A stretch of 64,000 bases of DNA from an uncultured Chiayiivirga sp. (GTDB lineage: Bacteria; Pseudomonadota; Gammaproteobacteria; Xanthomonadales; Xanthomonadaceae): the NCBI GenBank assembly GCA_934525595.1, contig CAKSZJ010000016.1, positions 1 to 64,000 on the forward strand, written 5' to 3'. Below are positions 1-64,000 of the stretch, piece by piece. Under the pieces are notes generated by a model, which was given only the letters and a program-made list of their open reading frames with translations, did not search any database and had not been told where the DNA came from. Every line of letters begins with the position of its first letter. The first letter of the stretch is position 1. A program made the position numbers and the translations under genes.

Positions 1-75
1 TGGCAGCCCCGGATGGATTCGAACCACCGAATGCCTGAGTCAGAGTCAGGTGCCTTACCGCTTGGCGACGGGGCT
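1..75 (-). tRNA. tRNA-Gln (anticodon CTG)
   Basis: Read on the minus strand this folds as a complete cloverleaf. A 7-bp acceptor stem pairs positions 69-75 with 5-11, followed by discriminator G and an encoded CCA at 3-1. The anticodon loop reads CT-CTG-AC on a 5-bp CCTGA/TCAGG stem, and the T loop is TTCGAAT with one G-T pair in its stem. The CTG anticodon decodes CAG, giving glutamine. It lies 21 bp downstream of the rpsI stop and may be co-transcribed with the ribosomal operon. Confidence 0.95.
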
Positions 76-96
76 AGAGGGTTGTACCGGCGTATC

Positions 97-489
97 TTAG
101 CGCTTGGAGAACTGCGTGGCGCGGCGTGCCTTGTGCAGACCGACCTTCTTGCGTTCCACCTCGCGCGCGTCGCGGGTCATGAAACCGGCGCGGCGCAGGT
201 CGCCCTTGAGGTTCTCGTCGTATTCGACCAGGGCGCGGGCAAGGCCCAGCCGGATCGCGCCGGCCTGGCCGGTGATGCCGCCGCCCTCGACCGTGACCAG
301 CACGTCGAACTTGTCGGTCATCTGGGTCAGTTCGAGCGGCTGGCGCACGATCATGCGCGCGGTCTCGCGGCCGAAGAACTGCTCGATCGAACGATGGTTG
401 ATCGTGATGACGCCCGAGCCCGGACGCAGGAACACGCGGGCGGTGGAGGATTTGCGACGGCCGGTGCCGTAGTTCTGCTGGGTAGCCAT
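97..489 (-). CDS. rpsI: 30S ribosomal protein S9
   Basis: Encodes a 130-aa S9 protein of the small ribosomal subunit, a full-length match to the bacterial family. The N-terminal [15 protein letters not shown] block and the basic C-terminal tail ending QFSKR are both present; in the family this tail reaches towards the P-site tRNA. The gene starts with ATG 10 bp after the rplM stop. The rplM-rpsI pair is the usual operon order, and both are read from the promoter at 985-1013. Nothing unusual is seen. Confidence 0.98.
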
Positions 490-499
490 GGACGTTTAC

Positions 500-928
500 T
501 CAGAGGTCCAGCGCTTGCGGCTGCTGGGCGGTGTGCGGATGGTTCGGGCCGGCATAGACCTTGAGCTTGCGGAACATCTCGCGGCCCAGGGGATTCTTCG
601 GCAGCATGCCCTTCACGCCGATCTCGATGACGCGCTCGGGGTGGCGCTCCAGCGCCTGGCCGAGGCTCTCGGTCTTGAGGTTGCCGATGTGGCCGGTGAA
701 GCGGTGGTACTTCTTGTCATTCATCTTGTTGCCGGTGGCGTGGATCTTCTCGGCGTTGATGACGACCAGGTAATCACCGGTGTCCACGTGCGGGGTATAG
801 ACGGGCTTGTGCTTGCCGCGCAGGCGGGTGGCGAGCTCGGAGCACAGGCGGCCCAGCGTCTTGCCGCTGGCGTCGACCACGTACCAGTCGCGCTTGACGG
901 TCTCGGGCTTGGCGCTGAAGGTCTTCAT
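500..928 (-). CDS. rplM: 50S ribosomal protein L13
   Basis: Encodes a 142-aa L13, an early-assembly protein of the large subunit. Family landmarks are intact: [15 protein letters not shown] near the N-terminus, the [13 protein letters not shown] segment in the middle, and [19 protein letters not shown] before the C-terminus. It is the first gene of the rplM-rpsI operon. The ATG lies about 50 bp downstream of a good sigma70-like promoter, leaving a short leader. Confidence 0.98.
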
Positions 929-1258
929 GACAGCTACTCGAAAGAAACGGTTGGCTTGCGAAAAAGCAAGGCGAAAGACGCGGAATGATACGGGATCGCG
1001 AAGGCCCGCGCAACATTCCGGAGATTCGCGGCCGGCCGGGGACGTGTGCCACGGGAGGAGGCCCGATCAGGCACACCGGGCGCGGCGACCGGGCCGGCCA
1101 TCATACGGCAGTTCCGGACGATCGCCAAGCGACGCCGGCAGCCGGGTCGTGCCGGTCGTCTGCGATGCGTCCCGGGATTGGCGGCCGCGGGCGGCGCGTT
1201 CCCGTAGGATGAGGGGCGGGGCCGGCGCAGACCGGCACGTTGAGGGAGTGGAGGCGGA
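929..1258. other. Divergent intergenic region rplM / crbS
   Basis: A 330-bp gap between divergent genes. It holds the rplM promoter on the minus strand. On the plus side no clear -35/-10 pair is visible ahead of the kinase gene; a purine-rich GAGGCGG stretch at about 1250 could serve as its ribosome-binding site. No coding potential or repeat was found. Confidence 0.6.
985..1013 (-). promoter_or_regulatory. Probable sigma70 promoter of rplM-rpsI
   Basis: On the minus strand, TTGCGC (1013-1008) is followed after exactly 17 bp by TATCAT (990-985). Both boxes are close to consensus, and the spacing suits transcription into rplM, whose ATG is at 928. This strong promoter fits a ribosomal protein operon. 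It is a pattern match only; no start site is mapped. Confidence 0.6.
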
Positions 1259-4200
1259 ATGGTCGCAGGCTGGGTGCTGCTGGGGGTGTCGCTGGGCTAT
1301 GTGGCGCTGCTGTTCGCGGTGGCGTACTTCGGCGACCGGCATCCGCTCTATCCCGAGCGCACCCCGCTGCGGCCGATCATCTACAGCCTGGCTCTGGCGG
1401 TGTACTGCTCCTCCTGGACCTTCTACGGCGCGGTCGGGACGGCGGCGTCTTCGGGCTGGGGCTTCATGCCGATCTATCTGGGGCCCATCCTGCTCTTCGT
1501 CTTCGGGCTGGGGCTGCTGCAGCGATTGGTGCAGGTGACGCACGAGCAGAACATCACCTCGATCGCGGATTTCGTGGGCTCGCGCTACGGCAAGTCGCAG
1601 GGGCTGGCGGCGCTGGTCACGGTCGTGGCGCTGATTGCTGCGGTGCCCTATCTGGCGCTGCAGTTCAAGGCCGGCGCGATGAGCATCGAGGTCTTGAGCG
1701 GGCTTGGCCACCGCGGCCCGCCTGCGCCGCTGCGCGAGCCGGCGTTCTACATGGCGGTGCTGCTGGCGGCGTTTTCCATCCTGTTCGGCACGCGCCAGGT
1801 CGATGCCACCGAGCACCATCACGGGTTGATGCTGGCGGTGGCGCTGGAGTCGCTGGTCAAGCTCCTGGCGTTCGTCGCGGTAGGGGTGTTTGCCTGGGCG
1901 CAGGTGTCGGAAGGGTTCGTGGCGCGTTTCCAGGCCTCTGCGCTGGGCAGCGCCGCGCTGCCTCCGGGTTTTCTGGCACAGCTGCTGCTGGCGTTCTTCG
2001 CGATCATCTGCCTGCCGCGGCAGTTCCAGGTGGGCGTGGTGGAGTGCGAGCATCCGGGCGACGTCCGGCGTGCGCGCTGGATGTTCCCGGCCTACCTGGC
2101 GGTCATCAGTCTGATGGTTGTGCCGATCGCGCTGGCCGGCATCAGTGCGTTCGGCGGTTCGTCGGTGGATCCGGACACCTATGTGCTGATGCTGCCGCTG
2201 GCGCATGGGCAGGACGCGCTTGCGCTGGTGGCCTTCCTGGGCGGATTTTCCGCTGCGACCGGCATGGTGATCGTGGCCACGGTGGCGCTGGCCACGATGG
2301 TTTCCAACGATCTGGTCATGCCGCTGGCGCTGCGTCTGCGCTGGGTCGATGCGCATCCCGCGCGCGACCTCTCACGCCTGGTGCTCGGCATCCGCCGCGC
2401 CGCCATCGTCGGATTGGCGATGGCGGCCTATGTCTATCACCGCGCGACGGTGGATCAGGAGGGCCTTGCGCAGATCGGCCTGCTGGCCTTTGCCGCCGTG
2501 GCGCAGTTCGCGCCGGCCATCATCGGCGGGCTGTACTGGCACGGCGCCAGCCGGACCGGCGCCTATGCCGGCCTGGCCGCCGGCTTCCTGGTCTGGATGT
2601 ACACGCTCCTGTTGCCCACCGTGGCGGCCTCCGTGGGGTTCGGGCCGCGCTGGATCAGCGAGGGCATCTTCGGGTTCGCGCTGCTTCGCCCGAACGCGCT
2701 GTTCGGTCTGTCGGGCTGGGATCCGCTCACGCACGGCGTGTTCTGGTCGCTGCTGTTCAACGTTGCCTGCTTCGTCTTCCTGAGCCTGCGCTACCGGCCG
2801 GCGATGCAGGAGCGCCTGCGCGCGCTGCCGTTCGTCGAACCCTGGGCGCAGCGTCCGGCCAGCGCCGAGGGCGAGTGGCGCGGGCGGGTTTCGGTGGCAG
2901 ATCTGCGCACCATTGCTGAGCGCATCGTCGGCGCGCGTGCCGTGGAACGTGCCTTCGCCGAGTATCGCGAGCAGAGCGGGCGCGAGCTGACGCCGGGCGA
3001 TGCCGCCGATCGCGGCCTGCTGCAACACACCGAGCGCCTGCTGTCCGCGTCGATAGGCGGTCCTACCGCACGCCGCATGCTGACCACGGCGCTGCGCGGC
3101 ACCGGCATGGATCTGGGCGAAGTGGTGGCGTTGCTGGACGAAACCTCGCAGGAACTGCGCTTCAACCGCGCGCTGCTCGCCGCGACGCTGGAGAACATCT
3201 CGCAGGGAATCAGCGTGGTCGACGCCGAGATGCGGCTGGTGGCGTGGAACCGGCGTTATCTGGAGATGTTCGATTACCCCGACGGCATGGTGTACGTGGG
3301 CCGGCCTGTGGCCGACCTGATCCGCTGGAACGCCGAGCGCGGAGGCTGCGGCCCGGGAGAGGTGGAGGCGCAGGTGGAAAAGCGCATCGCCTACATGCGC
3401 CAGGGGTCGCCCTACGTGTTCGAGCGCGTGCGCAGCGATGGCAGCGTGCACGAGATGCGCGGGCGCGCCATGCCGGGTGGTGGTTACGTCACCACGTATA
3501 CCGACGTGACCGACTACAAGCGCGTGGAAGAGGCGCTGATCGAAGCCAACGAGACCCTGGAACTGCGGGTGCGCGAGCGTACCGGCGCGCTGATCGAGGC
3601 GGTCGAGGCGCAGCGCGCGGCCAAGCTGGAGGCGGAGGTCGCGAACCTGAGCAAGACGCGCTTCCTGGCCGGCGCCAGCCATGACCTCCTGCAGCCGCTC
3701 AACGCCGCGCGCCTGTTCAGTGCCGCGCTGATGGATTCACCGCCCGAGACTGCCGATGCGCGCCAGCTGGTGGGGCGCATCGACAGCGCGCTCAAGAACG
3801 CCGAGGAGCTGCTCGGCGGCCTGCTGGAGATCTCGCGCCTGGACAGCGGCACGCTGCGGCCGGAGTTCTCCGCGGTATCGGCGGCGCGTCTGAGCCAGTC
3901 GCTGCACGAGCAATTCGCCCCGCTTGCCGCCGCGCGCGGGCTGGAGCTTCGGGTGCATGCGCCGGATCTGTGGCTGCACAGCGACCGCCGGCTGCTGCGG
4001 CGCATCCTGCAGAACTTCCTGGCCAATGCGTTGCGCTATACCCGCCACGGCGGCGTGCTGCTGTCGGTGCGGCGGCGCGGAAGCCATGCGCAATGGCAGG
4101 TGTGGGATACCGGCCCGGGCATCGCGCCCGAGCACGCGCGTTCGATCTTCGAGGAGTTCGAACGGCTCGATCAGCCCTCGCCCTGGGGCGAGCAGGGGCT

Positions 4201-4762
4201 CGGTCTGGGCCTGTCGATCTGCGACCGCATCGCCCACATGCTCGGTCACCGCATCTTCGTCACCTCACGGCTGGGACGCGGCAGTGCGTTCGGGCTGGAA
4301 GTGCCGCTCGCCCAGGCGCCCGCCGAGCCGATCGCGACGCCGTCGGCGGAGTCCGCGCGCGACGTTGCCGGCCTGCGCGTTCTCTGCGTGGACAATGATC
4401 CGGCGATCCTCGAGGGCATGGCGGCGCTGCTGGGGCGCTGGGGCGTGCAGGTGGCGACTGCGATCGGGCTGGAAACGGCGCTGTGCCGCGTGCGGGAGGC
4501 GCGGCCGGACCTCATCCTCATCGACTTCCACCTGGGCGAGGCGCTCGATGGCCTGGCCGCGCTCGACATCCTGCGGCGCGAAGCCGGAGGCGGCCGCGTT
4601 CCCGGTGCGCTCATCACCGCCGACAGCAGCGAAAGCCTGGCCCAGCGTGCCCGCGGTGCGGACTATCCCGTGCTGCAGAAGCCGGTGCGACCGGCGGCGC
4701 TGCGCGCGCTGATCGCGGCGTTGGCGCGTCGTCGACCGGCCGGCACCGGCGAATCAGGCTGA
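1259..4762 (+). CDS. crbS: SSS-transporter / PAS / hybrid histidine kinase, CrbS (MxtR) type
   Basis: An 1167-aa membrane sensor kinase. Residues 1 to about 510 form a multi-helix sodium:solute-symporter (SLC5-like) domain. A PAS domain follows (about 638-757), then a coiled coil, a HisKA dimerisation domain with phospho-accepting His808 in the motif ASHDLLQPL, a HATPase domain with N-box NFLANALRY and DTGPGIAP, and a C-terminal receiver whose phospho-acceptor is Asp1089. This order and length match CrbS/MxtR, which with its LuxR partner controls the acetate switch (acs) in Vibrio and Pseudomonas. The next gene is such a regulator, read convergently with a 9-bp overlap, which supports the assignment. 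The signal sensed here is not shown by the sequence. It could also be another SSS-linked hybrid kinase. Confidence 0.85.
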   Translation: MVAGWVLLGVSLGYVALLFAVAYFGDRHPLYPERTPLRPIIYSLALAVYCSSWTFYGAVGTAASSGWGFMPIYLGPILLFVFGLGLLQRLVQVTHEQNITSIADFVGSRYGKSQGLAALVTVVALIAAVPYLALQFKAGAMSIEVLSGLGHRGPPAPLREPAFYMAVLLAAFSILFGTRQVDATEHHHGLMLAVALESLVKLLAFVAVGVFAWAQVSEGFVARFQASALGSAALPPGFLAQLLLAFFAIICLPRQFQVGVVECEHPGDVRRARWMFPAYLAVISLMVVPIALAGISAFGGSSVDPDTYVLMLPLAHGQDALALVAFLGGFSAATGMVIVATVALATMVSNDLVMPLALRLRWVDAHPARDLSRLVLGIRRAAIVGLAMAAYVYHRATVDQEGLAQIGLLAFAAVAQFAPAIIGGLYWHGASRTGAYAGLAAGFLVWMYTLLLPTVAASVGFGPRWISEGIFGFALLRPNALFGLSGWDPLTHGVFWSLLFNVACFVFLSLRYRPAMQERLRALPFVEPWAQRPASAEGEWRGRVSVADLRTIAERIVGARAVERAFAEYREQSGRELTPGDAADRGLLQHTERLLSASIGGPTARRMLTTALRGTGMDLGEVVALLDETSQELRFNRALLAATLENISQGISVVDAEMRLVAWNRRYLEMFDYPDGMVYVGRPVADLIRWNAERGGCGPGEVEAQVEKRIAYMRQGSPYVFERVRSDGSVHEMRGRAMPGGGYVTTYTDVTDYKRVEEALIEANETLELRVRERTGALIEAVEAQRAAKLEAEVANLSKTRFLAGASHDLLQPLNAARLFSAALMDSPPETADARQLVGRIDSALKNAEELLGGLLEISRLDSGTLRPEFSAVSAARLSQSLHEQFAPLAAARGLELRVHAPDLWLHSDRRLLRRILQNFLANALRYTRHGGVLLSVRRRGSHAQWQVWDTGPGIAPEHARSIFEEFERLDQPSPWGEQGLGLGLSICDRIAHMLGHRIFVTSRLGRGSAFGLEVPLAQAPAEPIATPSAESARDVAGLRVLCVDNDPAILEGMAALLGRWGVQVATAIGLETALCRVREARPDLILIDFHLGEALDGLAALDILRREAGGGRVPGALITADSSESLAQRARGADYPVLQKPVRPAALRALIAALARRRPAGTGESG

Positions 4763-5428
4763 CGCGTCGACCTCATCGGGCGGCGGCAGGCCGCGCCCGT
4801 CGAGGGTCAGGCGCCCGGCCAGCAGCACCGCCTGGGTGCGCGAGTGCGCACCCAACTTGCGCAGGATCGCGGTCATGTGCGCCTTGATGGTGGCCTCGGA
4901 AACGTTCAGCTCCCAGGCGATCTGCTTGTTGAGCAGGCCGTTGCAGACCATCGCCAGCACGCGGTACTGCTGCGGGGTGAGGTCGGCGATGCGCCGTGCG
5001 AGGTCTTCTTCTTCCGGATCGAGCGGGCCGCCGGCCGCGACTCCGGGCGGCAGCCAGGTGTCTCCGTCGAGCACCGCGCGCAGCGCCGCGCCGATGGTTG
5101 CGATATCGGCCGACTTGGGAACGAAGCCGGCGGCGCCGTGTCCGATGGCGCGGCGCATCAGCGCCGGCTCCTCGCGTGCGGAGATCACCACGACCGGCAG
5201 CGCGGGGAAGGTGGCGCGGACGTGCGCCAGCGCGCTGAAACCGTGCGCGCCGGGCATGTTGAGGTCGAGCAGCACCAGATCCGCGCTCGGGTGGGCCTCC
5301 GCCAGTTCGACCAGCGCCGCGACGTGCTCCGCCTCGAGCAGCCGCGCGTCGGGCAACACCTGGAGCACGGCGCGGCGCAGCGCATCGCGGAAAAGCGGGT
5401 GGTCGTCTGCAATCAGGATCGTGGTCAT
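4754..5428 (-). CDS. crbR: LuxR-family response regulator, CrbR (ErdR) type
   Basis: A 224-aa response regulator. The N-terminal receiver has the acidic pair D8-D9 and phospho-acceptor D55 in LLDLNMPG. The C-terminal LuxR/NarL helix-turn-helix (about 155-215) contains NKQIAWELNVSEATIKAHMT. I chose ATG 5428 because it places the receiver's first strand (MTTILIADDHPLF) at the N-terminus; the open frame extends 19 codons further upstream without family similarity. The gene converges on the hybrid kinase, their 3' ends overlapping by 9 bp, and it diverges from putA. It is inferred to be the kinase's partner, regulating carbon-source genes such as acetyl-CoA synthetase. Confidence 0.82.
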   Translation of the reverse strand: MTTILIADDHPLFRDALRRAVLQVLPDARLLEAEHVAALVELAEAHPSADLVLLDLNMPGAHGFSALAHVRATFPALPVVVISAREEPALMRRAIGHGAAGFVPKSADIATIGAALRAVLDGDTWLPPGVAAGGPLDPEEEDLARRIADLTPQQYRVLAMVCNGLLNKQIAWELNVSEATIKAHMTAILRKLGAHSRTQAVLLAGRLTLDGRGLPPPDEVDASA

Positions 5429-5529
5429 CGATGCATCGGCAACGCGGCGCGAGCGCCCCTTGCCCGCGGCCCAAGCATGCCGCATCGGGGCATTCCGTGC
5501 ACGCGTACCGGCAGTGTGCCGGCATGCGG

Positions 5530-5541
5530 CGGCCTAGGCCG
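5530..5541. promoter_or_regulatory. 12-bp perfect palindrome between crbR and putA
   Basis: CGGCCTAGGCCG is a perfect 12-bp palindrome in the 210-bp divergent gap. It lies about 55 bp upstream of the putative putA -10 element, where an operator could sit. It may be chance in GC-rich DNA. Which protein, if any, binds it is unknown. Confidence 0.25.
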
Positions 5542-5572
5542 ATCAGGCGCACTTCGCGCGCCGTGGCGCCTA

Positions 5573-5601
5573 TCCCTTGGCGGGGTCCGGTGGACTAAAA
5601 T
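5573..5601 (+). promoter_or_regulatory. Possible putA promoter
   Basis: A good -10 element TAAAAT lies at 5596-5601. The -35 at optimal distance (about 5573-5578, TCCCTT) is poor, while TTGGCG at 5577-5582 is too close (13 bp). A start site near 5608 would give a leader of about 30 nt to the GTG at 5639, consistent with that start. A weak -35 often implies an activator. Confidence 0.35.
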
Positions 5602-5638
5602 GCGCTGGCTGCGCGACCCCTTCTTCCCGGAGAACATC

Positions 5639-8600
5639 GTGAAACCCATTCTCAGCCCCGAGCTGCCCCGGCGCGATGCGTCGCTGGCGGCGCTGACACC
5701 GCTGTACGCTGCCGACGAGGGCGCGCACCTGGCTGCGCTGCTGGACAAGGCGCGGGTGGATTCGTCGACGCAGGACGCGATCCAGCGCACCGCCGAACGC
5801 CTGGTGGAGCGCGTGCGGGAGAAGGCTGAAGATCAGGGCGCGATCGAGGCCTTCATGCGCGAATACGACCTCTCCAGCGAGGAGGGCGTGCTGCTGATGT
5901 GCGTGGCCGAGGCGCTGCTGCGCATTCCCGACCAGGACACCGCGGACCGCCTGATCCGCGACAAGCTCGGCGAGGCCGACTGGGAAGCGCATCTGGGGCG
6001 CAGCGATTCGGTCCTGGTCAACGCCTCCACCTGGGGCCTGATGCTGACCGGACGCCTCGTGGGCCTGGCCGACGACACCCGCCGCAGCTTCGGCGATGCG
6101 CTGCGCCGCCTGGTCGGGCGCGCCGGCGAGCCCATGATCCGCCTGGCGGTGCGTCAGGCCATGCGCATCATGGGCCACCAGTTCGTCATGGGGCGCACCA
6201 TCGACGAGGCGCTCAGGCGCGCGCGCCGCAAGGACAACGTCGCCTACCGCCACTCCTACGACATGCTCGGCGAAGCGGCGCTCACCCAGGCGGATGCCGA
6301 CCGCTACTTCGAGGCCTATCGCCGGGCGATCGAGGCGATCGGCAACAGCGGTCCCGGCGGCAGCTTCGTGGGGACCAGCGTGTTCGCCACGCCGAGCATC
6401 TCGATCAAGCTCTCGGCCCTGCATCCGCGCTACGAGGTGGCCAAGCGCGAGCGCGTCATGACCGAGCTGGCGCCGCGCGTGCTGGAGCTGGCACGCCTGG
6501 CGCGCCTCAAGGGCATCGGCTACACCATCGATGCCGAGGAAGCCGACCGCCTGGAGCTGAGCCTGGAGCTGATCGAGAAGGTCTACACAGACCCTTCCAT
6601 CTCTGGCTGGGAAGGCCTGGGGCTTGCGGTGCAGGCGTACCAGAAGCGCGCGCCGGCGGTCATCGACTGGCTGATCGCGCTGGCGCGCCGGGTGGGCCGC
6701 CGGATCCCGGTGCGCCTGGTCAAGGGCGCCTACTGGGATTCGGAGATCAAGCGCGCCCAGGTCGACGGGTACGCCGGCTATCCGGTCTTTACCCGCAAAC
6801 CCAATACCGACGTGAGCTATCTGGCCTGCGCGCGCAAGATGCTGGGTGCCACCGACGCGCTCTATCCGATGTTCGCCAGCCACAATGCCCAGACCATCGC
6901 CGCGGTCAACGAGTTCGCGCGCCTGGCGCTGGGCCGGAGCGGCGGCGGCGAGGTGTGCCAGTACGAGTTCCAGCGGCTGCACGGCATGGGCCAGGAGTTG
7001 CACGACGAAGTGGTTTCGCCCAACGCGCTCGACACCCCCTGCCGCGTGTATGCGCCGGTGGGAAGCCACGAAGACCTGCTGCCCTACCTCGTGCGGCGCC
7101 TGCTGGAGAACGGCGCCAACTCCAGCTTCGTCAACCGCATCACCGATCCGGCGATCGCGCCGGCGGATCTCGTGGCCGATCCGGTCGCCACCGTCGCAGG
7201 CTTCGACTTCAAGCCGCATCCCCGCATCCCCCAGCCCGCCGATCTCTACGGCGAAACAAGGAAGAATTCCATGGGCGTCAATCTCGCCAATGACGATGAG
7301 CTCGCGCGCCTGGCCGAGCAGATCAACGCTGCCGTGCAGCTGTGGACGGCCGTGCCGCTGGTGCCCGGCGCACGCTCTTCGGCGGCGTCGGCGGATGTGA
7401 CCAATCCCGCCGACCGCCGTGAGACGGTGGGAACCTGGCAGGCCGCCGATTCGTCCACCGTCGAGCGCGCCCTGGCCAATGCCGCGGCGGCGCAGCCGGA
7501 CTGGGACGCGATGCCGGCCGCTTCGCGCGCCAAGATCCTCGAGCACGCCGCCGACCTTCTGCAGGCGCGCATGCCGCAGTTCATGGCGCTGTGCACCAAG
7601 GAGGCCGGCAAGACCCTGGCCGACGGCGTGGCCGAGGTGCGCGAAGCGGTGGATTTCCTGCGCTATTACGCCCAGCAGGCGCGCCAGATGCTGGGGCAGG
7701 GCATGCCGCTTCCCGGCCCCACCGGTGAATCCAACCAGCTCTTCCTGCACGGGCGCGGCGTGTTCGTCTGCATCAGCCCGTGGAACTTCCCGCTGGCCAT
7801 CTTCACCGGACAGATCGCCGCCGCCCTGGTTGCCGGCAATGCGGTCATTGCCAAGCCGGCCGAGCAGACCAACCTGATCGGTTACCACATGACCCTGCTC
7901 CTGCAGGAAGCCGGCGTGCCGCCCGAGGTGCTGCAATTCGTGCCCGGGGATGGCGCCACCGTGGGCGCGGCGCTCACCGCCGATGCGCGCGTCGCGGGCG
8001 TGGCCTTCACCGGCTCCACCGAAACCGCACGCGCCATCAACCGGGCGCTGGCCGCGCGCGATGCCGCCATCGGCGTGCTGATCGCCGAAACCGGCGGCCA
8101 GAACGCAATGATCGCCGACTCCTCGGCGCTGCCCGAACAATTGGTGAAGGACACGCTCTCCGGAGCGTTCGGTTCGGCCGGACAGCGCTGTTCGGCGACC
8201 CGCATCCTGTTCGTGCAGCGCGACATCGCCGACAAGGTCATCGCCATGCTCGCCGGGGCCATGGCGGAGCTGAAGGTGGGTGACCCGGGCCTGCTTTCCA
8301 CCGACGTGGGGCCGGTCATCGACGCCGACGCGCTCGCCATGCTCACCACCCACGCCGAGCGCATGGACGCGGAGGCGCGCCCGATCGCCATCGTGGCCCC
8401 CGGCGAGGACACGGAGCACGGCAGCTTCTTCGCACCGCGCGCCTACGAGATCGACTCGCTGGATCGCCTGCAGCGCGAAATCTTCGGCCCGGTCCTGCAC
8501 GTGATCCGTTACGACGCCGAAAAGCTCGACGCGGTGATCGACGCCATCAACGCCACCGGCTACGGCCTCACGCTCGGCATCCACAGCCGCATCGACGAGA

Positions 8601-8827
8601 CCGTGCAGAAGATTTCCAGCCGGGTTCGCGCGGGCAACTGCTACGTCAACCGCAACATGATCGGTGCGGTGGTGGGCGTGCAGCCCTTCGGCGGCGAAGG
8701 GCTTTCCGGAACCGGCCCGAAGGCCGGCGGACCGCACTACCTGGCGCGTTTCTGCACCGAGCGCACGCTGACGGTCAACACCACGGCGGCGGGTGGCAAC
8801 GCGTCGCTGCTGACGCTGGAGGATTGA
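5639..8827 (+). CDS. putA: Bifunctional proline dehydrogenase / L-glutamate gamma-semialdehyde dehydrogenase
   Basis: A 1062-aa PutA that oxidises proline to glutamate: FAD-dependent proline dehydrogenase first, then NAD-dependent P5C dehydrogenase, with substrate channelling. The first half carries the PRODH barrel ([30 protein letters not shown]). The second half is an aldehyde dehydrogenase with [11 protein letters not shown], the AETGGQNAM glutamate loop and catalytic Cys851 in [11 protein letters not shown]. The N-terminal ribbon-helix-helix DNA-binding domain of enteric PutA is absent, so this is the short, non-repressor type. The start is GTG 5639, preceded by GGAGAA at 5629-5634. An in-frame ATG at 5600 overlaps the -10 element and is less likely. 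It diverges from crbR. Confidence 0.96.
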
Positions 8828-8883
8828 GGCAGACGAAAACCCGCGAAAGCGCAAAACCAAGAACAACAGAAGCCGCACGCAAG

Positions 8884-8903
8884 GCTGACCGGACGAGGTC
8901 AGC
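8884..8903. terminator. Hairpin between convergent putA and uppP
   Basis: GCTGACC, a 6-nt loop and GGTCAGC form a perfect 7-bp hairpin in the 90-bp gap between two convergent genes. There is no U-tract on either side, so it may act as a bidirectional or Rho-assisted terminator or only as a 3'-end stabiliser. Confidence 0.4.
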
Positions 8904-8917
8904 ACCGCCCGCCGGAT

Positions 8918-9757
8918 TCACCGAATCAGGAAAAACCATCCCAGCACCGCCACGCCCAGCAGCACCCGGTACACGACAAAGGGCGCTGTGCCGATGCGGC
9001 GGATCACGCCAAGGAAGAAGCGGATCACGAACCAGCCCGAGACCGCGGAAATGAGCGTGCCCAGTGCCATGTCTCCCAGCCCGGCGAGCGGCTCGCCGCG
9101 CGCCTCCCATGCGCCGTAGGCGGTGGCCAGGGCCATGACCGGGGTGGCCAGCAGGAAGGAATAGCGCGCCGCCTGCGCGCGGTCGAGCCCGAGAAACATG
9201 CCGGCGGTCATGGTCGCCCCCGAGCGCGAGGTGCCGGGCATCAGCGCCAGGGTCTGGGCGCAGCCAATCAGCAGCGCGCGACCGATCGAAAGGCGTCCCA
9301 GCGCCTCGCCCGCGCCTGCGGCTTCGGCCACCAGCGCGTGTCCGGCGCGCAGTGACCAGCGTTCGCCCAGCCAGAGCAGCAGTCCGAACACGATCAGGTT
9401 GGATGCGATCACGACCGGGTGGCGCAGCACCTGTGCACCCGCATCGCCCAGGAGCAGGCCCGCGATGCCCGCGGGGATCGTCGCCAGCGTGATGCCCAGC
9501 GCCAGGCGCTGGGTCGGGTTCAGCGGGCGGCCCGGTCGCCAGGCCAGGGTCTCCCGCACCAGTTCGGCGATGTCGCGGCGAAAGTAGGCCAGGATGGCGA
9601 TCAGGGTGCCGAAGTGGAGGGCCAGGTCGAAGCTCAGGCCCTGGTATCGCCATCCGAAAATTTCGCTGGCGAGCACCAGGTGCGCGGAGCTGGACACGGG
9701 CAGGAACTCGGTGAGGGCCTGCACCAGGGCGAGGATCAGAATCTGCAGGAAGTCCAT
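8918..9757 (-). CDS. uppP: Undecaprenyl-diphosphatase (UppP/BacA)
   Basis: A 279-aa integral membrane enzyme that dephosphorylates undecaprenyl pyrophosphate to recycle the lipid carrier for peptidoglycan and O-antigen synthesis. It also gives bacitracin tolerance. The family signature LVQALTEFLPVSSSAHLVL lies at the N-terminus, where the glutamate and serines belong to the active site. The second conserved block LMPGTSRSGATMTAGMFLG follows in the middle. Length is typical, and hydrophobic helices span the protein. It ends convergently with putA. Confidence 0.95.
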   Translation of the reverse strand: MDFLQILILALVQALTEFLPVSSSAHLVLASEIFGWRYQGLSFDLALHFGTLIAILAYFRRDIAELVRETLAWRPGRPLNPTQRLALGITLATIPAGIAGLLLGDAGAQVLRHPVVIASNLIVFGLLLWLGERWSLRAGHALVAEAAGAGEALGRLSIGRALLIGCAQTLALMPGTSRSGATMTAGMFLGLDRAQAARYSFLLATPVMALATAYGAWEARGEPLAGLGDMALGTLISAVSGWFVIRFFLGVIRRIGTAPFVVYRVLLGVAVLGWFFLIR

Positions 9758-9833
9758 CGGTATTCAGGGCGCTCGTACGGGCACCGGGGCGGCTGCTGCG
9801 CCGCCGCGGTGCGTGGATCGGGTCGGCAATGGG

Positions 9834-10463
9834 TCAGCCGAGCGCCGGGTTCAGGCTGTAGCTTCCGAAGATCAGCGCCTCGTCGAGCACATGGCCCTGC
9901 ATGGCGGCCAGCGCCTGCGCAGCGGTGAAGGGCTCGGGCAGGTCGAGCGTCGCCACGTCGAGCGCGAACAGGCGGAAGAAGTAGCGGTGCGCAATGGTGT
10001 CGTTGAAGGGCGGGCAGGGGCCGTCGTAGCCGTGGTATCGGCCGGCCATGTCGGCGTCGCCGGCGAACCAGCCGGTGTAATCGTTGAGTCCCTGACGCGC
10101 GCCGCCCGGGCCGGGCTGCGCCGGCTTGCCGCGCGCGACGACGCCGCGCCCGAGCGAGCCCGCCGCGATTTCCCGAATGCTGGCGGGAATGTCCACCATG
10201 ATCCAGTGGGTGAATTCCACGCGCGGCAGATCCGCGGGAACGCTGCGGCCGGCCTGGTTCACGTCGTCGCCGCGCGAGGGTACGTCCGGATCGACGCACC
10301 ACAGTGCGAACGAGGCGGTGCGGGCGGGCGCATCGTCCCAGGCCAGGTGCGGATTGTGGTTGTCCGACAGCGCGATCGGGCTGGCCGCGTCGCCGCGCCG
10401 TCCGAAGGCGAACTGCGCGGGAATCGCACCGCGGTGGGAAAAGCTCTGGCTGGAAATCTTCAT
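9834..10463 (-). CDS. YbhB/YbcL-like (PEBP) family protein
   Basis: A 209-aa phosphatidylethanolamine-binding-like protein, as in E. coli YbhB/YbcL. Family ligand-pocket elements are visible: the DPDVPSRGD-type segment, EFTHWIMVDIP and GPCPPFNDTIAHRYFFRLFALD. The cellular role of bacterial members is not settled, and no signal peptide is seen, so it is probably cytoplasmic. I chose ATG 10463 (MKISSQSF), which matches where the fold begins; an ATG ten codons upstream (10493) is possible. It lies between the hydrolase gene and uppP on the same strand. Confidence 0.85.
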   Translation of the reverse strand: MKISSQSFSHRGAIPAQFAFGRRGDAASPIALSDNHNPHLAWDDAPARTASFALWCVDPDVPSRGDDVNQAGRSVPADLPRVEFTHWIMVDIPASIREIAAGSLGRGVVARGKPAQPGPGGARQGLNDYTGWFAGDADMAGRYHGYDGPCPPFNDTIAHRYFFRLFALDVATLDLPEPFTAAQALAAMQGHVLDEALIFGSYSLNPALG

Positions 10464-10529
10464 CGCAGCGTCTCGGGCAAGGAACTGGCGCATAGGGTAT
10501 CGGAAGCCGCACGCAGCGCGGCACGCGCA

Positions 10530-11531
10530 TCAGTCGGCGGGGCAGGCGTCTTCCAGCCGCGCGGCGATCCATGTCTCGGCCAGGCCGTTGAGGCGCAGGT
10601 CGGCGATGAAGCCGCAGTGCCCGCCCCAGGGCGCGATCTCGAGTCGCGCCTGCGGCGGCAGCGACAGCGTTCGGAAGTCCTCGACCGGGATGATGGGGTC
10701 GTCCTCGGCGGTGAGGATGCTGGCCGGCACCTGCAATCCGGCAAGGCGTTCGCCGGCGATGGAGTATCCGTCGAAGTAGGCATCGAGCGAGTCGAAGTCG
10801 GTGTAGCGCTCGACCAGCGCGCGGGTGAGACCGCGCACCCCGGCGCGCAGCTCGGAGCGGCTGAACTGGAAGGCCTCGGGGAAGGTGGCCTGCTTGCGCC
10901 GCAGCGAACGGCCCCACTTGTGCATGAAGTAGCGCTGGTAGAACCAGGGCGCGGTCTCGATCGCCTCCAGCCCGGCCTTCGGGCTGATCACCGGGCAGAC
11001 CGCTGCAGCGTGCCGCAGGCCGATGCCGGCGCCGGGTGCGCGCAGGGCCACGCGCAGCGCGAAGTTGCCGCCCAGCGAATAGCCGGCAATGCACAGCGCG
11101 CGATGCGGTACGCGACGTGCCAGATCGCCCACGGCGCCGACCACCTCGTCGATCCGGCAGGAGTGGAAGAGGTCGCGGTTGAGCGCGTGGGTGTCGCCAT
11201 GGTCGCGCAGGTGCAGCCGGAACGCGTCGAAGCCGGCGTCCAGCAGGCGCGCCCCGGTGGCGAGGATGTAGTTGGAGTTGGCCGAGCCTTCCCAGCCGTG
11301 CACCAGGACGACCAGCCCGCGCGCCTGCGCACGGCGCGTCTGGCGGGTGAGGAAGCCCTGCAGGCGCACGCCTCCGCCGCTGTCGAGGATCAGCTCCTGC
11401 GCCCTTGCGATCAGATCGGCCGCCACCCGTCGCGTGGATATCCCGCGAAGCCGGCTGCTGGCCAGGATCGACTGCACATGGGCATTGCGCAGCGGTGCAG
11501 GCGGGCGGAATCGGGCGGGATCCGGGCTCAC
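10530..11531 (-). CDS. YheT-like alpha/beta hydrolase
   Basis: A 333-aa alpha/beta hydrolase of the YheT/ABHD1-3 family. The N-terminus has the family's FRPPAPLRNAHVQSILAS segment, followed by VVLVHGWEGSANSNY (oxyanion hole), nucleophile serine in GYSLGGNFALR, and catalytic His in APWGGHCGF near the C-terminus. The substrate is unknown; esterase activity is inferred. The start is a GTG at 11531 that overlaps the upstream acyltransferase stop (GTGA), so translation is probably coupled. Confidence 0.87.
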   Translation of the reverse strand: MSPDPARFRPPAPLRNAHVQSILASSRLRGISTRRVAADLIARAQELILDSGGGVRLQGFLTRQTRRAQARGLVVLVHGWEGSANSNYILATGARLLDAGFDAFRLHLRDHGDTHALNRDLFHSCRIDEVVGAVGDLARRVPHRALCIAGYSLGGNFALRVALRAPGAGIGLRHAAAVCPVISPKAGLEAIETAPWFYQRYFMHKWGRSLRRKQATFPEAFQFSRSELRAGVRGLTRALVERYTDFDSLDAYFDGYSIAGERLAGLQVPASILTAEDDPIIPVEDFRTLSLPPQARLEIAPWGGHCGFIADLRLNGLAETWIAARLEDACPAD

Positions 11532-12331
11532 GACGCCAGTGCCGCGACGATGGATTCGCGCGCGCGCTCGGCCACCTGGCGGCGGCCTTCATTGCCCGGA
11601 AGAATCGCCGGCAGGAAGTGCGCTTCGGCCACCCGCGACGGCTCGCCCAGCAGGCGCAGGAAGTTCTGCAGGAAGTTCTCGCCCGGCGCGAAGGCCACCA
11701 CGGTCTGGGCGCTGCCGCCGCTGCCGTAGCGCAGCGCCACCGGCTGCACGGGAACCTGCGCCTGGAAGGCGGCCTGGAAGATGCGCGCGTGGAAGGTTCG
11801 CACTGCGTCGCCGCCGCTGGTGCCGCCTTCGGGAAAGGCGCCCACCGCCTGACCCGAACCGAGCCGGCTTGCCATCAGATCGAGCACGCTCGACAGCGAG
11901 GCGTTGCTGCCGCGCTCGTGGTAGATCGTGCCGGCGCGCCTTGCCAGCCAGCCGACCAGCGGCCAGCGGCTTATCTCGGATTTGGCCACGAATCCGACCA
12001 CGCGCTGGCTGTGCACCAGCTCGATGTCGATCCAGGAAACGTGGTTGGCCACCAGCAGGTGCGCTTCGCGCAGCGGCTGGCCCACGCGCCGGACGCGCAT
12101 GCCGAAGATGCGCATCAGCGTGCCCGACCACCAGCGGATGGCGTGGTGGTCCACGCGTTCGCCGTTCCACGTCCAGCGTGCGGTGAACCGATTGATGGCA
12201 AGCAGGGTCAGCGGCAGCCCCAGCGCCAGGTGCAGGACGAAAAGCGGAATCCGGACGGCGTAGCGCAGCGGGCGCAGCAGAGGCTCACCCGGCGCGGCAG
12301 GGATGCGTGATGGTGGTGGAGAGGGGGACAT
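11528..12331 (-). CDS. PlsC-like 1-acylglycerol-3-phosphate / lysophospholipid acyltransferase
   Basis: A 267-aa membrane acyltransferase. It has the HX4D catalytic motif in VANHVSWIDIEL and the glycerophosphate-binding motif FPEGGTSGG. An N-terminal hydrophobic helix (FVLHLALGLPLTLLA) anchors it to the inner membrane. The expected role is acylation of lysophosphatidate or a related lysolipid. The stop overlaps the start of the downstream YheT-like hydrolase by 4 bp, suggesting a shared lipid-related unit. Whether it is the main cell PlsC or an accessory paralogue cannot be told here. Confidence 0.85.
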   Translation of the reverse strand: MSPSPPPSRIPAAPGEPLLRPLRYAVRIPLFVLHLALGLPLTLLAINRFTARWTWNGERVDHHAIRWWSGTLMRIFGMRVRRVGQPLREAHLLVANHVSWIDIELVHSQRVVGFVAKSEISRWPLVGWLARRAGTIYHERGSNASLSSVLDLMASRLGSGQAVGAFPEGGTSGGDAVRTFHARIFQAAFQAQVPVQPVALRYGSGGSAQTVVAFAPGENFLQNFLRLLGEPSRVAEAHFLPAILPGNEGRRQVAERARESIVAALAS

Positions 12332-12427
12332 CGGGTGACAGGCCGGTTCGGTGCGTGGAGTCTATCCAAAGGCCGGCGGCGAGTTCGCCCGGAGCGCGCT
12401 TCGGATCCGCGCCGGGTTGGCCTGCGT

Positions 12428-12862
12428 TCAAGCAGCGCGGCGTGGCACTACCGCCAGGGTCAGGCGCGATACGCAGACCAGCCGGCCCGCTTCGTCTTCG
12501 ATGCGGATATCCCATACTTGCGTATTGCGGCCCAGGTGCAGCGGACGCGCCGTGCCGGTCACCGTGCCCGTAGTGACCGATCGGATGTGGTTGGCCGAGA
12601 TCTCCAGACCCACGGCCATCGACACGTCGTTGTCCAGGCAGAGGTTGCCGGCGAGGCTGCCGAGCGTCTCGGCCAGCGCCACCGATGCGCCACCGTGCAG
12701 CAGGCCGAAGGGCTGGTGGGTACGGCGATCGACCGGCATCGTGCCGCGCAGGAAATCCTCGCCCTGTTCGGTGATCGTGATGCCAAGGTGCTCCACCAGC
12801 GAATCGGCACCGCTGGCGTTGATTCCCGCCAGCGGCGGATGTCGCGTGAAGATGCCGGCCAT
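12428..12862 (-). CDS. PaaI/YdiI-like hotdog-fold thioesterase
   Basis: A 144-aa single-hotdog acyl-CoA thioesterase. The motif QPFGLLHGGASVALAETLGS carries the family's HGG and the catalytic glutamate of the MenI/YdiI-EntH branch. Hydrolysis of an aromatic or acyl CoA thioester is expected; the exact substrate is open. ATG 12862 was chosen because it gives the normal family length and overlaps the stop of the DUF1232 gene by one base (TGATG). A longer upstream frame lacks similarity. Confidence 0.85.
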   Translation of the reverse strand: MAGIFTRHPPLAGINASGADSLVEHLGITITEQGEDFLRGTMPVDRRTHQPFGLLHGGASVALAETLGSLAGNLCLDNDVSMAVGLEISANHIRSVTTGTVTGTARPLHLGRNTQVWDIRIEDEAGRLVCVSRLTLAVVPRRAA

Positions 12863-13476
12863 CAGCGCATCCTGAAGATGCTGGGGCGCCAGCTGCGGCT
12901 CAGGTAGGTCTTGCCGCTGGAGTAGCCGCTGGAGCTGCCGTAGCCCACGCCGAAGTCGCGCTCGCGGCGCATGTGCATGCGGTTCTGCAGCTCTTCGCGG
13001 CGTGCGTCCAGCCAGTCGCAGCGCCCGACCTTGGCAGGGTCCAGCCCGAGGCGGACGGCCTCGCTTTCGCGGAAATCGCAGAAATCGTCGTAGGCATCCA
13101 GCTCGTGCTTGAGGTCGCGCACGCACAGCTCGATCATGATCGCGTCGTCAAGGTAGCCCAGCACGGGTGCCGAGTCGGGGATCACGTCGGCGGGGTCGAC
13201 GAAATAGACCAGCGCCGCGAGCACGCGCTTGCGGTCTTCCTCGTCGAGCGCCCAGCCCTCGTCGCGCAGCATGGCGATCATGTTGTCGAGCCTGGCCAGG
13301 CGCTGCTGGACGAAGTCCGGCACCCTGGCCTTGAGCGCACCCTCCAGCATCTGCGTGGATGCGGCGATGATCTCGTCGGCGCTCTTGCTTTCGGCCGCGG
13401 CCGTGGCGCTGCGCTGGGCGGAAACGAAGTGCTCGAGATCCTGATCGCTCAGTTCGAACGAAATGCTCAGAGGCAT
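12862..13476 (-). CDS. DUF1232 (YkvA-like) domain protein
   Basis: A 204-aa protein of unknown function. The centre carries the DUF1232 signature (LAALVYFVDPADVIPDSAPVLG followed by YLDDAIMIELCV). The N-terminal half is a charged helix-rich segment, and the C-terminus is Ser/Tyr/Gly-rich and basic. ATG 13476 is preceded by a GAAGGTCAG Shine-Dalgarno-like stretch. It is translationally coupled to the thioesterase gene (TGATG). No enzymatic motif is apparent. Confidence 0.8.
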   Translation of the reverse strand: MPLSISFELSDQDLEHFVSAQRSATAAAESKSADEIIAASTQMLEGALKARVPDFVQQRLARLDNMIAMLRDEGWALDEEDRKRVLAALVYFVDPADVIPDSAPVLGYLDDAIMIELCVRDLKHELDAYDDFCDFRESEAVRLGLDPAKVGRCDWLDARREELQNRMHMRRERDFGVGYGSSSGYSSGKTYLSRSWRPSIFRMR

Positions 13477-13669
13477 GGCCTGACCTTCAAGATGACCGGG
13501 AAGGCGGCAGCCTAGCGAAGCGCCGGCGGAGGCGTCAATCGGAAGCCGTGCGGGGGGAATGACCGGGACGGAACAGGGGCATGCGGTCGGCCGTCGGCCC
13601 CTGCGGCTGTTTCCGGAGCAGATGGATGGTGCCGCTGCGCGGACTTTGGCGCTGCCGATGCACGATCCA

Positions 13670-15571
13670 TCAGAGGATCGGGGCCAGACCGGCGCCGAAG
13701 GCGGTGAGGATGCGCGTGTAGATAGATTTGAGCGGCACCTGCACCTGGGGGAAGTCGCCGACGGGTTCGTAGCAGTCGATGAATCCCGGATCGTCGCGCG
13801 CAACGGGGGCGCAGCCGGGTTTCATCTCCCAGCTGGTGGCGTAGCGGAACGGCCAGATGTCGAACAGGGGCAGCGCCTCGAAGACCTTTCCCAGGCTGTA
13901 ATTGAGCCCGGACAGCACCACCGGCCGGGGGCGCGGCGCGATCACCCAGGCGTTCTCCGGCGCGGTGTCGGCGAGGATTTCCGCCGCCAGCTCCCCGGCG
14001 AATCCGGAGTCGTGCACGATCACCACGCTTTCGGTGTTGAGCCGGTCCGAGCGCGGATCGAAGTTGTGCGTGCCGACGAGCCCGATGCGATCGTCGATCA
14101 CGATCGACTTGGCGTGGATGCCCATGCGCATGCCCTCGCGCGCCAGCGGCACACGGCCGCTTAGCGCGCTGCCGCGCGAGCCGCCGGCGGCCGAGCCCTG
14201 GGCGCTGGAGCCGAAGGCGCGACGCGACTCGGTGGCGCGCTCGCCGAGCGCGGGACGCGAGGGTTCCCGTGCGTCCGGCGACGCGGCCAGCGCATCCAGC
14301 GGCGCGCTGCCGGGGAATGGCTTGTACTCGTGGATGTGCAACCCGAACTCCCGCAAATAGCGGCGCTTGTACTTGTGCGAGAGCGCGTAGACCGGGAAGG
14401 CATCGGTCGAGGCGAGGCTGTTGGTGGAGACGATGAGGCGCGGCGGATGCTCGCGCGCGTGCAGCGCGCGCAGGCTGCGCTGCGCGGTGCGCGAGAACAC
14501 CAGATACGGCGTCTGCAGTACGAGACGCTCCTGCGCGCCGTCGAACAGTGCCAGCAGCTCGCCCGACAGGTCGCGCTCGCTCGGATCGTTGCGCTCCAGG
14601 GTCTTGTTGGGCAGGTCCGAGACGAACTCGACCTCGCCCACCGTGCGGGTGCGGGCGAGCAGGCGCTCGGCGATCACGTCCGGGTTGCCGGCCGCGCGCG
14701 ACATGGCTGCGACCCGCTCGGGCGCATGCGCCGGAGGAATCAACGTGTCCGGGTCCAGCGGGCGGCCGCGCTCCAGGCCCCGCAGACGGCGGCGCACGTC
14801 GTGCAGCGCGGCGGCCGGTACGGCGCGCGGATGACGCCAGAAACGGCTGAAGGATTCCTGCATCTGTGCCGCGGCGGGACCGGCGACGAGGATGTCGCGG
14901 TCGCGGTAGTTGAATGCCGGATCCCAGTCGAAATAGCGGTCCTGGTAGTTGCGCCCGCCGGTGATGCCGATGATGCCGTCGGCCAGCAGCAGCTTGTTGT
15001 GCATCCGCTGGTTGAAGCGGGTGAAGCAGCACAGGATGCCGGCGGCGAATTCGAGCGGTCCGGTACGGGCCTTGCCGAAGGTGGGGTTGTAGAGGCGCAG
15101 CTCGAAATTGACGTGCGCGCTGGCCAGCGCGGCAACCAGCTCCACATCGTCGACGCTGTAGAGCTGGTCGAGCAGAATCCTCACCCGGACGCCGCGTCGC
15201 GCCGCGGCCAGCAATTCGTTGAGGATGAGGAATCCGGAGTCGTCCTGGGCGTAGATGAAGCTCTGCACGTCGAGCCGGACGCGCGCGGCCCGGATCAGGT
15301 TGAGGCGCGCCAGAAGCGCATCCTCGCCGCTTTCCAGCAAGGTGACCCGGTGGGTCGGCGCCTCGGGCCGGCTGTGCGCCATCGCCGTTTCGGCCATGGA
15401 ATACAGCGCCGATGCCTGCGCACAGCGGTCCGGCAGGCCGCAGGTGGTGGAGGTGTCCTGCAGCGCACGCGCATCCGCGCGCGCCGCGCGGATGTCCTTG
15501 CGGCTGGGCATGCAGGCGGTGAGCATCAGCGCCAGCAGGGCCAGCGCGATCAGGTGCGGTGCGCGGCTCAT
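13670..15571 (-). CDS. Phospholipase D-family lipoprotein
   Basis: A 633-aa PLD-superfamily protein, cardiolipin-synthase-like. The N-terminus is a lipoprotein signal with lipobox LTAC, so the protein is envelope-anchored. Two HKD motifs are intact: HNKLLLADGIIGITGGRNY in the first half and HAKSIVIDDRIGLVGTHNF in the second, each with the expected trailing N. Expected activity is phosphodiester transfer or hydrolysis on phospholipids. The start at 15571 overlaps the YceI gene stop (ATGA). The sequence upstream of this start belongs to the YceI gene read in another frame. Confidence 0.88.
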   Translation of the reverse strand: MSRAPHLIALALLALMLTACMPSRKDIRAARADARALQDTSTTCGLPDRCAQASALYSMAETAMAHSRPEAPTHRVTLLESGEDALLARLNLIRAARVRLDVQSFIYAQDDSGFLILNELLAAARRGVRVRILLDQLYSVDDVELVAALASAHVNFELRLYNPTFGKARTGPLEFAAGILCCFTRFNQRMHNKLLLADGIIGITGGRNYQDRYFDWDPAFNYRDRDILVAGPAAAQMQESFSRFWRHPRAVPAAALHDVRRRLRGLERGRPLDPDTLIPPAHAPERVAAMSRAAGNPDVIAERLLARTRTVGEVEFVSDLPNKTLERNDPSERDLSGELLALFDGAQERLVLQTPYLVFSRTAQRSLRALHAREHPPRLIVSTNSLASTDAFPVYALSHKYKRRYLREFGLHIHEYKPFPGSAPLDALAASPDAREPSRPALGERATESRRAFGSSAQGSAAGGSRGSALSGRVPLAREGMRMGIHAKSIVIDDRIGLVGTHNFDPRSDRLNTESVVIVHDSGFAGELAAEILADTAPENAWVIAPRPRPVVLSGLNYSLGKVFEALPLFDIWPFRYATSWEMKPGCAPVARDDPGFIDCYEPVGDFPQVQVPLKSIYTRILTAFGAGLAPIL

Positions 15572-16137
15572 CGTCCCGCGTCCGGCGGCAGCGCCTGGTC
15601 CAGCATCACCTCGAAGCTCAGCGTCACGCTGTCGCCCAGCGAGAGGCGCCGTGCGTCCATGGCAAAGGCGCTGCGGCTGACCGCGCCCTCCGCCCGGATC
15701 GGACACTCCGTTCCGAAGGCGACGCACTGGGCGGGCTCCAGGGTGAAGCCGATCTGGCGGGTGACGCCGCGCAGCGTGGCGAGCCCTTCGATCGTCCCGC
15801 CCTGGCGCAGCTGGCTGATGGGGAAAGGATCGGAGCGGAAGCGGATCCACGGATGGCGTTCGACGTCGAAGAACTCGGGCGACTGTGCCCAGGCCACCCA
15901 CGCGGCGCGTCCCATCTGCAGGGCGCGCACGTCGATGCGTACATCGACCGCGATCGTGTCCTGGTCGCGCACCATCACGCCCTCCAGGATCGGAAAGTGT
16001 CCCTGGATGCGCTTGAGCCAGACCGGACGCAGGCTGAAGCTCGCGCTGGCGCGTTCCGTATCGATGGACCAGGTCTGCGCGGACACGTCGGGCCAGGGCA
16101 GTGAGAGGAGCAGTGCGGGAAACCAGGACCAGCGCAT
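15568..16137 (-). CDS. YceI-family periplasmic protein
   Basis: A 189-aa protein with a cleavable signal peptide (MRWSWFPALLLSLPWPDVSA) and the lipocalin-like YceI fold: the WSIDTERASASFSL start, a PFPISQLRQGG segment and a FEVMLDQA end. Family members bind isoprenoid-type lipids such as polyprenyls in the periplasm. It is coupled by ATGA overlap to the phospholipase D-like gene. Confidence 0.85.
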   Translation of the reverse strand: MRWSWFPALLLSLPWPDVSAQTWSIDTERASASFSLRPVWLKRIQGHFPILEGVMVRDQDTIAVDVRIDVRALQMGRAAWVAWAQSPEFFDVERHPWIRFRSDPFPISQLRQGGTIEGLATLRGVTRQIGFTLEPAQCVAFGTECPIRAEGAVSRSAFAMDARRLSLGDSVTLSFEVMLDQALPPDAGR

Positions 16138-16144
16138 CGCGTGG

Positions 16145-16624
16145 TCAGGGAGACCAGAACGCGTCCAGTCGCGCGGTGCCGGGTTCGAGCGCCGCCTCCG
16201 CTGGCAGGTCCAGCACGGCGATGCCTGCGGGCGGCATGCCCCGGTATTCGCCGGAACGCCCGGTGCACAGCAGGGCGACGAGCTGCTCCAGCCCCGGGTT
16301 GTGTCCCACCAGCAGGACGGGCGCGGCGTCGTGTTCGTCCAGGATTTCGATCAGCTCGCCGGCGCTGGCCTCGTAGATGCGCGGGTCGTGGCGGGTGTCG
16401 GCGTAGCCGATCTGTGCCATCACGCGCTCGGCGGTCTGGCGGGCGCGCAGCGCGGGCGAGCACAGCACGCGTGCAAACGGCGCGTGGGTGGCGAGGAACG
16501 CCGCGGCCGCGTCGGCTTCCGCCTCGCCGGTGCCCGACAGCGGACGGTCCCTGTCGGCCTGCACGGGACCGGCCGGCAGCGCGTGTGCGTGACGCAGGAG
16601 GATCAGTCGGCGTTCCAGTTTCAT
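16145..16624 (-). CDS. SixA-like histidine phosphatase
   Basis: A 159-aa histidine-phosphatase-superfamily protein. It has the RHG-like N-terminal motif LILLRHAHA (RHA, as in SixA) and a second catalytic histidine in LLVGHNPGLEQL. Likely role: phosphohistidine phosphatase acting on phosphorelay proteins, by similarity to SixA. ATG 16624 places the motif at the usual distance from the N-terminus. ATG 16636, which overlaps the upstream protease stop (ATGA), is an equally plausible start and adds four residues. Confidence 0.82.
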   Translation of the reverse strand: MKLERRLILLRHAHALPAGPVQADRDRPLSGTGEAEADAAAAFLATHAPFARVLCSPALRARQTAERVMAQIGYADTRHDPRIYEASAGELIEILDEHDAAPVLLVGHNPGLEQLVALLCTGRSGEYRGMPPAGIAVLDLPAEAALEPGTARLDAFWSP

Positions 16625-16632
16625 GGCGGGTC

Positions 16633-19600
16633 TCATCGGATCGGAACGAGGGGGATGCTGGTGCGCTGCCACTCGCCCTGCAGCGGCGCCGGCAGGGTGA
16701 TGCTGGTGCTGATGGTCGCACGGCCGGACTCCGGCCAGAGCAGGCGCAGGCTGCCGGCCGGCTGACGCTGGCTGGCCCAGTCCTCGTAGTGGGCGCAGCC
16801 CGGGCAGTGCGGACGATGGCTGCGCAGCAGGAGCTGGCCGCCCGGCGTCACCGCGCCTTCGCTGATGGTCCAGCGCGGCGTGCCGTGGTGGTCGTAGAGA
16901 TAGGTGGCCGCCACGTCCAGGGGGGTATCGCCAAGCTGCACGCTTTCCACGTTCACCCCCCAGCCCGACTGGCTGGGCGGATACCAGTGCGCGGTGTGGT
17001 CGGCGCCGGGCCGCGCCAGCAGCGCGGTGGTCGACTCCATGTACTCCATGCCGGCGCGACCATCTTCGAAGCGCCAGGCAAAAAGCGCGCGGGTGGGTGT
17101 CAATGGCGCGATCCAGGCGCGCCCGACCTGGGTGACCCGAGGCTGCAGGCCCGCCGGCGCCGCGAGGTTGCGCGCGGCCAGCAGCGGGGTGTCCATGAGG
17201 TTGTCGCGGTAGGTGCCGACGATGTTGTACCAGGTGGGCAGGTGCGAGGCGTCGGCGGTGTACCAGGTTGCACCCAGGTCGCTCAGGTGGGCCAGGCCGT
17301 TGCCGGACCTTTGCGGGTTGCTGATGTCGCCGCTGCGCAGGCGCACGGTGGTGATCGGTGCGGCGCAGTGGTTCACCGCCTGGCAGCTGGATGCCACGGT
17401 TCCCACCGTGTGGCGGCTGCCGCGCGCGCTGTGCGTGTTGACCGTCGCGGTGGCCAGGTAGTCCAGCCGCAGCGGCGTGCCGCAGGCGGCGGCGTCACTG
17501 ACCTTGACCGGCAGGTTCACCGTAGCGCTCTGGCCGGCGGCGATCTGCGGCAGGACGATCGCCGCAGACTCCAGCCGCAGCGGCGCGTCCGCGTCGGGCT
17601 GCGCGCCCGGCGCGAAGGCGCACATCGCGCTGCCTGCGGCGGGCACGGTGCGGGTCGCCTGCGGGCAGGCCAGGGCCAGCGCATCGCCACCGTCGGCGTC
17701 GATCAGGCCGATGGCGCCGGAATAAAGATCGATGGGTGCGGCGCGGCGGTACTGGTAGGCGACTTCCCCGGTGCCCTCGTAGGCGATGGCCTGGAACTCG
17801 GTGTCGCCATTGAAGTACCAGTCGGCATCGAGCACCTCCATGCCGCTCCACTGGAAGACGTGGCAGGCCTGTGAACCGCCCGTCTGCGAGGGGCGCGGGC
17901 ACTGGGCGAACCAACGGTAGCGCAGGCCGGCGCCGGCTTTCTCCAGCACGCGCAGGTCGGCGTGGAAGGGGCGCAGCTGCGGGCCTCCGGATCCTGCCGG
18001 AAATGCACCTCCGGCGCAGTCGGGGGCGCCATCCGACCCGGTATCGCCGGTGTCGAAGGACACGTAGCCGTTGGTCGACATCACCGCCTTCGAGTACGTC
18101 ACTCCGTACAGGGTGATGCCGCTGCCGCCCAGGGAAATATCGGGAGTGCGCGCGTCGTCCAGCGCACCATAGGGATTGCCATCGGCAGCGGCCGTGGTCA
18201 GCGGCGCGGTTGCATTGCTTCCCGTGGCCAGGTCGATGAAGTCGTAGCCGCAGTCGCGGGTGCCGACGTAGCCGAAGCTGTTCGGGCCGGCGTCCATGCT
18301 CATCAGGCCCACCGGTGCGAACAGTGCGCGCGCGCCGGCCGCAAGGGAGACGCTGCCGACGTTGCGCAGCGTGACCGGCACGGTGTAGCGCTCGCCCGGG
18401 TCGATGCCGGCGAGGTCGTTGCCGCAGACCGGTGCCGGCGTTCCGATCGAGACGGCTTCGATCACGGGCGCCACCACGTCGAGCGCGCGCGAGGCCACGC
18501 CGATGCAGCCCTGCGCATCGCGCACCTGAACCTGGATGTTGAGCTGGCGCTGGGCAGGGAAGGAGACGCGGATGCGGCTGCTTTTGCCGCTGCGCTCGTA
18601 GATCCCGTCGCCGTCGGCGTCCCACAGATAGGTGTAGCCGCCGGCGCCGCCCTGGGCGCTGGCGCGCAGTTCGAAGCGCTCGCCTGCGGCGGGCGCGGTG
18701 CTGAAGGCGGGGGATGTCAGGGTCACCTGCGGTGCGTTGCAGCTGGACGCGCCCGGCATGCTTTCCGGATTGTCGCCGCTGCGGTCGAGTGCCGCGCGGA
18801 TCGTGGTGCCGGTGTCGCCGGGGATCTCCCAGGCCGTGCCGAGGCGGCCGTAGCAGTCGTAGCCGGACCGGTTGGAGCAGTCCGAGGTGCCGCCCGTCAG
18901 CACCCCGATCAGCAGGCCGCTGGAAGGATTCCAGAGGCCCGAGCCCGAGGAACCGATTTCGGTGGTGCCCAGTTCCCATTGATCCACCCGCCAGTGCGTG
19001 TCCGGATCGGCGTCGCTGATGATGCAGTTGCGCATCGTGGTGAGCGGATCGTCGTTGAAGGAGATGCGCTTCTCGTTGCCGTTGGCGTGGTGGATGCCGA
19101 CCGCGCCGTTCGGCGCGATGTTGCTGCGGTCCCAGCCGCTGTAATAGGCCATGGCCTCGGCGGGCACCGCCGTATTGAGCTCCAGCACGGTGAAGTCGGT
19201 GGACTCGTTGGTGGACACGAGCTGCGCGCCGCCGGTCTGTATCGCGCGCGCGCCGCTGGTGGCCGGAAGGGGTGTGGCGTTCTGCGCGCTGCCGAGGGCG
19301 CGGCAGGTGGGGCTCTCGAAGCCCCAGTAGAACACTGCGCTGGACGCTTCCTGCGCGGTGGAGATGCAGTGATAGGCGGTGGAAAGGCGCGGCTTGACTT
19401 TGTCTTGCCCGGCATCTCCCGTGGCCATCAGATTGCCGGTGCAGTAGAGGCTGCTGCTGTTGGAGCTGAAGGAATAGCCGGCCACCGAGGCGATCTGGTT
19501 GCGCCAGGCGTCGCCTTCCGGACAGGCCGTGTCCACGTTGCAGCTGCCCGACTTGGCGCGCGCCGCGGCGAACGGATCGCGGTAGCCCCAGGAGACGCTC

Positions 19601-20148
19601 TTGAGCGCCAGTTCGAGCGTTGCGCGGCGGTCGGCCGGCAGGCTCAGCTCCAGCACCGCCGCGTCGCTGGCCAGCATCGCCGTGTGCAGCACACCGCTGG
19701 CCGGGTTGTCGGCATCGGTCAGCGGAGGCAGCGCTGCGCTGCCGTCGCGGGCGTGGATCGAAAGGCGGGCGCCGGGTGGCAGGCGGAAGCGCGAGAAGGC
19801 GAATTCCAGGCTGCGCGCGCCCTTGCCGGCCACCTCCAGACGCCACGTCAGACTTCCGTCGGCGGCGGTTTCCCAGCGCCCCGGGGCGTCGTCGCCGGTC
19901 AGGTCGAAGCGCGTCGGCAGCACCTTTCCGTAGCGCAGCGGCGCGCCGATCTTGAGATCACCCACGGCGTCCTGGGCCTTGAGCCTCGCCAGGTCGGGTG
20001 CGGCGAGGCGCAGGCGTTCGCCGCCGGCTTCCAGGCGTGCGGTCTGCGCCGGCGCGCGCTGGCCGGACTTTCCCGGTGCGGCGTGGCCGGAAGCCAGCGG
20101 CAGGGCGGCAAGCAGCAGGACGACAAGGGGGAGGCGAAGCAGGGACAT
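16633..20148 (-). CDS. Secreted lysyl-endopeptidase-like serine protease
   Basis: An 1171-aa secreted protein with a signal peptide (LLRLPLVVLLLAALPLASGHA). A trypsin-fold protease domain follows with catalytic triad His260 (STAYHCIS), Asp318 (STDFTVLEL) and Ser401 (GSSGSGLW), like Achromobacter lysyl endopeptidase. Downstream is a PKD-like domain (about 490-580, YLWDADGDGIYERSG), further beta-rich modules, and a C-terminal region with a WYPPSQSGWGVNVES block typical of Xanthomonadales exoproteins. ATG 20148 was chosen because the open frame further upstream runs into the divergent ATPase gene and has no signal sequence. The tail lacks the FADGFE motif seen in two other secreted products here. 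Confidence 0.88.
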   Translation of the reverse strand: MSLLRLPLVVLLLAALPLASGHAAPGKSGQRAPAQTARLEAGGERLRLAAPDLARLKAQDAVGDLKIGAPLRYGKVLPTRFDLTGDDAPGRWETAADGSLTWRLEVAGKGARSLEFAFSRFRLPPGARLSIHARDGSAALPPLTDADNPASGVLHTAMLASDAAVLELSLPADRRATLELALKSVSWGYRDPFAAARAKSGSCNVDTACPEGDAWRNQIASVAGYSFSSNSSSLYCTGNLMATGDAGQDKVKPRLSTAYHCISTAQEASSAVFYWGFESPTCRALGSAQNATPLPATSGARAIQTGGAQLVSTNESTDFTVLELNTAVPAEAMAYYSGWDRSNIAPNGAVGIHHANGNEKRISFNDDPLTTMRNCIISDADPDTHWRVDQWELGTTEIGSSGSGLWNPSSGLLIGVLTGGTSDCSNRSGYDCYGRLGTAWEIPGDTGTTIRAALDRSGDNPESMPGASSCNAPQVTLTSPAFSTAPAAGERFELRASAQGGAGGYTYLWDADGDGIYERSGKSSRIRVSFPAQRQLNIQVQVRDAQGCIGVASRALDVVAPVIEAVSIGTPAPVCGNDLAGIDPGERYTVPVTLRNVGSVSLAAGARALFAPVGLMSMDAGPNSFGYVGTRDCGYDFIDLATGSNATAPLTTAAADGNPYGALDDARTPDISLGGSGITLYGVTYSKAVMSTNGYVSFDTGDTGSDGAPDCAGGAFPAGSGGPQLRPFHADLRVLEKAGAGLRYRWFAQCPRPSQTGGSQACHVFQWSGMEVLDADWYFNGDTEFQAIAYEGTGEVAYQYRRAAPIDLYSGAIGLIDADGGDALALACPQATRTVPAAGSAMCAFAPGAQPDADAPLRLESAAIVLPQIAAGQSATVNLPVKVSDAAACGTPLRLDYLATATVNTHSARGSRHTVGTVASSCQAVNHCAAPITTVRLRSGDISNPQRSGNGLAHLSDLGATWYTADASHLPTWYNIVGTYRDNLMDTPLLAARNLAAPAGLQPRVTQVGRAWIAPLTPTRALFAWRFEDGRAGMEYMESTTALLARPGADHTAHWYPPSQSGWGVNVESVQLGDTPLDVAATYLYDHHGTPRWTISEGAVTPGGQLLLRSHRPHCPGCAHYEDWASQRQPAGSLRLLWPESGRATISTSITLPAPLQGEWQRTSIPLVPIR

Positions 20149-20263
20149 GGGTGCAATCCAGCCTGAGAAGGTCACGACTTGGCAGAATACACTGTCACCG
20201 CAGCGTTCTCGCCCCGTGGCGCAGGCGTTTGCTCCACCTTCAACGGCTTCCCGTGGAAACCCG

Positions 20264-21742
20264 ATGTTCGATCCCCGCGATCTGGCGGTGCGCATCCGCG
20301 CCGGCACCCCGCTGCTCCTGATCGAGACCAACGAGGAGGCGCTGCTGCTGGACGCCTTCCGTCACGTCGTGGCCGAGCTGTTCCGGCCGCTGTGGCGCTG
20401 GTCGATCACCGACGGCCTCAAGCGCCTGGACATGGACGACCCCTTCCTGCCTGCGGCCACCGATTCGAGCGCGGTGCTGGACGTGATGCGGCGCGAGGAA
20501 ACGCGCGGCATCTGGCTGCTGCTCGATTTCTCCCCCTACCTGCGTTATGCCATGAGCGTGCGGATGCTGCGCGAGGTCGCGCTGGGGCAGGGCGCGGCAC
20601 GGCAGACCGTGGTGCTGATCGGCGCGAAGATCGAACTGCCGCCGGAGCTGGAGCCGCTTGCCACGCGCTTCACCATGCGCCTGCCCGACGATGCGGCGCT
20701 GGCGAAGATGCTGCGCGAGGAGGTGTTCGCCTATTCGCGCGAACACGGCGGCCGACGAGTGGAGGTGGATGCCGCGGCGCAGCGCGCGGTGCTGCGCCAT
20801 TTGCGCGGGCTGCCCCTGCTGGACGCGCGCCGCATCGCGCGCGAGCTCATCTACAACGACGGGCTGATCGGCCCGGGCGATGTCGAGCGGGCGCAGCGCG
20901 CGCGCTTCGAGCTGCTCGCACGCGGTGGTGTCGTGACGCTGGAACCGGACGTGGCGCGCATGGACCAGATCGCCGGGCTGGGTCGCCTCAAGCGCTGGGT
21001 GGAACAGCGTCGCGGCGTCTTCGTCGCCGATGTTCCGCCCAAGGGCCTGGACCGGCCGCGCGGCATGCTGCTGCTGGGGGTGCAGGGCGCCGGCAAGTCG
21101 CTCGCCGCCAAGGCCTGCGCCGGCGGCTTCGGCGTGCCGCTGCTGCGCCTGGACTTCGGCGCGCTCTACAACAAGTTCCACGGCGAGACCGAGCGCAACC
21201 TGCGCGAGGCGCTTGCCACCGCCGAGGCCATGGCGCCCTGCGTGCTGTGGTGCGACGAGATCGAGAAGGGCCTGGCCACTTCCGACAGTGACGACGGCGT
21301 CTCGCGCCGCGTGCTGGGCACCCTGCTCACCTGGATGAGCGAGCGCCGCGCGCCGGTGTTCATGGTCGCCACCGCCAACGACGTGCGGCGCCTGCCTCCC
21401 GAGTTCCTGCGCAAGGGGCGCTTCGACGAGGTGTTCTTCGTCGATCTCCCGGGCGAGGCCGCGCGCTGTGATGCCTTCCGCATCCATCTGGCAAGACGCG
21501 AGCAGGCGGTCGAAGGCTTCGATCTGCCCGCGCTGGCGGCGGCCAGCGACGGCTTTTCCGGTGCCGAGATCGAGCAGGCCATCGTCAGCGCCCTCTACGA
21601 CGCCCACGCCGATGGCGCCAGGCTCACCACCGAGCGGATCCGTACGGCCCTGACCCAGACACGCCCGCTCTCGGTGATCATGGCCGAGCAGGTGCAGTGG
21701 CTGCGCGACTGGGCGCGGGAGCGCTGCGTGGCGGCGGAATAG
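20264..21742 (+). CDS. Ycf46-like AAA ATPase
   Basis: A 492-aa AAA-family ATPase of the Ycf46 type known from cyanobacteria, plastids and many proteobacteria. The N-terminal half is a degenerate AAA-like domain (IRAGTPLLLIETNEEALLLD). The C-terminal half has Walker A GVQGAGKSLAAK, Walker B CVLWCDEIEKG, sensor VATANDV and an arginine finger in LRKGRFDEVFFVD. In cyanobacteria Ycf46 has been linked to carbon-uptake regulation; here its role is unknown. It is divergent from the protease gene and convergent with bioH. Confidence 0.87.
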   Translation: MFDPRDLAVRIRAGTPLLLIETNEEALLLDAFRHVVAELFRPLWRWSITDGLKRLDMDDPFLPAATDSSAVLDVMRREETRGIWLLLDFSPYLRYAMSVRMLREVALGQGAARQTVVLIGAKIELPPELEPLATRFTMRLPDDAALAKMLREEVFAYSREHGGRRVEVDAAAQRAVLRHLRGLPLLDARRIARELIYNDGLIGPGDVERAQRARFELLARGGVVTLEPDVARMDQIAGLGRLKRWVEQRRGVFVADVPPKGLDRPRGMLLLGVQGAGKSLAAKACAGGFGVPLLRLDFGALYNKFHGETERNLREALATAEAMAPCVLWCDEIEKGLATSDSDDGVSRRVLGTLLTWMSERRAPVFMVATANDVRRLPPEFLRKGRFDEVFFVDLPGEAARCDAFRIHLARREQAVEGFDLPALAAASDGFSGAEIEQAIVSALYDAHADGARLTTERIRTALTQTRPLSVIMAEQVQWLRDWARERCVAAE

Positions 21743-21819
21743 GCGGCGGACGGGCTTGCGGGCGGCTTGGGTCTTCCCTCTTTTCCATCGAAGGCGAAGA
21801 GGACGACCTGGCTGAGGGC

Positions 21820-22584
21820 CTAGGGTCCTGCCCGTGCCGCAAGCTCCCGCACCGCCGCGGCGACGCGCTCGGGGTCGGTCAGGAAGGGCATGTGGCCGGT
21901 GTCAAGTTCGAGACAGGCTCCGCCCGGCGCGTTTTCCGCGGCCCAGCGCATCGCGCCGGGCGGCACCATGCGATCGCGTTTTCCGGCAAGCCAGAGTGAG
22001 GGGACCGCCAGCGAGCCGACGGCGTGGCGCAGATCGGTTTCCTGCAGCAGCGCCAGACCTTGCTGCAGCGCCCGTGCCGAGGGCAGTCCGTGCTCGAAGG
22101 CGCGCGTCTTCAGAGCGCGAAGCGCAGCGGCGTCGAGCGATGAGCCGATTGCTTCCAGCGCGAGGAAACGTTCGATCGTGGCGGAAAAGTCCTGTGCCAG
22201 GCCGGAGGCGAACTGTTCGAACACCTTTGCCGGTGCGCCGAAGTGCCAGTCCTCGCCCGCCACGAACCGCGGGCTGGATGCCACCGCCACGAGCGCCCGC
22301 ACCCGCTCCGGTGCCTGCGCTGCGGCCTGCAGCGCGATCAGCCCGCCCAGCGACCAGCCCAGCCAGATCGCACCGGATGGAACGACGGCGAGCAGGGCAT
22401 CGACCACCGCTGCGGATGCGAGCCCGGTGTCGCCGCGGCTGCGCCCGTGGCCGGGCAGGTCGATCAGGTGCAGGCTGAATTCGTGTGCCAGGTGTTCAAG
22501 CAACGGCGCGAACAGTCCGCCGTGCATCGCCCAGCCGTGGATCAGCGCCAGCGGCGGCCCGCTTCCGAGAGTCTGGATGAACAT
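21820..22584 (-). CDS. bioH: Pimeloyl-ACP methyl ester esterase
   Basis: A 254-aa alpha/beta hydrolase. BioH frees pimeloyl-ACP from its methyl ester, ending the pimelate branch of biotin synthesis. It has the HGWAMHGGLF oxyanion motif, nucleophile serine in WLGWSLGGLIAL, Asp in LAGKRDRMVPP and His in DTGHMPFL. It lies 15 bp downstream of the bioF homologue, the usual bioF-bioH pairing. No bioC follows; the ATPase gene converges on it instead. Confidence 0.9.
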   Translation of the reverse strand: MFIQTLGSGPPLALIHGWAMHGGLFAPLLEHLAHEFSLHLIDLPGHGRSRGDTGLASAAVVDALLAVVPSGAIWLGWSLGGLIALQAAAQAPERVRALVAVASSPRFVAGEDWHFGAPAKVFEQFASGLAQDFSATIERFLALEAIGSSLDAAALRALKTRAFEHGLPSARALQQGLALLQETDLRHAVGSLAVPSLWLAGKRDRMVPPGAMRWAAENAPGGACLELDTGHMPFLTDPERVAAAVRELAARAGP

Positions 22585-22599
22585 GCGCGGACGCGACGT

Positions 22600-23808
22600 T
22601 CAGGCGTTGATCACGGCCGCGGCGCGCAGCACCCGCGCCAGCGCATCCAGCAGGGCGTCGATGTCGGCGTCCTCGTGCAGCGCGCTGAGCAGCACGCGCA
22701 GCCGCGCGCGACCGTCGGGTGCGGTGGGCGGGCGCATCGCATCGACCCGGAAGCCGGCGTGTTCGAGCGACCGGGCGGCGGCCACGGCGGCGGCATTGGC
22801 ACCCACGAGAATGGGCTGGATGGGCGTGGTCGAATCCACCATCGGCAGCCCGAGCTGCTGCGCGCCGCGCCGGAAGCGCGCGACCAGTGCCGCCAGCTTG
22901 AAGCGCCGCCAGCTTTCGGCGCGGGAAATCTCCAGCGCGCGCAGCGCCGCCGCGGCCAGCGGCGGCGGCATCAGGGCGGCGTGAAGATGGGCCGTGGCGC
23001 GCTCCGTGACGGCGTCGAGCACGTCGTCCGGCCCCACCAGAACCGCCCCCGAGGCGCCGAACGCGGTGTCCAGTGCGAGCAGCTGAAGCGGAACCTCGCG
23101 TGGCCCCAGGCCGGCGTGGGCCACGCTGCCGCGCCCATCGGGGCCGAGTACTCCGACGCCGTGCGCGTCGTTGACGTAGAGCGTGACGTTCTCGGCCCGC
23201 GCCAGCACCGCCAGAAGCTTCAGCGGTGCCAGATCGCCGTCCATCGCGAATACGCCGTCGGTTGCCAGGAGCGCGGCGGCGGAGCTGTCCTGCAGCAGCT
23301 TCAGCGCGCCTTCCGGCAGGACGTGCGGGAAATGGCGCAGCCGCGCGCCCGCCAGTCGGGCCGCGTCCGCCAGGCTGGCGTGGTTGAGATGGTCCTGCAC
23401 GCACAGGTCGCCTTCGCGCAGCAGCGTCTGCATCACGGCGAGGCTGGCGAGATAGGCGGAGTCGAAGGCCAGTGCGCGCGGGTAACCCTGCCATTGCGCG
23501 ACGGCCTGCTCCAGGGCGTGGTGCTCGGTGAATGCCGCGCCGGTGTGCGGCGTCGCGCCGGCGCCCACTCCGCGCCAGGCGGCGCACTCCTGCAGCGCCG
23601 CGACCACCGCGGGATGCTGCGCCAGGCCGAGCGCGTCGGCGCTGGTGAAGTCGCGCAGCACCCGCCCATCAACTTCGATCGCGATGCCTTCGCGCCCGGC
23701 GATGCGCCGCAGCGGCAAAAGGCGCCCCGCGGCGGTCGTTTCGTGCGGGACGTCGCCGCGGGGCCACAGCGCGGGCCGGGCATGGGGGCGCGCCGTCCGG
23801 CCGATCAT
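22600..23808 (-). CDS. bioF: BioF-like 8-amino-7-oxononanoate synthase homologue lacking the PLP lysine
   Basis: A 402-aa alpha-oxoamine-synthase homologue beside bioH. BioF condenses pimeloyl-ACP with alanine using PLP. Much of the family pattern is kept: DHLNHASLADAARLAGARL with the ring-stacking histidine, VFAMDGDLAPL, the DAHGVGVLGPDGRGS strand, TPIQPILVG and the C-terminal RLRVLLSALHEDADID. However, the Schiff-base lysine, normally in a (T/G)(F/L)GKxxG motif, is replaced: the segment reads ALDTAFGASGA, with Thr248 at that position. The NDYLGL and GSGxSR motifs are also degraded (SADALGL, GAGATP). The start is uncertain; ATG 23808 is a compromise, since the N-terminus is poorly conserved. 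It may be an inactive or repurposed paralogue. Confidence 0.75.
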   Translation of the reverse strand: MIGRTARPHARPALWPRGDVPHETTAAGRLLPLRRIAGREGIAIEVDGRVLRDFTSADALGLAQHPAVVAALQECAAWRGVGAGATPHTGAAFTEHHALEQAVAQWQGYPRALAFDSAYLASLAVMQTLLREGDLCVQDHLNHASLADAARLAGARLRHFPHVLPEGALKLLQDSSAAALLATDGVFAMDGDLAPLKLLAVLARAENVTLYVNDAHGVGVLGPDGRGSVAHAGLGPREVPLQLLALDTAFGASGAVLVGPDDVLDAVTERATAHLHAALMPPPLAAAALRALEISRAESWRRFKLAALVARFRRGAQQLGLPMVDSTTPIQPILVGANAAAVAAARSLEHAGFRVDAMRPPTAPDGRARLRVLLSALHEDADIDALLDALARVLRAAAVINA

Positions 23809-23952
23809 CGCGCGCGCCGTCCGGACGGCGAGGGCGCTGCGCTGGAAAGCGCGGCCGGGAGAAGGGCATTGGCTGGAAGCAGCGGCATCGGCATCGGGAT
23901 CGCGCGAACGGAGCGCCGGTGGCACAGTGGCTGCAGTCTGGAAAGCGCAACG

Positions 23953-24669
23953 ATGCCTGTCAACCGTTCCCCGTCACTCGCTTCGCGCCTTTTCGGCAGC
24001 CTGTCGTTCGGCCTCTTGCCGGCGCGCTGCCTGATGTGCGGTGCAAGCGCGCGATCACGGGACCTGTGCCAGGCCTGCGTCGCCGCGCTGCCGGTGAATA
24101 CGCCGTCGTGTCCGCGCTGCGCACTGCCGCTGGAGGCCCCGGCGCCCGTCTGCGGCGCGTGCCTGGCCGACCCGCCCGCATTCGCGCTGGCCGCGACGGC
24201 GTGGCGTTACGAATCGGCCGTGGCGCAGCTGGTGCCGCGCTTCAAGTTCCATCGAGACCTGGCCTGCGGGCGCGTGCTCGGCGAACTGGCGGCGCACTGC
24301 CTGACCCATTGGCCGGGCTGGGTCGGTGCGGAGCGCGTGGTGCCGGTGCCGCTGCACCGCACCCGCCTGGGCCAGCGCGGCTACAACCAGGCGCTGGAGC
24401 TGGCGCACAGCCTGGCCGCCCCGCACGGACTGCCGGTCGATTGGCGGAGCCTGAGCCGCATCCGCGCAACCTCGGCCCAGACCACGCTGGATGCCCCTGC
24501 CCGAAGGCGCAATCTGCGCGGCGCCTTCGAGGCCGTGCCGCAGACGGGCGTCGTGGTGCTGGTCGATGACGTCATCACCACCGGCGCCACCCTCCAGGAG
24601 GCTGCGCGCACCCTGCTGCGCGCCGGTGCGCGCGAGGTGCGCGCCGTGGCCGTCGCGCGCGTGCGCTGA
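23953..24669 (+). CDS. comF: ComF family protein
   Basis: A 238-aa ComF/GntX-type protein. The N-terminus has a zinc-ribbon-like set of cysteines (CLMCG, LCQAC, CPRC, CGAC). The C-terminus is a phosphoribosyltransferase-like fold with the PRPP motif VVVLVDDVITTGATL. ComF takes part in DNA uptake during natural transformation, and dprA is also encoded in this window. ATG 23953 starts at the first cysteine-rich module; the open frame upstream is antisense to bioF. A terminator follows at 24715. Confidence 0.9.
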   Translation: MPVNRSPSLASRLFGSLSFGLLPARCLMCGASARSRDLCQACVAALPVNTPSCPRCALPLEAPAPVCGACLADPPAFALAATAWRYESAVAQLVPRFKFHRDLACGRVLGELAAHCLTHWPGWVGAERVVPVPLHRTRLGQRGYNQALELAHSLAAPHGLPVDWRSLSRIRATSAQTTLDAPARRRNLRGAFEAVPQTGVVVLVDDVITTGATLQEAARTLLRAGAREVRAVAVARVR

Positions 24670-24714
24670 GCCTTCGGGAGACAGGTCGTCGCGCTGTTCC
24701 TGTCGTGGGCGATT

Positions 24715-24747
24715 CTCCCCGACAGCACCGCGGCGGCGGGGAGTTTT
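24715..24747 (+). terminator. Rho-independent terminator of comF
   Basis: CTCCCC (24715-24720) and GGGGAG (24738-24743) form a 6-bp GC stem around a 17-nt loop that can itself partly fold, followed directly by TTTT. It lies 46 bp after the comF stop and separates comF from the peptide/methyltransferase operon. Confidence 0.55.
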
Positions 24748-24816
24748 CTGAAGGTCCGCAGCGTCCGCACGGCCGCCTTGTCGGGGCGGCCTGGCACCGT
24801 CCCCAACAGGCGCTTC

Positions 24817-24831
24817 TGTGATAACGTCACG
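24817..24831. promoter_or_regulatory. Palindromic element and possible extended -10 upstream of the borosin operon
   Basis: TGTGA and TCACG flank a 5-bp spacer, giving a palindrome that resembles a CRP/Clp half-site pair but with 5 rather than 6 bp between the halves. The same bases contain TGTGATAAC, readable as an extended -10 (TG-N-GATAAC), with no convincing -35. It lies about 105 bp ahead of the 72-codon gene. Treat it as a candidate only. Confidence 0.25.
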
Positions 24832-24934
24832 CGCCGCTTACCCGGATTTTTAGGGGCGAAGACGCGCGGCGATGAAGGTTCACGCAAGGAGCCGGCCGAC
24901 GGGAGGGCGCAATTCTGGTTAGGGGAAGCACTAC

Positions 24935-25153
24935 ATGTCGAAACTAGTGGAGCTGATGCGGGAGCTGGGCCGCAACGCAGCCCTCGCCCGGGATTACGAG
25001 GCCGATGCGGAGGCGGTGATGCGCAACGCGGGCCTTTCCGCAGAAGAATGTCGCGCGCTGCGGGAAAAGGACTACGACGCGATCAAGCGACTGACCGGGC
25101 TGGTCGACGGCCAGTTCGCCGTCAATCACATCATCCGGGCTTACGACCAGTAG
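24935..25153 (+). CDS. Putative split-borosin precursor peptide (SonA-like, LigA-fold leader)
   Basis: A 72-aa peptide with a strong ribosome-binding site (AGGGGA, 8 bp before ATG). Residues 1 to about 55 form a small helical LigA-like domain (LMRELGRNAALARDYEADAE, then EAVMRNAGLS). From memory this aligns without gaps to SonA of Shewanella oneidensis, including the DY, EAVMR and GL positions and the K(R/T)L(T/S)G end. The domain serves there as the borosin-binding domain. The remaining tail (about 57-72: VDGQFAVNHIIRAYDQ) would be the core. In SonA, L63 and I65 are N-methylated; the ungapped equivalents here are V63 and H65, with I66 and I67 adjacent. The gene ends 22 bp before the fused methyltransferase. 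The alternative, a true dioxygenase LigA subunit, is unlikely because no LigB partner is present. Confidence 0.85.
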   Translation: MSKLVELMRELGRNAALARDYEADAEAVMRNAGLSAEECRALREKDYDAIKRLTGLVDGQFAVNHIIRAYDQ

Positions 25154-25175
25154 CCGACCGCTCGCCTGCACGCGC

Positions 25176-27686
25176 ATGGCCAGATCATTCCCCATCCTGA
25201 GAACTCTGATTCTGGTGGCGTCATGCATGGTGTCGGGTGCCTGCGGATCTGCCGTGGACGCAGACGGTGCGGCCACCGATGCCGCGACCGACGGCAGTGC
25301 TCCTTCCGTGCTTTCCCTGACCCCGACCGACGGCATCGCTCGCCTCGATGAGGCCGATCCCGAAGGTGCCTATACGCGGCTGCGCAATCTGGCCCTTTCC
25401 GGCGACCACGCCACCGCGCAGCGCGGACTGATCGAACTGCTGGCGCACGATGCCCTTCCCGCATCGCTGCGGATGCGCATCTACATCACCGCCATCAGCA
25501 TCGCCACCAACTACGAAGACTGGCCGCAGGCGTTTTCCCTGCTCAACGAGGCCATGCCCCACCTGCCGTCCGCACCGGGCGAGGCCGCACGCCTGCTTGG
25601 CGCCGCCAGTCAGCTCTATTCCGCCGTCGGCGAAACCGAGCGCGCCCTCGACCTGGGCCTGCGTGCGGTCCAGGCGGCCGAAGCCGGGCAGGAGGATCTT
25701 CCAGCCTGTCACGCTGTCGCCGCGCTGGCCATTGCCTATGAGAACGGGGATGTCTGGGGAGCCGCGCTGCAATGGCGCAAGCGCCAGGTCGAAGCCTGCG
25801 CCCGCGCTGGCGATGCGCTGTTTGCCGCCAACGGCAAGTATGGCGTCGGTACGGTGTCGATGGCGCAGGGGCAGTATCGCCAGGCATTGGAGTGGGGTGA
25901 GGAGGCGCTGGCCGATTACGAGGCCGACGCCTATGAAGCCGGTGCCAGCAACGCCAGACTCCTGATTGCCCTGACCCTGGTCGAACTGGGAGAGCAGTCG
26001 AAGCGCGCGGACGCGCTGCTGGCCGGCCTTGCCGCGCGCAATCGCACCCGCCCTTCGATGCTGGTGATGGTCGATGTCGAACAGGCCAGAGCAACCCTCG
26101 CCGAGTCGCGCGGCGATCTGGCAGCCAGCGTTGTGCATCTCAGGGAGGCATTGAGGCTGTCGAAGGAGGTTGACCGGAGCGCGCGTGCCCGGCAGCTGGC
26201 CTACCTGCAGATCCAGTTCGACACCCAGCTCAAGGAACAGCGGATTTCCCTGCTGGAAGCCGAGAAGGCACTGGCCGAGGCGACCACCACGGCTGCCCAC
26301 AGGCGCCAGCTGCTGCTGGCGACCGGCGTGGCTGGCCTCATCGTCTCGTCCACGCTTCTCCTTCTTCTCCTGCGCCGCACCCTGCGCGATCGCCGGCGCT
26401 ATCGCTGGGAGGCCGAGCACGACGGACTCACCCGGCTCATCAACCAGCAGCACCTGCTCAAGGTCGGCGATGCGGCGTTCTCGCGGGCTGCGAAGGCCGG
26501 ACGGCCATTCAGCGCCATTGCGGTGGACATCGATCTTTTCAAGCACATCAACGATACCCACGGACACGCGGCGGGCGACGAGGCACTGCGCGCGATGGGT
26601 CACTGGATCCGTGACGTGGTGGGAGAACGGGGCATCGCCGCGCGGCGCGGCGGTGACGAGTTCATGATCCTGGTCGAGGACGATGTCATCCAGGCCAAGC
26701 GCCTGCTGCAGCGCCTGCGCGAGCGGATCGTTCCGGTGATCGTGCATGGCCGCACGCTGGCGTTCACCATCAGCGCCGGCATCTGTCAGGCCGACGCGCG
26801 CGTAGGCTCGATCGAGCAGCTTCTCCACAAGGCCGACAAGGCGCTGTATCGAGCCAAGCGGCAGGGCCGCGACAGGCTCGCCTGCTGGAACGACGAGGTG
26901 CCGGATGATACGAATGCCGCTTCGACCGGCAGCCTCGTGGTGGTCGGGTGCGGCATCCAGTTCGGCCGTCACGTCAGCGAACGCACGCTGTCGGAAATCC
27001 AGCAGGCGCAGGTGGTGTTCTGTCTGGCCGACCCCTTCGCGCTGGCGATGATCACGCGTCTGCGCCCCGACGTCATCAACCTCGGGACGCACTACGCACC
27101 GGGCCGCGACCGGCGTGAGACCTACCGCGACATCGACGCGGCGATCATGCGCGAGGTGCGCGCCGGAAAAGCGGTCTGTGCGGTGTTCTATGGCCACCCC
27201 GGCGTCTTTGCCGACGTGCCGCACCAGGTGGTCCGCAAGGCGCGTGCCGAGGGCATGAGCGCGCGCATGGAGCCTGGCATCTCGGCCGAAGCCTGCCTGT
27301 ATGCCGACCTGGGAATCGATCCCGGCCAGCGCGGCGTCCAGTCGCTGGAGGCCACGTACTTCCTCTGCTATGACCGGCAGATCGACCCGCAGGGCCACGT
27401 GCTGCTCTGGCAGGTGGCGCTGGCGGGCGACTGGTCGTGCACCCGTCTGGAGGCCGATCGGGACGGGCTGCGCGCGCTGGTGGAAAAGCTCCTGCGCTGG
27501 TATCCGCCCGATCACGAGGTGATCCTTTACGAAGCCGCGCAGTTGCCGATCGACGACTTCCGCGCCGAGCACCTGCGCCTTTGCGACCTGCCGGACGCGC
27601 AGTACCGGCAGATCACCACCCTGGTCATCCCGCCGCTGGAGTCCGCGCTGCGGCGCGATCCCGCCTGTGAAGCCGCAGCGAACTGA
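25176..27686 (+). CDS. TPR sensor / transmembrane / GGDEF diguanylate cyclase fused to a borosin alpha-N-methyltransferase
   Basis: An 836-aa fusion. An N-terminal hydrophobic signal with two possible lipobox cysteines (C17, C23) leads into helical TPR-like repeats (about 50-350) and a coiled segment. A transmembrane helix follows (about 379-399), then a GGDEF domain (about 412-575) with DIDLFKHINDTHGHAAGDEAL and the motif GGDEF at 492-496. The inhibitory RxxD site is absent. Residues 585 to about 825 are a tetrapyrrole-methylase-fold domain matching SonM-type borosin methyltransferases: GSLVVVGCGIQFG, the RRETY motif (R646, Y650), YGHPGVF (Y672), MEPGISAEACLYADLGIDPG and LLLWQVALAG. Catalytic Arg and Tyr positions of this class are kept. 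Expected activities: c-di-GMP synthesis and SAM-dependent backbone N-methylation of the adjacent peptide. No clear Shine-Dalgarno precedes the ATG, so translation may be coupled to the peptide gene. Confidence 0.88.
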   Translation: MARSFPILRTLILVASCMVSGACGSAVDADGAATDAATDGSAPSVLSLTPTDGIARLDEADPEGAYTRLRNLALSGDHATAQRGLIELLAHDALPASLRMRIYITAISIATNYEDWPQAFSLLNEAMPHLPSAPGEAARLLGAASQLYSAVGETERALDLGLRAVQAAEAGQEDLPACHAVAALAIAYENGDVWGAALQWRKRQVEACARAGDALFAANGKYGVGTVSMAQGQYRQALEWGEEALADYEADAYEAGASNARLLIALTLVELGEQSKRADALLAGLAARNRTRPSMLVMVDVEQARATLAESRGDLAASVVHLREALRLSKEVDRSARARQLAYLQIQFDTQLKEQRISLLEAEKALAEATTTAAHRRQLLLATGVAGLIVSSTLLLLLLRRTLRDRRRYRWEAEHDGLTRLINQQHLLKVGDAAFSRAAKAGRPFSAIAVDIDLFKHINDTHGHAAGDEALRAMGHWIRDVVGERGIAARRGGDEFMILVEDDVIQAKRLLQRLRERIVPVIVHGRTLAFTISAGICQADARVGSIEQLLHKADKALYRAKRQGRDRLACWNDEVPDDTNAASTGSLVVVGCGIQFGRHVSERTLSEIQQAQVVFCLADPFALAMITRLRPDVINLGTHYAPGRDRRETYRDIDAAIMREVRAGKAVCAVFYGHPGVFADVPHQVVRKARAEGMSARMEPGISAEACLYADLGIDPGQRGVQSLEATYFLCYDRQIDPQGHVLLWQVALAGDWSCTRLEADRDGLRALVEKLLRWYPPDHEVILYEAAQLPIDDFRAEHLRLCDLPDAQYRQITTLVIPPLESALRRDPACEAAAN

Positions 27687-27708
27687 CGGTTCGCCGGATG
27701 CCTGCCTC

Positions 27709-28521
27709 TCAGCGCTGGCAGCGCGAACAGTACACCGTGGCGCGCTGGCCCCAGTCGGCGGCGCGCAGCGTGTGTCCACAAGCCTTGCACGGCTGCCCGG
27801 CGCGCCCGTAGACGAACAGCTCCTGCGCGAAATAGCCCGGTGCGCCGTCCGGCGCGAGAAAATCGCGCAGCGTGGTGCCGCCGCGCGCGATCGCCCGCGC
27901 GAGGATGTCCTTCACCGCCAGCGCGAGCCGCTCCCAGCGCGCCGGGGCAATGCGCCCGGCGGCCCGGCCGGGATGGATGCCGGCGCGAAACAGCGCCTCG
28001 GCGGCGTAGATGTTTCCCACGCCCACCACGATGCGCTGGTCCATCAGGAAATGCTTGACCGGCGCGCTGCGCCCCGCCGCCGCGCGCGCGAGCCAGTCGG
28101 CATTGAAATCATCCGACAGCGGCTCTGGACCTAGACCTTCCAGAAGCGGATGCCGGGTGCCGGCCGGCTGCCAGAGCAGGGCGCCGAAGCGGCGCGGATC
28201 GTTCAGGCGCAGCAGATGACCATCGTCGAGCACCAGATCCGCGTGGTCGTGCGGGCGCACCGGCGCATCGTGCGGCAGCACGCGCAGGCTGCCCGACATT
28301 CCCAGGTGCACGATCACGCTGCCCGATTCGGCGTCGAGCAGCAGGTATTTGGCGCGCCGCCGCGCCGCGACGATGCGCTGCCCCGGAAGCTCTTCGCCGA
28401 TCTCGCGTGGAATCGGCCAGCGCAGGTCGGGCCGCCGCAGCACCGTCGCGCGCACGCGGCGTCCGACGACGTGCGGCGCGATGCCGCGGCAGGTGGTTTC
28501 GACCTCGGGAAGTTCGGGCAT
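27709..28521 (-). CDS. mutM: Formamidopyrimidine-DNA glycosylase
   Basis: A 270-aa Fpg/MutM that excises 8-oxoguanine and formamidopyrimidines and cleaves the abasic site. Catalytic Pro2-Glu3 are in the N-terminal [10 protein letters not shown]. The helix-two-turn-helix has the [13 protein letters not shown] segment. A C-terminal zinc finger is complete (CKACG and CSRCQR). ATG 28521 is fixed because Pro2 must be N-terminal. It converges on the borosin methyltransferase gene with a 22-bp gap and is otherwise unrelated to it. Confidence 0.96.
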
Positions 28522-28633
28522 GGCGGGCAAAGCGTCACGGGGCACCTGATTGTCGTGCCGGAACGCCCGGAATGCGACGCGGCGCGGTGACTTTGCCGGC
28601 AAAGGCGGCGATGATCCGCCCAGGGAGAATCCA

Positions 28634-29017
28634 ATGCCGCCGATGTACCCTCGCCCGTCCGAAGGTTCCGCGTCCCTGCGCTTGCGTCACGCCTGCGCGG
28701 TCGCCGCGGCGCTGCTGTCCGCTTCCTTTGCCACCCAGGCGCAGGCCAGCCGCAGCGAGTACCTGAGCTGGTTCGATACCGATGGCGACGGACGCGTCTC
28801 GCTGGCCGAGTATCAGGACTACCTGAGCCAGGGATTCCACGCCATGGACCGCAACGGCGACGGCGTGCTGTCGGCCAGTGAAATGCCCGCCGGCGTCCGC
28901 CTGCGCACCGCCACCACGCTCGAATCCCGCCACCGCGCCCTGACCCGCATGTTCGACCGGCTCGACCTCGACAACGACGGCTACCTGGATGCCAACGAGC
29001 TGACCGCGGTGCCGTGA
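28634..29017 (+). CDS. Exported EF-hand calcium-binding protein
   Basis: A 127-aa protein with a signal peptide ([19 protein letters not shown]) and three EF-hand loops: [24 protein letters not shown] and [12 protein letters not shown]. These are canonical DxDxDG calcium loops, so a small periplasmic or secreted calcium-binding protein is expected. The start at 28634 is supported by AGGGAGA just upstream. It diverges from mutM. The function beyond Ca2+ binding is not known. Confidence 0.85.
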
Positions 29018-29123
29018 GTGTCGATGGCGGCGTGTGTGCGGGGCGGCCTGCTGGTGACCTGCGCGGGCTACCGGTTTTCCCGGGTGCGCGCCAGAATGGC
29101 CGGGCACGCACCGTGGATCGCCC

Positions 29124-29900
<777 letters not shown>

Positions 29901-30004
29901 AACCGCGGCGCAGCCGCGATCCCGTTGGAAGCCGTCCGCGAGGAGTTCATCGCTGATTGCCCGGCAGCGGGCGATGCCCGGGGCGCGTACTGGACACGTC
30001 GCGG

Positions 30005-32197
30005 TCAGTAGAGATCCACGGGGTCCACGTCCAGCGACCAGCGCACGCGGCGCGCTTCGGGCAGCTCGAAGAGCGCGGGATACAGCGTGCGCAGCAGGGC
30101 CTGCAGGGCGGGGCGATGGGTGGATTCTATGAGGAGCTGGCCGCGCAGCCGTCCGGCGCGGCGCGGCATGGGCGCTGGCATCGGGGCGTGCACCTGCACC
30201 TCTTTGCCGCCCTGCGCGCCGGCGCAGGCACGGGCGGCGGCGAGGAAGGCCTCGAGCGGCTCGGCGTGGGGCGCCTCGGCGCGCAGCAGGGCCAGGTGCG
30301 AGAACGGCGGGAAGCCGGCGGCCGCGCGTTCGGCCAGTTCGGCCTCGGCGAAGGCCGGGTAACCGCGCGTCACCAGGGTCTGCAGGAGCGGATGCTCGGG
30401 GTGGTGGGTCTGCAGCCAGACCTCGCCCGCACGCTGCGCACGCCCGGCGCGCCCGGCCACCTGTACCAGCAGTTGGGCCATGCGCTCGCCGGCGCGGAAA
30501 TCGGCACTGAAGAGCCCTTCGTCGGCGCTGGTGATCGCGACCAGCGTGAGGTTGGGCAGGTCGTGGCCCTTGGCCAGCATCTGGGTGCCGACCAGGATGC
30601 CTGGCCGGTCGCCGAGCGCCTCGAAGTGCTTTTCCACTGCGTCGCGCCCGCGCGTGGTCTCACGGTCCACGCGTACCAGCGGCACGCCGGGAAAGCGCGC
30701 CGCGAGCGCTTCTTCCAGGCGCTCGGTACCGGCGCCCTGCGGCACCAGCGCCAGCCCGCCGCAGTCCGGACAGGCCGGTGGCACCGTGCGCCGGTGACCG
30801 CAGTGGTGGCAGATCAGGCGGTGACGGCCGTGCAGGGTGAGCGGGCGGTCGCAGCGCGCGCAGTCGGCGTGCCAGCCGCAGTCATGGCACAGCAGGACGG
30901 GGGCGTAGCCGCGACGGTTGCGGAACACCAGGGCCTGTTCGCCGCGTTCGAGGCAGGCTTCGATGGCATCCAGCAGCGGGCGCGAGAGCCCGTGCTGCAG
31001 GCGCTGGCTGCGCAGATCCAGCACGTTCACCCGAGGCGGACGGGCGCCGCCGGCGCGCTCGCGCAGTTTCAGCCAGGCGTATCGGCCGGTGCGCGCGTGC
31101 TGCAGGGTTTCCAGGCTCGGGGTGGCGCTGCCCAGCACCACCGGCACGCCGAGGCCGTGGGCGCGCACCAGGGCGAAGTCGCGGGCGTGATAGCGAAAGC
31201 CGTCCTGCTGCTTGTAGGAACCGTCGTGCTCCTCGTCCACCACGATCAGGCCGGCCTCCGGCAGCGGCGTGAAAACGGCCGAGCGGGTGCCGATCAGCAC
31301 CCGCGCCTCGCCGCGCGCCATGCGTGCGAAGGTGGCGGCGCGCTCTGTTTCGGAAAGGCCGGAGTGCAGCGCCAGCACGGGCACCGGCAGGCGTTCGCCA
31401 TAGCGGCGGATGGCCTGCGGGGTGAGGCCGATCTCCGGGACCAGCACGAGCGCCTGGCGGCCGCGCGCCAGGCAGCGCTCGATTGCGTCCAGGTAGACCT
31501 CGGTCTTGCCGCTGCCGGTGACCCCTTCCAGCAGGGCGACGGCGAAGCTGCCGGCCAGGGTGTCGATGGCGCGGGTGGCTTCGGCCTGCGCCGGAGAAAG
31601 CTCGGGCGCGGCGCGTGCGGGCGGCTGCGGATCGCGCGATGGCGCGCGCAGCGCCGAAGCGGCCAGGCCGCGGGACTCGAGGCGGCGCAGGGCGTCGCGC
31701 CAGCCCGGGCCGATGGATGCTGCCAGCGTTGCCGCGTCGCGTTCGCCGCCTGCCAGGCATTCGGCGAGCGCACGCGGGCGCGTGCCGCGTCGCAGCCCGG
31801 ACAGCGCGGTGATGCCGGCCTCGGTCAGATGCCAGGAGGCGATACGGGTGTCGGGCAGCGCTTCGCCCTGCCGTAGCGCCACCGGCAGGGCGGTGGCCAG
31901 CACTTCGCCGAGGGGGCGCTGCCAGTAGCCGGCCGCCCAGCACAGCGCCTGCCACAGCGGCGCGTCGAACAGCGGCGTTTCGTCCAGCACGGCGTCGGCG
32001 GCGCGAAGTTCCGGTCCGCCAGGGTCGGCCGTGCCGGATTCGACGTAGAAGCCCACCAGGGAGCGGTTGCCGAACGGCACCCGCACCCGGGCGCCGGCCG
32101 CAGGCTCGGGCGCGCCGTCCGCAGGCAGATAGTCGAACAGGCGCGGCAGCGGTACGGGCAGGGCGAGGCGCCAGATGGCCGGGGCGAGGGCGGGCAT
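30005..32197 (-). CDS. priA: Primosomal protein N' (replication restart helicase)
   Basis: A 730-aa PriA, the 3'-to-5' helicase that reloads the replisome at stalled forks. It has an N-terminal DNA-binding domain, Walker A GVTGSGKTEVYLDAI, the DEEH box, and a zinc-binding insert with paired cysteines (CHDCGWHADCARC, CHHCGHRR, CPDCGG). ATG 32197 gives the normal family length; the upstream in-frame extension lacks similarity. A perfect DnaA box lies about 125 bp ahead of the start. Confidence 0.95.
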   Translation of the reverse strand: MPALAPAIWRLALPVPLPRLFDYLPADGAPEPAAGARVRVPFGNRSLVGFYVESGTADPGGPELRAADAVLDETPLFDAPLWQALCWAAGYWQRPLGEVLATALPVALRQGEALPDTRIASWHLTEAGITALSGLRRGTRPRALAECLAGGERDAATLAASIGPGWRDALRRLESRGLAASALRAPSRDPQPPARAAPELSPAQAEATRAIDTLAGSFAVALLEGVTGSGKTEVYLDAIERCLARGRQALVLVPEIGLTPQAIRRYGERLPVPVLALHSGLSETERAATFARMARGEARVLIGTRSAVFTPLPEAGLIVVDEEHDGSYKQQDGFRYHARDFALVRAHGLGVPVVLGSATPSLETLQHARTGRYAWLKLRERAGGARPPRVNVLDLRSQRLQHGLSRPLLDAIEACLERGEQALVFRNRRGYAPVLLCHDCGWHADCARCDRPLTLHGRHRLICHHCGHRRTVPPACPDCGGLALVPQGAGTERLEEALAARFPGVPLVRVDRETTRGRDAVEKHFEALGDRPGILVGTQMLAKGHDLPNLTLVAITSADEGLFSADFRAGERMAQLLVQVAGRAGRAQRAGEVWLQTHHPEHPLLQTLVTRGYPAFAEAELAERAAAGFPPFSHLALLRAEAPHAEPLEAFLAAARACAGAQGGKEVQVHAPMPAPMPRRAGRLRGQLLIESTHRPALQALLRTLYPALFELPEARRVRWSLDVDPVDLY

Positions 32198-32668
32198 CGG
32201 TGCAGTGTAGAGGCTGTACCGTGACGGGCGTCTCGCAGTTACCGCAAGGTCCTGTCCCTGGGGTGATGAATTGTCGGTAACTTCCTGTCGTGTCAGACGA
32301 AACCCGTGAAATCCACATGTCCTGTGGATAAGTGTGTGGAGCACCCGCCGCGGTCGGGTGCGCCGGCCCCATGGCTGCGTCCACTGGGGCGTCTTGGGTA
32401 AAAAATAGCCAAGCGAACAATGGTCATATATATCAATGCGTTGCTGGCACAGGCCGTGCGACGGGAAGCGTGGCGAGGGGAAAATCCACGCGATCGGCGC
32501 CGCAGCGATCCCGCTGTGCACAACGCGCGCGCCGCAAGCCCTTGTGCTGCTTGGCTGGAACCCGAGGCGATGGGAAGTCAAGCCCCACGGATGGGGTAGG
32601 CTGGAGGCGGCCGATCCAGGGTGGACGCGCTGCTATCCTGCCCCGGCCATTCCGCCCTCTTCGATCCG
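32198..32668. other. 471-bp divergent intergenic region priA / sigma-like gene
   Basis: No convincing gene is present. The region includes a perfect DnaA box (32323-32331) and an unusually AT-rich patch at 32399-32440 (TAAAAAATAG, CATATATATC). It also has TGCTATCCTG near 32631, which could serve as a -10 for the downstream gene. No single -35/-10 pair is clear enough to name as a promoter. Confidence 0.5.
32323..32331 (-). promoter_or_regulatory. DnaA box upstream of priA
   Basis: TGTGGATAA is the complement of the consensus DnaA box TTATCCACA. It is a single perfect copy with a degenerate neighbour (ATCCACA) about ten bases away, followed by an AT-rich patch. Its position ahead of the restart-helicase gene suggests DnaA-linked control of priA rather than an origin. 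Confidence 0.4.
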
Positions 32669-33364
32669 ATGCCGCTTCCCAGTTCGTCTTCGCCCGCACC
32701 GTCGTTTCTCTCGCTGCCGGATGCGGTGGCGCGGCGGCGGCTGCACGAGGCACTGGCGCGACTTTCCCCGCTGCAGCGTCAGGTGTTCCTGCTGCGCCTG
32801 CAGGAGGGCGTGGAGTCGGGCGACATCGCCCGGCGCCTGGGCGTGGCGCCCGTGGCCGTCGGCGCGTCGCTGGCGTTTGCCACGTCCCAGCTGCGCATGC
32901 AGCTCTCGGATCGGCCGCAGGATCGCGAGTCGGCCGACTGGCTCAGGCGCTGCCGTGCGCTGCTGCGCGAGGGCGTGGTTGCCGATGGCGCGGGTGCATC
33001 CGCGCCTGAAGCGGGGCAGCCCGCGGTGCCTGCGACGCGCGCGGCCGCTGCGCCGAACGGTTCGGTCACTTCGCCGCGCCGGCGTCCGCCGGTCACGCTC
33101 GGGCTCTGGCCGCGGCTTCCGGCGGCGCTGGCCCTGTTGGTGCTGGGGGCCGCGCTGCTGCTCGGCTGGCTGGCCTGGCACACGGCGCGCCCTTCGCGCG
33201 TCGAGATGCCGGCGGGCCCTCATCGGATGCCGCCACCGACGGCGCCTGAAGCTCCGCTCACCGCGCCCGATTTCATGCTGGTGCTCCTGCGCCAGCAGCA
33301 CCCGGAGATGCTCGACGACCTGGAGTTCCACGTCTGGCTGTCCGAGCAGGAGGCGTTGCGATGA
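32669..33364 (+). CDS. Membrane-anchored sigma-70 region-4-like protein
   Basis: A 231-aa protein. The N-terminal 90 residues resemble sigma70 region 4 (LHEALARLSPLQRQVFLLRL, then GDIARRLGVAPVAVGASLAF, a helix-turn-helix). A variable linker follows, then one transmembrane helix (LPAALALLVLGAALLLGWLA) and a short tail. No sigma region 2 is present, so it is probably not a functional sigma factor but a DNA-binding membrane protein or regulator. ATG 32669 was preferred over GTG 32621, which overlaps a likely -10 element. It is coupled by ATGA overlap to the DUF3106 gene, a pairing I recall from other Xanthomonadales. Confidence 0.65.
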   Translation: MPLPSSSSPAPSFLSLPDAVARRRLHEALARLSPLQRQVFLLRLQEGVESGDIARRLGVAPVAVGASLAFATSQLRMQLSDRPQDRESADWLRRCRALLREGVVADGAGASAPEAGQPAVPATRAAAAPNGSVTSPRRRPPVTLGLWPRLPAALALLVLGAALLLGWLAWHTARPSRVEMPAGPHRMPPPTAPEAPLTAPDFMLVLLRQQHPEMLDDLEFHVWLSEQEALR

Positions 33365-34020
33365 AGCGCGCCGCGCTCTGCGGCCTGGTCGTGCTCGCCG
33401 GTGCGGCGCTGGCGCAGGCTCCGGTTTCGCCAGAAGACCCTGACGCGGCGGCGCTGCGCCGGACGCTGGCGCCGTTCCATAGCCTGCTGGCCGGGTGGCC
33501 TGCGGTGCTGCGCGAACGCCTGGAGCTGCACGCGCGGGCGTGGCTGGCGCTGTCGCCCGAGGCGCAGGCCCGGCTGCGCCTGGCGCTGGCCGCGTGGGAC
33601 GAACTGGCGCCGCAGGAGAAACTCGCGCTGCGCGAGCGTTTCGACGCCTGGGAGCATCTCGACGAACCCACCCGCCGCGCGGCGCTCGAAGCCGCAGCGC
33701 AGCTGGCGCAGATGCCGACGGAGGTGCAGGCCGCATGGCGCGCGCGCTTCGACGCGCTGACACCCGAGGAGCGCCAGCGCTACCGCTTCGATCCGCCCAC
33801 GCGGGCCGCCATGGATCTGGCCGGCCAGCTCTTCCCGTTCGTGCCGGCCGAGGAGCACGCCGACACGCTGGCGCTGCTGCGCGCGCTGACGCCCGCCCAG
33901 GTCGAAGCCCTGCGCCACGAGCTGCGGCGGCTGCCGCCGAACCGGCGTGATGCGTTCCGGGTGCGCCTGCTCGAACTGGACGACCAGGGCCGCGCCGCCC
34001 TGCTGGGGACCGTTCCCTGA
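33361..34020 (+). CDS. DUF3106 protein
   Basis: A 219-aa exported protein with a signal peptide (MKRAALCGLVVLAGAALAQA) and repeated helical W/L-rich units of the DUF3106 type (LSPEAQARLRLALAAWDEL, LTPEERQRYRF). Function unknown; the repeated 'LxPxExxxLRxRxxxW' pattern suggests a helical binding protein in the periplasm. Its start overlaps the stop of the sigma-like membrane gene by 4 bp, so the two are probably made together. Confidence 0.75.
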   Translation: MKRAALCGLVVLAGAALAQAPVSPEDPDAAALRRTLAPFHSLLAGWPAVLRERLELHARAWLALSPEAQARLRLALAAWDELAPQEKLALRERFDAWEHLDEPTRRAALEAAAQLAQMPTEVQAAWRARFDALTPEERQRYRFDPPTRAAMDLAGQLFPFVPAEEHADTLALLRALTPAQVEALRHELRRLPPNRRDAFRVRLLELDDQGRAALLGTVP

Positions 34021-34100
34021 GTCCGGGCGAGCGGGCCGCGGCTGCCGCGGCGCGGGTCCAGCTGCTACCCTCTCGTCCCCGCGCCGCGCCCGTCACCGCC

Positions 34101-34787
34101 ATGCACGATTTCATCGAAATCCACGAAGATGCCGTTTCGCGCGAGGACTGCGCCGCCATCATCGCGCGCTTCGAGGCCGAGGGCGGCGGCACGCCCGGGC
34201 GCGTGGGCTCGGGCTATTTCCCCGAGCTCAAGGACAGCAGCGACATCACCCTCGAAGGCCGGCCGCAGTGGGAGGACGTGCAGAACCTGCTGCTCGGCGC
34301 CGCGCTGCGCGCCACCCGTGCCTACCTGCGGCGCTATCCCTACACCGTGCTGGCGCCGCTGATGCTGCAGACCGGCAATCCGCCGCGGCGGCTGGCCGAG
34401 CAGGATCTCCACACCATGGACGAGGCCACGCTGACGCGCCTGGTGCAGGCCGTGCTGCGGCCGGGCTCGATCAACCTGCAGCGCTACACCGCCGACAAGG
34501 GCGGGTATCCCTACTGGCACTGCGAGCTTTTCCCGCGCGATGAACAGTGCGACACGCTGCACCGGCATCTCCTGTGGACGCTTTACCTCAACGACGAGTT
34601 CGAGGAAGGCGAAACCGAGTTCCTCTACCAGAACCGCAAGGTGAAGCCGCGCACCGGCAGCCTGCTGGTGGCGCCTGCAGCCTTCACCCACACCCATCGC
34701 GGCAACATGCCGCGCGGCGGCGCCAAGTACATCGCCACAAGCTGGATCCTGTTCCAGCGCGCCGCACAGCTGTTTCCGGCAGGGTGA
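34101..34787 (+). CDS. 2-oxoglutarate/Fe(II)-dependent oxygenase (prolyl 4-hydroxylase-like)
   Basis: A 228-aa 2OG-Fe(II) oxygenase. The double-stranded beta-helix core is visible in the C-terminal half: YPYWHCELFPRDEQCDTLHR, then LLWTLYLNDEFEEGETEF, and FTHTHRGNMPRGG with the distal histidine and the arginine that would bind 2-oxoglutarate. The substrate is unknown; family members hydroxylate proline in proteins or small molecules. The gene stands alone between DUF3106 and the AEC transporter. Confidence 0.75.
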   Translation: MHDFIEIHEDAVSREDCAAIIARFEAEGGGTPGRVGSGYFPELKDSSDITLEGRPQWEDVQNLLLGAALRATRAYLRRYPYTVLAPLMLQTGNPPRRLAEQDLHTMDEATLTRLVQAVLRPGSINLQRYTADKGGYPYWHCELFPRDEQCDTLHRHLLWTLYLNDEFEEGETEFLYQNRKVKPRTGSLLVAPAAFTHTHRGNMPRGGAKYIATSWILFQRAAQLFPAG

Positions 34788-34841
34788 TGACAATGCGGTG
34801 CGAGAACGGCCGGCGCCGCGTGCGCCGCGGGACGGGCTGCC

Positions 34842-35762
34842 GTGGCCTTTGACGCGTTTTTCCTGGTGGTGCTGATGCTTGCCGTGGGCAAGCTCTGTGC
34901 CGCCACGCGCCTGTTCCCCGACAGCGCCGCCGAAGTGCTAAACCAGTTCGTGCTGTATGTCTGCCTGCCGGCAGCGGTGCTGCGTTACGGCTCGCGCCTG
35001 GAGCTTGGGTTCGGCCTGCTTTCCGTCGCGCTGGTGCCCTGGGTGCTCGGCGCGCTTTCGGTGCTGGCGGTGCTCGCGCTGTGCCGCAGGTTCGGCTGGT
35101 CGCGCGAGATCTGCGCCGTGCTCCTGCTGTGCGTGCCGTTGGGCAACACCTCATTCCTGGGCTATCCGCTGGTGCAGGCGATGCGCGGCGACGCGGCGCT
35201 CTCGCACGCGGTGATCTATGACCAGTTCGGCGCCTTCATCATGCTTTCCACCTACGCGCTGGTGGTGCTCTCGCGCTTTGCCGGCGATGCCCGGCCGAGC
35301 GTTGCGCAGATCGTTCGCAGGGTCGCCACCTTCCCGCCCTTCATCGCGCTGGTGCTGGCGCTGACGGTGTTTCCGGCGCAGCCGCCGACGGCGATCGACG
35401 GGGTGCTCCAGCGCCTGTCGGACGCGCTGCTGCCAGTGGTTGCGATGGCCGTCGGACTGCAGCTGCGTCTGCGCCTGCCGCGCGAGGCGCTCGCGCCCCT
35501 GGGGGCGGGCATGGCGCTCAAGCTGCTGGTGCTGCCGACGCTGGCGTTTGCGTGGGTACGGCTGATCGGAATGCCCTCGCCCGCGGCCGAGGCCGTGGTT
35601 CTGGAAACCGCCATGCCGACGATGATCACCGCCGCGGCGCTTGCCATCTCGCATCGCCTCGCGCCCACGCTTGCCGCGGCCCTGGTGGGCTACGGCCTGC
35701 TCGTTTCCCTCGTCACGTTGCCGCTGTGGAACTTCCTGCTCGACTGCTGGCCGGGGGGGTGA
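34842..35762 (+). CDS. AEC-family transporter
   Basis: A 306-aa integral membrane protein of the auxin efflux carrier family, with about ten hydrophobic helices in two repeats. The conserved mid-region VPLGNTSFLGYPLVQA is present. Bacterial members carry malate, malonate or other small organic anions; the substrate here is not indicated. The start is GTG 34842. Confidence 0.85.
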   Translation: MAFDAFFLVVLMLAVGKLCAATRLFPDSAAEVLNQFVLYVCLPAAVLRYGSRLELGFGLLSVALVPWVLGALSVLAVLALCRRFGWSREICAVLLLCVPLGNTSFLGYPLVQAMRGDAALSHAVIYDQFGAFIMLSTYALVVLSRFAGDARPSVAQIVRRVATFPPFIALVLALTVFPAQPPTAIDGVLQRLSDALLPVVAMAVGLQLRLRLPREALAPLGAGMALKLLVLPTLAFAWVRLIGMPSPAAEAVVLETAMPTMITAAALAISHRLAPTLAAALVGYGLLVSLVTLPLWNFLLDCWPGG

Positions 35763-35834
35763 GGCATTCGGCAGCCCAGGCCGCGTGCGTATAATTCTTC
35801 GACCGGCCGGATCGGCCGATGCGGGATCCGTGAT

Positions 35835-36896
35835 TTGGACATCGACCCGGCCGCGCGCCACCACGCCGACGCCATAGAGGCCGAACTGCCCGACGGCGAT
35901 GCCGCTGCCGCACTGCTTCTTGCGCGCAGGCCCGAGCTGGTGTCGTGGATCCTGCAGTGGCAGCGCGGCCTGATCGAAACCTTCGGCGGCGAGCTGCGTC
36001 CGGACGCGCTCCGCGGCGGTGTCGCACTGAGCATCGCGCTGGCGCGCATGGGCCTGCGCCACGGCAGCTGGGGCGAGGATTTCCATGCCTACCACAACGA
36101 GAACCACGCGCTGGAGCTGATGGATGGGCGCCTCGGGCGACTGATATCGGCAGCGGGTGAGGCGTTCGACGGACGCGATCGGATCGCGCTGATGCTGTTC
36201 TGCGCCTGCCACGACCTGCGCCAGCGCGAGGAGGGCGAGGGCGACGGGCCGGTGGGGCCGAACGAAGCGGCCAGCATGGCCGAGAGCCGGCGCATCCTGA
36301 CGGCCGCCGGCTTCGATCCCGTGCGCGATGCCTGGCTCTACGGAACCCTGGAGCTGGCAATCGCCGGCTCCACCTTCGACGCCCGCCCGCTGCCGCCGGG
36401 CAGTCGCAGCAATACCGCCGAACTTGCCGCGCGCGGCGGCGCGCTCGCGCCCCACCTGCCGGAGTGGCTGGACGAGCGCGAGCCGGGCTGGCGCGAGGAT
36501 CCTGCCCGGGTGCGCGCGCTGGCGCTGGCGCAGGTCGCTTCGGATCTGGACACCGCCAACGTCGCCGAGCCGCTGCTGGAGCTGGTCGCCAGCTCGATCC
36601 GGCTGTGCGAGGAGCGCGAGATGCGCGCCGGCCGTTCGCTGGGCGAGGCCCACTCGGCCGCGCCGTGTCTGGGCTTCCTGACCGAAGGGCAGGAACGCTA
36701 CTTCTTCGAGCTGCACCGCTTCTGCTCCGGGCCCGGGCAGCTGGCCTTTGCCGAAGGCAAGGCCGCCAACGCGGCGCCGATGCGCGCACTTCTGGGCGTG
36801 CTGCGCGAGGACCATGCCGACGGTCCCGACCCGCGCCAGTGCGGGCTGGACGTGATCCGCCACTTCGCGCGGCTGGCGCTGCGGGTTTCCGGATGA
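35835..36896 (+). CDS. HD-domain protein
   Basis: A 353-aa protein with HD-superfamily signatures: YHNENHALELM (first His), FCACHDLRQREEGEG (His-Asp) and a later Asp in ASDLDTANV. Metal-dependent phosphohydrolase activity is possible but unproven. No TTG-independent start is good: I use TTG 35835, which has no clear Shine-Dalgarno. The stop overlaps the pyrE start (ATGA). Co-translation with pyrE hints at a nucleotide-related role, an inference only. Confidence 0.65.
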   Translation: MDIDPAARHHADAIEAELPDGDAAAALLLARRPELVSWILQWQRGLIETFGGELRPDALRGGVALSIALARMGLRHGSWGEDFHAYHNENHALELMDGRLGRLISAAGEAFDGRDRIALMLFCACHDLRQREEGEGDGPVGPNEAASMAESRRILTAAGFDPVRDAWLYGTLELAIAGSTFDARPLPPGSRSNTAELAARGGALAPHLPEWLDEREPGWREDPARVRALALAQVASDLDTANVAEPLLELVASSIRLCEEREMRAGRSLGEAHSAAPCLGFLTEGQERYFFELHRFCSGPGQLAFAEGKAANAAPMRALLGVLREDHADGPDPRQCGLDVIRHFARLALRVSG

Positions 36897-37558
36897 ACGT
36901 GAAAGAACATCAGTCCCGATTCTTCGATCTGGCGCTGCGCTGCGAGGTGCTGCGCTTCGGCGAGTTCACCCTCAAGTCCGGGCGCGTGAGCCCCTATTTC
37001 TTCAACGCCGGCCGCTTCGACCACGGCGCCGCGCTGGAGACGCTGGGGCAGTGCTATGCGCAGGCGCTGCAAGACGCGGGCCTGGAGTTCGACATGCTGT
37101 TCGGCCCGGCCTACAAGGGCATCCCTCTCGCAACCACGCTCGCCATCGCTCTCGCGGCGCGCGGGCGTGACGTGCCGGTGGCCTTCAACCGCAAGGAGGC
37201 CAAGGCGCACGGCGAGGGCGGCCAGCTGATCGGGGCGCCGCTCAAGGGGCGCGTGCTCGTGGTGGATGACGTCGTGACGGCCGGCACTGCGGTGCGCGAA
37301 TCCATCGCCCTGATCCGCGCTGCCGGCGCGAGTCCCTGCGGCGTGCTGGTCGCGCTCGATCGCCAGGAACGAGGTGAATCGGGCCTGTCCGCCACCCAGG
37401 AAATCACCGCGCATGCGGGCATTCCGGTCGTTTCGATTGCGCGGCTGGAAGAATTGCTGACCTATACTTCCGGCCAGCCGGCGCTGCATGACCACCTGGA
37501 GCGCCTGCGAGCCTACCGCGCGCGCTACGGCGTCGCGCGGCTCGTACCGTCCCACTGA
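36893..37558 (+). CDS. pyrE: Orotate phosphoribosyltransferase
   Basis: A 221-aa enzyme that makes OMP from orotate and PRPP in pyrimidine synthesis. It has FTLKSGRVSPYFFNAGRF at the N-terminus, YKGIPLATTLAIAL, the flexible-loop FNRKEAKAHGEGG, and the PRPP motif VLVVDDVVTAGTAV. ATG 36893 overlaps the HD gene stop by 4 bp and gives the normal family N-terminus. Confidence 0.96.
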   Translation: MNVKEHQSRFFDLALRCEVLRFGEFTLKSGRVSPYFFNAGRFDHGAALETLGQCYAQALQDAGLEFDMLFGPAYKGIPLATTLAIALAARGRDVPVAFNRKEAKAHGEGGQLIGAPLKGRVLVVDDVVTAGTAVRESIALIRAAGASPCGVLVALDRQERGESGLSATQEITAHAGIPVVSIARLEELLTYTSGQPALHDHLERLRAYRARYGVARLVPSH

Positions 37559-37576
37559 TTTTCCGCAGGTTCCCGA

Positions 37577-38233
37577 GTGAAAACGACAGCTGCCCTTCCC
37601 CTGATCGCCGGCGTGCTCTGCCTTGCACTCGGCGCGCTTTCGCCCGATGCCCAGGCCCAGCGCAAGCTCTACCGCTGGACGGACAAGGACGGCAACGTGC
37701 ATTACACCGACTCGCTCCCGGCCGAGGCGGTGAAGGACAAGCAGGAAGAGCTCAACAGCCAGGGCATCACCGTCAAGACCACCGAGCGCGAGCGCACCGC
37801 CGAGGAACAGGCCGCCTGGGAGGCCGAACAGGCCGAGCAGGAAAAGCTGCGCGCGGCCGCCGAGGAAAAGGCCAAGATGGATTCGGTGCTGACCTCGTCC
37901 TATCCCAGCGAGGCGGATCTGCAGCGCGCCTACCGCGAGCGCTTCGACCTGATCGAGCAGAGCCTGGAGTCGGCGCGGGTGGGTATTCGCAGCCAGGAAA
38001 AGAGCCTGGCGGAACTCCTCGACCACGCCGCCGACCTCGAACGCAACGGCAAGGTCGTGCCGGCGCAGATCAAGGAATCGATCCGGCGCGCGCGTTCGCA
38101 GGTGGCCGAGCAGCGCAGCTACCTCGAGCGACGCGAGAGTGAACGCACCGCCCTGCACGCCGAATTCGACCGGCTGCTGGCGCGCTATCGCGAGCTCAAG
38201 GGCATCACGCCGCCCGCGCCGAAGGACGCCTGA
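37577..38233 (+). CDS. DUF4124 domain protein
   Basis: A 218-aa exported protein. The signal peptide ends around PDAQA, followed by a DUF4124 domain (KLYRWTDKDGNVHYTDSLP), then a long charged coiled coil rich in Glu, Lys and Arg. Function unknown; such proteins are common in Xanthomonadales envelopes. The start is GTG 37577, preceded by GCAGGTTCCCGA. Its last 49 bp overlap the 3' end of xdhC on the other strand. Confidence 0.78.
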   Translation: MKTTAALPLIAGVLCLALGALSPDAQAQRKLYRWTDKDGNVHYTDSLPAEAVKDKQEELNSQGITVKTTERERTAEEQAAWEAEQAEQEKLRAAAEEKAKMDSVLTSSYPSEADLQRAYRERFDLIEQSLESARVGIRSQEKSLAELLDHAADLERNGKVVPAQIKESIRRARSQVAEQRSYLERRESERTALHAEFDRLLARYRELKGITPPAPKDA

Positions 38234-39120
38234 GTCACCCCGTCGCGCTGCGCGCTGCGTTGCGCGATGAGCTGGGCGAGGATTCCAACCGCGATCTCAT
38301 GCGGCGTTTCGTCGCCGATCGGCAGGCCGACCGGCGCTTCCAGGTCTTTCAGCCACGCCGCGTGTGCGGGAAGCGCGCGGCGCACCTGCGCGATGCGCCT
38401 GCGGCTGCCCATCATGCCGAGGAAAGCGTGGCCGACGCCCGCGAGTGCCTCCAGCGCGGCGACGTCGGTCGCATAGTCGCGACTGAGCAGCACGATGTAG
38501 AGGGCGCGCGCGGTGTCGGCCGCGCGGCGCAGGCTGTCCGGCGCGGCGTCGATGCAGACCGCCGCGCGGTGGCGCCCGGGCGGAAAGCACTCGGCCCGTG
38601 AATCGGCCAGCCAGACCTCGAAATCGACGAATCCGGCCATCTCCGCCAGCGCGTGTCCGCAGTGTCCCGCCCCGACGACCAGCAGGCGCGCGCGCGGATG
38701 CAGGATCTGCGAGGCCGCATCCGCGTCGCCCAGCGCGGTGCCCGACAGCGCCTCGCGTCCACCCGCGGCCAGCGTCGCTGCGATGGCGCGGGCGCGGGCC
38801 TGATCGTCCGCGCCCCGCCAGACCCGCACGGCGACCCGCATCGTGCCGCCGCACACGCCGGCCGAGCCGGGCTGGCCGTTCAGCGCGATCGTGAGCGCCT
38901 CGCTTCCGCCACCGACGACAAGCCGCCGCCGCGCCGCTTCGATGACGCGCGCCTCCATCGCGCCGCCGCCGACGCTGAAGGCAATGCGGTCGGGTTCGAC
39001 AAGCATTCGCGCGCCCGGCTTGCGCGGCGTCGCGCCGTGCGTTGCGAGGACGCTCGCCAGCGCTACGCCGCGACCGTCGGCCAGGCGTTCGGCCAGGCAG
39101 GCGAACAGCGCCTCGTCCAT
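38185..39120 (-). CDS. xdhC: XdhC-type molybdenum cofactor insertion/maturation protein
   Basis: A 311-aa XdhC/CoxI-family protein that binds the molybdenum cofactor and delivers it to xanthine dehydrogenase. It has the N-terminal XdhC/CoxI domain (GVALASVLATHGATPRKPGARM) and a C-terminal Rossmann-like domain (LLVVGAGHCGHALAEMA and FLGMMGSRRRIA). ATG 39120 overlaps the xdhB stop by one base; GTG 39123 is an alternative. The 3' end overlaps the convergent DUF4124 gene by 49 bp, so the C-terminal tail is unusual. Confidence 0.9.
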   Translation of the reverse strand: MDEALFACLAERLADGRGVALASVLATHGATPRKPGARMLVEPDRIAFSVGGGAMEARVIEAARRRLVVGGGSEALTIALNGQPGSAGVCGGTMRVAVRVWRGADDQARARAIAATLAAGGREALSGTALGDADAASQILHPRARLLVVGAGHCGHALAEMAGFVDFEVWLADSRAECFPPGRHRAAVCIDAAPDSLRRAADTARALYIVLLSRDYATDVAALEALAGVGHAFLGMMGSRRRIAQVRRALPAHAAWLKDLEAPVGLPIGDETPHEIAVGILAQLIAQRSAQRDGVTQASFGAGGVMPLSSR

Positions 39121-41501
39121 CACCGCAGGTCCGGGGAGCGCTCCCTTTCCCCATCGGCGCCGGGACGCGGGTCGGGGTGAGGGAGCCTTTCGCGCAGCGC
39201 GTGAACGGCGCGAAAGATCGCTTCGGGCGTGGCCGGCGCGGCCAGCTCAACGCGGCGCGGATCGTTGCCGAACGCGGCCACCGCCTCGCGGATCGCCTCA
39301 CGTGCGGCAATGGCCAGCATCAGCGGTGGTTCGCCTACCGCCTTGCTTCCGAAGATCACATCGGCAGTCGGCGGCCTGCTGCGCTGGAACAGTGCGGTGC
39401 GGAAGTCTTCCGGCACATCGCCCAGGGTTGGAATCTTGTAGGTGCTCGGCGCATCGGTCAGCAGCCGGCCCTCGTCTGAAAAACGCAGCTCCTCGCAGGT
39501 CAGCCAGCCCAGACCCTGCACGAAACCGCCCTCGATCTGGCCGCGGTCGATGCCCGGGTTCAGTGAATCTCCGACATCGTGCAGGATGTCCACGCGCAGC
39601 AGCCGATGCGCGCCGGTCTCGCCGTCCACTTCGACCTCGCACACCGCCGCGCCGAAGGCGAAGTAATAGAACGGATGCCCCTTGCCGGTGGCCGGATCCC
39701 AGCGCAGTCCCGGCGTGCGGTAAAAGCCCGTGGCCGAAAGGCTCACGCGCTGCGCGTAGGCCGCCTTCACCACCGCGACGAAATCCAGGCACGCATCGGG
39801 TGCGTGGCGCAGATGCACGGCATCGTTGGCAAACACCACCTCGTCCGCCGCGCCGTGCAGCAGCTCCGCCGCCGCCGGACGCAGCCGGGCAAGCACGGTT
39901 TCGCACGCGGCCTTCACCGCCTGCCCGTTGAGGTCCGCGCCGGTGCTGGCGGCCGTGGCCGAGGTGTTGGGTACCTTGTCGGTGCTGGTGGGCATGATGC
40001 GCAGCCGTGCCGTGGAAACGCCTAGCGTGCGCGCCGCCACCGCAAGCATCTTGGTGTGCAGGCCCTGGCCCATTTCCGTGCCGCCGTGATTCACCTGGAT
40101 GCTGCCATCGGTATAGATGTGCACCAGCGCGCCGGCCTGGTTGTACTCGGTCTTGTTGAAGGAAATGCCGAACTTGATCGGGGTGATGGCAATGCCGCGC
40201 TTGCTGTGCCGGTGCGCCGCATTGAAGGCGGCGACCTGTTCGCGGCGTGCGGTGAAGTCGCTGCGCTGCAGCGCCTGCGCCCACAGCTCGTGCATGTGGC
40301 TGTCGATCACCGGCTGGTCGTAGTGCGTGGTCTGGCCTTCGCGGTAGAAATTGCGCGCCCGCACCTCGTGCGCCGGCAGGCCGAGATGCCGCGCAACCTG
40401 TTCGAGGATTTCCTCGCCCACGATCACGCCCTGCGGCCCGCCGAAGCCGCGGAACGCGGTGTTGGAGGGCAGGTGGGTGCGGCAGATGCGTCCGACCACG
40501 CGCACGTTCGGGCAGAAGTAGGCGTTGTCCACGTGCACCATCGCGCGCGACAGCACCGGCGGGGAGAGATCGCAGCTCCAGCCACCGTTGGCGATGAGCT
40601 GCACCGCCATGGCGCGCAGCGTGCCGTCGCGTTCGCAGCCCACGCGCCAGCGCGCGAGGAAGGGGTGGCGCTTGCCGGTCATGCGCATGTCCAGCCCGCG
40701 CTCAAGCTTGATCCGCACGGGTTTCCCCGTGCGCCACGCCGCCAGCGCGGCGACGGCGGCATACGGGTTGGCCTGGGTTTCCTTGCCGCCGAAGCCGCCG
40801 CCCATGCGCAGCGAGCGGCACACCACCTGGCTGGCCGGCAGCCCGAGCACGTGTGCGACGATGGCCTGGGTTTCGCTCGGATGCTGGGTGGATGCGGTCA
40901 CCTGCACCACGCCTTCCGAATCCACCATCGCCCAGCTCGCCTGGGTTTCCAGATAGAAATGCTCCTGCCCGCCGACGTGCAGCTCGCCTTCCAGCACGAT
41001 GGGCGCGGCAGCCAGCGCCGTTTCCGCATCGCCGCGCACAATCTGCGAAGGAGGCAGGTGGAAGGCCTCTGCGGCCAGCGCTGCCTCGATGGTGAGGATC
41101 GCCGGCAGCGGCTCGTATTCGACGATCACATTCGCCGCCGCCGCGCGCGCCGTGGCTTCGTCCCTGGCAACCACCCACGCCACGGACTGCCCGTGGAACG
41201 ACACCACGTCAGCCGCGATGATCGGCTCGTCGTGCAGGATCGCGCCGCTGTTGTTCTCGCCGGGAATGTCGGCGGCGGTCAGCACGGTTTCCACGCCGGG
41301 CATCGCCAAGGCGGGCGAGGTGTCGATGCGCAGTACCTTCGCATGCGCATGCTTTGATGCTACCGGCCAGACGCTCAGCAGGCCCACGGGCGGATGCTGC
41401 TCGTCGGTGTATACCGCCCGCCCGGTGACGTGGCCGACGGCGCTTTCGTGCTTGAGCTGCGAGGGATCTCCGGCAGCAGGAGCGGGCTGGCGCAAGGTCA
41501 T
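39120..41501 (-). CDS. xdhB: Xanthine dehydrogenase, molybdopterin-binding subunit
   Basis: A 793-aa large subunit that hydroxylates hypoxanthine and xanthine to urate at the molybdenum centre. Typical segments: VGHVTGRAVYTDEQHPP at the N-terminus, GGGFGGKETQANPYA, AFRGFGGPQGV, and TEMGQGLHTKMLAVAARTLG near the pterin site. ATG 41501 overlaps the xdhA stop (ATGA). The C-terminal last 15-20 residues are encoded by a palindromic repeat-like sequence and are probably not conserved. Confidence 0.94.
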   Translation of the reverse strand: MTLRQPAPAAGDPSQLKHESAVGHVTGRAVYTDEQHPPVGLLSVWPVASKHAHAKVLRIDTSPALAMPGVETVLTAADIPGENNSGAILHDEPIIAADVVSFHGQSVAWVVARDEATARAAAANVIVEYEPLPAILTIEAALAAEAFHLPPSQIVRGDAETALAAAPIVLEGELHVGGQEHFYLETQASWAMVDSEGVVQVTASTQHPSETQAIVAHVLGLPASQVVCRSLRMGGGFGGKETQANPYAAVAALAAWRTGKPVRIKLERGLDMRMTGKRHPFLARWRVGCERDGTLRAMAVQLIANGGWSCDLSPPVLSRAMVHVDNAYFCPNVRVVGRICRTHLPSNTAFRGFGGPQGVIVGEEILEQVARHLGLPAHEVRARNFYREGQTTHYDQPVIDSHMHELWAQALQRSDFTARREQVAAFNAAHRHSKRGIAITPIKFGISFNKTEYNQAGALVHIYTDGSIQVNHGGTEMGQGLHTKMLAVAARTLGVSTARLRIMPTSTDKVPNTSATAASTGADLNGQAVKAACETVLARLRPAAAELLHGAADEVVFANDAVHLRHAPDACLDFVAVVKAAYAQRVSLSATGFYRTPGLRWDPATGKGHPFYYFAFGAAVCEVEVDGETGAHRLLRVDILHDVGDSLNPGIDRGQIEGGFVQGLGWLTCEELRFSDEGRLLTDAPSTYKIPTLGDVPEDFRTALFQRSRPPTADVIFGSKAVGEPPLMLAIAAREAIREAVAAFGNDPRRVELAAPATPEAIFRAVHALRERLPHPDPRPGADGERERSPDLR
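39140..39186. repeat. REP-like inverted repeat inside the 3' end of xdhB
   Basis: GCTCCCT (39140-39146) and AGGGAGC (39180-39186) are the outer arms of a GC-rich imperfect hairpin with CTTTCCCC and GGTCGGGGTG within. The pattern resembles the CCCTCACCC-type palindromic repeats often seen between Xanthomonadales genes, here read as coding sequence. Confidence 0.5.
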
Positions 41502-42886
41502 GCCGCCGCCTCCACGCCGAACCTTTCGCGCGCGAACTTCGCGAACAGGTTGGCGCACAGCGCACGGCGGTAATCGGCGCTGGCGCGGTGATCCGACAGC
41601 GGCGTGAACGTCTGCATCAGCGCCGCGCATGCGGCTTTCACGGCGGCAGCATCCAGGCGCTTGCCGAGCAGCATGGCCTCCACCTCCGTTGCGCGAACCG
41701 GCGTTGCGGCAACGCCGCCGAACGCCAGCCGCACATGCGTCACGATGCCGCCTGCGTCGCAGCCGAGGGCGAACGCTGCGGCGACGATGCTGATGTCGTC
41801 GGTCTGGCGCTTGGCGATCTTGTGGCCGGCCTGCACCACGTCATCGCGGCGCGGGATCGTCACCGCCGTGATGATCTCGTCCGGCGCGCGCACCGTCTTG
41901 CGGTATGCGATGAAGAAGTCCGCCAGCGCGACCTCGCGCCGCCCGTTCGGGCCGGCCAGTTCGACCGTCGCATCCAGCGCCAGCAACACCGGCGCGAGAT
42001 CGCCGATGGGAGACGCCGATCCCAGATTGCCGCCGATCGTCGCGCGGTTGCGCACCTGCCGCGCCGCGAACCACGGAAAGAGGTCATCCAGTGCCGGAAA
42101 CAGCCCGGCCAGCGCGTGTTCGATCCGCGTCAGCGGCACGCCCGCGCCGATGCGCACATGGGGTTCCTGGATGGTGATGACATCCAGCTCGGCAATGCGG
42201 TCCAGCGCAATGAACGCCGGCGCGACCGCCTGCCCGCGACTCAGGTTCACGCCCAGATCGGTGCCACCGGCGATGAAGGCCGCGTCCGGGTGCGACGCCT
42301 TCAGTGCAATCGCATCGGCCAGCGTCGAAGGGCTGTGGAACGCATCCAGCACCGCCGCATTTTGCGCCGCACGCGGCACATCGAGCAGCGCATCGAAGCG
42401 GTCTGCCTCGCGCGGAGCAAGGCGCAGCGCCGCCGTCGCATCGCGGATCGAGCGATAGCCGGTGCAGCGGCAAAGATTGCCTTCGGTGGCGTGGTCGGAA
42501 AGTTCATCGCCGTAGTAGCCGGCGAACAGGCTCATCACGAAACCCGGCGTGCAGTAGCCGCACTGCGAGCCGCCGTACTCCACCATCGCGTGCTGCACTG
42601 GGTGCAGCGTCTCGCCCTGCGCCAGCGCCTCCACCGTCAGCACCTCGCGCCCTGGCAGCGCACCCATCGGCAGCAGGCAGCTGTTGACCGAAACGAACCG
42701 CGAACTGCCCGCGCTGTCGGCTTCGACCAGCACCACCGTGCACGCGCCGCAGTCGCCATCGCCGCAGCCTTCCTTGGTGCCGGCCAGGTGGTGACGCCGC
42801 AGCCAGCGCAGCAACGATTCGGTAGGCGGATCGCCGGTCAGGTCGATCGCGCGTCCGTTCAGGGTGAAGGTGGTGGCGGGGTCCAT
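41498..42886 (-). CDS. xdhA: Xanthine dehydrogenase small subunit (2Fe-2S and FAD)
   Basis: A 462-aa small subunit. The N-terminal ferredoxin-like cluster uses GTKEGCGDGDCGACTVVLV; the second cluster uses GGSQCGYCTPG and NLCRCTGYRSI. The FAD-binding domain follows (FIAGGTDLGVNL, RNRATIGGNLGSASPIGDLAP). It passes electrons from the molybdenum subunit to FAD and NAD+. ATG 42886 gives the normal N-terminus (FTLNGRAIDL). It is the first gene of xdhABC. Confidence 0.95.
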   Translation of the reverse strand: MDPATTFTLNGRAIDLTGDPPTESLLRWLRRHHLAGTKEGCGDGDCGACTVVLVEADSAGSSRFVSVNSCLLPMGALPGREVLTVEALAQGETLHPVQHAMVEYGGSQCGYCTPGFVMSLFAGYYGDELSDHATEGNLCRCTGYRSIRDATAALRLAPREADRFDALLDVPRAAQNAAVLDAFHSPSTLADAIALKASHPDAAFIAGGTDLGVNLSRGQAVAPAFIALDRIAELDVITIQEPHVRIGAGVPLTRIEHALAGLFPALDDLFPWFAARQVRNRATIGGNLGSASPIGDLAPVLLALDATVELAGPNGRREVALADFFIAYRKTVRAPDEIITAVTIPRRDDVVQAGHKIAKRQTDDISIVAAAFALGCDAGGIVTHVRLAFGGVAATPVRATEVEAMLLGKRLDAAAVKAACAALMQTFTPLSDHRASADYRRALCANLFAKFARERFGVEAAA

Positions 42887-43049
42887 CGGCGAAACATACC
42901 GCAGGACACATCGAAAATCCGCCGTCATTGCCGCGCAGACGCACTGCTGTCCGGGGACGTTCCCTCGAAGCAAACGGGCGCAACAACACTGGCTTCCCCT
43001 TATCCCCCGGGATCGAAGTCGCGGCTGGCGAAAGAGGGTGTCCGACAGG

Positions 43050-43134
43050 GTGTGATGAGGGTACGGGCGAAGCGGGATAATTAGGTTTCGCAGGAAGGTT
43101 GGATTTTCCCGCTTCGCTCGCGCCCTCACCCAAC
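43050..43134. repeat. BIME-like inverted repeat pair
   Basis: Two 28-bp arms, 43050-43077 and 43107-43134, are imperfect inverted copies. The inner 11 bp, GCGAAGCGGGA and TCCCGCTTCGC, pair perfectly, and the outer parts keep the GAGGG/CCCTC core. The 29-bp centre is AT-rich. This is the layout of paired REP elements. Confidence 0.6.
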
Positions 43135-43143
43135 CCATACCCG

Positions 43144-43169
43144 GCCTGCCGGCTTGCATGCCGGCAGGC
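43144..43169. repeat. 10-bp perfect hairpin downstream of the decayed secreted-protein gene
   Basis: GCCTGCCGGC, a 6-nt loop TTGCAT and GCCGGCAGGC pair over 10 bp. It lies about 85 bp past the stop of the minus-strand pseudogene. It has no U-tract, so it is either a Rho-assisted terminator or part of the repeat cluster. Confidence 0.5.
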
Positions 43170-43253
43170 GTTCGCGGACTCACGGCTGCGCCGTTCGGAA
43201 ACCCCGCTCACCCCGGCGAAAGAGGAGCCTGCAGGTCATCGCGATTGCACGAC

Positions 43254-44825
43254 CTACGGTTTCCTCCTCGCCGCTTCCGCGCCCGGCACGGTGAGCGCCT
43301 CGCCTTCGTTCTCGAAACCATCAGCGAACACGCCCACCGGCACGATCAGCACGCTCGCGCTGGCGTCGTTGGGTGTGGCCGGATCGGTGACGCCCGCAGG
43401 CACGATCAAGCTCGCGCTGTTCTGGATTTGTGCGCCGATCACGCCCGCCACCGCGCCGATGAGGTCATAGCGCAGATACTGATTGGCCGGCAGGTCGAAA
43501 AGCACATCCATCGCGCCTTCGCCCGCATCGTTGGGTGCAGTCGGGCACGGGATGCTGGAGGCGGCGGGCACGCAGGCCCATCCCACGTCCGCCAGCGTGC
43601 CCGGTGGCGTATCGACGAGCCGCGCCCCGGTCACGTCGTTCGGCCCGGCATTGGCCGCTACCAGCGTGAACACCACGATATCGCCGATCATTGCGCTGGC
43701 CCGGTTGGCATCCTTGGAAAGTTGCAGATCAGCCTTCGGCGTCACGTTCACGTCCACCGTTGCAGTGGCAACGAGGTAGTTCACATCGGCGGCCTTGGTG
43801 GCGGTGATGGTGCAGGTGCCGGTGACGGTGGTGCCATCAAGCGCGCAGAACGCCGCACCGTCAGTGATGGCCAGGCTCACCGCGCCGCTGCCCGAGCCGC
43901 CGGAAACCTCGACCACGCTTTCTCCTCCGTAGGCGATGCCGGAGGGTGTGGTGGTGACGGAAAACGTGGCTTGCGGAAGGCGAAGCTGCGCATAGGCGAT
44001 GGCGGCAGGATGGTTGGCCGCCGTGGTGAAGCGGCCCCCGGCGTATAAATCGCCACTGCCGACGACAGCCGCCTGGATTGAACCGTTGAACCCAGGCACG
44101 GCGATGGACGTCCAGTCCGCATCGCTGAAGGTCGGGTCGATGCGGATGGGGTAGCGCGCGCCTTCGTCCTGCACGTGTATCGGCAATCGGTTGCGCGGCA
44201 GCGGCGTCATGCGCGCGGCGAGGGCTTACCCATCGGCATCGGTCACGTGCAGGGCGTGGCAATGCAGCGCGCGACCATCGGCCATGTGCAGGGCGATGGC
44301 ATCGTGCAGGGTGGGTGAAAGGGCGGATTCAGGCGTTTTGGATTCGGGGTCACCCGATACGGCAGGCAAGGCGTGCAGGCTGGCGTTCTCGAACGCCAGA
44401 TCCAGATGCAGCGGGCCTATGCCTGCGGGTTTTGCGGTGAGAATGAAGTCCTGCCGGATGCCGTCGGCATTGGCGCTGAACTCCTGCACCAGTACGCCTT
44501 GCAGGGCGTAGGCGCGCTCGCCATCGTGCCGCACCTGCGCGGGCAGCGGCAGCCACATGGCATTCTCGCGCCCGACCGCCTGCACGCGCTGGGCAAAAGC
44601 GGCGCTGCCGCCTTCGTCCACGGAGCGCAGGATGAGGCCATGCGGGCCGATGTCGGCCTGCAAATCCTGCATTGGTGCATTCATTCGGATGCGGCCATCA
44701 GCCAGTGCCTCGATGGTGTGCGCCGATTTCGACTGCGCCGTGGCCTGATCCACCAGTTCGGCATGGCTCAGCGCCGCGCCTTCCCCTGCAAACGCCGGTG
44801 CCACCGCCATCCATGCGCCCCACAT
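43254..44825 (-). pseudogene. Decayed secreted DUF11-type protein with in-frame stop
   Basis: Two collinear open segments in the same frame (44825-44226 and, after a single TAA at 44228-44226, 44225-43254) form one interrupted gene. The first part ends LHVTDADG and the second resumes ALAARMTPLPRNRLPIHV, the usual continuation in Xanthomonadales exoproteins. The second part then has RIDPTFSDADW, a single remnant of a YAGGRFTTA beta-propeller repeat, an Ig-like segment, a DUF11 domain (LQLSKDANRASAMIGDIVVF) and the tail VFADGFEN. The propeller repeats appear deleted. The signal peptide is abnormally short; a +1 frame upstream (ATG codons near 44866-44875) would supply the missing start, suggesting a further frameshift. 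Stop read-through or a sequence error cannot be excluded. Confidence 0.7.
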
Positions 44826-45061
44826 CGCCGCCGTGCGAACCCCCGGCCAAACGCGCCCATAACGCCCATGTGCATCCCCTTGTCTTTGTTACCTCAAGCC
44901 CCCCTGCGCGCCATCACGTCGCGCAGCCCGGAGCTGCGCTATCAGACGCGTGGGGGCAGGGTGAATCGCTCAATAGCCAGAGAACACAAGGGTCCGAACT
45001 GTCTGGCTGCCGTGACGCCACGCACGGCTTTGTTGCAGACTCGGGTTTTCCGCCAGCGTTG

Positions 45062-46111
45062 ATGCCCGCCATGACCCCTGATCCCGCCCTCGAACGCCTC
45101 GTGCGCAGCATGCCCAAGGCCGAACTGCACATCCACATCGAAGGTTCGCTGGAGCCGGAGCTGATCTTCGCGCTGGCCCAGCGCAACGGCGTGAGCCTGC
45201 CGTATCCGAGCGTGGATGCGCTGCGCGCGGCCTATGCCTTCACCGATCTGCAAAGTTTTCTCGACATCTATTACGCCGGCGCCAGCGTGCTCTTGAAGGA
45301 GGAGGATTTCTTCGACATGGCCTGGGCGTACCTCGAACGTGCCAAGGCCGACAACATCACCCGCGCGGAAATCTTCTTCGATCCGCAAACCCACACCGAA
45401 CGCGGCGTACCGTTTGCCACCGTGATCGCAGGTTTGACCCGCGCCTGCGACAAGGCACGCGATGAGCTGGGCATCCATGCGTCGCTGATCCTGTGCTTCC
45501 TGCGGCATCTTTCCGAAGAGGCCGCCTTCGCGACGCTGGAAGAAGCCCTGCCGCATCGAGACGCATTCATCGGCGTGGGGCTGGATTCGAGCGAAGTCGG
45601 GCATCCACCGGAAAAGTTCGCGCGCGTGTTCGCCAAGGCGCGCGGGCTGGGCCTGCGCATCGTCGCGCACGCCGGCGAGGAAGGCCCGCCTGCATATGTC
45701 TGGAGCGCGCTCGACGTGCTGCGCGCCGAGCGCATCGACCACGGCGTGCAGTCGCTGAAAGATCCGGCACTGGTCGCACGGCTCGCCGAAGAACGCATTC
45801 CGCTCACCGTCTGTCCGTTCTCCAACGTGAAGCTGCGCGTGTTCGATGATCTTTCCCGGCACACCCTGCGCGAGCTGCTCGATGCGGGCCTGGTCGCGAT
45901 GATCAACTCGGATGATCCGGCCTACTTCGGCGGGTATCTCAACCAGAATTTCGTCGACACCTTTGCCGCGCTGAATCTGGATGCTGCGCATGCCTACCGC
46001 CTGGCGCGCAACAGTTTCGAGGCGAGCTTTGCCTGCGAGGCGGAAAAGTCCGCGGACATCGCGATGCTGGACCGCCACTTCGCCGCGGCCGGTTTCCCGG
46101 TGCCGGCCTGA
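45062..46111 (+). CDS. Adenine deaminase (adenosine deaminase-like family)
   Basis: A 349-aa amidohydrolase. It has MPKAELHIHIEGSLEPELIF (metal-binding HxH), HAGEEGPP, the catalytic-region RIDHGVQ and the metal Asp in INSDDPAYF. The N-terminal HIEGSLEPEL and the overall length follow the adenine-specific subfamily (fungal/Pseudomonas Ade) rather than classical adenosine deaminase, so adenine to hypoxanthine is the likely reaction. It starts at ATG 45062; ATG 45071 three codons on is possible. It leads a plus-strand unit with uraH and puuD and faces xdhABC, which consumes its product. Confidence 0.87.
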   Translation: MPAMTPDPALERLVRSMPKAELHIHIEGSLEPELIFALAQRNGVSLPYPSVDALRAAYAFTDLQSFLDIYYAGASVLLKEEDFFDMAWAYLERAKADNITRAEIFFDPQTHTERGVPFATVIAGLTRACDKARDELGIHASLILCFLRHLSEEAAFATLEEALPHRDAFIGVGLDSSEVGHPPEKFARVFAKARGLGLRIVAHAGEEGPPAYVWSALDVLRAERIDHGVQSLKDPALVARLAEERIPLTVCPFSNVKLRVFDDLSRHTLRELLDAGLVAMINSDDPAYFGGYLNQNFVDTFAALNLDAAHAYRLARNSFEASFACEAEKSADIAMLDRHFAAAGFPVPA

Positions 46112-46127
46112 TCCTGTGGAGCACATC

Positions 46128-46481
46128 ATGGGCAAGCTCACCACCCACATTCTCGATACCGCACACGGCCGCCCCGGCGCGGGCATCGCGATGGCGCTGT
46201 TCCGCATCGACGGCGAACGGCGCATTGCGCTGGGCCGCTTCACCAGCAACGACGATGGTCGTTGCGACACGCCGTTGCTGGAAGGCGACGCGCTCGCTGT
46301 CGGCGTCTACGAGCTGGATTTCCACGTCGCCGATTACTTCGCCAGGGCCGGCGTGACGCTGGCCCGGCCAGCGTTCCTGGACGTGGTGACGCTGCGCTTC
46401 GGCATCGCCGATGCCGGCGCTCACTGGCACGTGCCGCTGCTGGTTTCACCCTTCAGCTACAGCACCTATCGCGGGAGCTGA
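46128..46481 (+). CDS. uraH: 5-Hydroxyisourate hydrolase (transthyretin-like)
   Basis: A 117-aa HiuH that converts 5-hydroxyisourate, the product of urate oxidation, to OHCU. It has the N-terminal THILDTAHGRPG motif and the C-terminal tetrapeptide YRGS, both diagnostic for the hydrolase against true transthyretin. It lies 16 bp after the adenine deaminase gene and 1 bp before puuD, a tight operon. Confidence 0.95.
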   Translation: MGKLTTHILDTAHGRPGAGIAMALFRIDGERRIALGRFTSNDDGRCDTPLLEGDALAVGVYELDFHVADYFARAGVTLARPAFLDVVTLRFGIADAGAHWHVPLLVSPFSYSTYRGS

Positions 46482-46482
46482 G

Positions 46483-47712
46483 ATGTCTGGTTTCTGGTTC
46501 GATGCAGGAGCCTTCCTGCTGCGCTGGCTGCACGTTGTGGCGGCGATCGCCTGGATCGGTGAATCGTTCTATTTCGTCGCGCTGGATCGCGGCCTGAAAG
46601 CGCCGAGGCAGCCGGCACAGGGGCTGGCGGGAGAAAGCTGGTCGGTGCACGGCGGCGGCTTCTACCACAAGCAGAAATACCTGCCTGCTCCGGCGCAGTT
46701 GCCCGAGGAACTGCACTGGTCGAAATGGAAGAGCTACACCACGTGGCTGTCGGGTTTTGCACTGCTGGCCATCGTCTATCTGGCCTCTCCGCAGGTCTGG
46801 CTGATCGACCCGCGCGTGGCGGCGCTTTCGCCCACGATGGCGGTGTTCTATGCGCTGGCACTTCTGCTGGGCACCTGGTGTGTCTACCACGTGCTGTGCC
46901 ATCTGGTCGGCTTCCGCGATCGCCTGCTCGGCGCGCTGGTCGGGCTGCTGGTGCTGGCGCTGTGCCTGACGGCCACCGCGCTGTTTTCCGGGCGGGCGGC
47001 CTTCCTGCTGGTGGGCGCGGCACTGGCGACGATCATGTCGGCCAACGTGTTCTTCGTCATCATTCCAGGCCAGAAACGCATGGTGGCGGCGTTGGGGAAA
47101 GGCGAGGCGCCGAATCCGCTCGACGGCGCACGCGGCAAGCAGCGCTCGGTGCACAACACCTATTTCACCCTGCCCGTGGTGTTCGCGATGCTGAGCACGC
47201 ACTACGCGGCGGCGTGGTCGCACCCGCACAGCGGGCTGATCCTCGCGCTGTTCATGGCGGCTGCGGCGGCGATCCGGCAATTCTTCGTCCTCTGGCACGG
47301 CGGGCAGCGCGCATGGTGGCTGCCGGCGCTGGGGGCGGCGCTGCTGGCGGCGACGTTTGCCTGGCTGATGCCCACCAAGGCCGCGCCGCCTGCGGCGGCG
47401 AACGCATCCGGGACAGCGATGCCGATCCGCGCGCAGGCTCCGCCTGAGGCTGCGGTCACTCTTCCCGCCGATACCGCCACCGTGCGAGACGTGCTTGCGC
47501 AGCGCTGCGGCGCCTGCCACGCCGCCCGTCCCAGCCTGCTCGGCTTCCCCGCCAAGGGCCTGGTCTTCGACACGGAGGAACAGATCGAGACGCACGCCGC
47601 CGCGATCTACCAGCAGACCGCGGCGCTTCGGATCATGCCGCCCGGCAACATGACCGAGATGACCGACGCCGAGCGCGAACTGATCGCACGCTGGTTCGCG
47701 CTGCGCCGCTGA
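46483..47712 (+). CDS. puuD: Membrane urate oxidase PuuD with C-terminal cytochrome c
   Basis: A 409-aa membrane protein. The N-terminal region has about eight helices with conserved histidines (WLHVVAAIAWIGESFYF, HNTYFTLPVVFAML). The C-terminus carries a c-type heme site CGACH in VLAQRCGACHAARP, presumably periplasmic. PuuD oxidises urate to 5-hydroxyisourate and passes electrons to the respiratory chain. The product is the substrate of UraH encoded just upstream. OHCU decarboxylase and allantoinase are not in this window. Confidence 0.93.
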   Translation: MSGFWFDAGAFLLRWLHVVAAIAWIGESFYFVALDRGLKAPRQPAQGLAGESWSVHGGGFYHKQKYLPAPAQLPEELHWSKWKSYTTWLSGFALLAIVYLASPQVWLIDPRVAALSPTMAVFYALALLLGTWCVYHVLCHLVGFRDRLLGALVGLLVLALCLTATALFSGRAAFLLVGAALATIMSANVFFVIIPGQKRMVAALGKGEAPNPLDGARGKQRSVHNTYFTLPVVFAMLSTHYAAAWSHPHSGLILALFMAAAAAIRQFFVLWHGGQRAWWLPALGAALLAATFAWLMPTKAAPPAAANASGTAMPIRAQAPPEAAVTLPADTATVRDVLAQRCGACHAARPSLLGFPAKGLVFDTEEQIETHAAAIYQQTAALRIMPPGNMTEMTDAERELIARWFALRR

Positions 47713-47862
47713 TCGCCGGGGGCGGCAGCTCCCACCGAATGATCCCGGCGTTTTTCGCCGCGGTGTCGCCCCGTTCCTCTTCGCCGTTGCCGCGTGAAAC
47801 CCGCGAAGGCCGGGTGGGGGCGTCATCGGGCGTGATGGAGTTCGCCGGGGTGTGCACGCCGC

Positions 47863-49482
47863 TCACCCCCGCCAGCGCAGCTCGGCCAGGTCCAGCTCGC
47901 GGATGAGCTTTTGATAGCTGGCGTCGTCGATGCCGCGCTCGCGGCGCAGCTGGGCGAGTGCGCGCCGCTCCGCGGCAACTCCGACCAGGCGCAGTTCGCG
48001 CTCGATGTCGTCGGCGCGAGGCGGGTGTTCGGTGTGCCCTTCGCGGGATTCGCCGCGGCCGGCGCGGCGGCGGTAGTCCTCGGCCAGGTGGGCGGCGATG
48101 GCGGCATACAGTTCCGGGTCGGCGCGCTGCGATGCATCCTCCGACGCATGGTCCTCGATGGCGCGCAGGCCGGCCGCGGCGGCGGTTCGGCGTGCGGGCG
48201 TCTCGGCGCCGTGCGAGGTGTCGCTCGGGATGTTCCGCAGGAGGCGCGGCAAGGCGAAGCTGGCGATGAGAAGCGAGGCCAGGATGACGCCAGCGGCGAG
48301 GAAGATCGCCAGGTCGCGTGCCGGGAAGGGTGACCCGTCGTCGAGCATCAGCGGCAGCGTCAGGATGCCGGCGAGCGTGACGGCGCCGCGCACGCCCGCC
48401 AGCGACATGGCGGCGATCACGCGTTGATCGATGCCCGGATGAGGCTGGCCGCGGCGCCGCGCGTTCCACGCCGAGATGCGCATGGAGGCGGCGACCCAGG
48501 CATAGCGCAGCGCGGCCAGTGCCCCGACCACGCCGGCGACGTATACCGCCAGCCACCACGGGCTGGCGTGGCCGGTTTCGCCCACCACCTGGATCGCGCC
48601 ATCGACCAGTGCGGGCAGTTGTTCGCCGAGCAGCACGAAGATCACCCCGTTGGCCGCGAACTGCACCGTGTCCCAGAAGGCGCGACGCTGCACGCGGGTG
48701 CTGGCAAGCAGGCGGGTGCTTTCCATCAGCGCCATGCTGATGCCGGCCGCGACGGCCGCGAGGATTCCAGAGGCCTCCATGGCCTCGGCCGCGAGATAGG
48801 CGGCGAACGGAGTCAGCAGCCCCACCAGGATGCTGGAGCCGGCATCCTCGCCGATGCGCCGCTGTACCAGGTCGAGCGCGCGGGTGACGCCCCAGCTGGC
48901 AAGCACGCCGACCGCAAGGCCGGCGAGGGCCACCCAGACGAACTCCAGCGCCGCCTGCGCCAGCGAGAACGATCCGGTGAGCGCGGCGGCGACGGCGAAG
49001 CGCATGCACACCAGGCCCGAGGCATCGTTGAGCAGCGACTCGCCCTCCAGGATGTGCATCAGCCGGTGCGGGATCGGGGTGCGCGAGGCGATGGCCGATA
49101 CCGCGATCGGATCGGTGGGCGAGAGGATCGCCGCCAGCGCGAACGCCACCGCCCAGGGCATCGCCGGGATCATCCAGTGCAGGAACACGCCCAGCCCGAG
49201 CACGGTGAATACCACCAGCCCCAGCGCCAGGCCGATGATGGTGCCCTTGTCGCGGAACAGGCCGTCCTTGGGAATGCGCCAGCCGTCCAGGAACAGCAGC
49301 GGAGGCAGCAACAGGAGGAAGAACACTTCGGGGTTGAGTTCGACGCTTTCCCCGGTGTATTCGGCGATGCCGTAGCCCAGGGCGATCTGCATCAGCGGCA
49401 GCGGCATCCGCAGCGCCCGTGCCAGCGGGCCGCTCAGCGCGACGGCCAGCAGGAACGCCAGGATGGTCATGATCGTGCTCAT
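47863..49482 (-). CDS. CPA1-family Na+/H+ antiporter
   Basis: A 539-aa cation/proton antiporter. About twelve helices include the ion-site motifs AILSPTDPIAVSAI and LEGESLLNDASGLV. A C-terminal cytoplasmic domain of about 120 residues is charged and helical. Probable role: Na+ (or K+) extrusion and pH balance. ATG 49482 was chosen because the upstream frame is antisense to other sequence and lacks similarity. Confidence 0.9.
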   Translation of the reverse strand: MSTIMTILAFLLAVALSGPLARALRMPLPLMQIALGYGIAEYTGESVELNPEVFFLLLLPPLLFLDGWRIPKDGLFRDKGTIIGLALGLVVFTVLGLGVFLHWMIPAMPWAVAFALAAILSPTDPIAVSAIASRTPIPHRLMHILEGESLLNDASGLVCMRFAVAAALTGSFSLAQAALEFVWVALAGLAVGVLASWGVTRALDLVQRRIGEDAGSSILVGLLTPFAAYLAAEAMEASGILAAVAAGISMALMESTRLLASTRVQRRAFWDTVQFAANGVIFVLLGEQLPALVDGAIQVVGETGHASPWWLAVYVAGVVGALAALRYAWVAASMRISAWNARRRGQPHPGIDQRVIAAMSLAGVRGAVTLAGILTLPLMLDDGSPFPARDLAIFLAAGVILASLLIASFALPRLLRNIPSDTSHGAETPARRTAAAAGLRAIEDHASEDASQRADPELYAAIAAHLAEDYRRRAGRGESREGHTEHPPRADDIERELRLVGVAAERRALAQLRRERGIDDASYQKLIRELDLAELRWRG

Positions 49483-49705
49483 CGGTCGGCGTGTGCTGAC
49501 GGCGGCGTGGGAGGCATTGGCGGATTTTACGCAGCGATGCCTGTACCCGCGGCCATGCCGTTCGAGCCTGCCGATGCAGGCCGGGTCTTGCATTGCCGCT
49601 CCGGTCGCCTCATTCAAGGAAGATCGGGTCTGCGCAGCCTGCGGCGATTGGCGCTGCGGGCGTTGCGGGCCTTCCAGTCGTAATTCACCACCCAGGAGAT
49701 CGACA

Positions 49706-50458
49706 ATGAAATACCGCTTCAAGGGCAACGTGGCGCTGGTCAGCGGCGGCGGTTCGGGCATTGGCGAGGCGGCGGCGAAGCTGCTGGCAGCCAATGGCGT
49801 GAAGGTGACGGTCTCCGATCGCGACGCGGCCGCCGCCGAGCGCGTGGTGGCCGCCATCGCGGCCGCCGGCGGCAGCGCGGTGGCACACGTGGGCGACGTG
49901 GCGAAGCCGGAAACCGCGCAGAGCGCGGTGGAGTGTGCGATCAGGCACTTCGGCGCCCTGCACCTGGCGTTCAACAACGCCGGCGTCGGCGAGGCCGCCC
50001 GCCCGCTTGTTGAGATGACGCCGCAGGAATGGCAGCAGATCATCGACATCAACCTCGGCGGGGTGATGCACGGCATGCGTGCGCAGATTCCCGCCATGCT
50101 CCAGGCCGGCGGCGGCGCCATCGTCAACATGTCTTCGATCCTGGGCCTGGTGGGCGATCCCGGCGCGCCGGCCTACGTTGCCGCCAAGCACGGTGTCACC
50201 GGGCTGACCCGCTCGACGGCGCTGGCCTATGCCAGCCAGGGCGTGCGCATCAATTCGATCCATCCCGGATACATCGATACCCCGCTGCTGTCGGGCCTGG
50301 CGCCGGAGCACATGAAGGCGCTGGTCGGGCGGCATGCCATCGGTCGCCTCGGCCACGCCGACGAGGTGGCGCACGCCGCCGTTTTCCTGCTTTCCGAAGG
50401 CGCCGGGTTCATGGTCGGGGCCACCCTGGAGGTCGACGGAGGCTACACCGCGGCCTGA
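49706..50458 (+). CDS. SDR-family NAD(P)-dependent oxidoreductase
   Basis: A 250-aa classical short-chain dehydrogenase. Cofactor motif SGGGSGIGEAAAKLL, NNAG, catalytic Ser in VNMSSILGLVG and YVAAKHG (Tyr-x-x-x-Lys). A good Shine-Dalgarno AGGAG lies 9-10 bp before ATG 49706. The substrate is not indicated; homologues are annotated as glucose or 3-ketoacyl dehydrogenases. A hairpin follows the stop. Confidence 0.88.
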   Translation: MKYRFKGNVALVSGGGSGIGEAAAKLLAANGVKVTVSDRDAAAAERVVAAIAAAGGSAVAHVGDVAKPETAQSAVECAIRHFGALHLAFNNAGVGEAARPLVEMTPQEWQQIIDINLGGVMHGMRAQIPAMLQAGGGAIVNMSSILGLVGDPGAPAYVAAKHGVTGLTRSTALAYASQGVRINSIHPGYIDTPLLSGLAPEHMKALVGRHAIGRLGHADEVAHAAVFLLSEGAGFMVGATLEVDGGYTAA

Positions 50459-50483
50459 TTCCCTCGCGCTGCGGGCATGCGCG

Positions 50484-50514
50484 TGCCGCCGCGGGCCTCG
50501 GAGCCGCGGCGGCA
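50484..50514 (+). terminator. Hairpin after the SDR gene
   Basis: An 11-bp perfect GC-rich stem (TGCCGCCGCGG with CCGCGGCGGCA) and a 9-nt loop begin 26 bp after the SDR stop. There is no U-tract, so termination strength is uncertain. Confidence 0.45.
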
Positions 50515-50676
50515 TCGGGCGCCATGGTTGCCGGCCAGCCGGGCGTTTCGGTGCGCGAGCGGATCCGGGGCGCTTTTCCCCGCATCCCGTCCGGCTAAAC
50601 TTCCGCGCCCGCCGCCGCATCCCGACGACGGTACCGTCCAGGCGGCCCGCGGGTCGCGCCTCACCGGAAAGGATCC

Positions 50677-53042
<2,366 letters not shown>

Positions 53043-53046
<4 letters not shown>

Positions 53047-53228
53047 GCGCCGTCGTGCCGACGCTTCCGGTCCATCCCGAGCACGATCCGCGACCCGAGC
53101 CGCCAGAGCGTCCGCTGCCTTCGGATTGCTGCGACAGCGGCTGCGATCCCTGCGTGCACGACACCTACGCCGAGGATCTGGCGTACTACCGCGAGCAGCT
53201 CGCGGCCTGGCTCGAACGCCACCCGTAG
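53043..53228 (+). CDS. Oxidored-like small protein
   Basis: A 61-aa protein of the Oxidored-like (PF09791-type) family. It has Pro-rich start, then the signature [21 protein letters not shown] and a helical tail. In the family, the cysteines are conserved; the role is unknown. The start is GTG 53043, overlapping the tex stop, so it is translationally coupled to tex. It is too short to be found by length-based gene calling. Confidence 0.8.
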
Positions 53229-53254
53229 ATGTGCCGCCGGTGCCGCTCCATGCC

Positions 53255-53279
53255 GTCGGGGACGTAGCCCCGACCTACG
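53255..53279. repeat. REP-like palindrome, copy 1
   Basis: GTCGGGG, 6-nt loop ACGTAG and CCCCGAC, followed by CTACG. A 7-bp hairpin identical to copy 2 over 25 bp. Confidence 0.7.
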
Positions 53280-53303
53280 CGAGGGTGCCGTAGATCACAT
53301 GGT

Positions 53304-53328
53304 GTCGGGGACGTAGCCCCGACCTACG
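53304..53328. repeat. REP-like palindrome, copy 2
   Basis: An exact 25-bp direct repeat of copy 1, starting 49 bp further on. It sits in the convergent gap between the Oxidored-like gene and the metalloprotease gene. Confidence 0.7.
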
Positions 53329-53360
53329 GCAAGGCAGAGCGTCACGGCGGCACGGCATCC

Positions 53361-53384
53361 GTAGGTCGGCCCTACGCGGCCGAC
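53361..53384. repeat. REP-like palindrome, degenerate inverted copy 3
   Basis: Read on the minus strand the 24 bp begin GTCGGC and end GCCGACCTAC, matching copies 1 and 2 in outline but with a changed stem. It is in inverted orientation and ends 9 bp from the metalloprotease stop. Confidence 0.5.
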
Positions 53385-53393
53385 GGGGGGGGC

Positions 53394-55556
53394 TTATTCG
53401 AAGCCGTTGGCGAACAGGATGCCGCCCTTGAGTCCGATGCTTGCGCCGGCTGACTTCGGGCCGCCGGCACCGGTGTTTCCGTTGTCGTTGATGCTGATGC
53501 CCAGCGTGCCGGTGCCGCTGAAACCGCTGGTTGCCAGGCTGACCTGGGCGCTGCCGAAGTAGGCGTTGAGAGCGGTCAGCGTCCCCTGGAAACTGCGGGT
53601 CGAGCCGCTTCCCGATGCCGTGACGCCGCCGCCGCTGACTCCGTTGACGGTGACGCTGGTGGGCGCGCCGAGCGTCACCGTGAGCAGGCCGAGGGCCGAG
53701 TCCACGTCGCTGAACGAAACGCCTGAAAGCGCCGCGGTGCCGGTGTCCGGGAGGCCGAGCTGTCCCGGCGTCATGATGCCCGGCGCATCGTTCACCGCCT
53801 GGATCGCGATGCTGAGGTTTTGCGTGGCGCTCTGCGCGCCGCCGCTGCCGGTGTTGCCGTTGTCGTTGATGGCGATGCCGAGCGTCACGCTGCCGGTGGC
53901 GTTGGCTGCGGTGGTGTAGCGCAGGCTGCCGGCGGCGATGAAGGCGTTGAGCGCGGCGAGAGTGCCGGTCAGGGTTCGGGCCGTCGGTGTTCCGCCCACG
54001 CTCACGCCGCTGCCGGTGGTGCTCAGGTTTCCCGCGGGCACGGTGAAGGTGGCAGTGAGCGATCCGCTGCCCGCATCCGGGTCCGAAAAGGACATGCCGA
54101 CAAGCGGGGAGGTCACGTCTTCCTGCAGCGAGATGCTGGGCGGTGCGCTGATGGACGGCGGCTGGTTGGCAGGAGTGCCGCTGATGGGCACCACGCAGCT
54201 TGGAGGCTGGCTGGCGATGCGGTTGTTGATGGTGGTGACCTGCACGGGATGGATGAGAGCCGCATTGGGCATGCCGCAGCCGCTGATGTGGCAGTAGCTC
54301 ATCAGGGTGCCCTTCGGCGCGCCTGGGGAGCCTGTGGGGCAGGAGGTCGCGCCGGTGTAACAGCCTGGCTCGCCCGAATAGCAGCGATCCAGCGTCGCGG
54401 TGGCTGCGGGGAACGCGCCCGACGTGTTGGTGCAGTGGGTGTGAGAGAGGCCGAAGTTGTGGCCCAGCTCGTGCGCCACCAGCGATACGTCATCGGCCGC
54501 CGTGGCGCCGCTGTACTTGAACACGCGGTTGATGCTGTAGTGGCCCCAGGTCTGGGCGCCGTAGTCGGTGCCGGTGGCTGCGCAATAGCTGCCCGATTCG
54601 ACCAGCCAGGCTATTCCTGCCGCGCTGTTCGGGCTGGGGGACTTGCCCGAGATCATCAGCGCGAAGGCGCGCGGATAGCTGGCGTAGGGGTAGGCGCTCT
54701 TCCAGTGCGCGCTGAACTCGTTGAGCTGGTCGAGGGTGTTCGAGCCGATTGCGGAAAGGTAAGGGTCGGAGGTGCTGGAAATCCGCAGGATCTGGGTGCC
54801 GATTTCCAGCTTGATCCTGGCACCGCCCGCGCCCGGTTCCATTTCGTAGATCGCGTTCATGTCGGCCAGCAGCGCGGCCATGTAGTTGCTTGCGAGGGTG
54901 ATGTTGTCGGAAAACTTCTGCGCCATCAGCTCGTTGTCGGTGTCGATCGCCAGGGTGACCTTGCGCGTGGCGACTTCGGGCGCTGTCACGGGCGCCGCAC
55001 GCGGAAGGTCGAGCGCCTTCCGCCACGAGTCCGCGCCCTGCAGTCCGCCGACGCAGTCCGCTTCGGGCTGGCTGCCGTCGGGCAGCGCCGCCTCGGTGGA
55101 AACGCCGGAGAGGGTGAGCCCGCCGTCCGCGCGCGGCGTCACATCGAGTCGGAAGCTGCCCTCCTCGCCCAGCAGCAGGCCCTCGCCCTGCGAGAGGTCG
55201 GGGGTCAGCGACAGGGAAAGGCGTTCGCCCGCCCGCACGCCGACGAAGTGCACCAGATTGCTGCGCGGCATCGGCTCCAGTCCGCGCGCGGTGGCGACCC
55301 GGAGACGCGCGTCGGGCGCGTAGACCTCCAGGCGCCGCAGGGTCCAGTCGCTGCCGGCCGACGCATTGTCGTCGCGGTGCAGGGTGATGCGGGCCTCCTG
55401 GTCGGAAGCGAGCGCGCGCAGCCGGGTGAGCGTCGTGGCATCCAGCTGGCGCTCGACCGTGATCGCCGGTTCCGTCTGCGCGGCCGTTGCCGACGCGCTG
55501 CCGAGTGCGAGGAGCAGCGCCAGCGCGCTGCCGAAGCCGATTCGTGTCGTGGGCAT
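53394..55556 (-). CDS. Secreted metzincin-type zinc metalloprotease
   Basis: A 720-aa secreted protein with signal peptide (ALALLLALGSASATAA). The catalytic domain has the metzincin zinc motif HELGHNFGLSH (H362, E363, H366, H372) and a Met-turn in TLMSYCH, resembling reprolysin-like M12B peptidases. Two cadherin/VCBS-like beta modules follow (each ending LGI(A/S)INDNGNTG), then the tail GGILFANGFE. ATG 55556 provides the signal peptide; the upstream frame is antisense to the SDR gene. It ends beside the repeat cluster. Confidence 0.87.
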   Translation of the reverse strand: MPTTRIGFGSALALLLALGSASATAAQTEPAITVERQLDATTLTRLRALASDQEARITLHRDDNASAGSDWTLRRLEVYAPDARLRVATARGLEPMPRSNLVHFVGVRAGERLSLSLTPDLSQGEGLLLGEEGSFRLDVTPRADGGLTLSGVSTEAALPDGSQPEADCVGGLQGADSWRKALDLPRAAPVTAPEVATRKVTLAIDTDNELMAQKFSDNITLASNYMAALLADMNAIYEMEPGAGGARIKLEIGTQILRISSTSDPYLSAIGSNTLDQLNEFSAHWKSAYPYASYPRAFALMISGKSPSPNSAAGIAWLVESGSYCAATGTDYGAQTWGHYSINRVFKYSGATAADDVSLVAHELGHNFGLSHTHCTNTSGAFPAATATLDRCYSGEPGCYTGATSCPTGSPGAPKGTLMSYCHISGCGMPNAALIHPVQVTTINNRIASQPPSCVVPISGTPANQPPSISAPPSISLQEDVTSPLVGMSFSDPDAGSGSLTATFTVPAGNLSTTGSGVSVGGTPTARTLTGTLAALNAFIAAGSLRYTTAANATGSVTLGIAINDNGNTGSGGAQSATQNLSIAIQAVNDAPGIMTPGQLGLPDTGTAALSGVSFSDVDSALGLLTVTLGAPTSVTVNGVSGGGVTASGSGSTRSFQGTLTALNAYFGSAQVSLATSGFSGTGTLGISINDNGNTGAGGPKSAGASIGLKGGILFANGFE

Positions 55557-55675
55557 GCCATCCTCCTTGCGCTGCGCCAGCGCCGCCGGGGGCAGCCGCC
55601 GCAGTCTATCGGTCTCGGGAAAAAAACGGTCGCGCACCGCGACGGACGCGCGCAATGCGCCGGCGGGCGGCGCGG

Positions 55676-56452
55676 TCAGAACCCGTAGCGCAAAAACCCC
55701 CCGTCCACCGCGATGCACTCGCCGGTGACGTAGCTGGCTGCAGGCAGGCACAGGAAGGCCACCGCTGCCGCCACTTCCTGCGGCTCGCCGATGCGCCCCA
55801 TGGGCGTGCGCGCCAGCACGTCGTCGCGGTATTCGGGTTCGGCCAGCGGCCCCAGGGTGCGGCGGGTGCGGATGTACCAGGGCGCCACCGCGTTGACCCG
55901 GATGCCATCGTGCGCCCATTCGCAGGCAAGGTTGCGGGTGAGCTGGTGCAGGGCGGCCTTGCTGGCCCCGTAGGGCGCACCGGTGCGCACGTGGGTCAGG
56001 CCCGAGACCGAGCCGACGTTGACGATGGCGCTGGCCGGATGCCGGCACAGCAACGGATGGGCGTAGCGGCAGATCTCGAACGCGGCGAAGAGGTTGGTCT
56101 CGAAAATGCCCCGCCATTCGTCCTCGCCGTAATCCATGGCGGGGCGCGAGACGTTGGTCCCTGCGTTGTTGACCAGCAGGTGCAGGTCGTTGCCGCCGTC
56201 CTCGATCCAGTCGAACAGCGCCTGGCGTTCGGACGCGACGGCCACGTCCGCGGCCAGGGCCAGCACGCGACGGTCCGGAAACTCTTCGGACAGTTCGGCC
56301 TCGACGGCGCCCAGCGCCTGCGCATCGCGCGCTGCCAGCAGCACATCGGCGCCCAGCCCGAGGAGCTCGCGCGCGATGGCGAGACCGATTCCGGCACTGC
56401 CGCCGGTGATGAGGGCCGTCTGGCCGTCCAGCCGCCAGCGAGGGTCGATCAT
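55676..56452 (-). CDS. SDR-family oxidoreductase (tropinone-reductase-like)
   Basis: A 258-aa classical SDR. Cofactor motif [20 protein letters not shown] ([14 protein letters not shown]), Ser in NVGSVSGL, and YGASKAAL (Tyr-x-x-x-Lys), with C-terminal [10 protein letters not shown]. It resembles plant tropinone-reductase-like SDRs found in many bacteria; the true substrate is unknown. It is separate from the upstream metalloprotease by about 120 bp, with the same orientation. Confidence 0.88.
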
Positions 56453-56511
56453 GCGTATCTCCGGTGCGGGGCGGCGATAGGATATAGGACAGCCTGCCCC
56501 GGGAGTCCCGT

Positions 56512-56874
56512 ATGTCGCTTCGCCTCTGTCTTGTCCTGTTGTTGGCCGCAGCCCCGGCCGCGGTTGCGGTCACGCCAGCCTGCAGCGCGGTGGATGGCTG
56601 GAACGCCGGTCGCCGCGGCGCGCCCGCCGATGGCGGCTGCGGCGCCGAGGGCTACGTCGAGGCCTATCGCCTGGGTGAAGCGCTGGCGCAGCTCAAGGCC
56701 AGACGCGAGGCGCTCGATGCGCAAGCCGCCGGCATGCTGGACAAGGCGGGCGCGCTGCGTCGCCAGCAGCGCCAGATCGACGTCGACATCGAAGCCATCC
56801 ACGGCGTTGCCACGCTGCGCGGCTGGCCGGTACAGACGCTCAGCCAGGAAACACACCCCGGGGATGCGTCATGA
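56512..56874 (+). CDS. DUF2799-like exported protein
   Basis: A 120-aa protein with a signal peptide ([15 protein letters not shown]) and a DUF2799-like W-x-x-G-x-x-G pattern ([19 protein letters not shown], then [10 protein letters not shown]), followed by a coiled coil. It is shorter than usual DUF2799 proteins. Function unknown. It is coupled by ATGA overlap to the small lipoprotein gene. Confidence 0.6.
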
Positions 56875-57086
56875 CCACGAGACGTGCGGGTGTCACCGCG
56901 CTGCTGCTTGCCTGCGCACACCTGTCGGCGTGCGCAGGCTCCGAGGCTCCAGCGCCGCCGCAGGAGCGGGACAGGGCGCTGCAGCGTGCGATACAGGAGC
57001 CGATCGACACGGCGCGCGCGGTGGAAGGCGAGCTGCAGAAGCAGCAGGAGGCGATGCGCCGGCAGATGGATGCGGCGGAGCGGTAA
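56871..57086 (+). CDS. Small lipoprotein
   Basis: A 71-aa protein. The N-terminus has a lipoprotein signal with lipobox LSAC (Cys21). The mature part is a short Pro-rich linker and an amphipathic, probably coiled-coil helix rich in Glu, Gln and Arg. The start overlaps the DUF2799-like stop. The two probably work together in the envelope; no function is known. Confidence 0.65.
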   Translation: MTTRRAGVTALLLACAHLSACAGSEAPAPPQERDRALQRAIQEPIDTARAVEGELQKQQEAMRRQMDAAER

Positions 57087-57128
57087 TCGCCTCCGGGAGC
57101 CGGACATCGGCGTGTGGCACGATCCTGC

Positions 57129-57158
57129 GCGTCATCCCGGCGCGCGGCGGGATGACGC
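57129..57158. terminator. 11-bp hairpin between convergent lipoprotein gene and topA
   Basis: GCGTCATCCCG and CGGGATGACGC pair perfectly around an 8-nt GC loop, 43 bp after the lipoprotein stop and 14 bp before the topA stop. It could be a bidirectional terminator or a REP-like unit; there is no U-tract. Confidence 0.5.
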
Positions 57159-57171
57159 ATGAGGGATCGAC

Positions 57172-59649
57172 TCAGTCCGCCGTCGCTTTCTTCACCACGG
57201 CCTTCTTCGCTGCGGCTTTCTTGGCAGGCGCCTTCTTCACCGCCGTTTTCTTCGCCGGTGCTTTCTTGACGGCGGCCTTCTTCGCCGGAGCGTCCTTCTT
57301 TGTCGCGACCTTTTTCGTGGCTGCCTTCTTCGCCGCGGTCTTGCGGCCGAATCCCTTGCGCGCCGGTTTGCCGGTCTCTTCCATCAGCTGCTGGACTTCG
57401 GCCAGGGTCAGCGAGGCAGGCTCGCGATCCTTGGGGATCTTGCCGTTCAGCTCACCGTCGGACAGATACGGCCCGAAGCGGCCGTTGAGCACCTGGATCG
57501 GGGAACCCTCGAAGGTCTTGATGATCCGGTTGGCGGCAATTTCCTCTTTTTCCCGGATGAGGAAGAGCGCGCGCTCCAGCTCGATGGTGTAGGGATCGTC
57601 TTCCTTCTTGAGCGAGGCATAGGTGCTGCCGCGCTTGGCGAACGGCCCGAAGCGGCCGACGGCGACCGTCACCTCGTCTTCGCCATCGACGCCGAGCGTG
57701 CGCGGCAGTTTGAACAGCTCCAGCGCCTCGGGCAGGGTGATGGTGTGGATGCTCTGGTTTGGGCGAAGCGAGGCGAAGCGCGGCTTGTCCTCGTCTTCCT
57801 TGGTGCCGATCTGCGCGAACGGCCCGTAGCGGCCCAGGCGTACGGTGACCGGCTTGCCGCTGGCCGGATCCTCGCCCAGCACGCGCGCGCCGGTGGCTTC
57901 GGAGCGGTCCACGCTGTCGGTCTTTTCCTCCACCAGCGCCTTGAACGGCTTCCAGAAGCGCGCCATCAGCGGCACCCAGTCCTCCTCGCCGCGGCTGACC
58001 GCATCCAGCTCGTCCTCGAGCCGTGCGGTGAAGTCGTAGTCGACGTAGCGGGTGAAGTGGCCGGAGAGGAACTTCGCCACCGCGCGGCCGACGTCGGTCG
58101 GGCGGAAGCGGCGCGCGTCGAGCAGCACGTACTCGCGGTTGAGGAGGGTCTGGATGATGCTGGCGTAGGTGGACGGACGGCCGATGCCGTATTCCTCCAG
58201 CGCCTTGACCAGGCTGGCCTCCGAGTAGCGCGGCGGCGGCTCGGTGAAGTGCTGGTCGGCAAGGATGGCCGACAGCGGTACGCGCTCGCCCTGACGCAGC
58301 GCAGGCAGCTTGCGGCCCTCGTCGTCGTCGTCGGCGCTGCGCGTGTCCTTGCCTTCCTCGTAGACGGCCAGGAAGCCCGGATCGACGATCGTGGTGCCGG
58401 TGGCACGGAAGCCATCGTCCGGGCCGGCGGCCAGCTCGACGCTGACGGTGTTGAGCGTGGCGTGAATCATCTGGCAGGCCACCGAGCGCTTCCAGATCAG
58501 TTCGTAGAGCCGCGCTCCGTCCGGATCGAGGAAGGCGGCGACGGACTTGGGCGAGCGCAGCGCCGAGGTCGGCCGGATCGCTTCGTGCGCTTCCTGTGCG
58601 TTCTTGGACTTGGTCTTGTAGACGTTGGCGGTGGCGGGCAGGGCGTGCGTGCCGAAATCGCGTGCGATGGTCTGGCGAAGTTCGTCGACCGCCTCGGCGG
58701 AAAGGTGCGTCGAGTCGGTTCGCATGTAGCTGATGAGGCCCACCGTGCCCTCCGCGCCCAGCGCCACGCCCTCGTAGAGCTTCTGCGCCACGCGCATGGT
58801 GCGGCTGGTGGAAAAGCCCAGCTTGCGCGCCGCCTCCTGCTGGAGGGTGGACGTGATGAAGGGCGGCGCCGGGCGGCGCTTGCGCTCCCTGCTCTCGACG
58901 GAGGCCACTTCCAGCACGCCGCCGGCGGCGGCCAGAAGACGCGCCCGCGCCGCTTCCGCCGCGGCTTCGTTGGTCAGATCGAACTGCTCGAACTTCTTGC
59001 CGGCGAGCTTCACCAGGCGCGCGCTGAAAGGTTGCGCGGCGTGCGCCAGCTGGGCTTCGATCGTCCAGTACTCGCGCGAGACGAAGGCTTCGATCTCCTC
59101 CTCACGCTCGACGATCATGCGCAGCGCAGGCGACTGCACGCGCCCGGCCGAGAGGCCGCGCTGCACCTTGCGCCACAGCACCGGCGAGAGGTTGAATCCC
59201 ACCAGGTAATCCAGCGCGCGGCGCGCCTGCTGGGCGTTGACCAGGTCGGCCGAGACCTCGCGCGGTGACGCCATGGCTTCCTTGATCGCGCGCGGCGTGA
59301 TCTCGGAGAACACCACCCGATGCACCGGTTTGCCCTCGGTCAGGCCGCGCGCCTTGAGGATTTCCTCGATGTGCCAGGAAATCGCCTCGCCCTCGCGGTC
59401 CGGGTCGGTGGCCAGATACAGCGCGTCGGCGCTCCGGGCGGCCTTGGCGATGGCGTCGACGTGGCGTTCGTTCCTGTCGATCAGTTCGTAGCGCATGGCG
59501 AAGCCGGCCTCGGGATCGACCGCGCCCTCCTTGGGCACCAGATCGCGCACGTGGCCGTAGGACGCCAGGACCTGGAAGTCCTTGCCGAGGTATTTGTTGA
59601 TGGTCTTCGCCTTGGCGGGCGATTCGACGATGAGGAGGTTCTTGGGCAT
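57172..59649 (-). CDS. topA: DNA topoisomerase I
   Basis: An 825-aa type IA topoisomerase that relaxes negative supercoils. Toprim motif ATDPDREGEAISWHIEEIL with N-terminal LLIVESPAKAKTINKYLG; catalytic Tyr in GLISYMRTDSTHLS. Three C-terminal topoisomerase repeats (GRYGPFAQIGT, GRFGPFAKRG, GRFGPYLSDGELNGKIPKD) replace the zinc fingers of the E. coli enzyme. The last 60 residues are a Lys/Ala-rich tail, likely DNA-binding. Length and tail are usual for Xanthomonadales. Confidence 0.96.
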   Translation of the reverse strand: MPKNLLIVESPAKAKTINKYLGKDFQVLASYGHVRDLVPKEGAVDPEAGFAMRYELIDRNERHVDAIAKAARSADALYLATDPDREGEAISWHIEEILKARGLTEGKPVHRVVFSEITPRAIKEAMASPREVSADLVNAQQARRALDYLVGFNLSPVLWRKVQRGLSAGRVQSPALRMIVEREEEIEAFVSREYWTIEAQLAHAAQPFSARLVKLAGKKFEQFDLTNEAAAEAARARLLAAAGGVLEVASVESRERKRRPAPPFITSTLQQEAARKLGFSTSRTMRVAQKLYEGVALGAEGTVGLISYMRTDSTHLSAEAVDELRQTIARDFGTHALPATANVYKTKSKNAQEAHEAIRPTSALRSPKSVAAFLDPDGARLYELIWKRSVACQMIHATLNTVSVELAAGPDDGFRATGTTIVDPGFLAVYEEGKDTRSADDDDEGRKLPALRQGERVPLSAILADQHFTEPPPRYSEASLVKALEEYGIGRPSTYASIIQTLLNREYVLLDARRFRPTDVGRAVAKFLSGHFTRYVDYDFTARLEDELDAVSRGEEDWVPLMARFWKPFKALVEEKTDSVDRSEATGARVLGEDPASGKPVTVRLGRYGPFAQIGTKEDEDKPRFASLRPNQSIHTITLPEALELFKLPRTLGVDGEDEVTVAVGRFGPFAKRGSTYASLKKEDDPYTIELERALFLIREKEEIAANRIIKTFEGSPIQVLNGRFGPYLSDGELNGKIPKDREPASLTLAEVQQLMEETGKPARKGFGRKTAAKKAATKKVATKKDAPAKKAAVKKAPAKKTAVKKAPAKKAAAKKAVVKKATAD

Positions 59650-59846
59650 TGAGCGTGTTGTTCTTCTGGCTCGCCGGCGGACGGAACGCGGTGCGCCGGG
59701 GTGGGGGTCGTGCGTCTACTCAAAGCATGCGGCGTGCCGGCCTGTCAAGCCGCAGCGTCGTGTGCGGGCGGGAGCCGGGCTCTCCGAAGTGTTGCCGGGG
59801 TGCCGAATGCAGCGGGTGGCGCGGTGCGATGGGGTGGCCGGGTGCC

Positions 59847-60821
59847 TCAATGGCACCACTGGGGGAGCCGGTCGATACCGGCCTTGTCGGTGCAGTACCA
59901 GGTGTTTTCATCGGGGTCCAGCTCCGCCAGGAACTGGCGTTCAACGGTTCCGACGGCGGGGGGCATCCATACCGAAATGCCGCAGAAGCCTTCTTCGAAT
60001 TCACCGATGACGATGCGATTGATGCCGGGCGCGGCGTAGCTTTCCGGTGTGCCGAACCCCGGACTGGCGTTTTCCGGGCAGCGTCCGTCCGAGGCCGCCG
60101 CTTCGGCGACCCGGTCGCGCAGCGGCACCAGCGTAGCCTCGACCTGGGCAAACTGCGCGCGCGACAGGTAGTGCTGGTAGGCGGGTACGGCGGTGGCCGC
60201 AAGGACGATGACGACCATCATGACGATCAGGCAGATCATCCCGGCGACCAGCGCGATGACGCAGCCTCCGAGGCCGCGCCGCTGCAGCTCGGGATGCTCG
60301 GTGTAGGCCCAGCGGTCGACCACCAGGGTGCCTGCGACCATGTCGTGCAGTGCCTGCTTGCGTTCGGTGAAGGCCGCCATCAGGAAGCCGATGTAGAACG
60401 TCAGGTACGACAGGCTGGCGGCGAACCAGCGTCCGAGCGCACGGGCGGGCGTAAGCCGGTTGCCGTTCTGGTCGACCACCTTGATGCCCAGCGCCAGCTT
60501 GCCGAGCGAGGCCTGGTGGCGCGAGCTTTCCATCAGGGTGAAATAGGTGCCGGCCGCCGCGTAGTAGAGCAGGGTCATCCCGAAGTAGGCGCCGATCACC
60601 CAGCCCGGTGGATCTCCCGAGTCCAGGCCCTGCAGGCGCTCGAATCCACCGACCACGCCGAAGATGATGATGACGATGAAGATCAGCGCGTAGAAACCGA
60701 CGCCGAGGATGAGCTGATCGAGAAAAAGTGCCGCCCAGCGCTTCAGGAAGCCGGCCTGGACGACGTCACTGGGCTGGCGGCTGCCGACGATGCGGCCCGG
60801 GTCGATCCACTGGTCCGACAT
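59847..60821 (-). CDS. RDD-family membrane protein with C-terminal pilin-like segment
   Basis: A 324-aa membrane protein. The N-terminal RDD domain has GFLKRWAALFLDQLILG and SLGKLALGIKVVDQNG. The C-terminal third has another hydrophobic helix leading into AVPAYQHYLSRAQFAQVEAT, which looks like a type IV pilin N-terminal helix and is followed by a short Cys-containing periplasmic-type domain. No clear prepilin cleavage site is seen in this internal setting. Function unknown. ATG 60821 was chosen as the beginning of RDD similarity. Confidence 0.75.
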   Translation of the reverse strand: MSDQWIDPGRIVGSRQPSDVVQAGFLKRWAALFLDQLILGVGFYALIFIVIIIFGVVGGFERLQGLDSGDPPGWVIGAYFGMTLLYYAAAGTYFTLMESSRHQASLGKLALGIKVVDQNGNRLTPARALGRWFAASLSYLTFYIGFLMAAFTERKQALHDMVAGTLVVDRWAYTEHPELQRRGLGGCVIALVAGMICLIVMMVVIVLAATAVPAYQHYLSRAQFAQVEATLVPLRDRVAEAAASDGRCPENASPGFGTPESYAAPGINRIVIGEFEEGFCGISVWMPPAVGTVERQFLAELDPDENTWYCTDKAGIDRLPQWCH

Positions 60822-60842
60822 GGTGCTTGATCCATTCTGGAA

Positions 60843-60862
60843 GGGGCGGATCGCGCCGCCCC
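60843..60862 (-). terminator. Hairpin between smg and the RDD gene
   Basis: GGGGCGG and CCGCCCC pair over 7 bp with a 6-nt loop, 41 bp after the smg stop in the direction of transcription. The trailing sequence TTCC is only weakly U-rich. Confidence 0.35.
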
Positions 60863-60903
60863 GTTGATGTCTGTCTTGTGTGCGAGCCGCACCGTTCCGC
60901 GAG

Positions 60904-61386
60904 TCAGTGCACGGGTTCGCCGGCGTCCTGGAACATGAAGCTTTCCATCCACGCAAATGCGGCTTCCTGTCCGGGCTGGTTGAACAGCACCATCAGCACG
61001 ACCCACTTGAGGTCGTCCAGGTCGATTTCGTCCTGGTCCAGGGCCATCGCGCGTTCCACCACGTGTTCGTGCTGCGCGGCATCGAGGATGCCGTTGTGGG
61101 TCAGGAACATCAGGAAGCCGCGGCAATCCGCGTCCAGGCGCTCCAGCTCCTGGCCGGCGTACAGCCGGGTCGGCGTCTCGCGCAGGATCTCGCCGGCCGG
61201 TGCAAACTGGGCGCGCTGGTCGTCCAGCGCTTCGAGCCAGTCGAACGCCTTGCTGATTTCACTGGGGCTGAAGCCTGCCTGGATCAGGCCGGCCTGAAGC
61301 GTGGTGCGGTCCCTGACGGTGTCGGGGTCGTCGTAGAAGTAGTTCTCGAACAGGTAGAGAAGTACGTCCAGCAAGGTCTCTTTCAT
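60904..61386 (-). CDS. smg: DUF494 family protein Smg
   Basis: A 160-aa Smg protein of unknown role, always near dprA in gammaproteobacteria. The family N-terminus [13 protein letters not shown] and C-terminal [21 protein letters not shown] are intact. ATG 61386 lies 41 bp after the dprA stop. Confidence 0.92.
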
Positions 61387-61427
61387 CCATCCTCTGCCTG
61401 CGCCCGGCGGTGGCGCGTCGCGGAACC

Positions 61428-62567
61428 TCAGTGATGGCGCAGCGCGTAACGCCCGTGCGACGCCGCCACCCGACCGTCCAGCTCCATGAGAATCAGCATG
61501 GAGGATAGGGTTTCGACCGTCAACCCGGTCCGCTGGGCGAGTACGTCGATGGGCACCGGATCGTGCCCCAGCGCGGCGCGCAGGCGGGCATAGTCGGGGT
61601 CCTCGCCGGCCTCGTCGGAAACAGGCGCGGCTTCGCCCGTCGGCGACGCCTCTGCGGCGAGCCTGCCACGCAGCGCGGTGGCCAGCTCCTGCGCCCTGGG
61701 GCCGAGCGCTTCGATGATCTCCTGCGCGGTTTCCACGAGCGCCGCGCCCTCGCGGATCAGGCGATGGCAGCCCTTGGCCATGGGGTTGTGGATCGAGCCG
61801 GGCAGGGCGAAGACCTCGCGCCCCGATTCCGCCGCCTCGCGCGCGGTGATGAGCGCGCCGCTGCGCTGGGCCGCTTCCACCACCAGCGTGCCCAGGGACA
61901 GGCCGGCGATGATGCGGTTGCGCATCGGGAAGTGCTGGCGCTGGGCCGGGGTGCCGGGCGGGTACTCGCTGACGATCGCGCCCTGGGTCAGGATTGCGTC
62001 GGCCAGGGCGCGGTTGCGCGCGGGGTACACCAGATCCGGCCCGGTGGCGACGACCGCGATCGTCGCCTGCCCCACATCGAGCGCGGCGCGATGTGCCGCC
62101 GCATCGATCCCGTCGGCCAGTCCCGAGGTGATGACCAGCCCGGAACGCGCCAGCGCGCGGGAAAAATCGCGCGCATTGGCGATGCCGCCGTCGGTGGGGT
62201 TGCGGCTGCCCACGACGGCAGCCTGCGCGAACCAGAGCCACTGCGGGTCGCCGGCGACGAATACCGCTGCCGGCGCGCGCGGCGCGCGCTTCAGGAGCGT
62301 CGGGAAGTCGACGCTGTCGCAGGTGAGGAGATGGTGGTCGGGCGAGCCGTCGAGCCAGGCGCGGTCGGCGGCAAGGGCGTCATGGTCGGGTGCGGCGAGC
62401 CACTGGACGCTGATCTCGGGTGCGCCGGCGGCGCGCAGCTGCGCCGCATTCGCATTGGCCACCGCCGGGGCCGAACCGAACCGGGACAGCAGATGCCTGA
62501 TGCGGGTGCCACCCAGGCCGGGCGCGCGGATCAGGCGCAGCCACGCGTCGATCGCGTCGTCTGTCAT
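61428..62567 (-). CDS. dprA: DNA processing protein DprA
   Basis: A 379-aa DprA that loads RecA on incoming single-stranded DNA in natural transformation. The Rossmann core has [27 protein letters not shown] and [27 protein letters not shown]-terminal winged-helix region is present. It is transcribed ahead of smg. Together with comF in this window it suggests an ability for natural transformation. Confidence 0.95.
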
Positions 62568-62627
62568 GGTGTGCGTCAGACAGGTGACGTCGCGGGCGAA
62601 CGGGTCGCCCGCGACGGAAGGGATGGC

Positions 62628-63806
62628 TCAGTAACGGTCCGGCGCATCGAGCCGGTCGCCGAGCTGGACGGGGCGGATGCCGTCCATGACCAGGCCATAG
62701 CTGACCTTGTCGAAGGTGCGGAAGATCATGACGTGGCCGGCGAACTCGTCCGGCAGGCTGACCTTGTTGCGGTCGAGGTTGGACTCGATGCGCTGCGGAT
62801 AGCGCACGTCGTCGCGCACCCGCTCGCCCTGGTGCCAGATCGAGAACACCTGGCCGTTCTCCAGCCCCTCGCGTGCGCCTGCGGAAATGGCGACCACGTC
62901 GTGCCGACCGCCGAACTGGAGGTGGTCGGTGACCGCGAGTACGCGCGCGTTGGGTGGCACCTGGGCCGGCGCACGCGGGTAGAAGCTCAGGTCGTGGGGG
63001 AAGGCGTCGTAGGGCATCAGCAGGTCGCCCTTCTTCACTTCGTGCCCGCCGGGAACGACCAGTACGGTGGCCGGGTCGCCGTCGCGGGTGATCTGGCCCT
63101 GGGCGATTTCGTTGACCTCCCAGCCGAGGAACTCGAAACGCTTCTTGGTGATGAAGTGCCGCGCCCAGCGGATACTGTTGCTGGTCGGCTCGGCGCCGCC
63201 CCCGGCGCTCCAGTCGTCGCGGCGTAGGATCGGCTCGCGCTCGGGGTGCTTCTCGGTGGCGATCGGCATCATCGCGTAGCGCACCGTCGGGCGCACGATG
63301 GAAACGCGCGTTCCGGGCACCAGATTGTCGCCGCGGACGTAAACCACCTGGCCTTCCGCGCTCAGCAGCCGGCTTTCCTCGATTCCCAGCACGTAGGGCA
63401 GGGCCTTGTACTGGTCCTCATCCAGCACGTGCTGGTTGGTGAGGAAGTCCTCCACCTCCGACAGCGGCACCGCCGGGATCGGCAGCGCCTCCGCCCGGAC
63501 CGTGGGCGAAAGGCGGTTGACCATCAGCGCGGGCTGGTTTCGGCCGCGGCCCAGGTAGGCCAGGCTCAGCACGTCGCCGGGATAGATGAGGTGCGGGTTC
63601 TCGATCTGCGGGTTGGCCTGCCAGATTTCCGGCCAGAGCCAGGGCTCGTTGAGGAAACGCTTGGCGATGCCCCAAAGTGTGTCGCCCTTCACTACTACGT
63701 AGGTGTCGGGATGGTCGGCGCGCATCTGCAGGGCGACGGCACCCGTCGCGAAGGTCAGCAACGCTGCCGCGGAAACTGCAAGAAGTTTTTTAAGCATGGC
63801 TTCCAT
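62628..63806 (-). CDS. LysM-domain peptidoglycan-binding protein
   Basis: A 392-aa exported protein with signal peptide (LLAVSAAALLTFATGAVA), a LysM domain (TYVVVKGDTLWGIAKRFL with NPHLIYPGDVLSL), then a long beta-rich domain found in the LysM proteins next to dprA in Xanthomonadales. Function: peptidoglycan binding in the envelope, otherwise unknown. ATG 63806 is used; ATG 63797, three codons in, is possible. Confidence 0.87.
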   Translation of the reverse strand: MEAMLKKLLAVSAAALLTFATGAVALQMRADHPDTYVVVKGDTLWGIAKRFLNEPWLWPEIWQANPQIENPHLIYPGDVLSLAYLGRGRNQPALMVNRLSPTVRAEALPIPAVPLSEVEDFLTNQHVLDEDQYKALPYVLGIEESRLLSAEGQVVYVRGDNLVPGTRVSIVRPTVRYAMMPIATEKHPEREPILRRDDWSAGGGAEPTSNSIRWARHFITKKRFEFLGWEVNEIAQGQITRDGDPATVLVVPGGHEVKKGDLLMPYDAFPHDLSFYPRAPAQVPPNARVLAVTDHLQFGGRHDVVAISAGAREGLENGQVFSIWHQGERVRDDVRYPQRIESNLDRNKVSLPDEFAGHVMIFRTFDKVSYGLVMDGIRPVQLGDRLDAPDRY

Positions 63807-63849
63807 GTACCTGATTCCCCAAGCAGGTTTGTCCCCTGACTTGGGGTTG

Positions 63850-63855
63850 AATATA
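63850..63855 (-). promoter_or_regulatory. Possible -10 element for the LysM-dprA-smg unit
   Basis: TATATT on the minus strand, about 45 bp upstream of the LysM ATG, is the only AT-rich hexamer in the gap. The candidate -35 (TTTCGT, about 17-18 bp upstream) is poor. Confidence 0.3.
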
Positions 63856-63996
63856 GCGGAAAACCGTGAAGAAACGAAACAGGCCGTGCAGGCCCGCGGC
63901 GGCGGTCGGTCGGGCCGCTACACTGTCTGGCCCAAACGTGTCCGATCGGGCGATCATCGCCTTGATTCTTCCGGGCCAGGAGCCCATCTTCCCGCC

Positions 63997-64000
63997 ATGG
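63997..64000 (+). CDS. Possible start of a divergent gene (perhaps def), cut by the window edge
   Basis: ATGG at the last four bases, with AGGAG at 63978-63982 (spacing about 14, rather long). In related genomes the LysM gene is divergent from def (peptide deformylase). Only the start codon is in view, so this is a guess from context. Confidence 0.15.

What the first reader, a model, noticed from the sequence alone, without database searches (positions are those of the whole stretch)
24935..27686. Split-borosin RiPP locus: small LigA-like precursor plus SonM-type alpha-N-methyltransferase
A 72-codon gene with a strong RBS lies 22 bp ahead of a protein whose C-terminal domain has the tetrapyrrole-methylase fold and the motifs of borosin methyltransferases (RRETY, YGHPGVF, MEPGISAEACLYADLGIDPG). 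From memory, the small peptide aligns without gaps to SonA of Shewanella oneidensis (DY, EAVMR, GL, K.L.G positions) and the domain to SonM. A conserved precursor and modifying enzyme as neighbours is strong evidence for a backbone N-methylated peptide system.
Basis: partly seen in the sequence, partly recalled or inferred. Interest (0 to 1): 0.95.

Follow-up and report, generated by a model that had tools for sequence, protein, structure and literature searches.

The report
Peptide-methylating enzyme fused to signalling sensor
A small bacterial peptide gene sits beside an enzyme predicted to methylate the peptide's backbone, and that enzyme is fused to what is predicted to be a membrane sensor that would make the second messenger c-di-GMP; because the same sensor type lies next to nearly all the related peptide loci examined, including the one studied in Shewanella, these peptides are likely signals rather than antibiotics.

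Summary
The pair is real. The 72-aa ORF aligns without gaps to SonA (E about 2e-6), and residues 585-822 of the 836-aa protein match SonM (E 2.8e-72) with its four probed active-site residues kept.

The fused proteins form one clade, mostly Lysobacteraceae.

Elsewhere the sensor is a separate gene but still there: in 78 of 80 related loci (both misses are cut by contig ends), 17 of 18 loci from a phylum-wide draw, 20 of 20 Shewanella loci and the SonMA locus itself, against 0 of 39 control methylase loci. The precursor lies immediately before it in 70 of 73 loci, while the methyltransferase moves. Output varies: GGDEF, hybrid histidine kinase, or none.

Best reading: the precursor is likely N-methylated and is ligand or partner of a periplasmic TPR receptor driving c-di-GMP or phosphorelay signalling. 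Methylation, export and binding are untested. A GGDEF-bearing borosin type is already drawn in print; key papers could not be read.

The parts
24921..24926 (+). AGGGGA, ribosome-binding-site-like, 8 nt before the precursor ATG
   Evidence: read
24935..25153 (+). SonA-like borosin precursor, 72 aa (with stop)
   Evidence: phmmer to SonA chains E about 2e-6; 28 other homologues
24935..25093 (+). predicted borosin-binding domain (residues 1-53, boundary by analogy with SonA 1-53)
   Evidence: ungapped alignment and PMC8429565 section 7
25115..25150 (+). predicted core peptide, residues 61-72 FAVNHIIRAYDQ; V63 and H65 align with the methylated L63 and I65 of SonA
   Evidence: alignment, SonA tail read in L183, methylation sites from PMC8429565; conserved in 71 unique close relatives
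25176..27686 (+). 836-aa TPR-TM-GGDEF-methyltransferase fusion (with stop)
   Evidence: homologues of about 840 aa
25176..25250 (+). predicted N-terminal signal sequence (residues 1-25); a hydrophobic segment is there in 108 of 115 long fusions
   Evidence: simple hydropathy; one database gene call starts at Met18 (P0001), but many homologues begin at the upstream site
25356..26120 (+). TPR superhelix (residues about 61-315), predicted periplasmic sensor
   Evidence: AF2 mean pLDDT 93 for residues 40-377; fold matches to TPR proteins
25707..25709 (+). Cys178, in 54 of 57 aligned sensors
25797..25799 (+). Cys208, in the same 54 of 57 sensors; predicted disulfide partner of Cys178
   Evidence: helix boundaries put the two on neighbouring antiparallel helices (coordinates not inspected)
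26121..26411 (+). long helix (stalk) holding the predicted transmembrane segment at residues 379-397 (26310-26366)
   Evidence: hydropathy; continuous helix 315-414 in the model
26412..26876 (+). GGDEF domain (residues 413-567), motif intact, no RxxD inhibitory site
   Evidence: Pfam E 4.2e-34; motif counts
26928..27641 (+). SonM-type alpha-N-methyltransferase domain (residues 585-822)
   Evidence: Y640, R646, Y650, Y672 in 57 of 57

Best explanation
This looks like a split-borosin pair wired into a predicted membrane signalling protein: the 72-aa peptide is predicted to be backbone N-methylated in the cytoplasm by the methyltransferase domain of the neighbouring protein, and the peptide or its processed tail likely acts on that protein's predicted periplasmic TPR domain to set the output of its GGDEF domain, which would make c-di-GMP. 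Shown: the gene pair, the fusion, intact catalytic motifs in both enzyme domains, and a steady genetic link between borosin precursors and this TPR sensor in gamma- and betaproteobacteria and one alphaproteobacterial MAG (classes by record title), with swapped outputs (GGDEF, hybrid histidine kinase, none). Inferred from SonMA: methylation of one or more residues around 63-67. Inferred from sequence and model: export of the TPR domain and a disulfide between Cys178 and Cys208. Inferred only: proteolytic release, crossing of the membrane (N-methylation favours permeability), binding to TPR, and control of c-di-GMP.
Confidence: 0.5

Rival explanations
1. Signalling goes the other way: the TPR sensor detects an outside cue, and c-di-GMP or coupling within the fusion would control methylation or release of the peptide, which is an ordinary secreted natural product.
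For: Fusion and operon linkage fit equally well; the methyltransferase acts as a dimer (PMC8429565 section 7) and diguanylate cyclases need two GGDEF domains together (recalled), so coupling within a dimer is easy to imagine.
Against: The steadiest neighbour of the sensor is the precursor, not the methyltransferase (L236). The core is conserved in the fused clade's close relatives, unlike a diversified warfare compound.
Confidence: 0.25
2. The precursor works inside the cell as a protein partner: methylated or not, its helical bundle bound to the methyltransferase would regulate the GGDEF domain directly, with no released peptide.
For: No protease or exporter was seen as a constant part of the cassette; the SonA leader gives most of the binding to SonM (PMC8429565 discussion).
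Against: The TPR part is the most constant partner and in Kangiella exists without any cytoplasmic output.
Confidence: 0.15
3. Mere co-inheritance: a borosin cassette happened to pick up a common TPR-diguanylate cyclase, without functional link.
For: TPR-GGDEF proteins are common in these bacteria (recalled); weaker sensor-like proteins occur without borosin genes.
Against: 0 of 39 control loci, co-occurrence across genomes, different gene orders, a fusion and swapped outputs all keep the link.
Confidence: 0.05

Closest known systems
SonM-SonA, type IV split borosin of Shewanella oneidensis (PMC8429565; PDB 7LTC and others)
   Same: Discrete SonA-like precursor; SonM-type methyltransferase with all four probed active-site residues; a TPR-TM-GGDEF frame directly after SonA as well.
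   Different: Here the methyltransferase is the C-terminal domain of the TPR-TM-GGDEF protein, not a free 263-aa enzyme; gene order is precursor then fusion; the core sequence differs.
GGDEF-bearing borosin type named in the Figure 1 legend of PMC11395268 (its text credits types V-X to Imani 2022 and Cho 2022)
   Same: A borosin architecture with a GGDEF domain is evidently already catalogued.
   Different: The passages seen give no sensor, no linkage survey and no function, and do not say which type carries GGDEF; Imani 2022 is not held, so identity with this architecture is likely but unchecked.
RRNPP peptide-pheromone receptors (Rap, NprR)
   Different: Predicted periplasmic, membrane-anchored and disulfide-bearing; output GGDEF or histidine kinase; the peptide is a borosin precursor. 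Not a member; analogy only.
TPR-containing membrane diguanylate cyclases
   Same: Hydrophobic N-terminus, TPR, TM, GGDEF order.
   Different: Strong matches to this sensor subfamily fell in 12 of 398 genomes, 11 of them with the borosin methyltransferase; in one clade it carries that enzyme at its end.

Membership tests
split borosin (broad sense) | separately encoded precursor and alpha-N-methyltransferase (definition of PMC8429565 section 6) | tested here: met
   two ORFs 22 nt apart
split borosin (broad sense) | methyltransferase homologous to SonM/OphMA with Y58, R67, Y71, Y93 equivalents | tested here: met
   E 2.8e-72 to SonM; YRYY in 57 of 57
split borosin (broad sense) | precursor with borosin-binding domain | tested here: met
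   by sequence only: ungapped SonA match, E about 2e-6; its structure was not modelled
split borosin (broad sense) | backbone N-methylation of the precursor | not testable with these tools
   needs mass spectrometry
type IV borosin in a narrow, architecture-based sense | free-standing methyltransferase of about 263 aa | tested here: not met
   it is a domain of an 836-aa protein; hence filed as a variant
diguanylate cyclase (GGDEF) | GGDEF/GGEEF catalytic motif | tested here: met
   GGDEF 51 and GGEEF 6 of 57 rows; Pfam E 4.2e-34
diguanylate cyclase (GGDEF) | c-di-GMP synthesis | not testable with these tools
   needs an enzyme assay
LigA (PF07746) | score over the curated Pfam cut-off | tested here: not met
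   22.3 bits against 25.3
RRNPP receptors | TPR peptide-binding fold | tested here: inconclusive
   Rap and NprR are among the listed structural matches, but so are unrelated TPR proteins
RRNPP receptors | cytoplasmic receptor with phosphatase or HTH output (recalled) | tested here: not met
   hydrophobic N-terminus, TM and GGDEF instead

The most novel reading that the evidence does not exclude
SonMA-type borosins are a Gram-negative peptide-signal system: a backbone N-methylated autoinducer read by its own disulfide-stapled periplasmic TPR receptor and converted into c-di-GMP or a phosphorelay; in Lysobacteraceae the enzyme that makes the signal and the receptor that reads it are one transmembrane protein.
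Probability: 0.3. Interest if true: 0.93.

Novelty: new variant of a known kind. Interest (0 to 1): 0.72.

Why it matters
Bacterial split borosins have a well-studied enzyme but, as PMC8429565 put it in 2021, no pathway was yet tied to a final natural product. A steady TPR sensor with GGDEF or kinase output beside the precursor gives a concrete, testable function: control of c-di-GMP, and so perhaps of biofilm or motility. It would also be a new use of a RiPP modification, as a signal in the cell's own circuitry. The test can be run in S. oneidensis MR-1, where the three genes lie in a row.

Tried and rejected
Ordinary tetrapyrrole methylase: rejected. LigA dioxygenase subunit: rejected, below the cut-off. 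Chance ORFs: rejected, homologues keep both genes. A conserved wider neighbourhood (comF upstream, mutM downstream): not found; of 80 loci only L001 has comF and L001, L075 and L076 have mutM in the DNA held, at E 1e-15. Mobile elements were not looked for. Odd long frames: L075 (1114 aa; L076 has a frame of the same length, not scanned) and L149 (1177 aa) gave only TP_methylase in Pfam; I read the rest as probably non-coding frame. L149 has no sensor and stays a counterexample. L141's sensor gene is on the opposite strand and no precursor was found there; it is counted in the 17 of 18.

Weak points of my counts. The 80 loci are the best 80 of 139 confirmed, found through two conserved peptide patterns. 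The sensor profile was built from sensors of L001-L080 and fused homologues, so 78 of 80 is partly circular; the 18 drawn loci (one is L060, also in the first set) were drawn separately, and overlap of the other genomes with the first set was not checked. The 20 Shewanella loci are the best-scoring matches not fetched before, not a random pick of its 53 positive genomes. Controls: one search shows 41 matches that are not borosin-type; my 39 regions cover 40 of them (two share one region), one was not fetched, and three regions are cut short by contig ends. One search scored only up to 5 candidates per genome and up to 6; the 1e-35 line was drawn after seeing the gap between 8.6e-38 and 5.8e-30. 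The precursor profile missed precursors in L069 and L075/L076, seen by eye. Precursor conservation used only sequences at E under 1e-28, so it favours close relatives. The transmembrane test by a fixed pattern found 89 of 115. In one search six methyltransferases had no pair and were left out, four duplicates were removed, trees were midpoint-rooted and support was not examined; two tips inside the fused clade (second copy of L008, L026) carry wrong labels, from pairing with a neighbour copy and from a broken frame. Alignments A2 to A4 contain stop-to-stop frames, so some rows start upstream of the true start.

Papers: PMC8429565 outline, sections 6, 7, 9, 16 and a term search; PMC11395268 and PMC11285071 passages only; all others only as search listings. 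Imani 2022 (PMC9019853) and Lee 2024 (PMC11221551) are not held; Cho 2022 was not looked up. Library searches: borosin with GGDEF 1 paper, with c-di-GMP 0, with tetratricopeptide 0, diguanylate cyclase + tetrapyrrole methylase + RiPP 0, SO1478/SO1479/SO1480 only PMC8429565. Recalled, from no call: that a pepsin-like protease cuts a Shewanella borosin precursor (Lee 2024), the place of the RxxD site, features of RRNPP systems, and c-di-GMP control of biofilm and motility.

Full report
Observation. The 72-codon ORF (24935-25153) and the 836-aa ORF (25176-27686) are as described. The peptide aligns ungapped with SonA over residues 1-60 or 1-56 (E 2e-6 to 5e-6). The C-terminal domain, residues 585-822, matches SonM at E 2.8e-72 and fungal OphMA-type enzymes at 6e-43 to 1e-37, while the best ordinary precorrin methylase stands at 0.002.

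What was missed. Pfam finds GGDEF at residues 413-567 (E 4.2e-34) and weak TPR matches before it. AlphaFold2 models residues 40-377 as a TPR superhelix with mean pLDDT 93. In the full-length model (mean pLDDT 82, pTM 0.47) a helix of about 100 residues holding the hydrophobic segment 379-397 leads into GGDEF and then the methyltransferase. The protein starts with a hydrophobic segment, as do 108 of 115 long fused homologues, so the TPR part is predicted to lie in the periplasm and both enzymes in the cytoplasm.

Catalytic state. In 57 aligned fusions, the window included, the motif is GGDEF (51) or GGEEF (6), the product-inhibition RxxD site is absent in 57 of 57, and the equivalents of SonM Y58, R67, Y71 and Y93 are present in 57 of 57. 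Among 34 separate sensor-GGDEF frames of L001-L080, all GGEEF, 16 keep RxxD. So both enzymes look active, and the fused clade's cyclase would lack product inhibition (inferred).

The fusion is a family. A search with the methyltransferase part among proteins of about 460-1463 aa gave 323 hits, the window's own included; each of the 120 listed carries both GGDEF and TP_methylase domains, and nearly all names given are 'diguanylate cyclase'. The precursor search gave 29 hits, one the window's own, with a conserved tail. In 71 unique close relatives the tail positions F, A, N, A and Y are 85-97% conserved, comparable with the well-conserved leader positions.

The sensor is the steady partner. In the best 80 of 139 loci from named genomes, the sensor profile matches in 78; the two misses, L022 and L044, begin inside the gene at a contig end. 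It carries GGDEF in 72 loci and is fused to the methyltransferase in 43. The precursor lies immediately before the sensor in 70 of the 73 loci where both were found; the three others are Kangiella-type, L064, L066 and L078. Gene order varies: precursor-fusion in the fused loci (by title mostly Lysobacteraceae, also Rubrivivax and several MAGs under other names); precursor-sensor-methyltransferase in Wenzhouxiangella, Undibacterium and an alphaproteobacterial MAG; methyltransferase-precursor-sensor in Shewanella; and methyltransferase-GNAT-precursor-sensor in L065 and L072, where Pfam confirmed the GNAT, with frames of similar size in L063, L067 and L077.

Independent draw and control. Of 398 Pseudomonadota genomes drawn evenly, 15 hold the methyltransferase in 18 places. 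Within about 5 kb the sensor is found in 17 of 18, 14 with GGDEF, one of these on the opposite strand (L141); in 39 regions around other TP-methylase genes of the same 15 genomes it is found in 0, and GGDEF in 2 (40 of 41 such genes covered). Twenty Shewanella loci, the best-scoring not yet fetched, show it 20 of 20. The genome whose SonA is 100% identical over 60 residues has a 596-aa sensor-GGDEF frame opening right after sonA (L183 3164-4951); the main text of PMC8429565 has no occurrence of GGDEF or tetratricopeptide.

Co-occurrence. Searching the same 398 genomes with the sensor alone, 26 match at E 1e-15; 12 match at 1e-35 or better and 11 of these have the methyltransferase, the exception being G294. 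Of the 15 methyltransferase genomes, four lack such a strong match: G021, G348 and G381 carry kinase-type sensors beside the gene, and G032 has none. In Shewanella, 13 of 13 tested genomes with the methyltransferase have the sensor at E 3.1e-52 or better; of the 7 without it none does, 5 having only weak matches, best 9.6e-19.

Against the link. G294 has a strong sensor-GGDEF frame with no precursor or methyltransferase in view, and G348 has two tandem sensor-GGDEF frames away from its methyltransferase without a visible precursor. L149 has no sensor.

Swapped outputs. In L052 (Natronospira), L146, L147 and L148 the sensor ends in HisKA, HATPase and receiver domains instead of GGDEF. In the Kangiella-type loci one to three complete TPR-only proteins with a hydrophobic start match the same sensor profile at E 7.7e-38 to 2.3e-54. 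A Cys178/Cys208 pair is present in 54 of 57 aligned sensors and lost together in the three kinases L146-L148. Helix boundaries place the two on adjacent antiparallel helices (coordinates not inspected), which suggests a disulfide and fits a periplasmic place.

History. The fused proteins form one clade in both the methyltransferase and the sensor tree, apart from two mislabelled tips; kinase-type tips do not group in the methyltransferase tree (no support test). Two cassettes of one genome have sensors 17-24% identical in four genomes (33% in a fifth, a Wenzhouxiangella MAG), while matching cassettes of different Shewanella genomes reach 35-43%; the methyltransferases follow the same pattern, 46-57% against 61-71%. 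So sensor and methyltransferase travel together by cassette type. In L236 a precursor-like gene (profile E 4e-3, acidic tail) overlaps the start of a sensor about 88 kb from the genome's methyltransferase: precursor and sensor may be the unit.

Novelty. Split borosins are known; a GGDEF domain appears in the drawing of borosin types in PMC11395268 (legend seen), so the fused architecture is probably catalogued. In the held library no paper joins borosin with c-di-GMP or tetratricopeptide. The steady TPR sensor with swappable output may be new in print, but Imani 2022 and Lee 2024 are not held and Cho 2022 was not looked up. I therefore file it as a new variant of a known kind.

Noticed in passing
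L183:3164-4951 (S. oneidensis by 100% SonA identity): The model borosin SonM-SonA is followed directly by a TPR-TM-GGDEF frame; those terms do not occur in the main text of PMC8429565.
   Followed up: yes
L052:2845-5883; L146:6125-9016; L147:1251-4499; L148:6071-9328: Hybrid histidine kinases with the same kind of TPR sensor replace the GGDEF protein beside borosin precursors.
   Followed up: partly
L064:8803-11021, L066:8818-10951, L078:8849-12055, L062:5089-6162: Kangiella-type borosin loci carry predicted exported TPR-only proteins, often in tandem, homologous to the sensor, without an output domain.
   Followed up: partly
L236:4330-6445 (minus strand): A precursor-like gene (weak profile match, acidic tail) overlaps the start of a sensor-GGDEF gene, about 88 kb from that genome's methyltransferase.
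   Followed up: partly
L235:4954-6726; L237:4101-7786: Sensor-GGDEF frames with no borosin precursor or methyltransferase in view; they may read another ligand.
   Followed up: partly
L008:2679-8762: Two tandem precursor-fusion cassettes in one Dokdonella MAG.
   Followed up: no
L063, L065, L067, L072, L074, L075, L077, L139, L142: A second precursor class with a short Cys-bearing core and a long acidic tail, each with a sensor in the locus.
   Followed up: no
L065:8774-9292; L072:8701-9309: A GNAT acetyltransferase sits between methyltransferase and precursor, a possible further modifying enzyme.
   Followed up: no
L145:8571-10901: A condensation-adenylation (NRPS) frame follows directly after a borosin-sensor cassette.
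   Followed up: no
L015, L022, L024, L073: Rubrivivax records carry the Lysobacteraceae-type fusion, which suggests horizontal transfer.
   Followed up: no
L117:924-1447; L118:926-1447: Two tandem SonA-like precursors in some Shewanella, with different tails.
   Followed up: no
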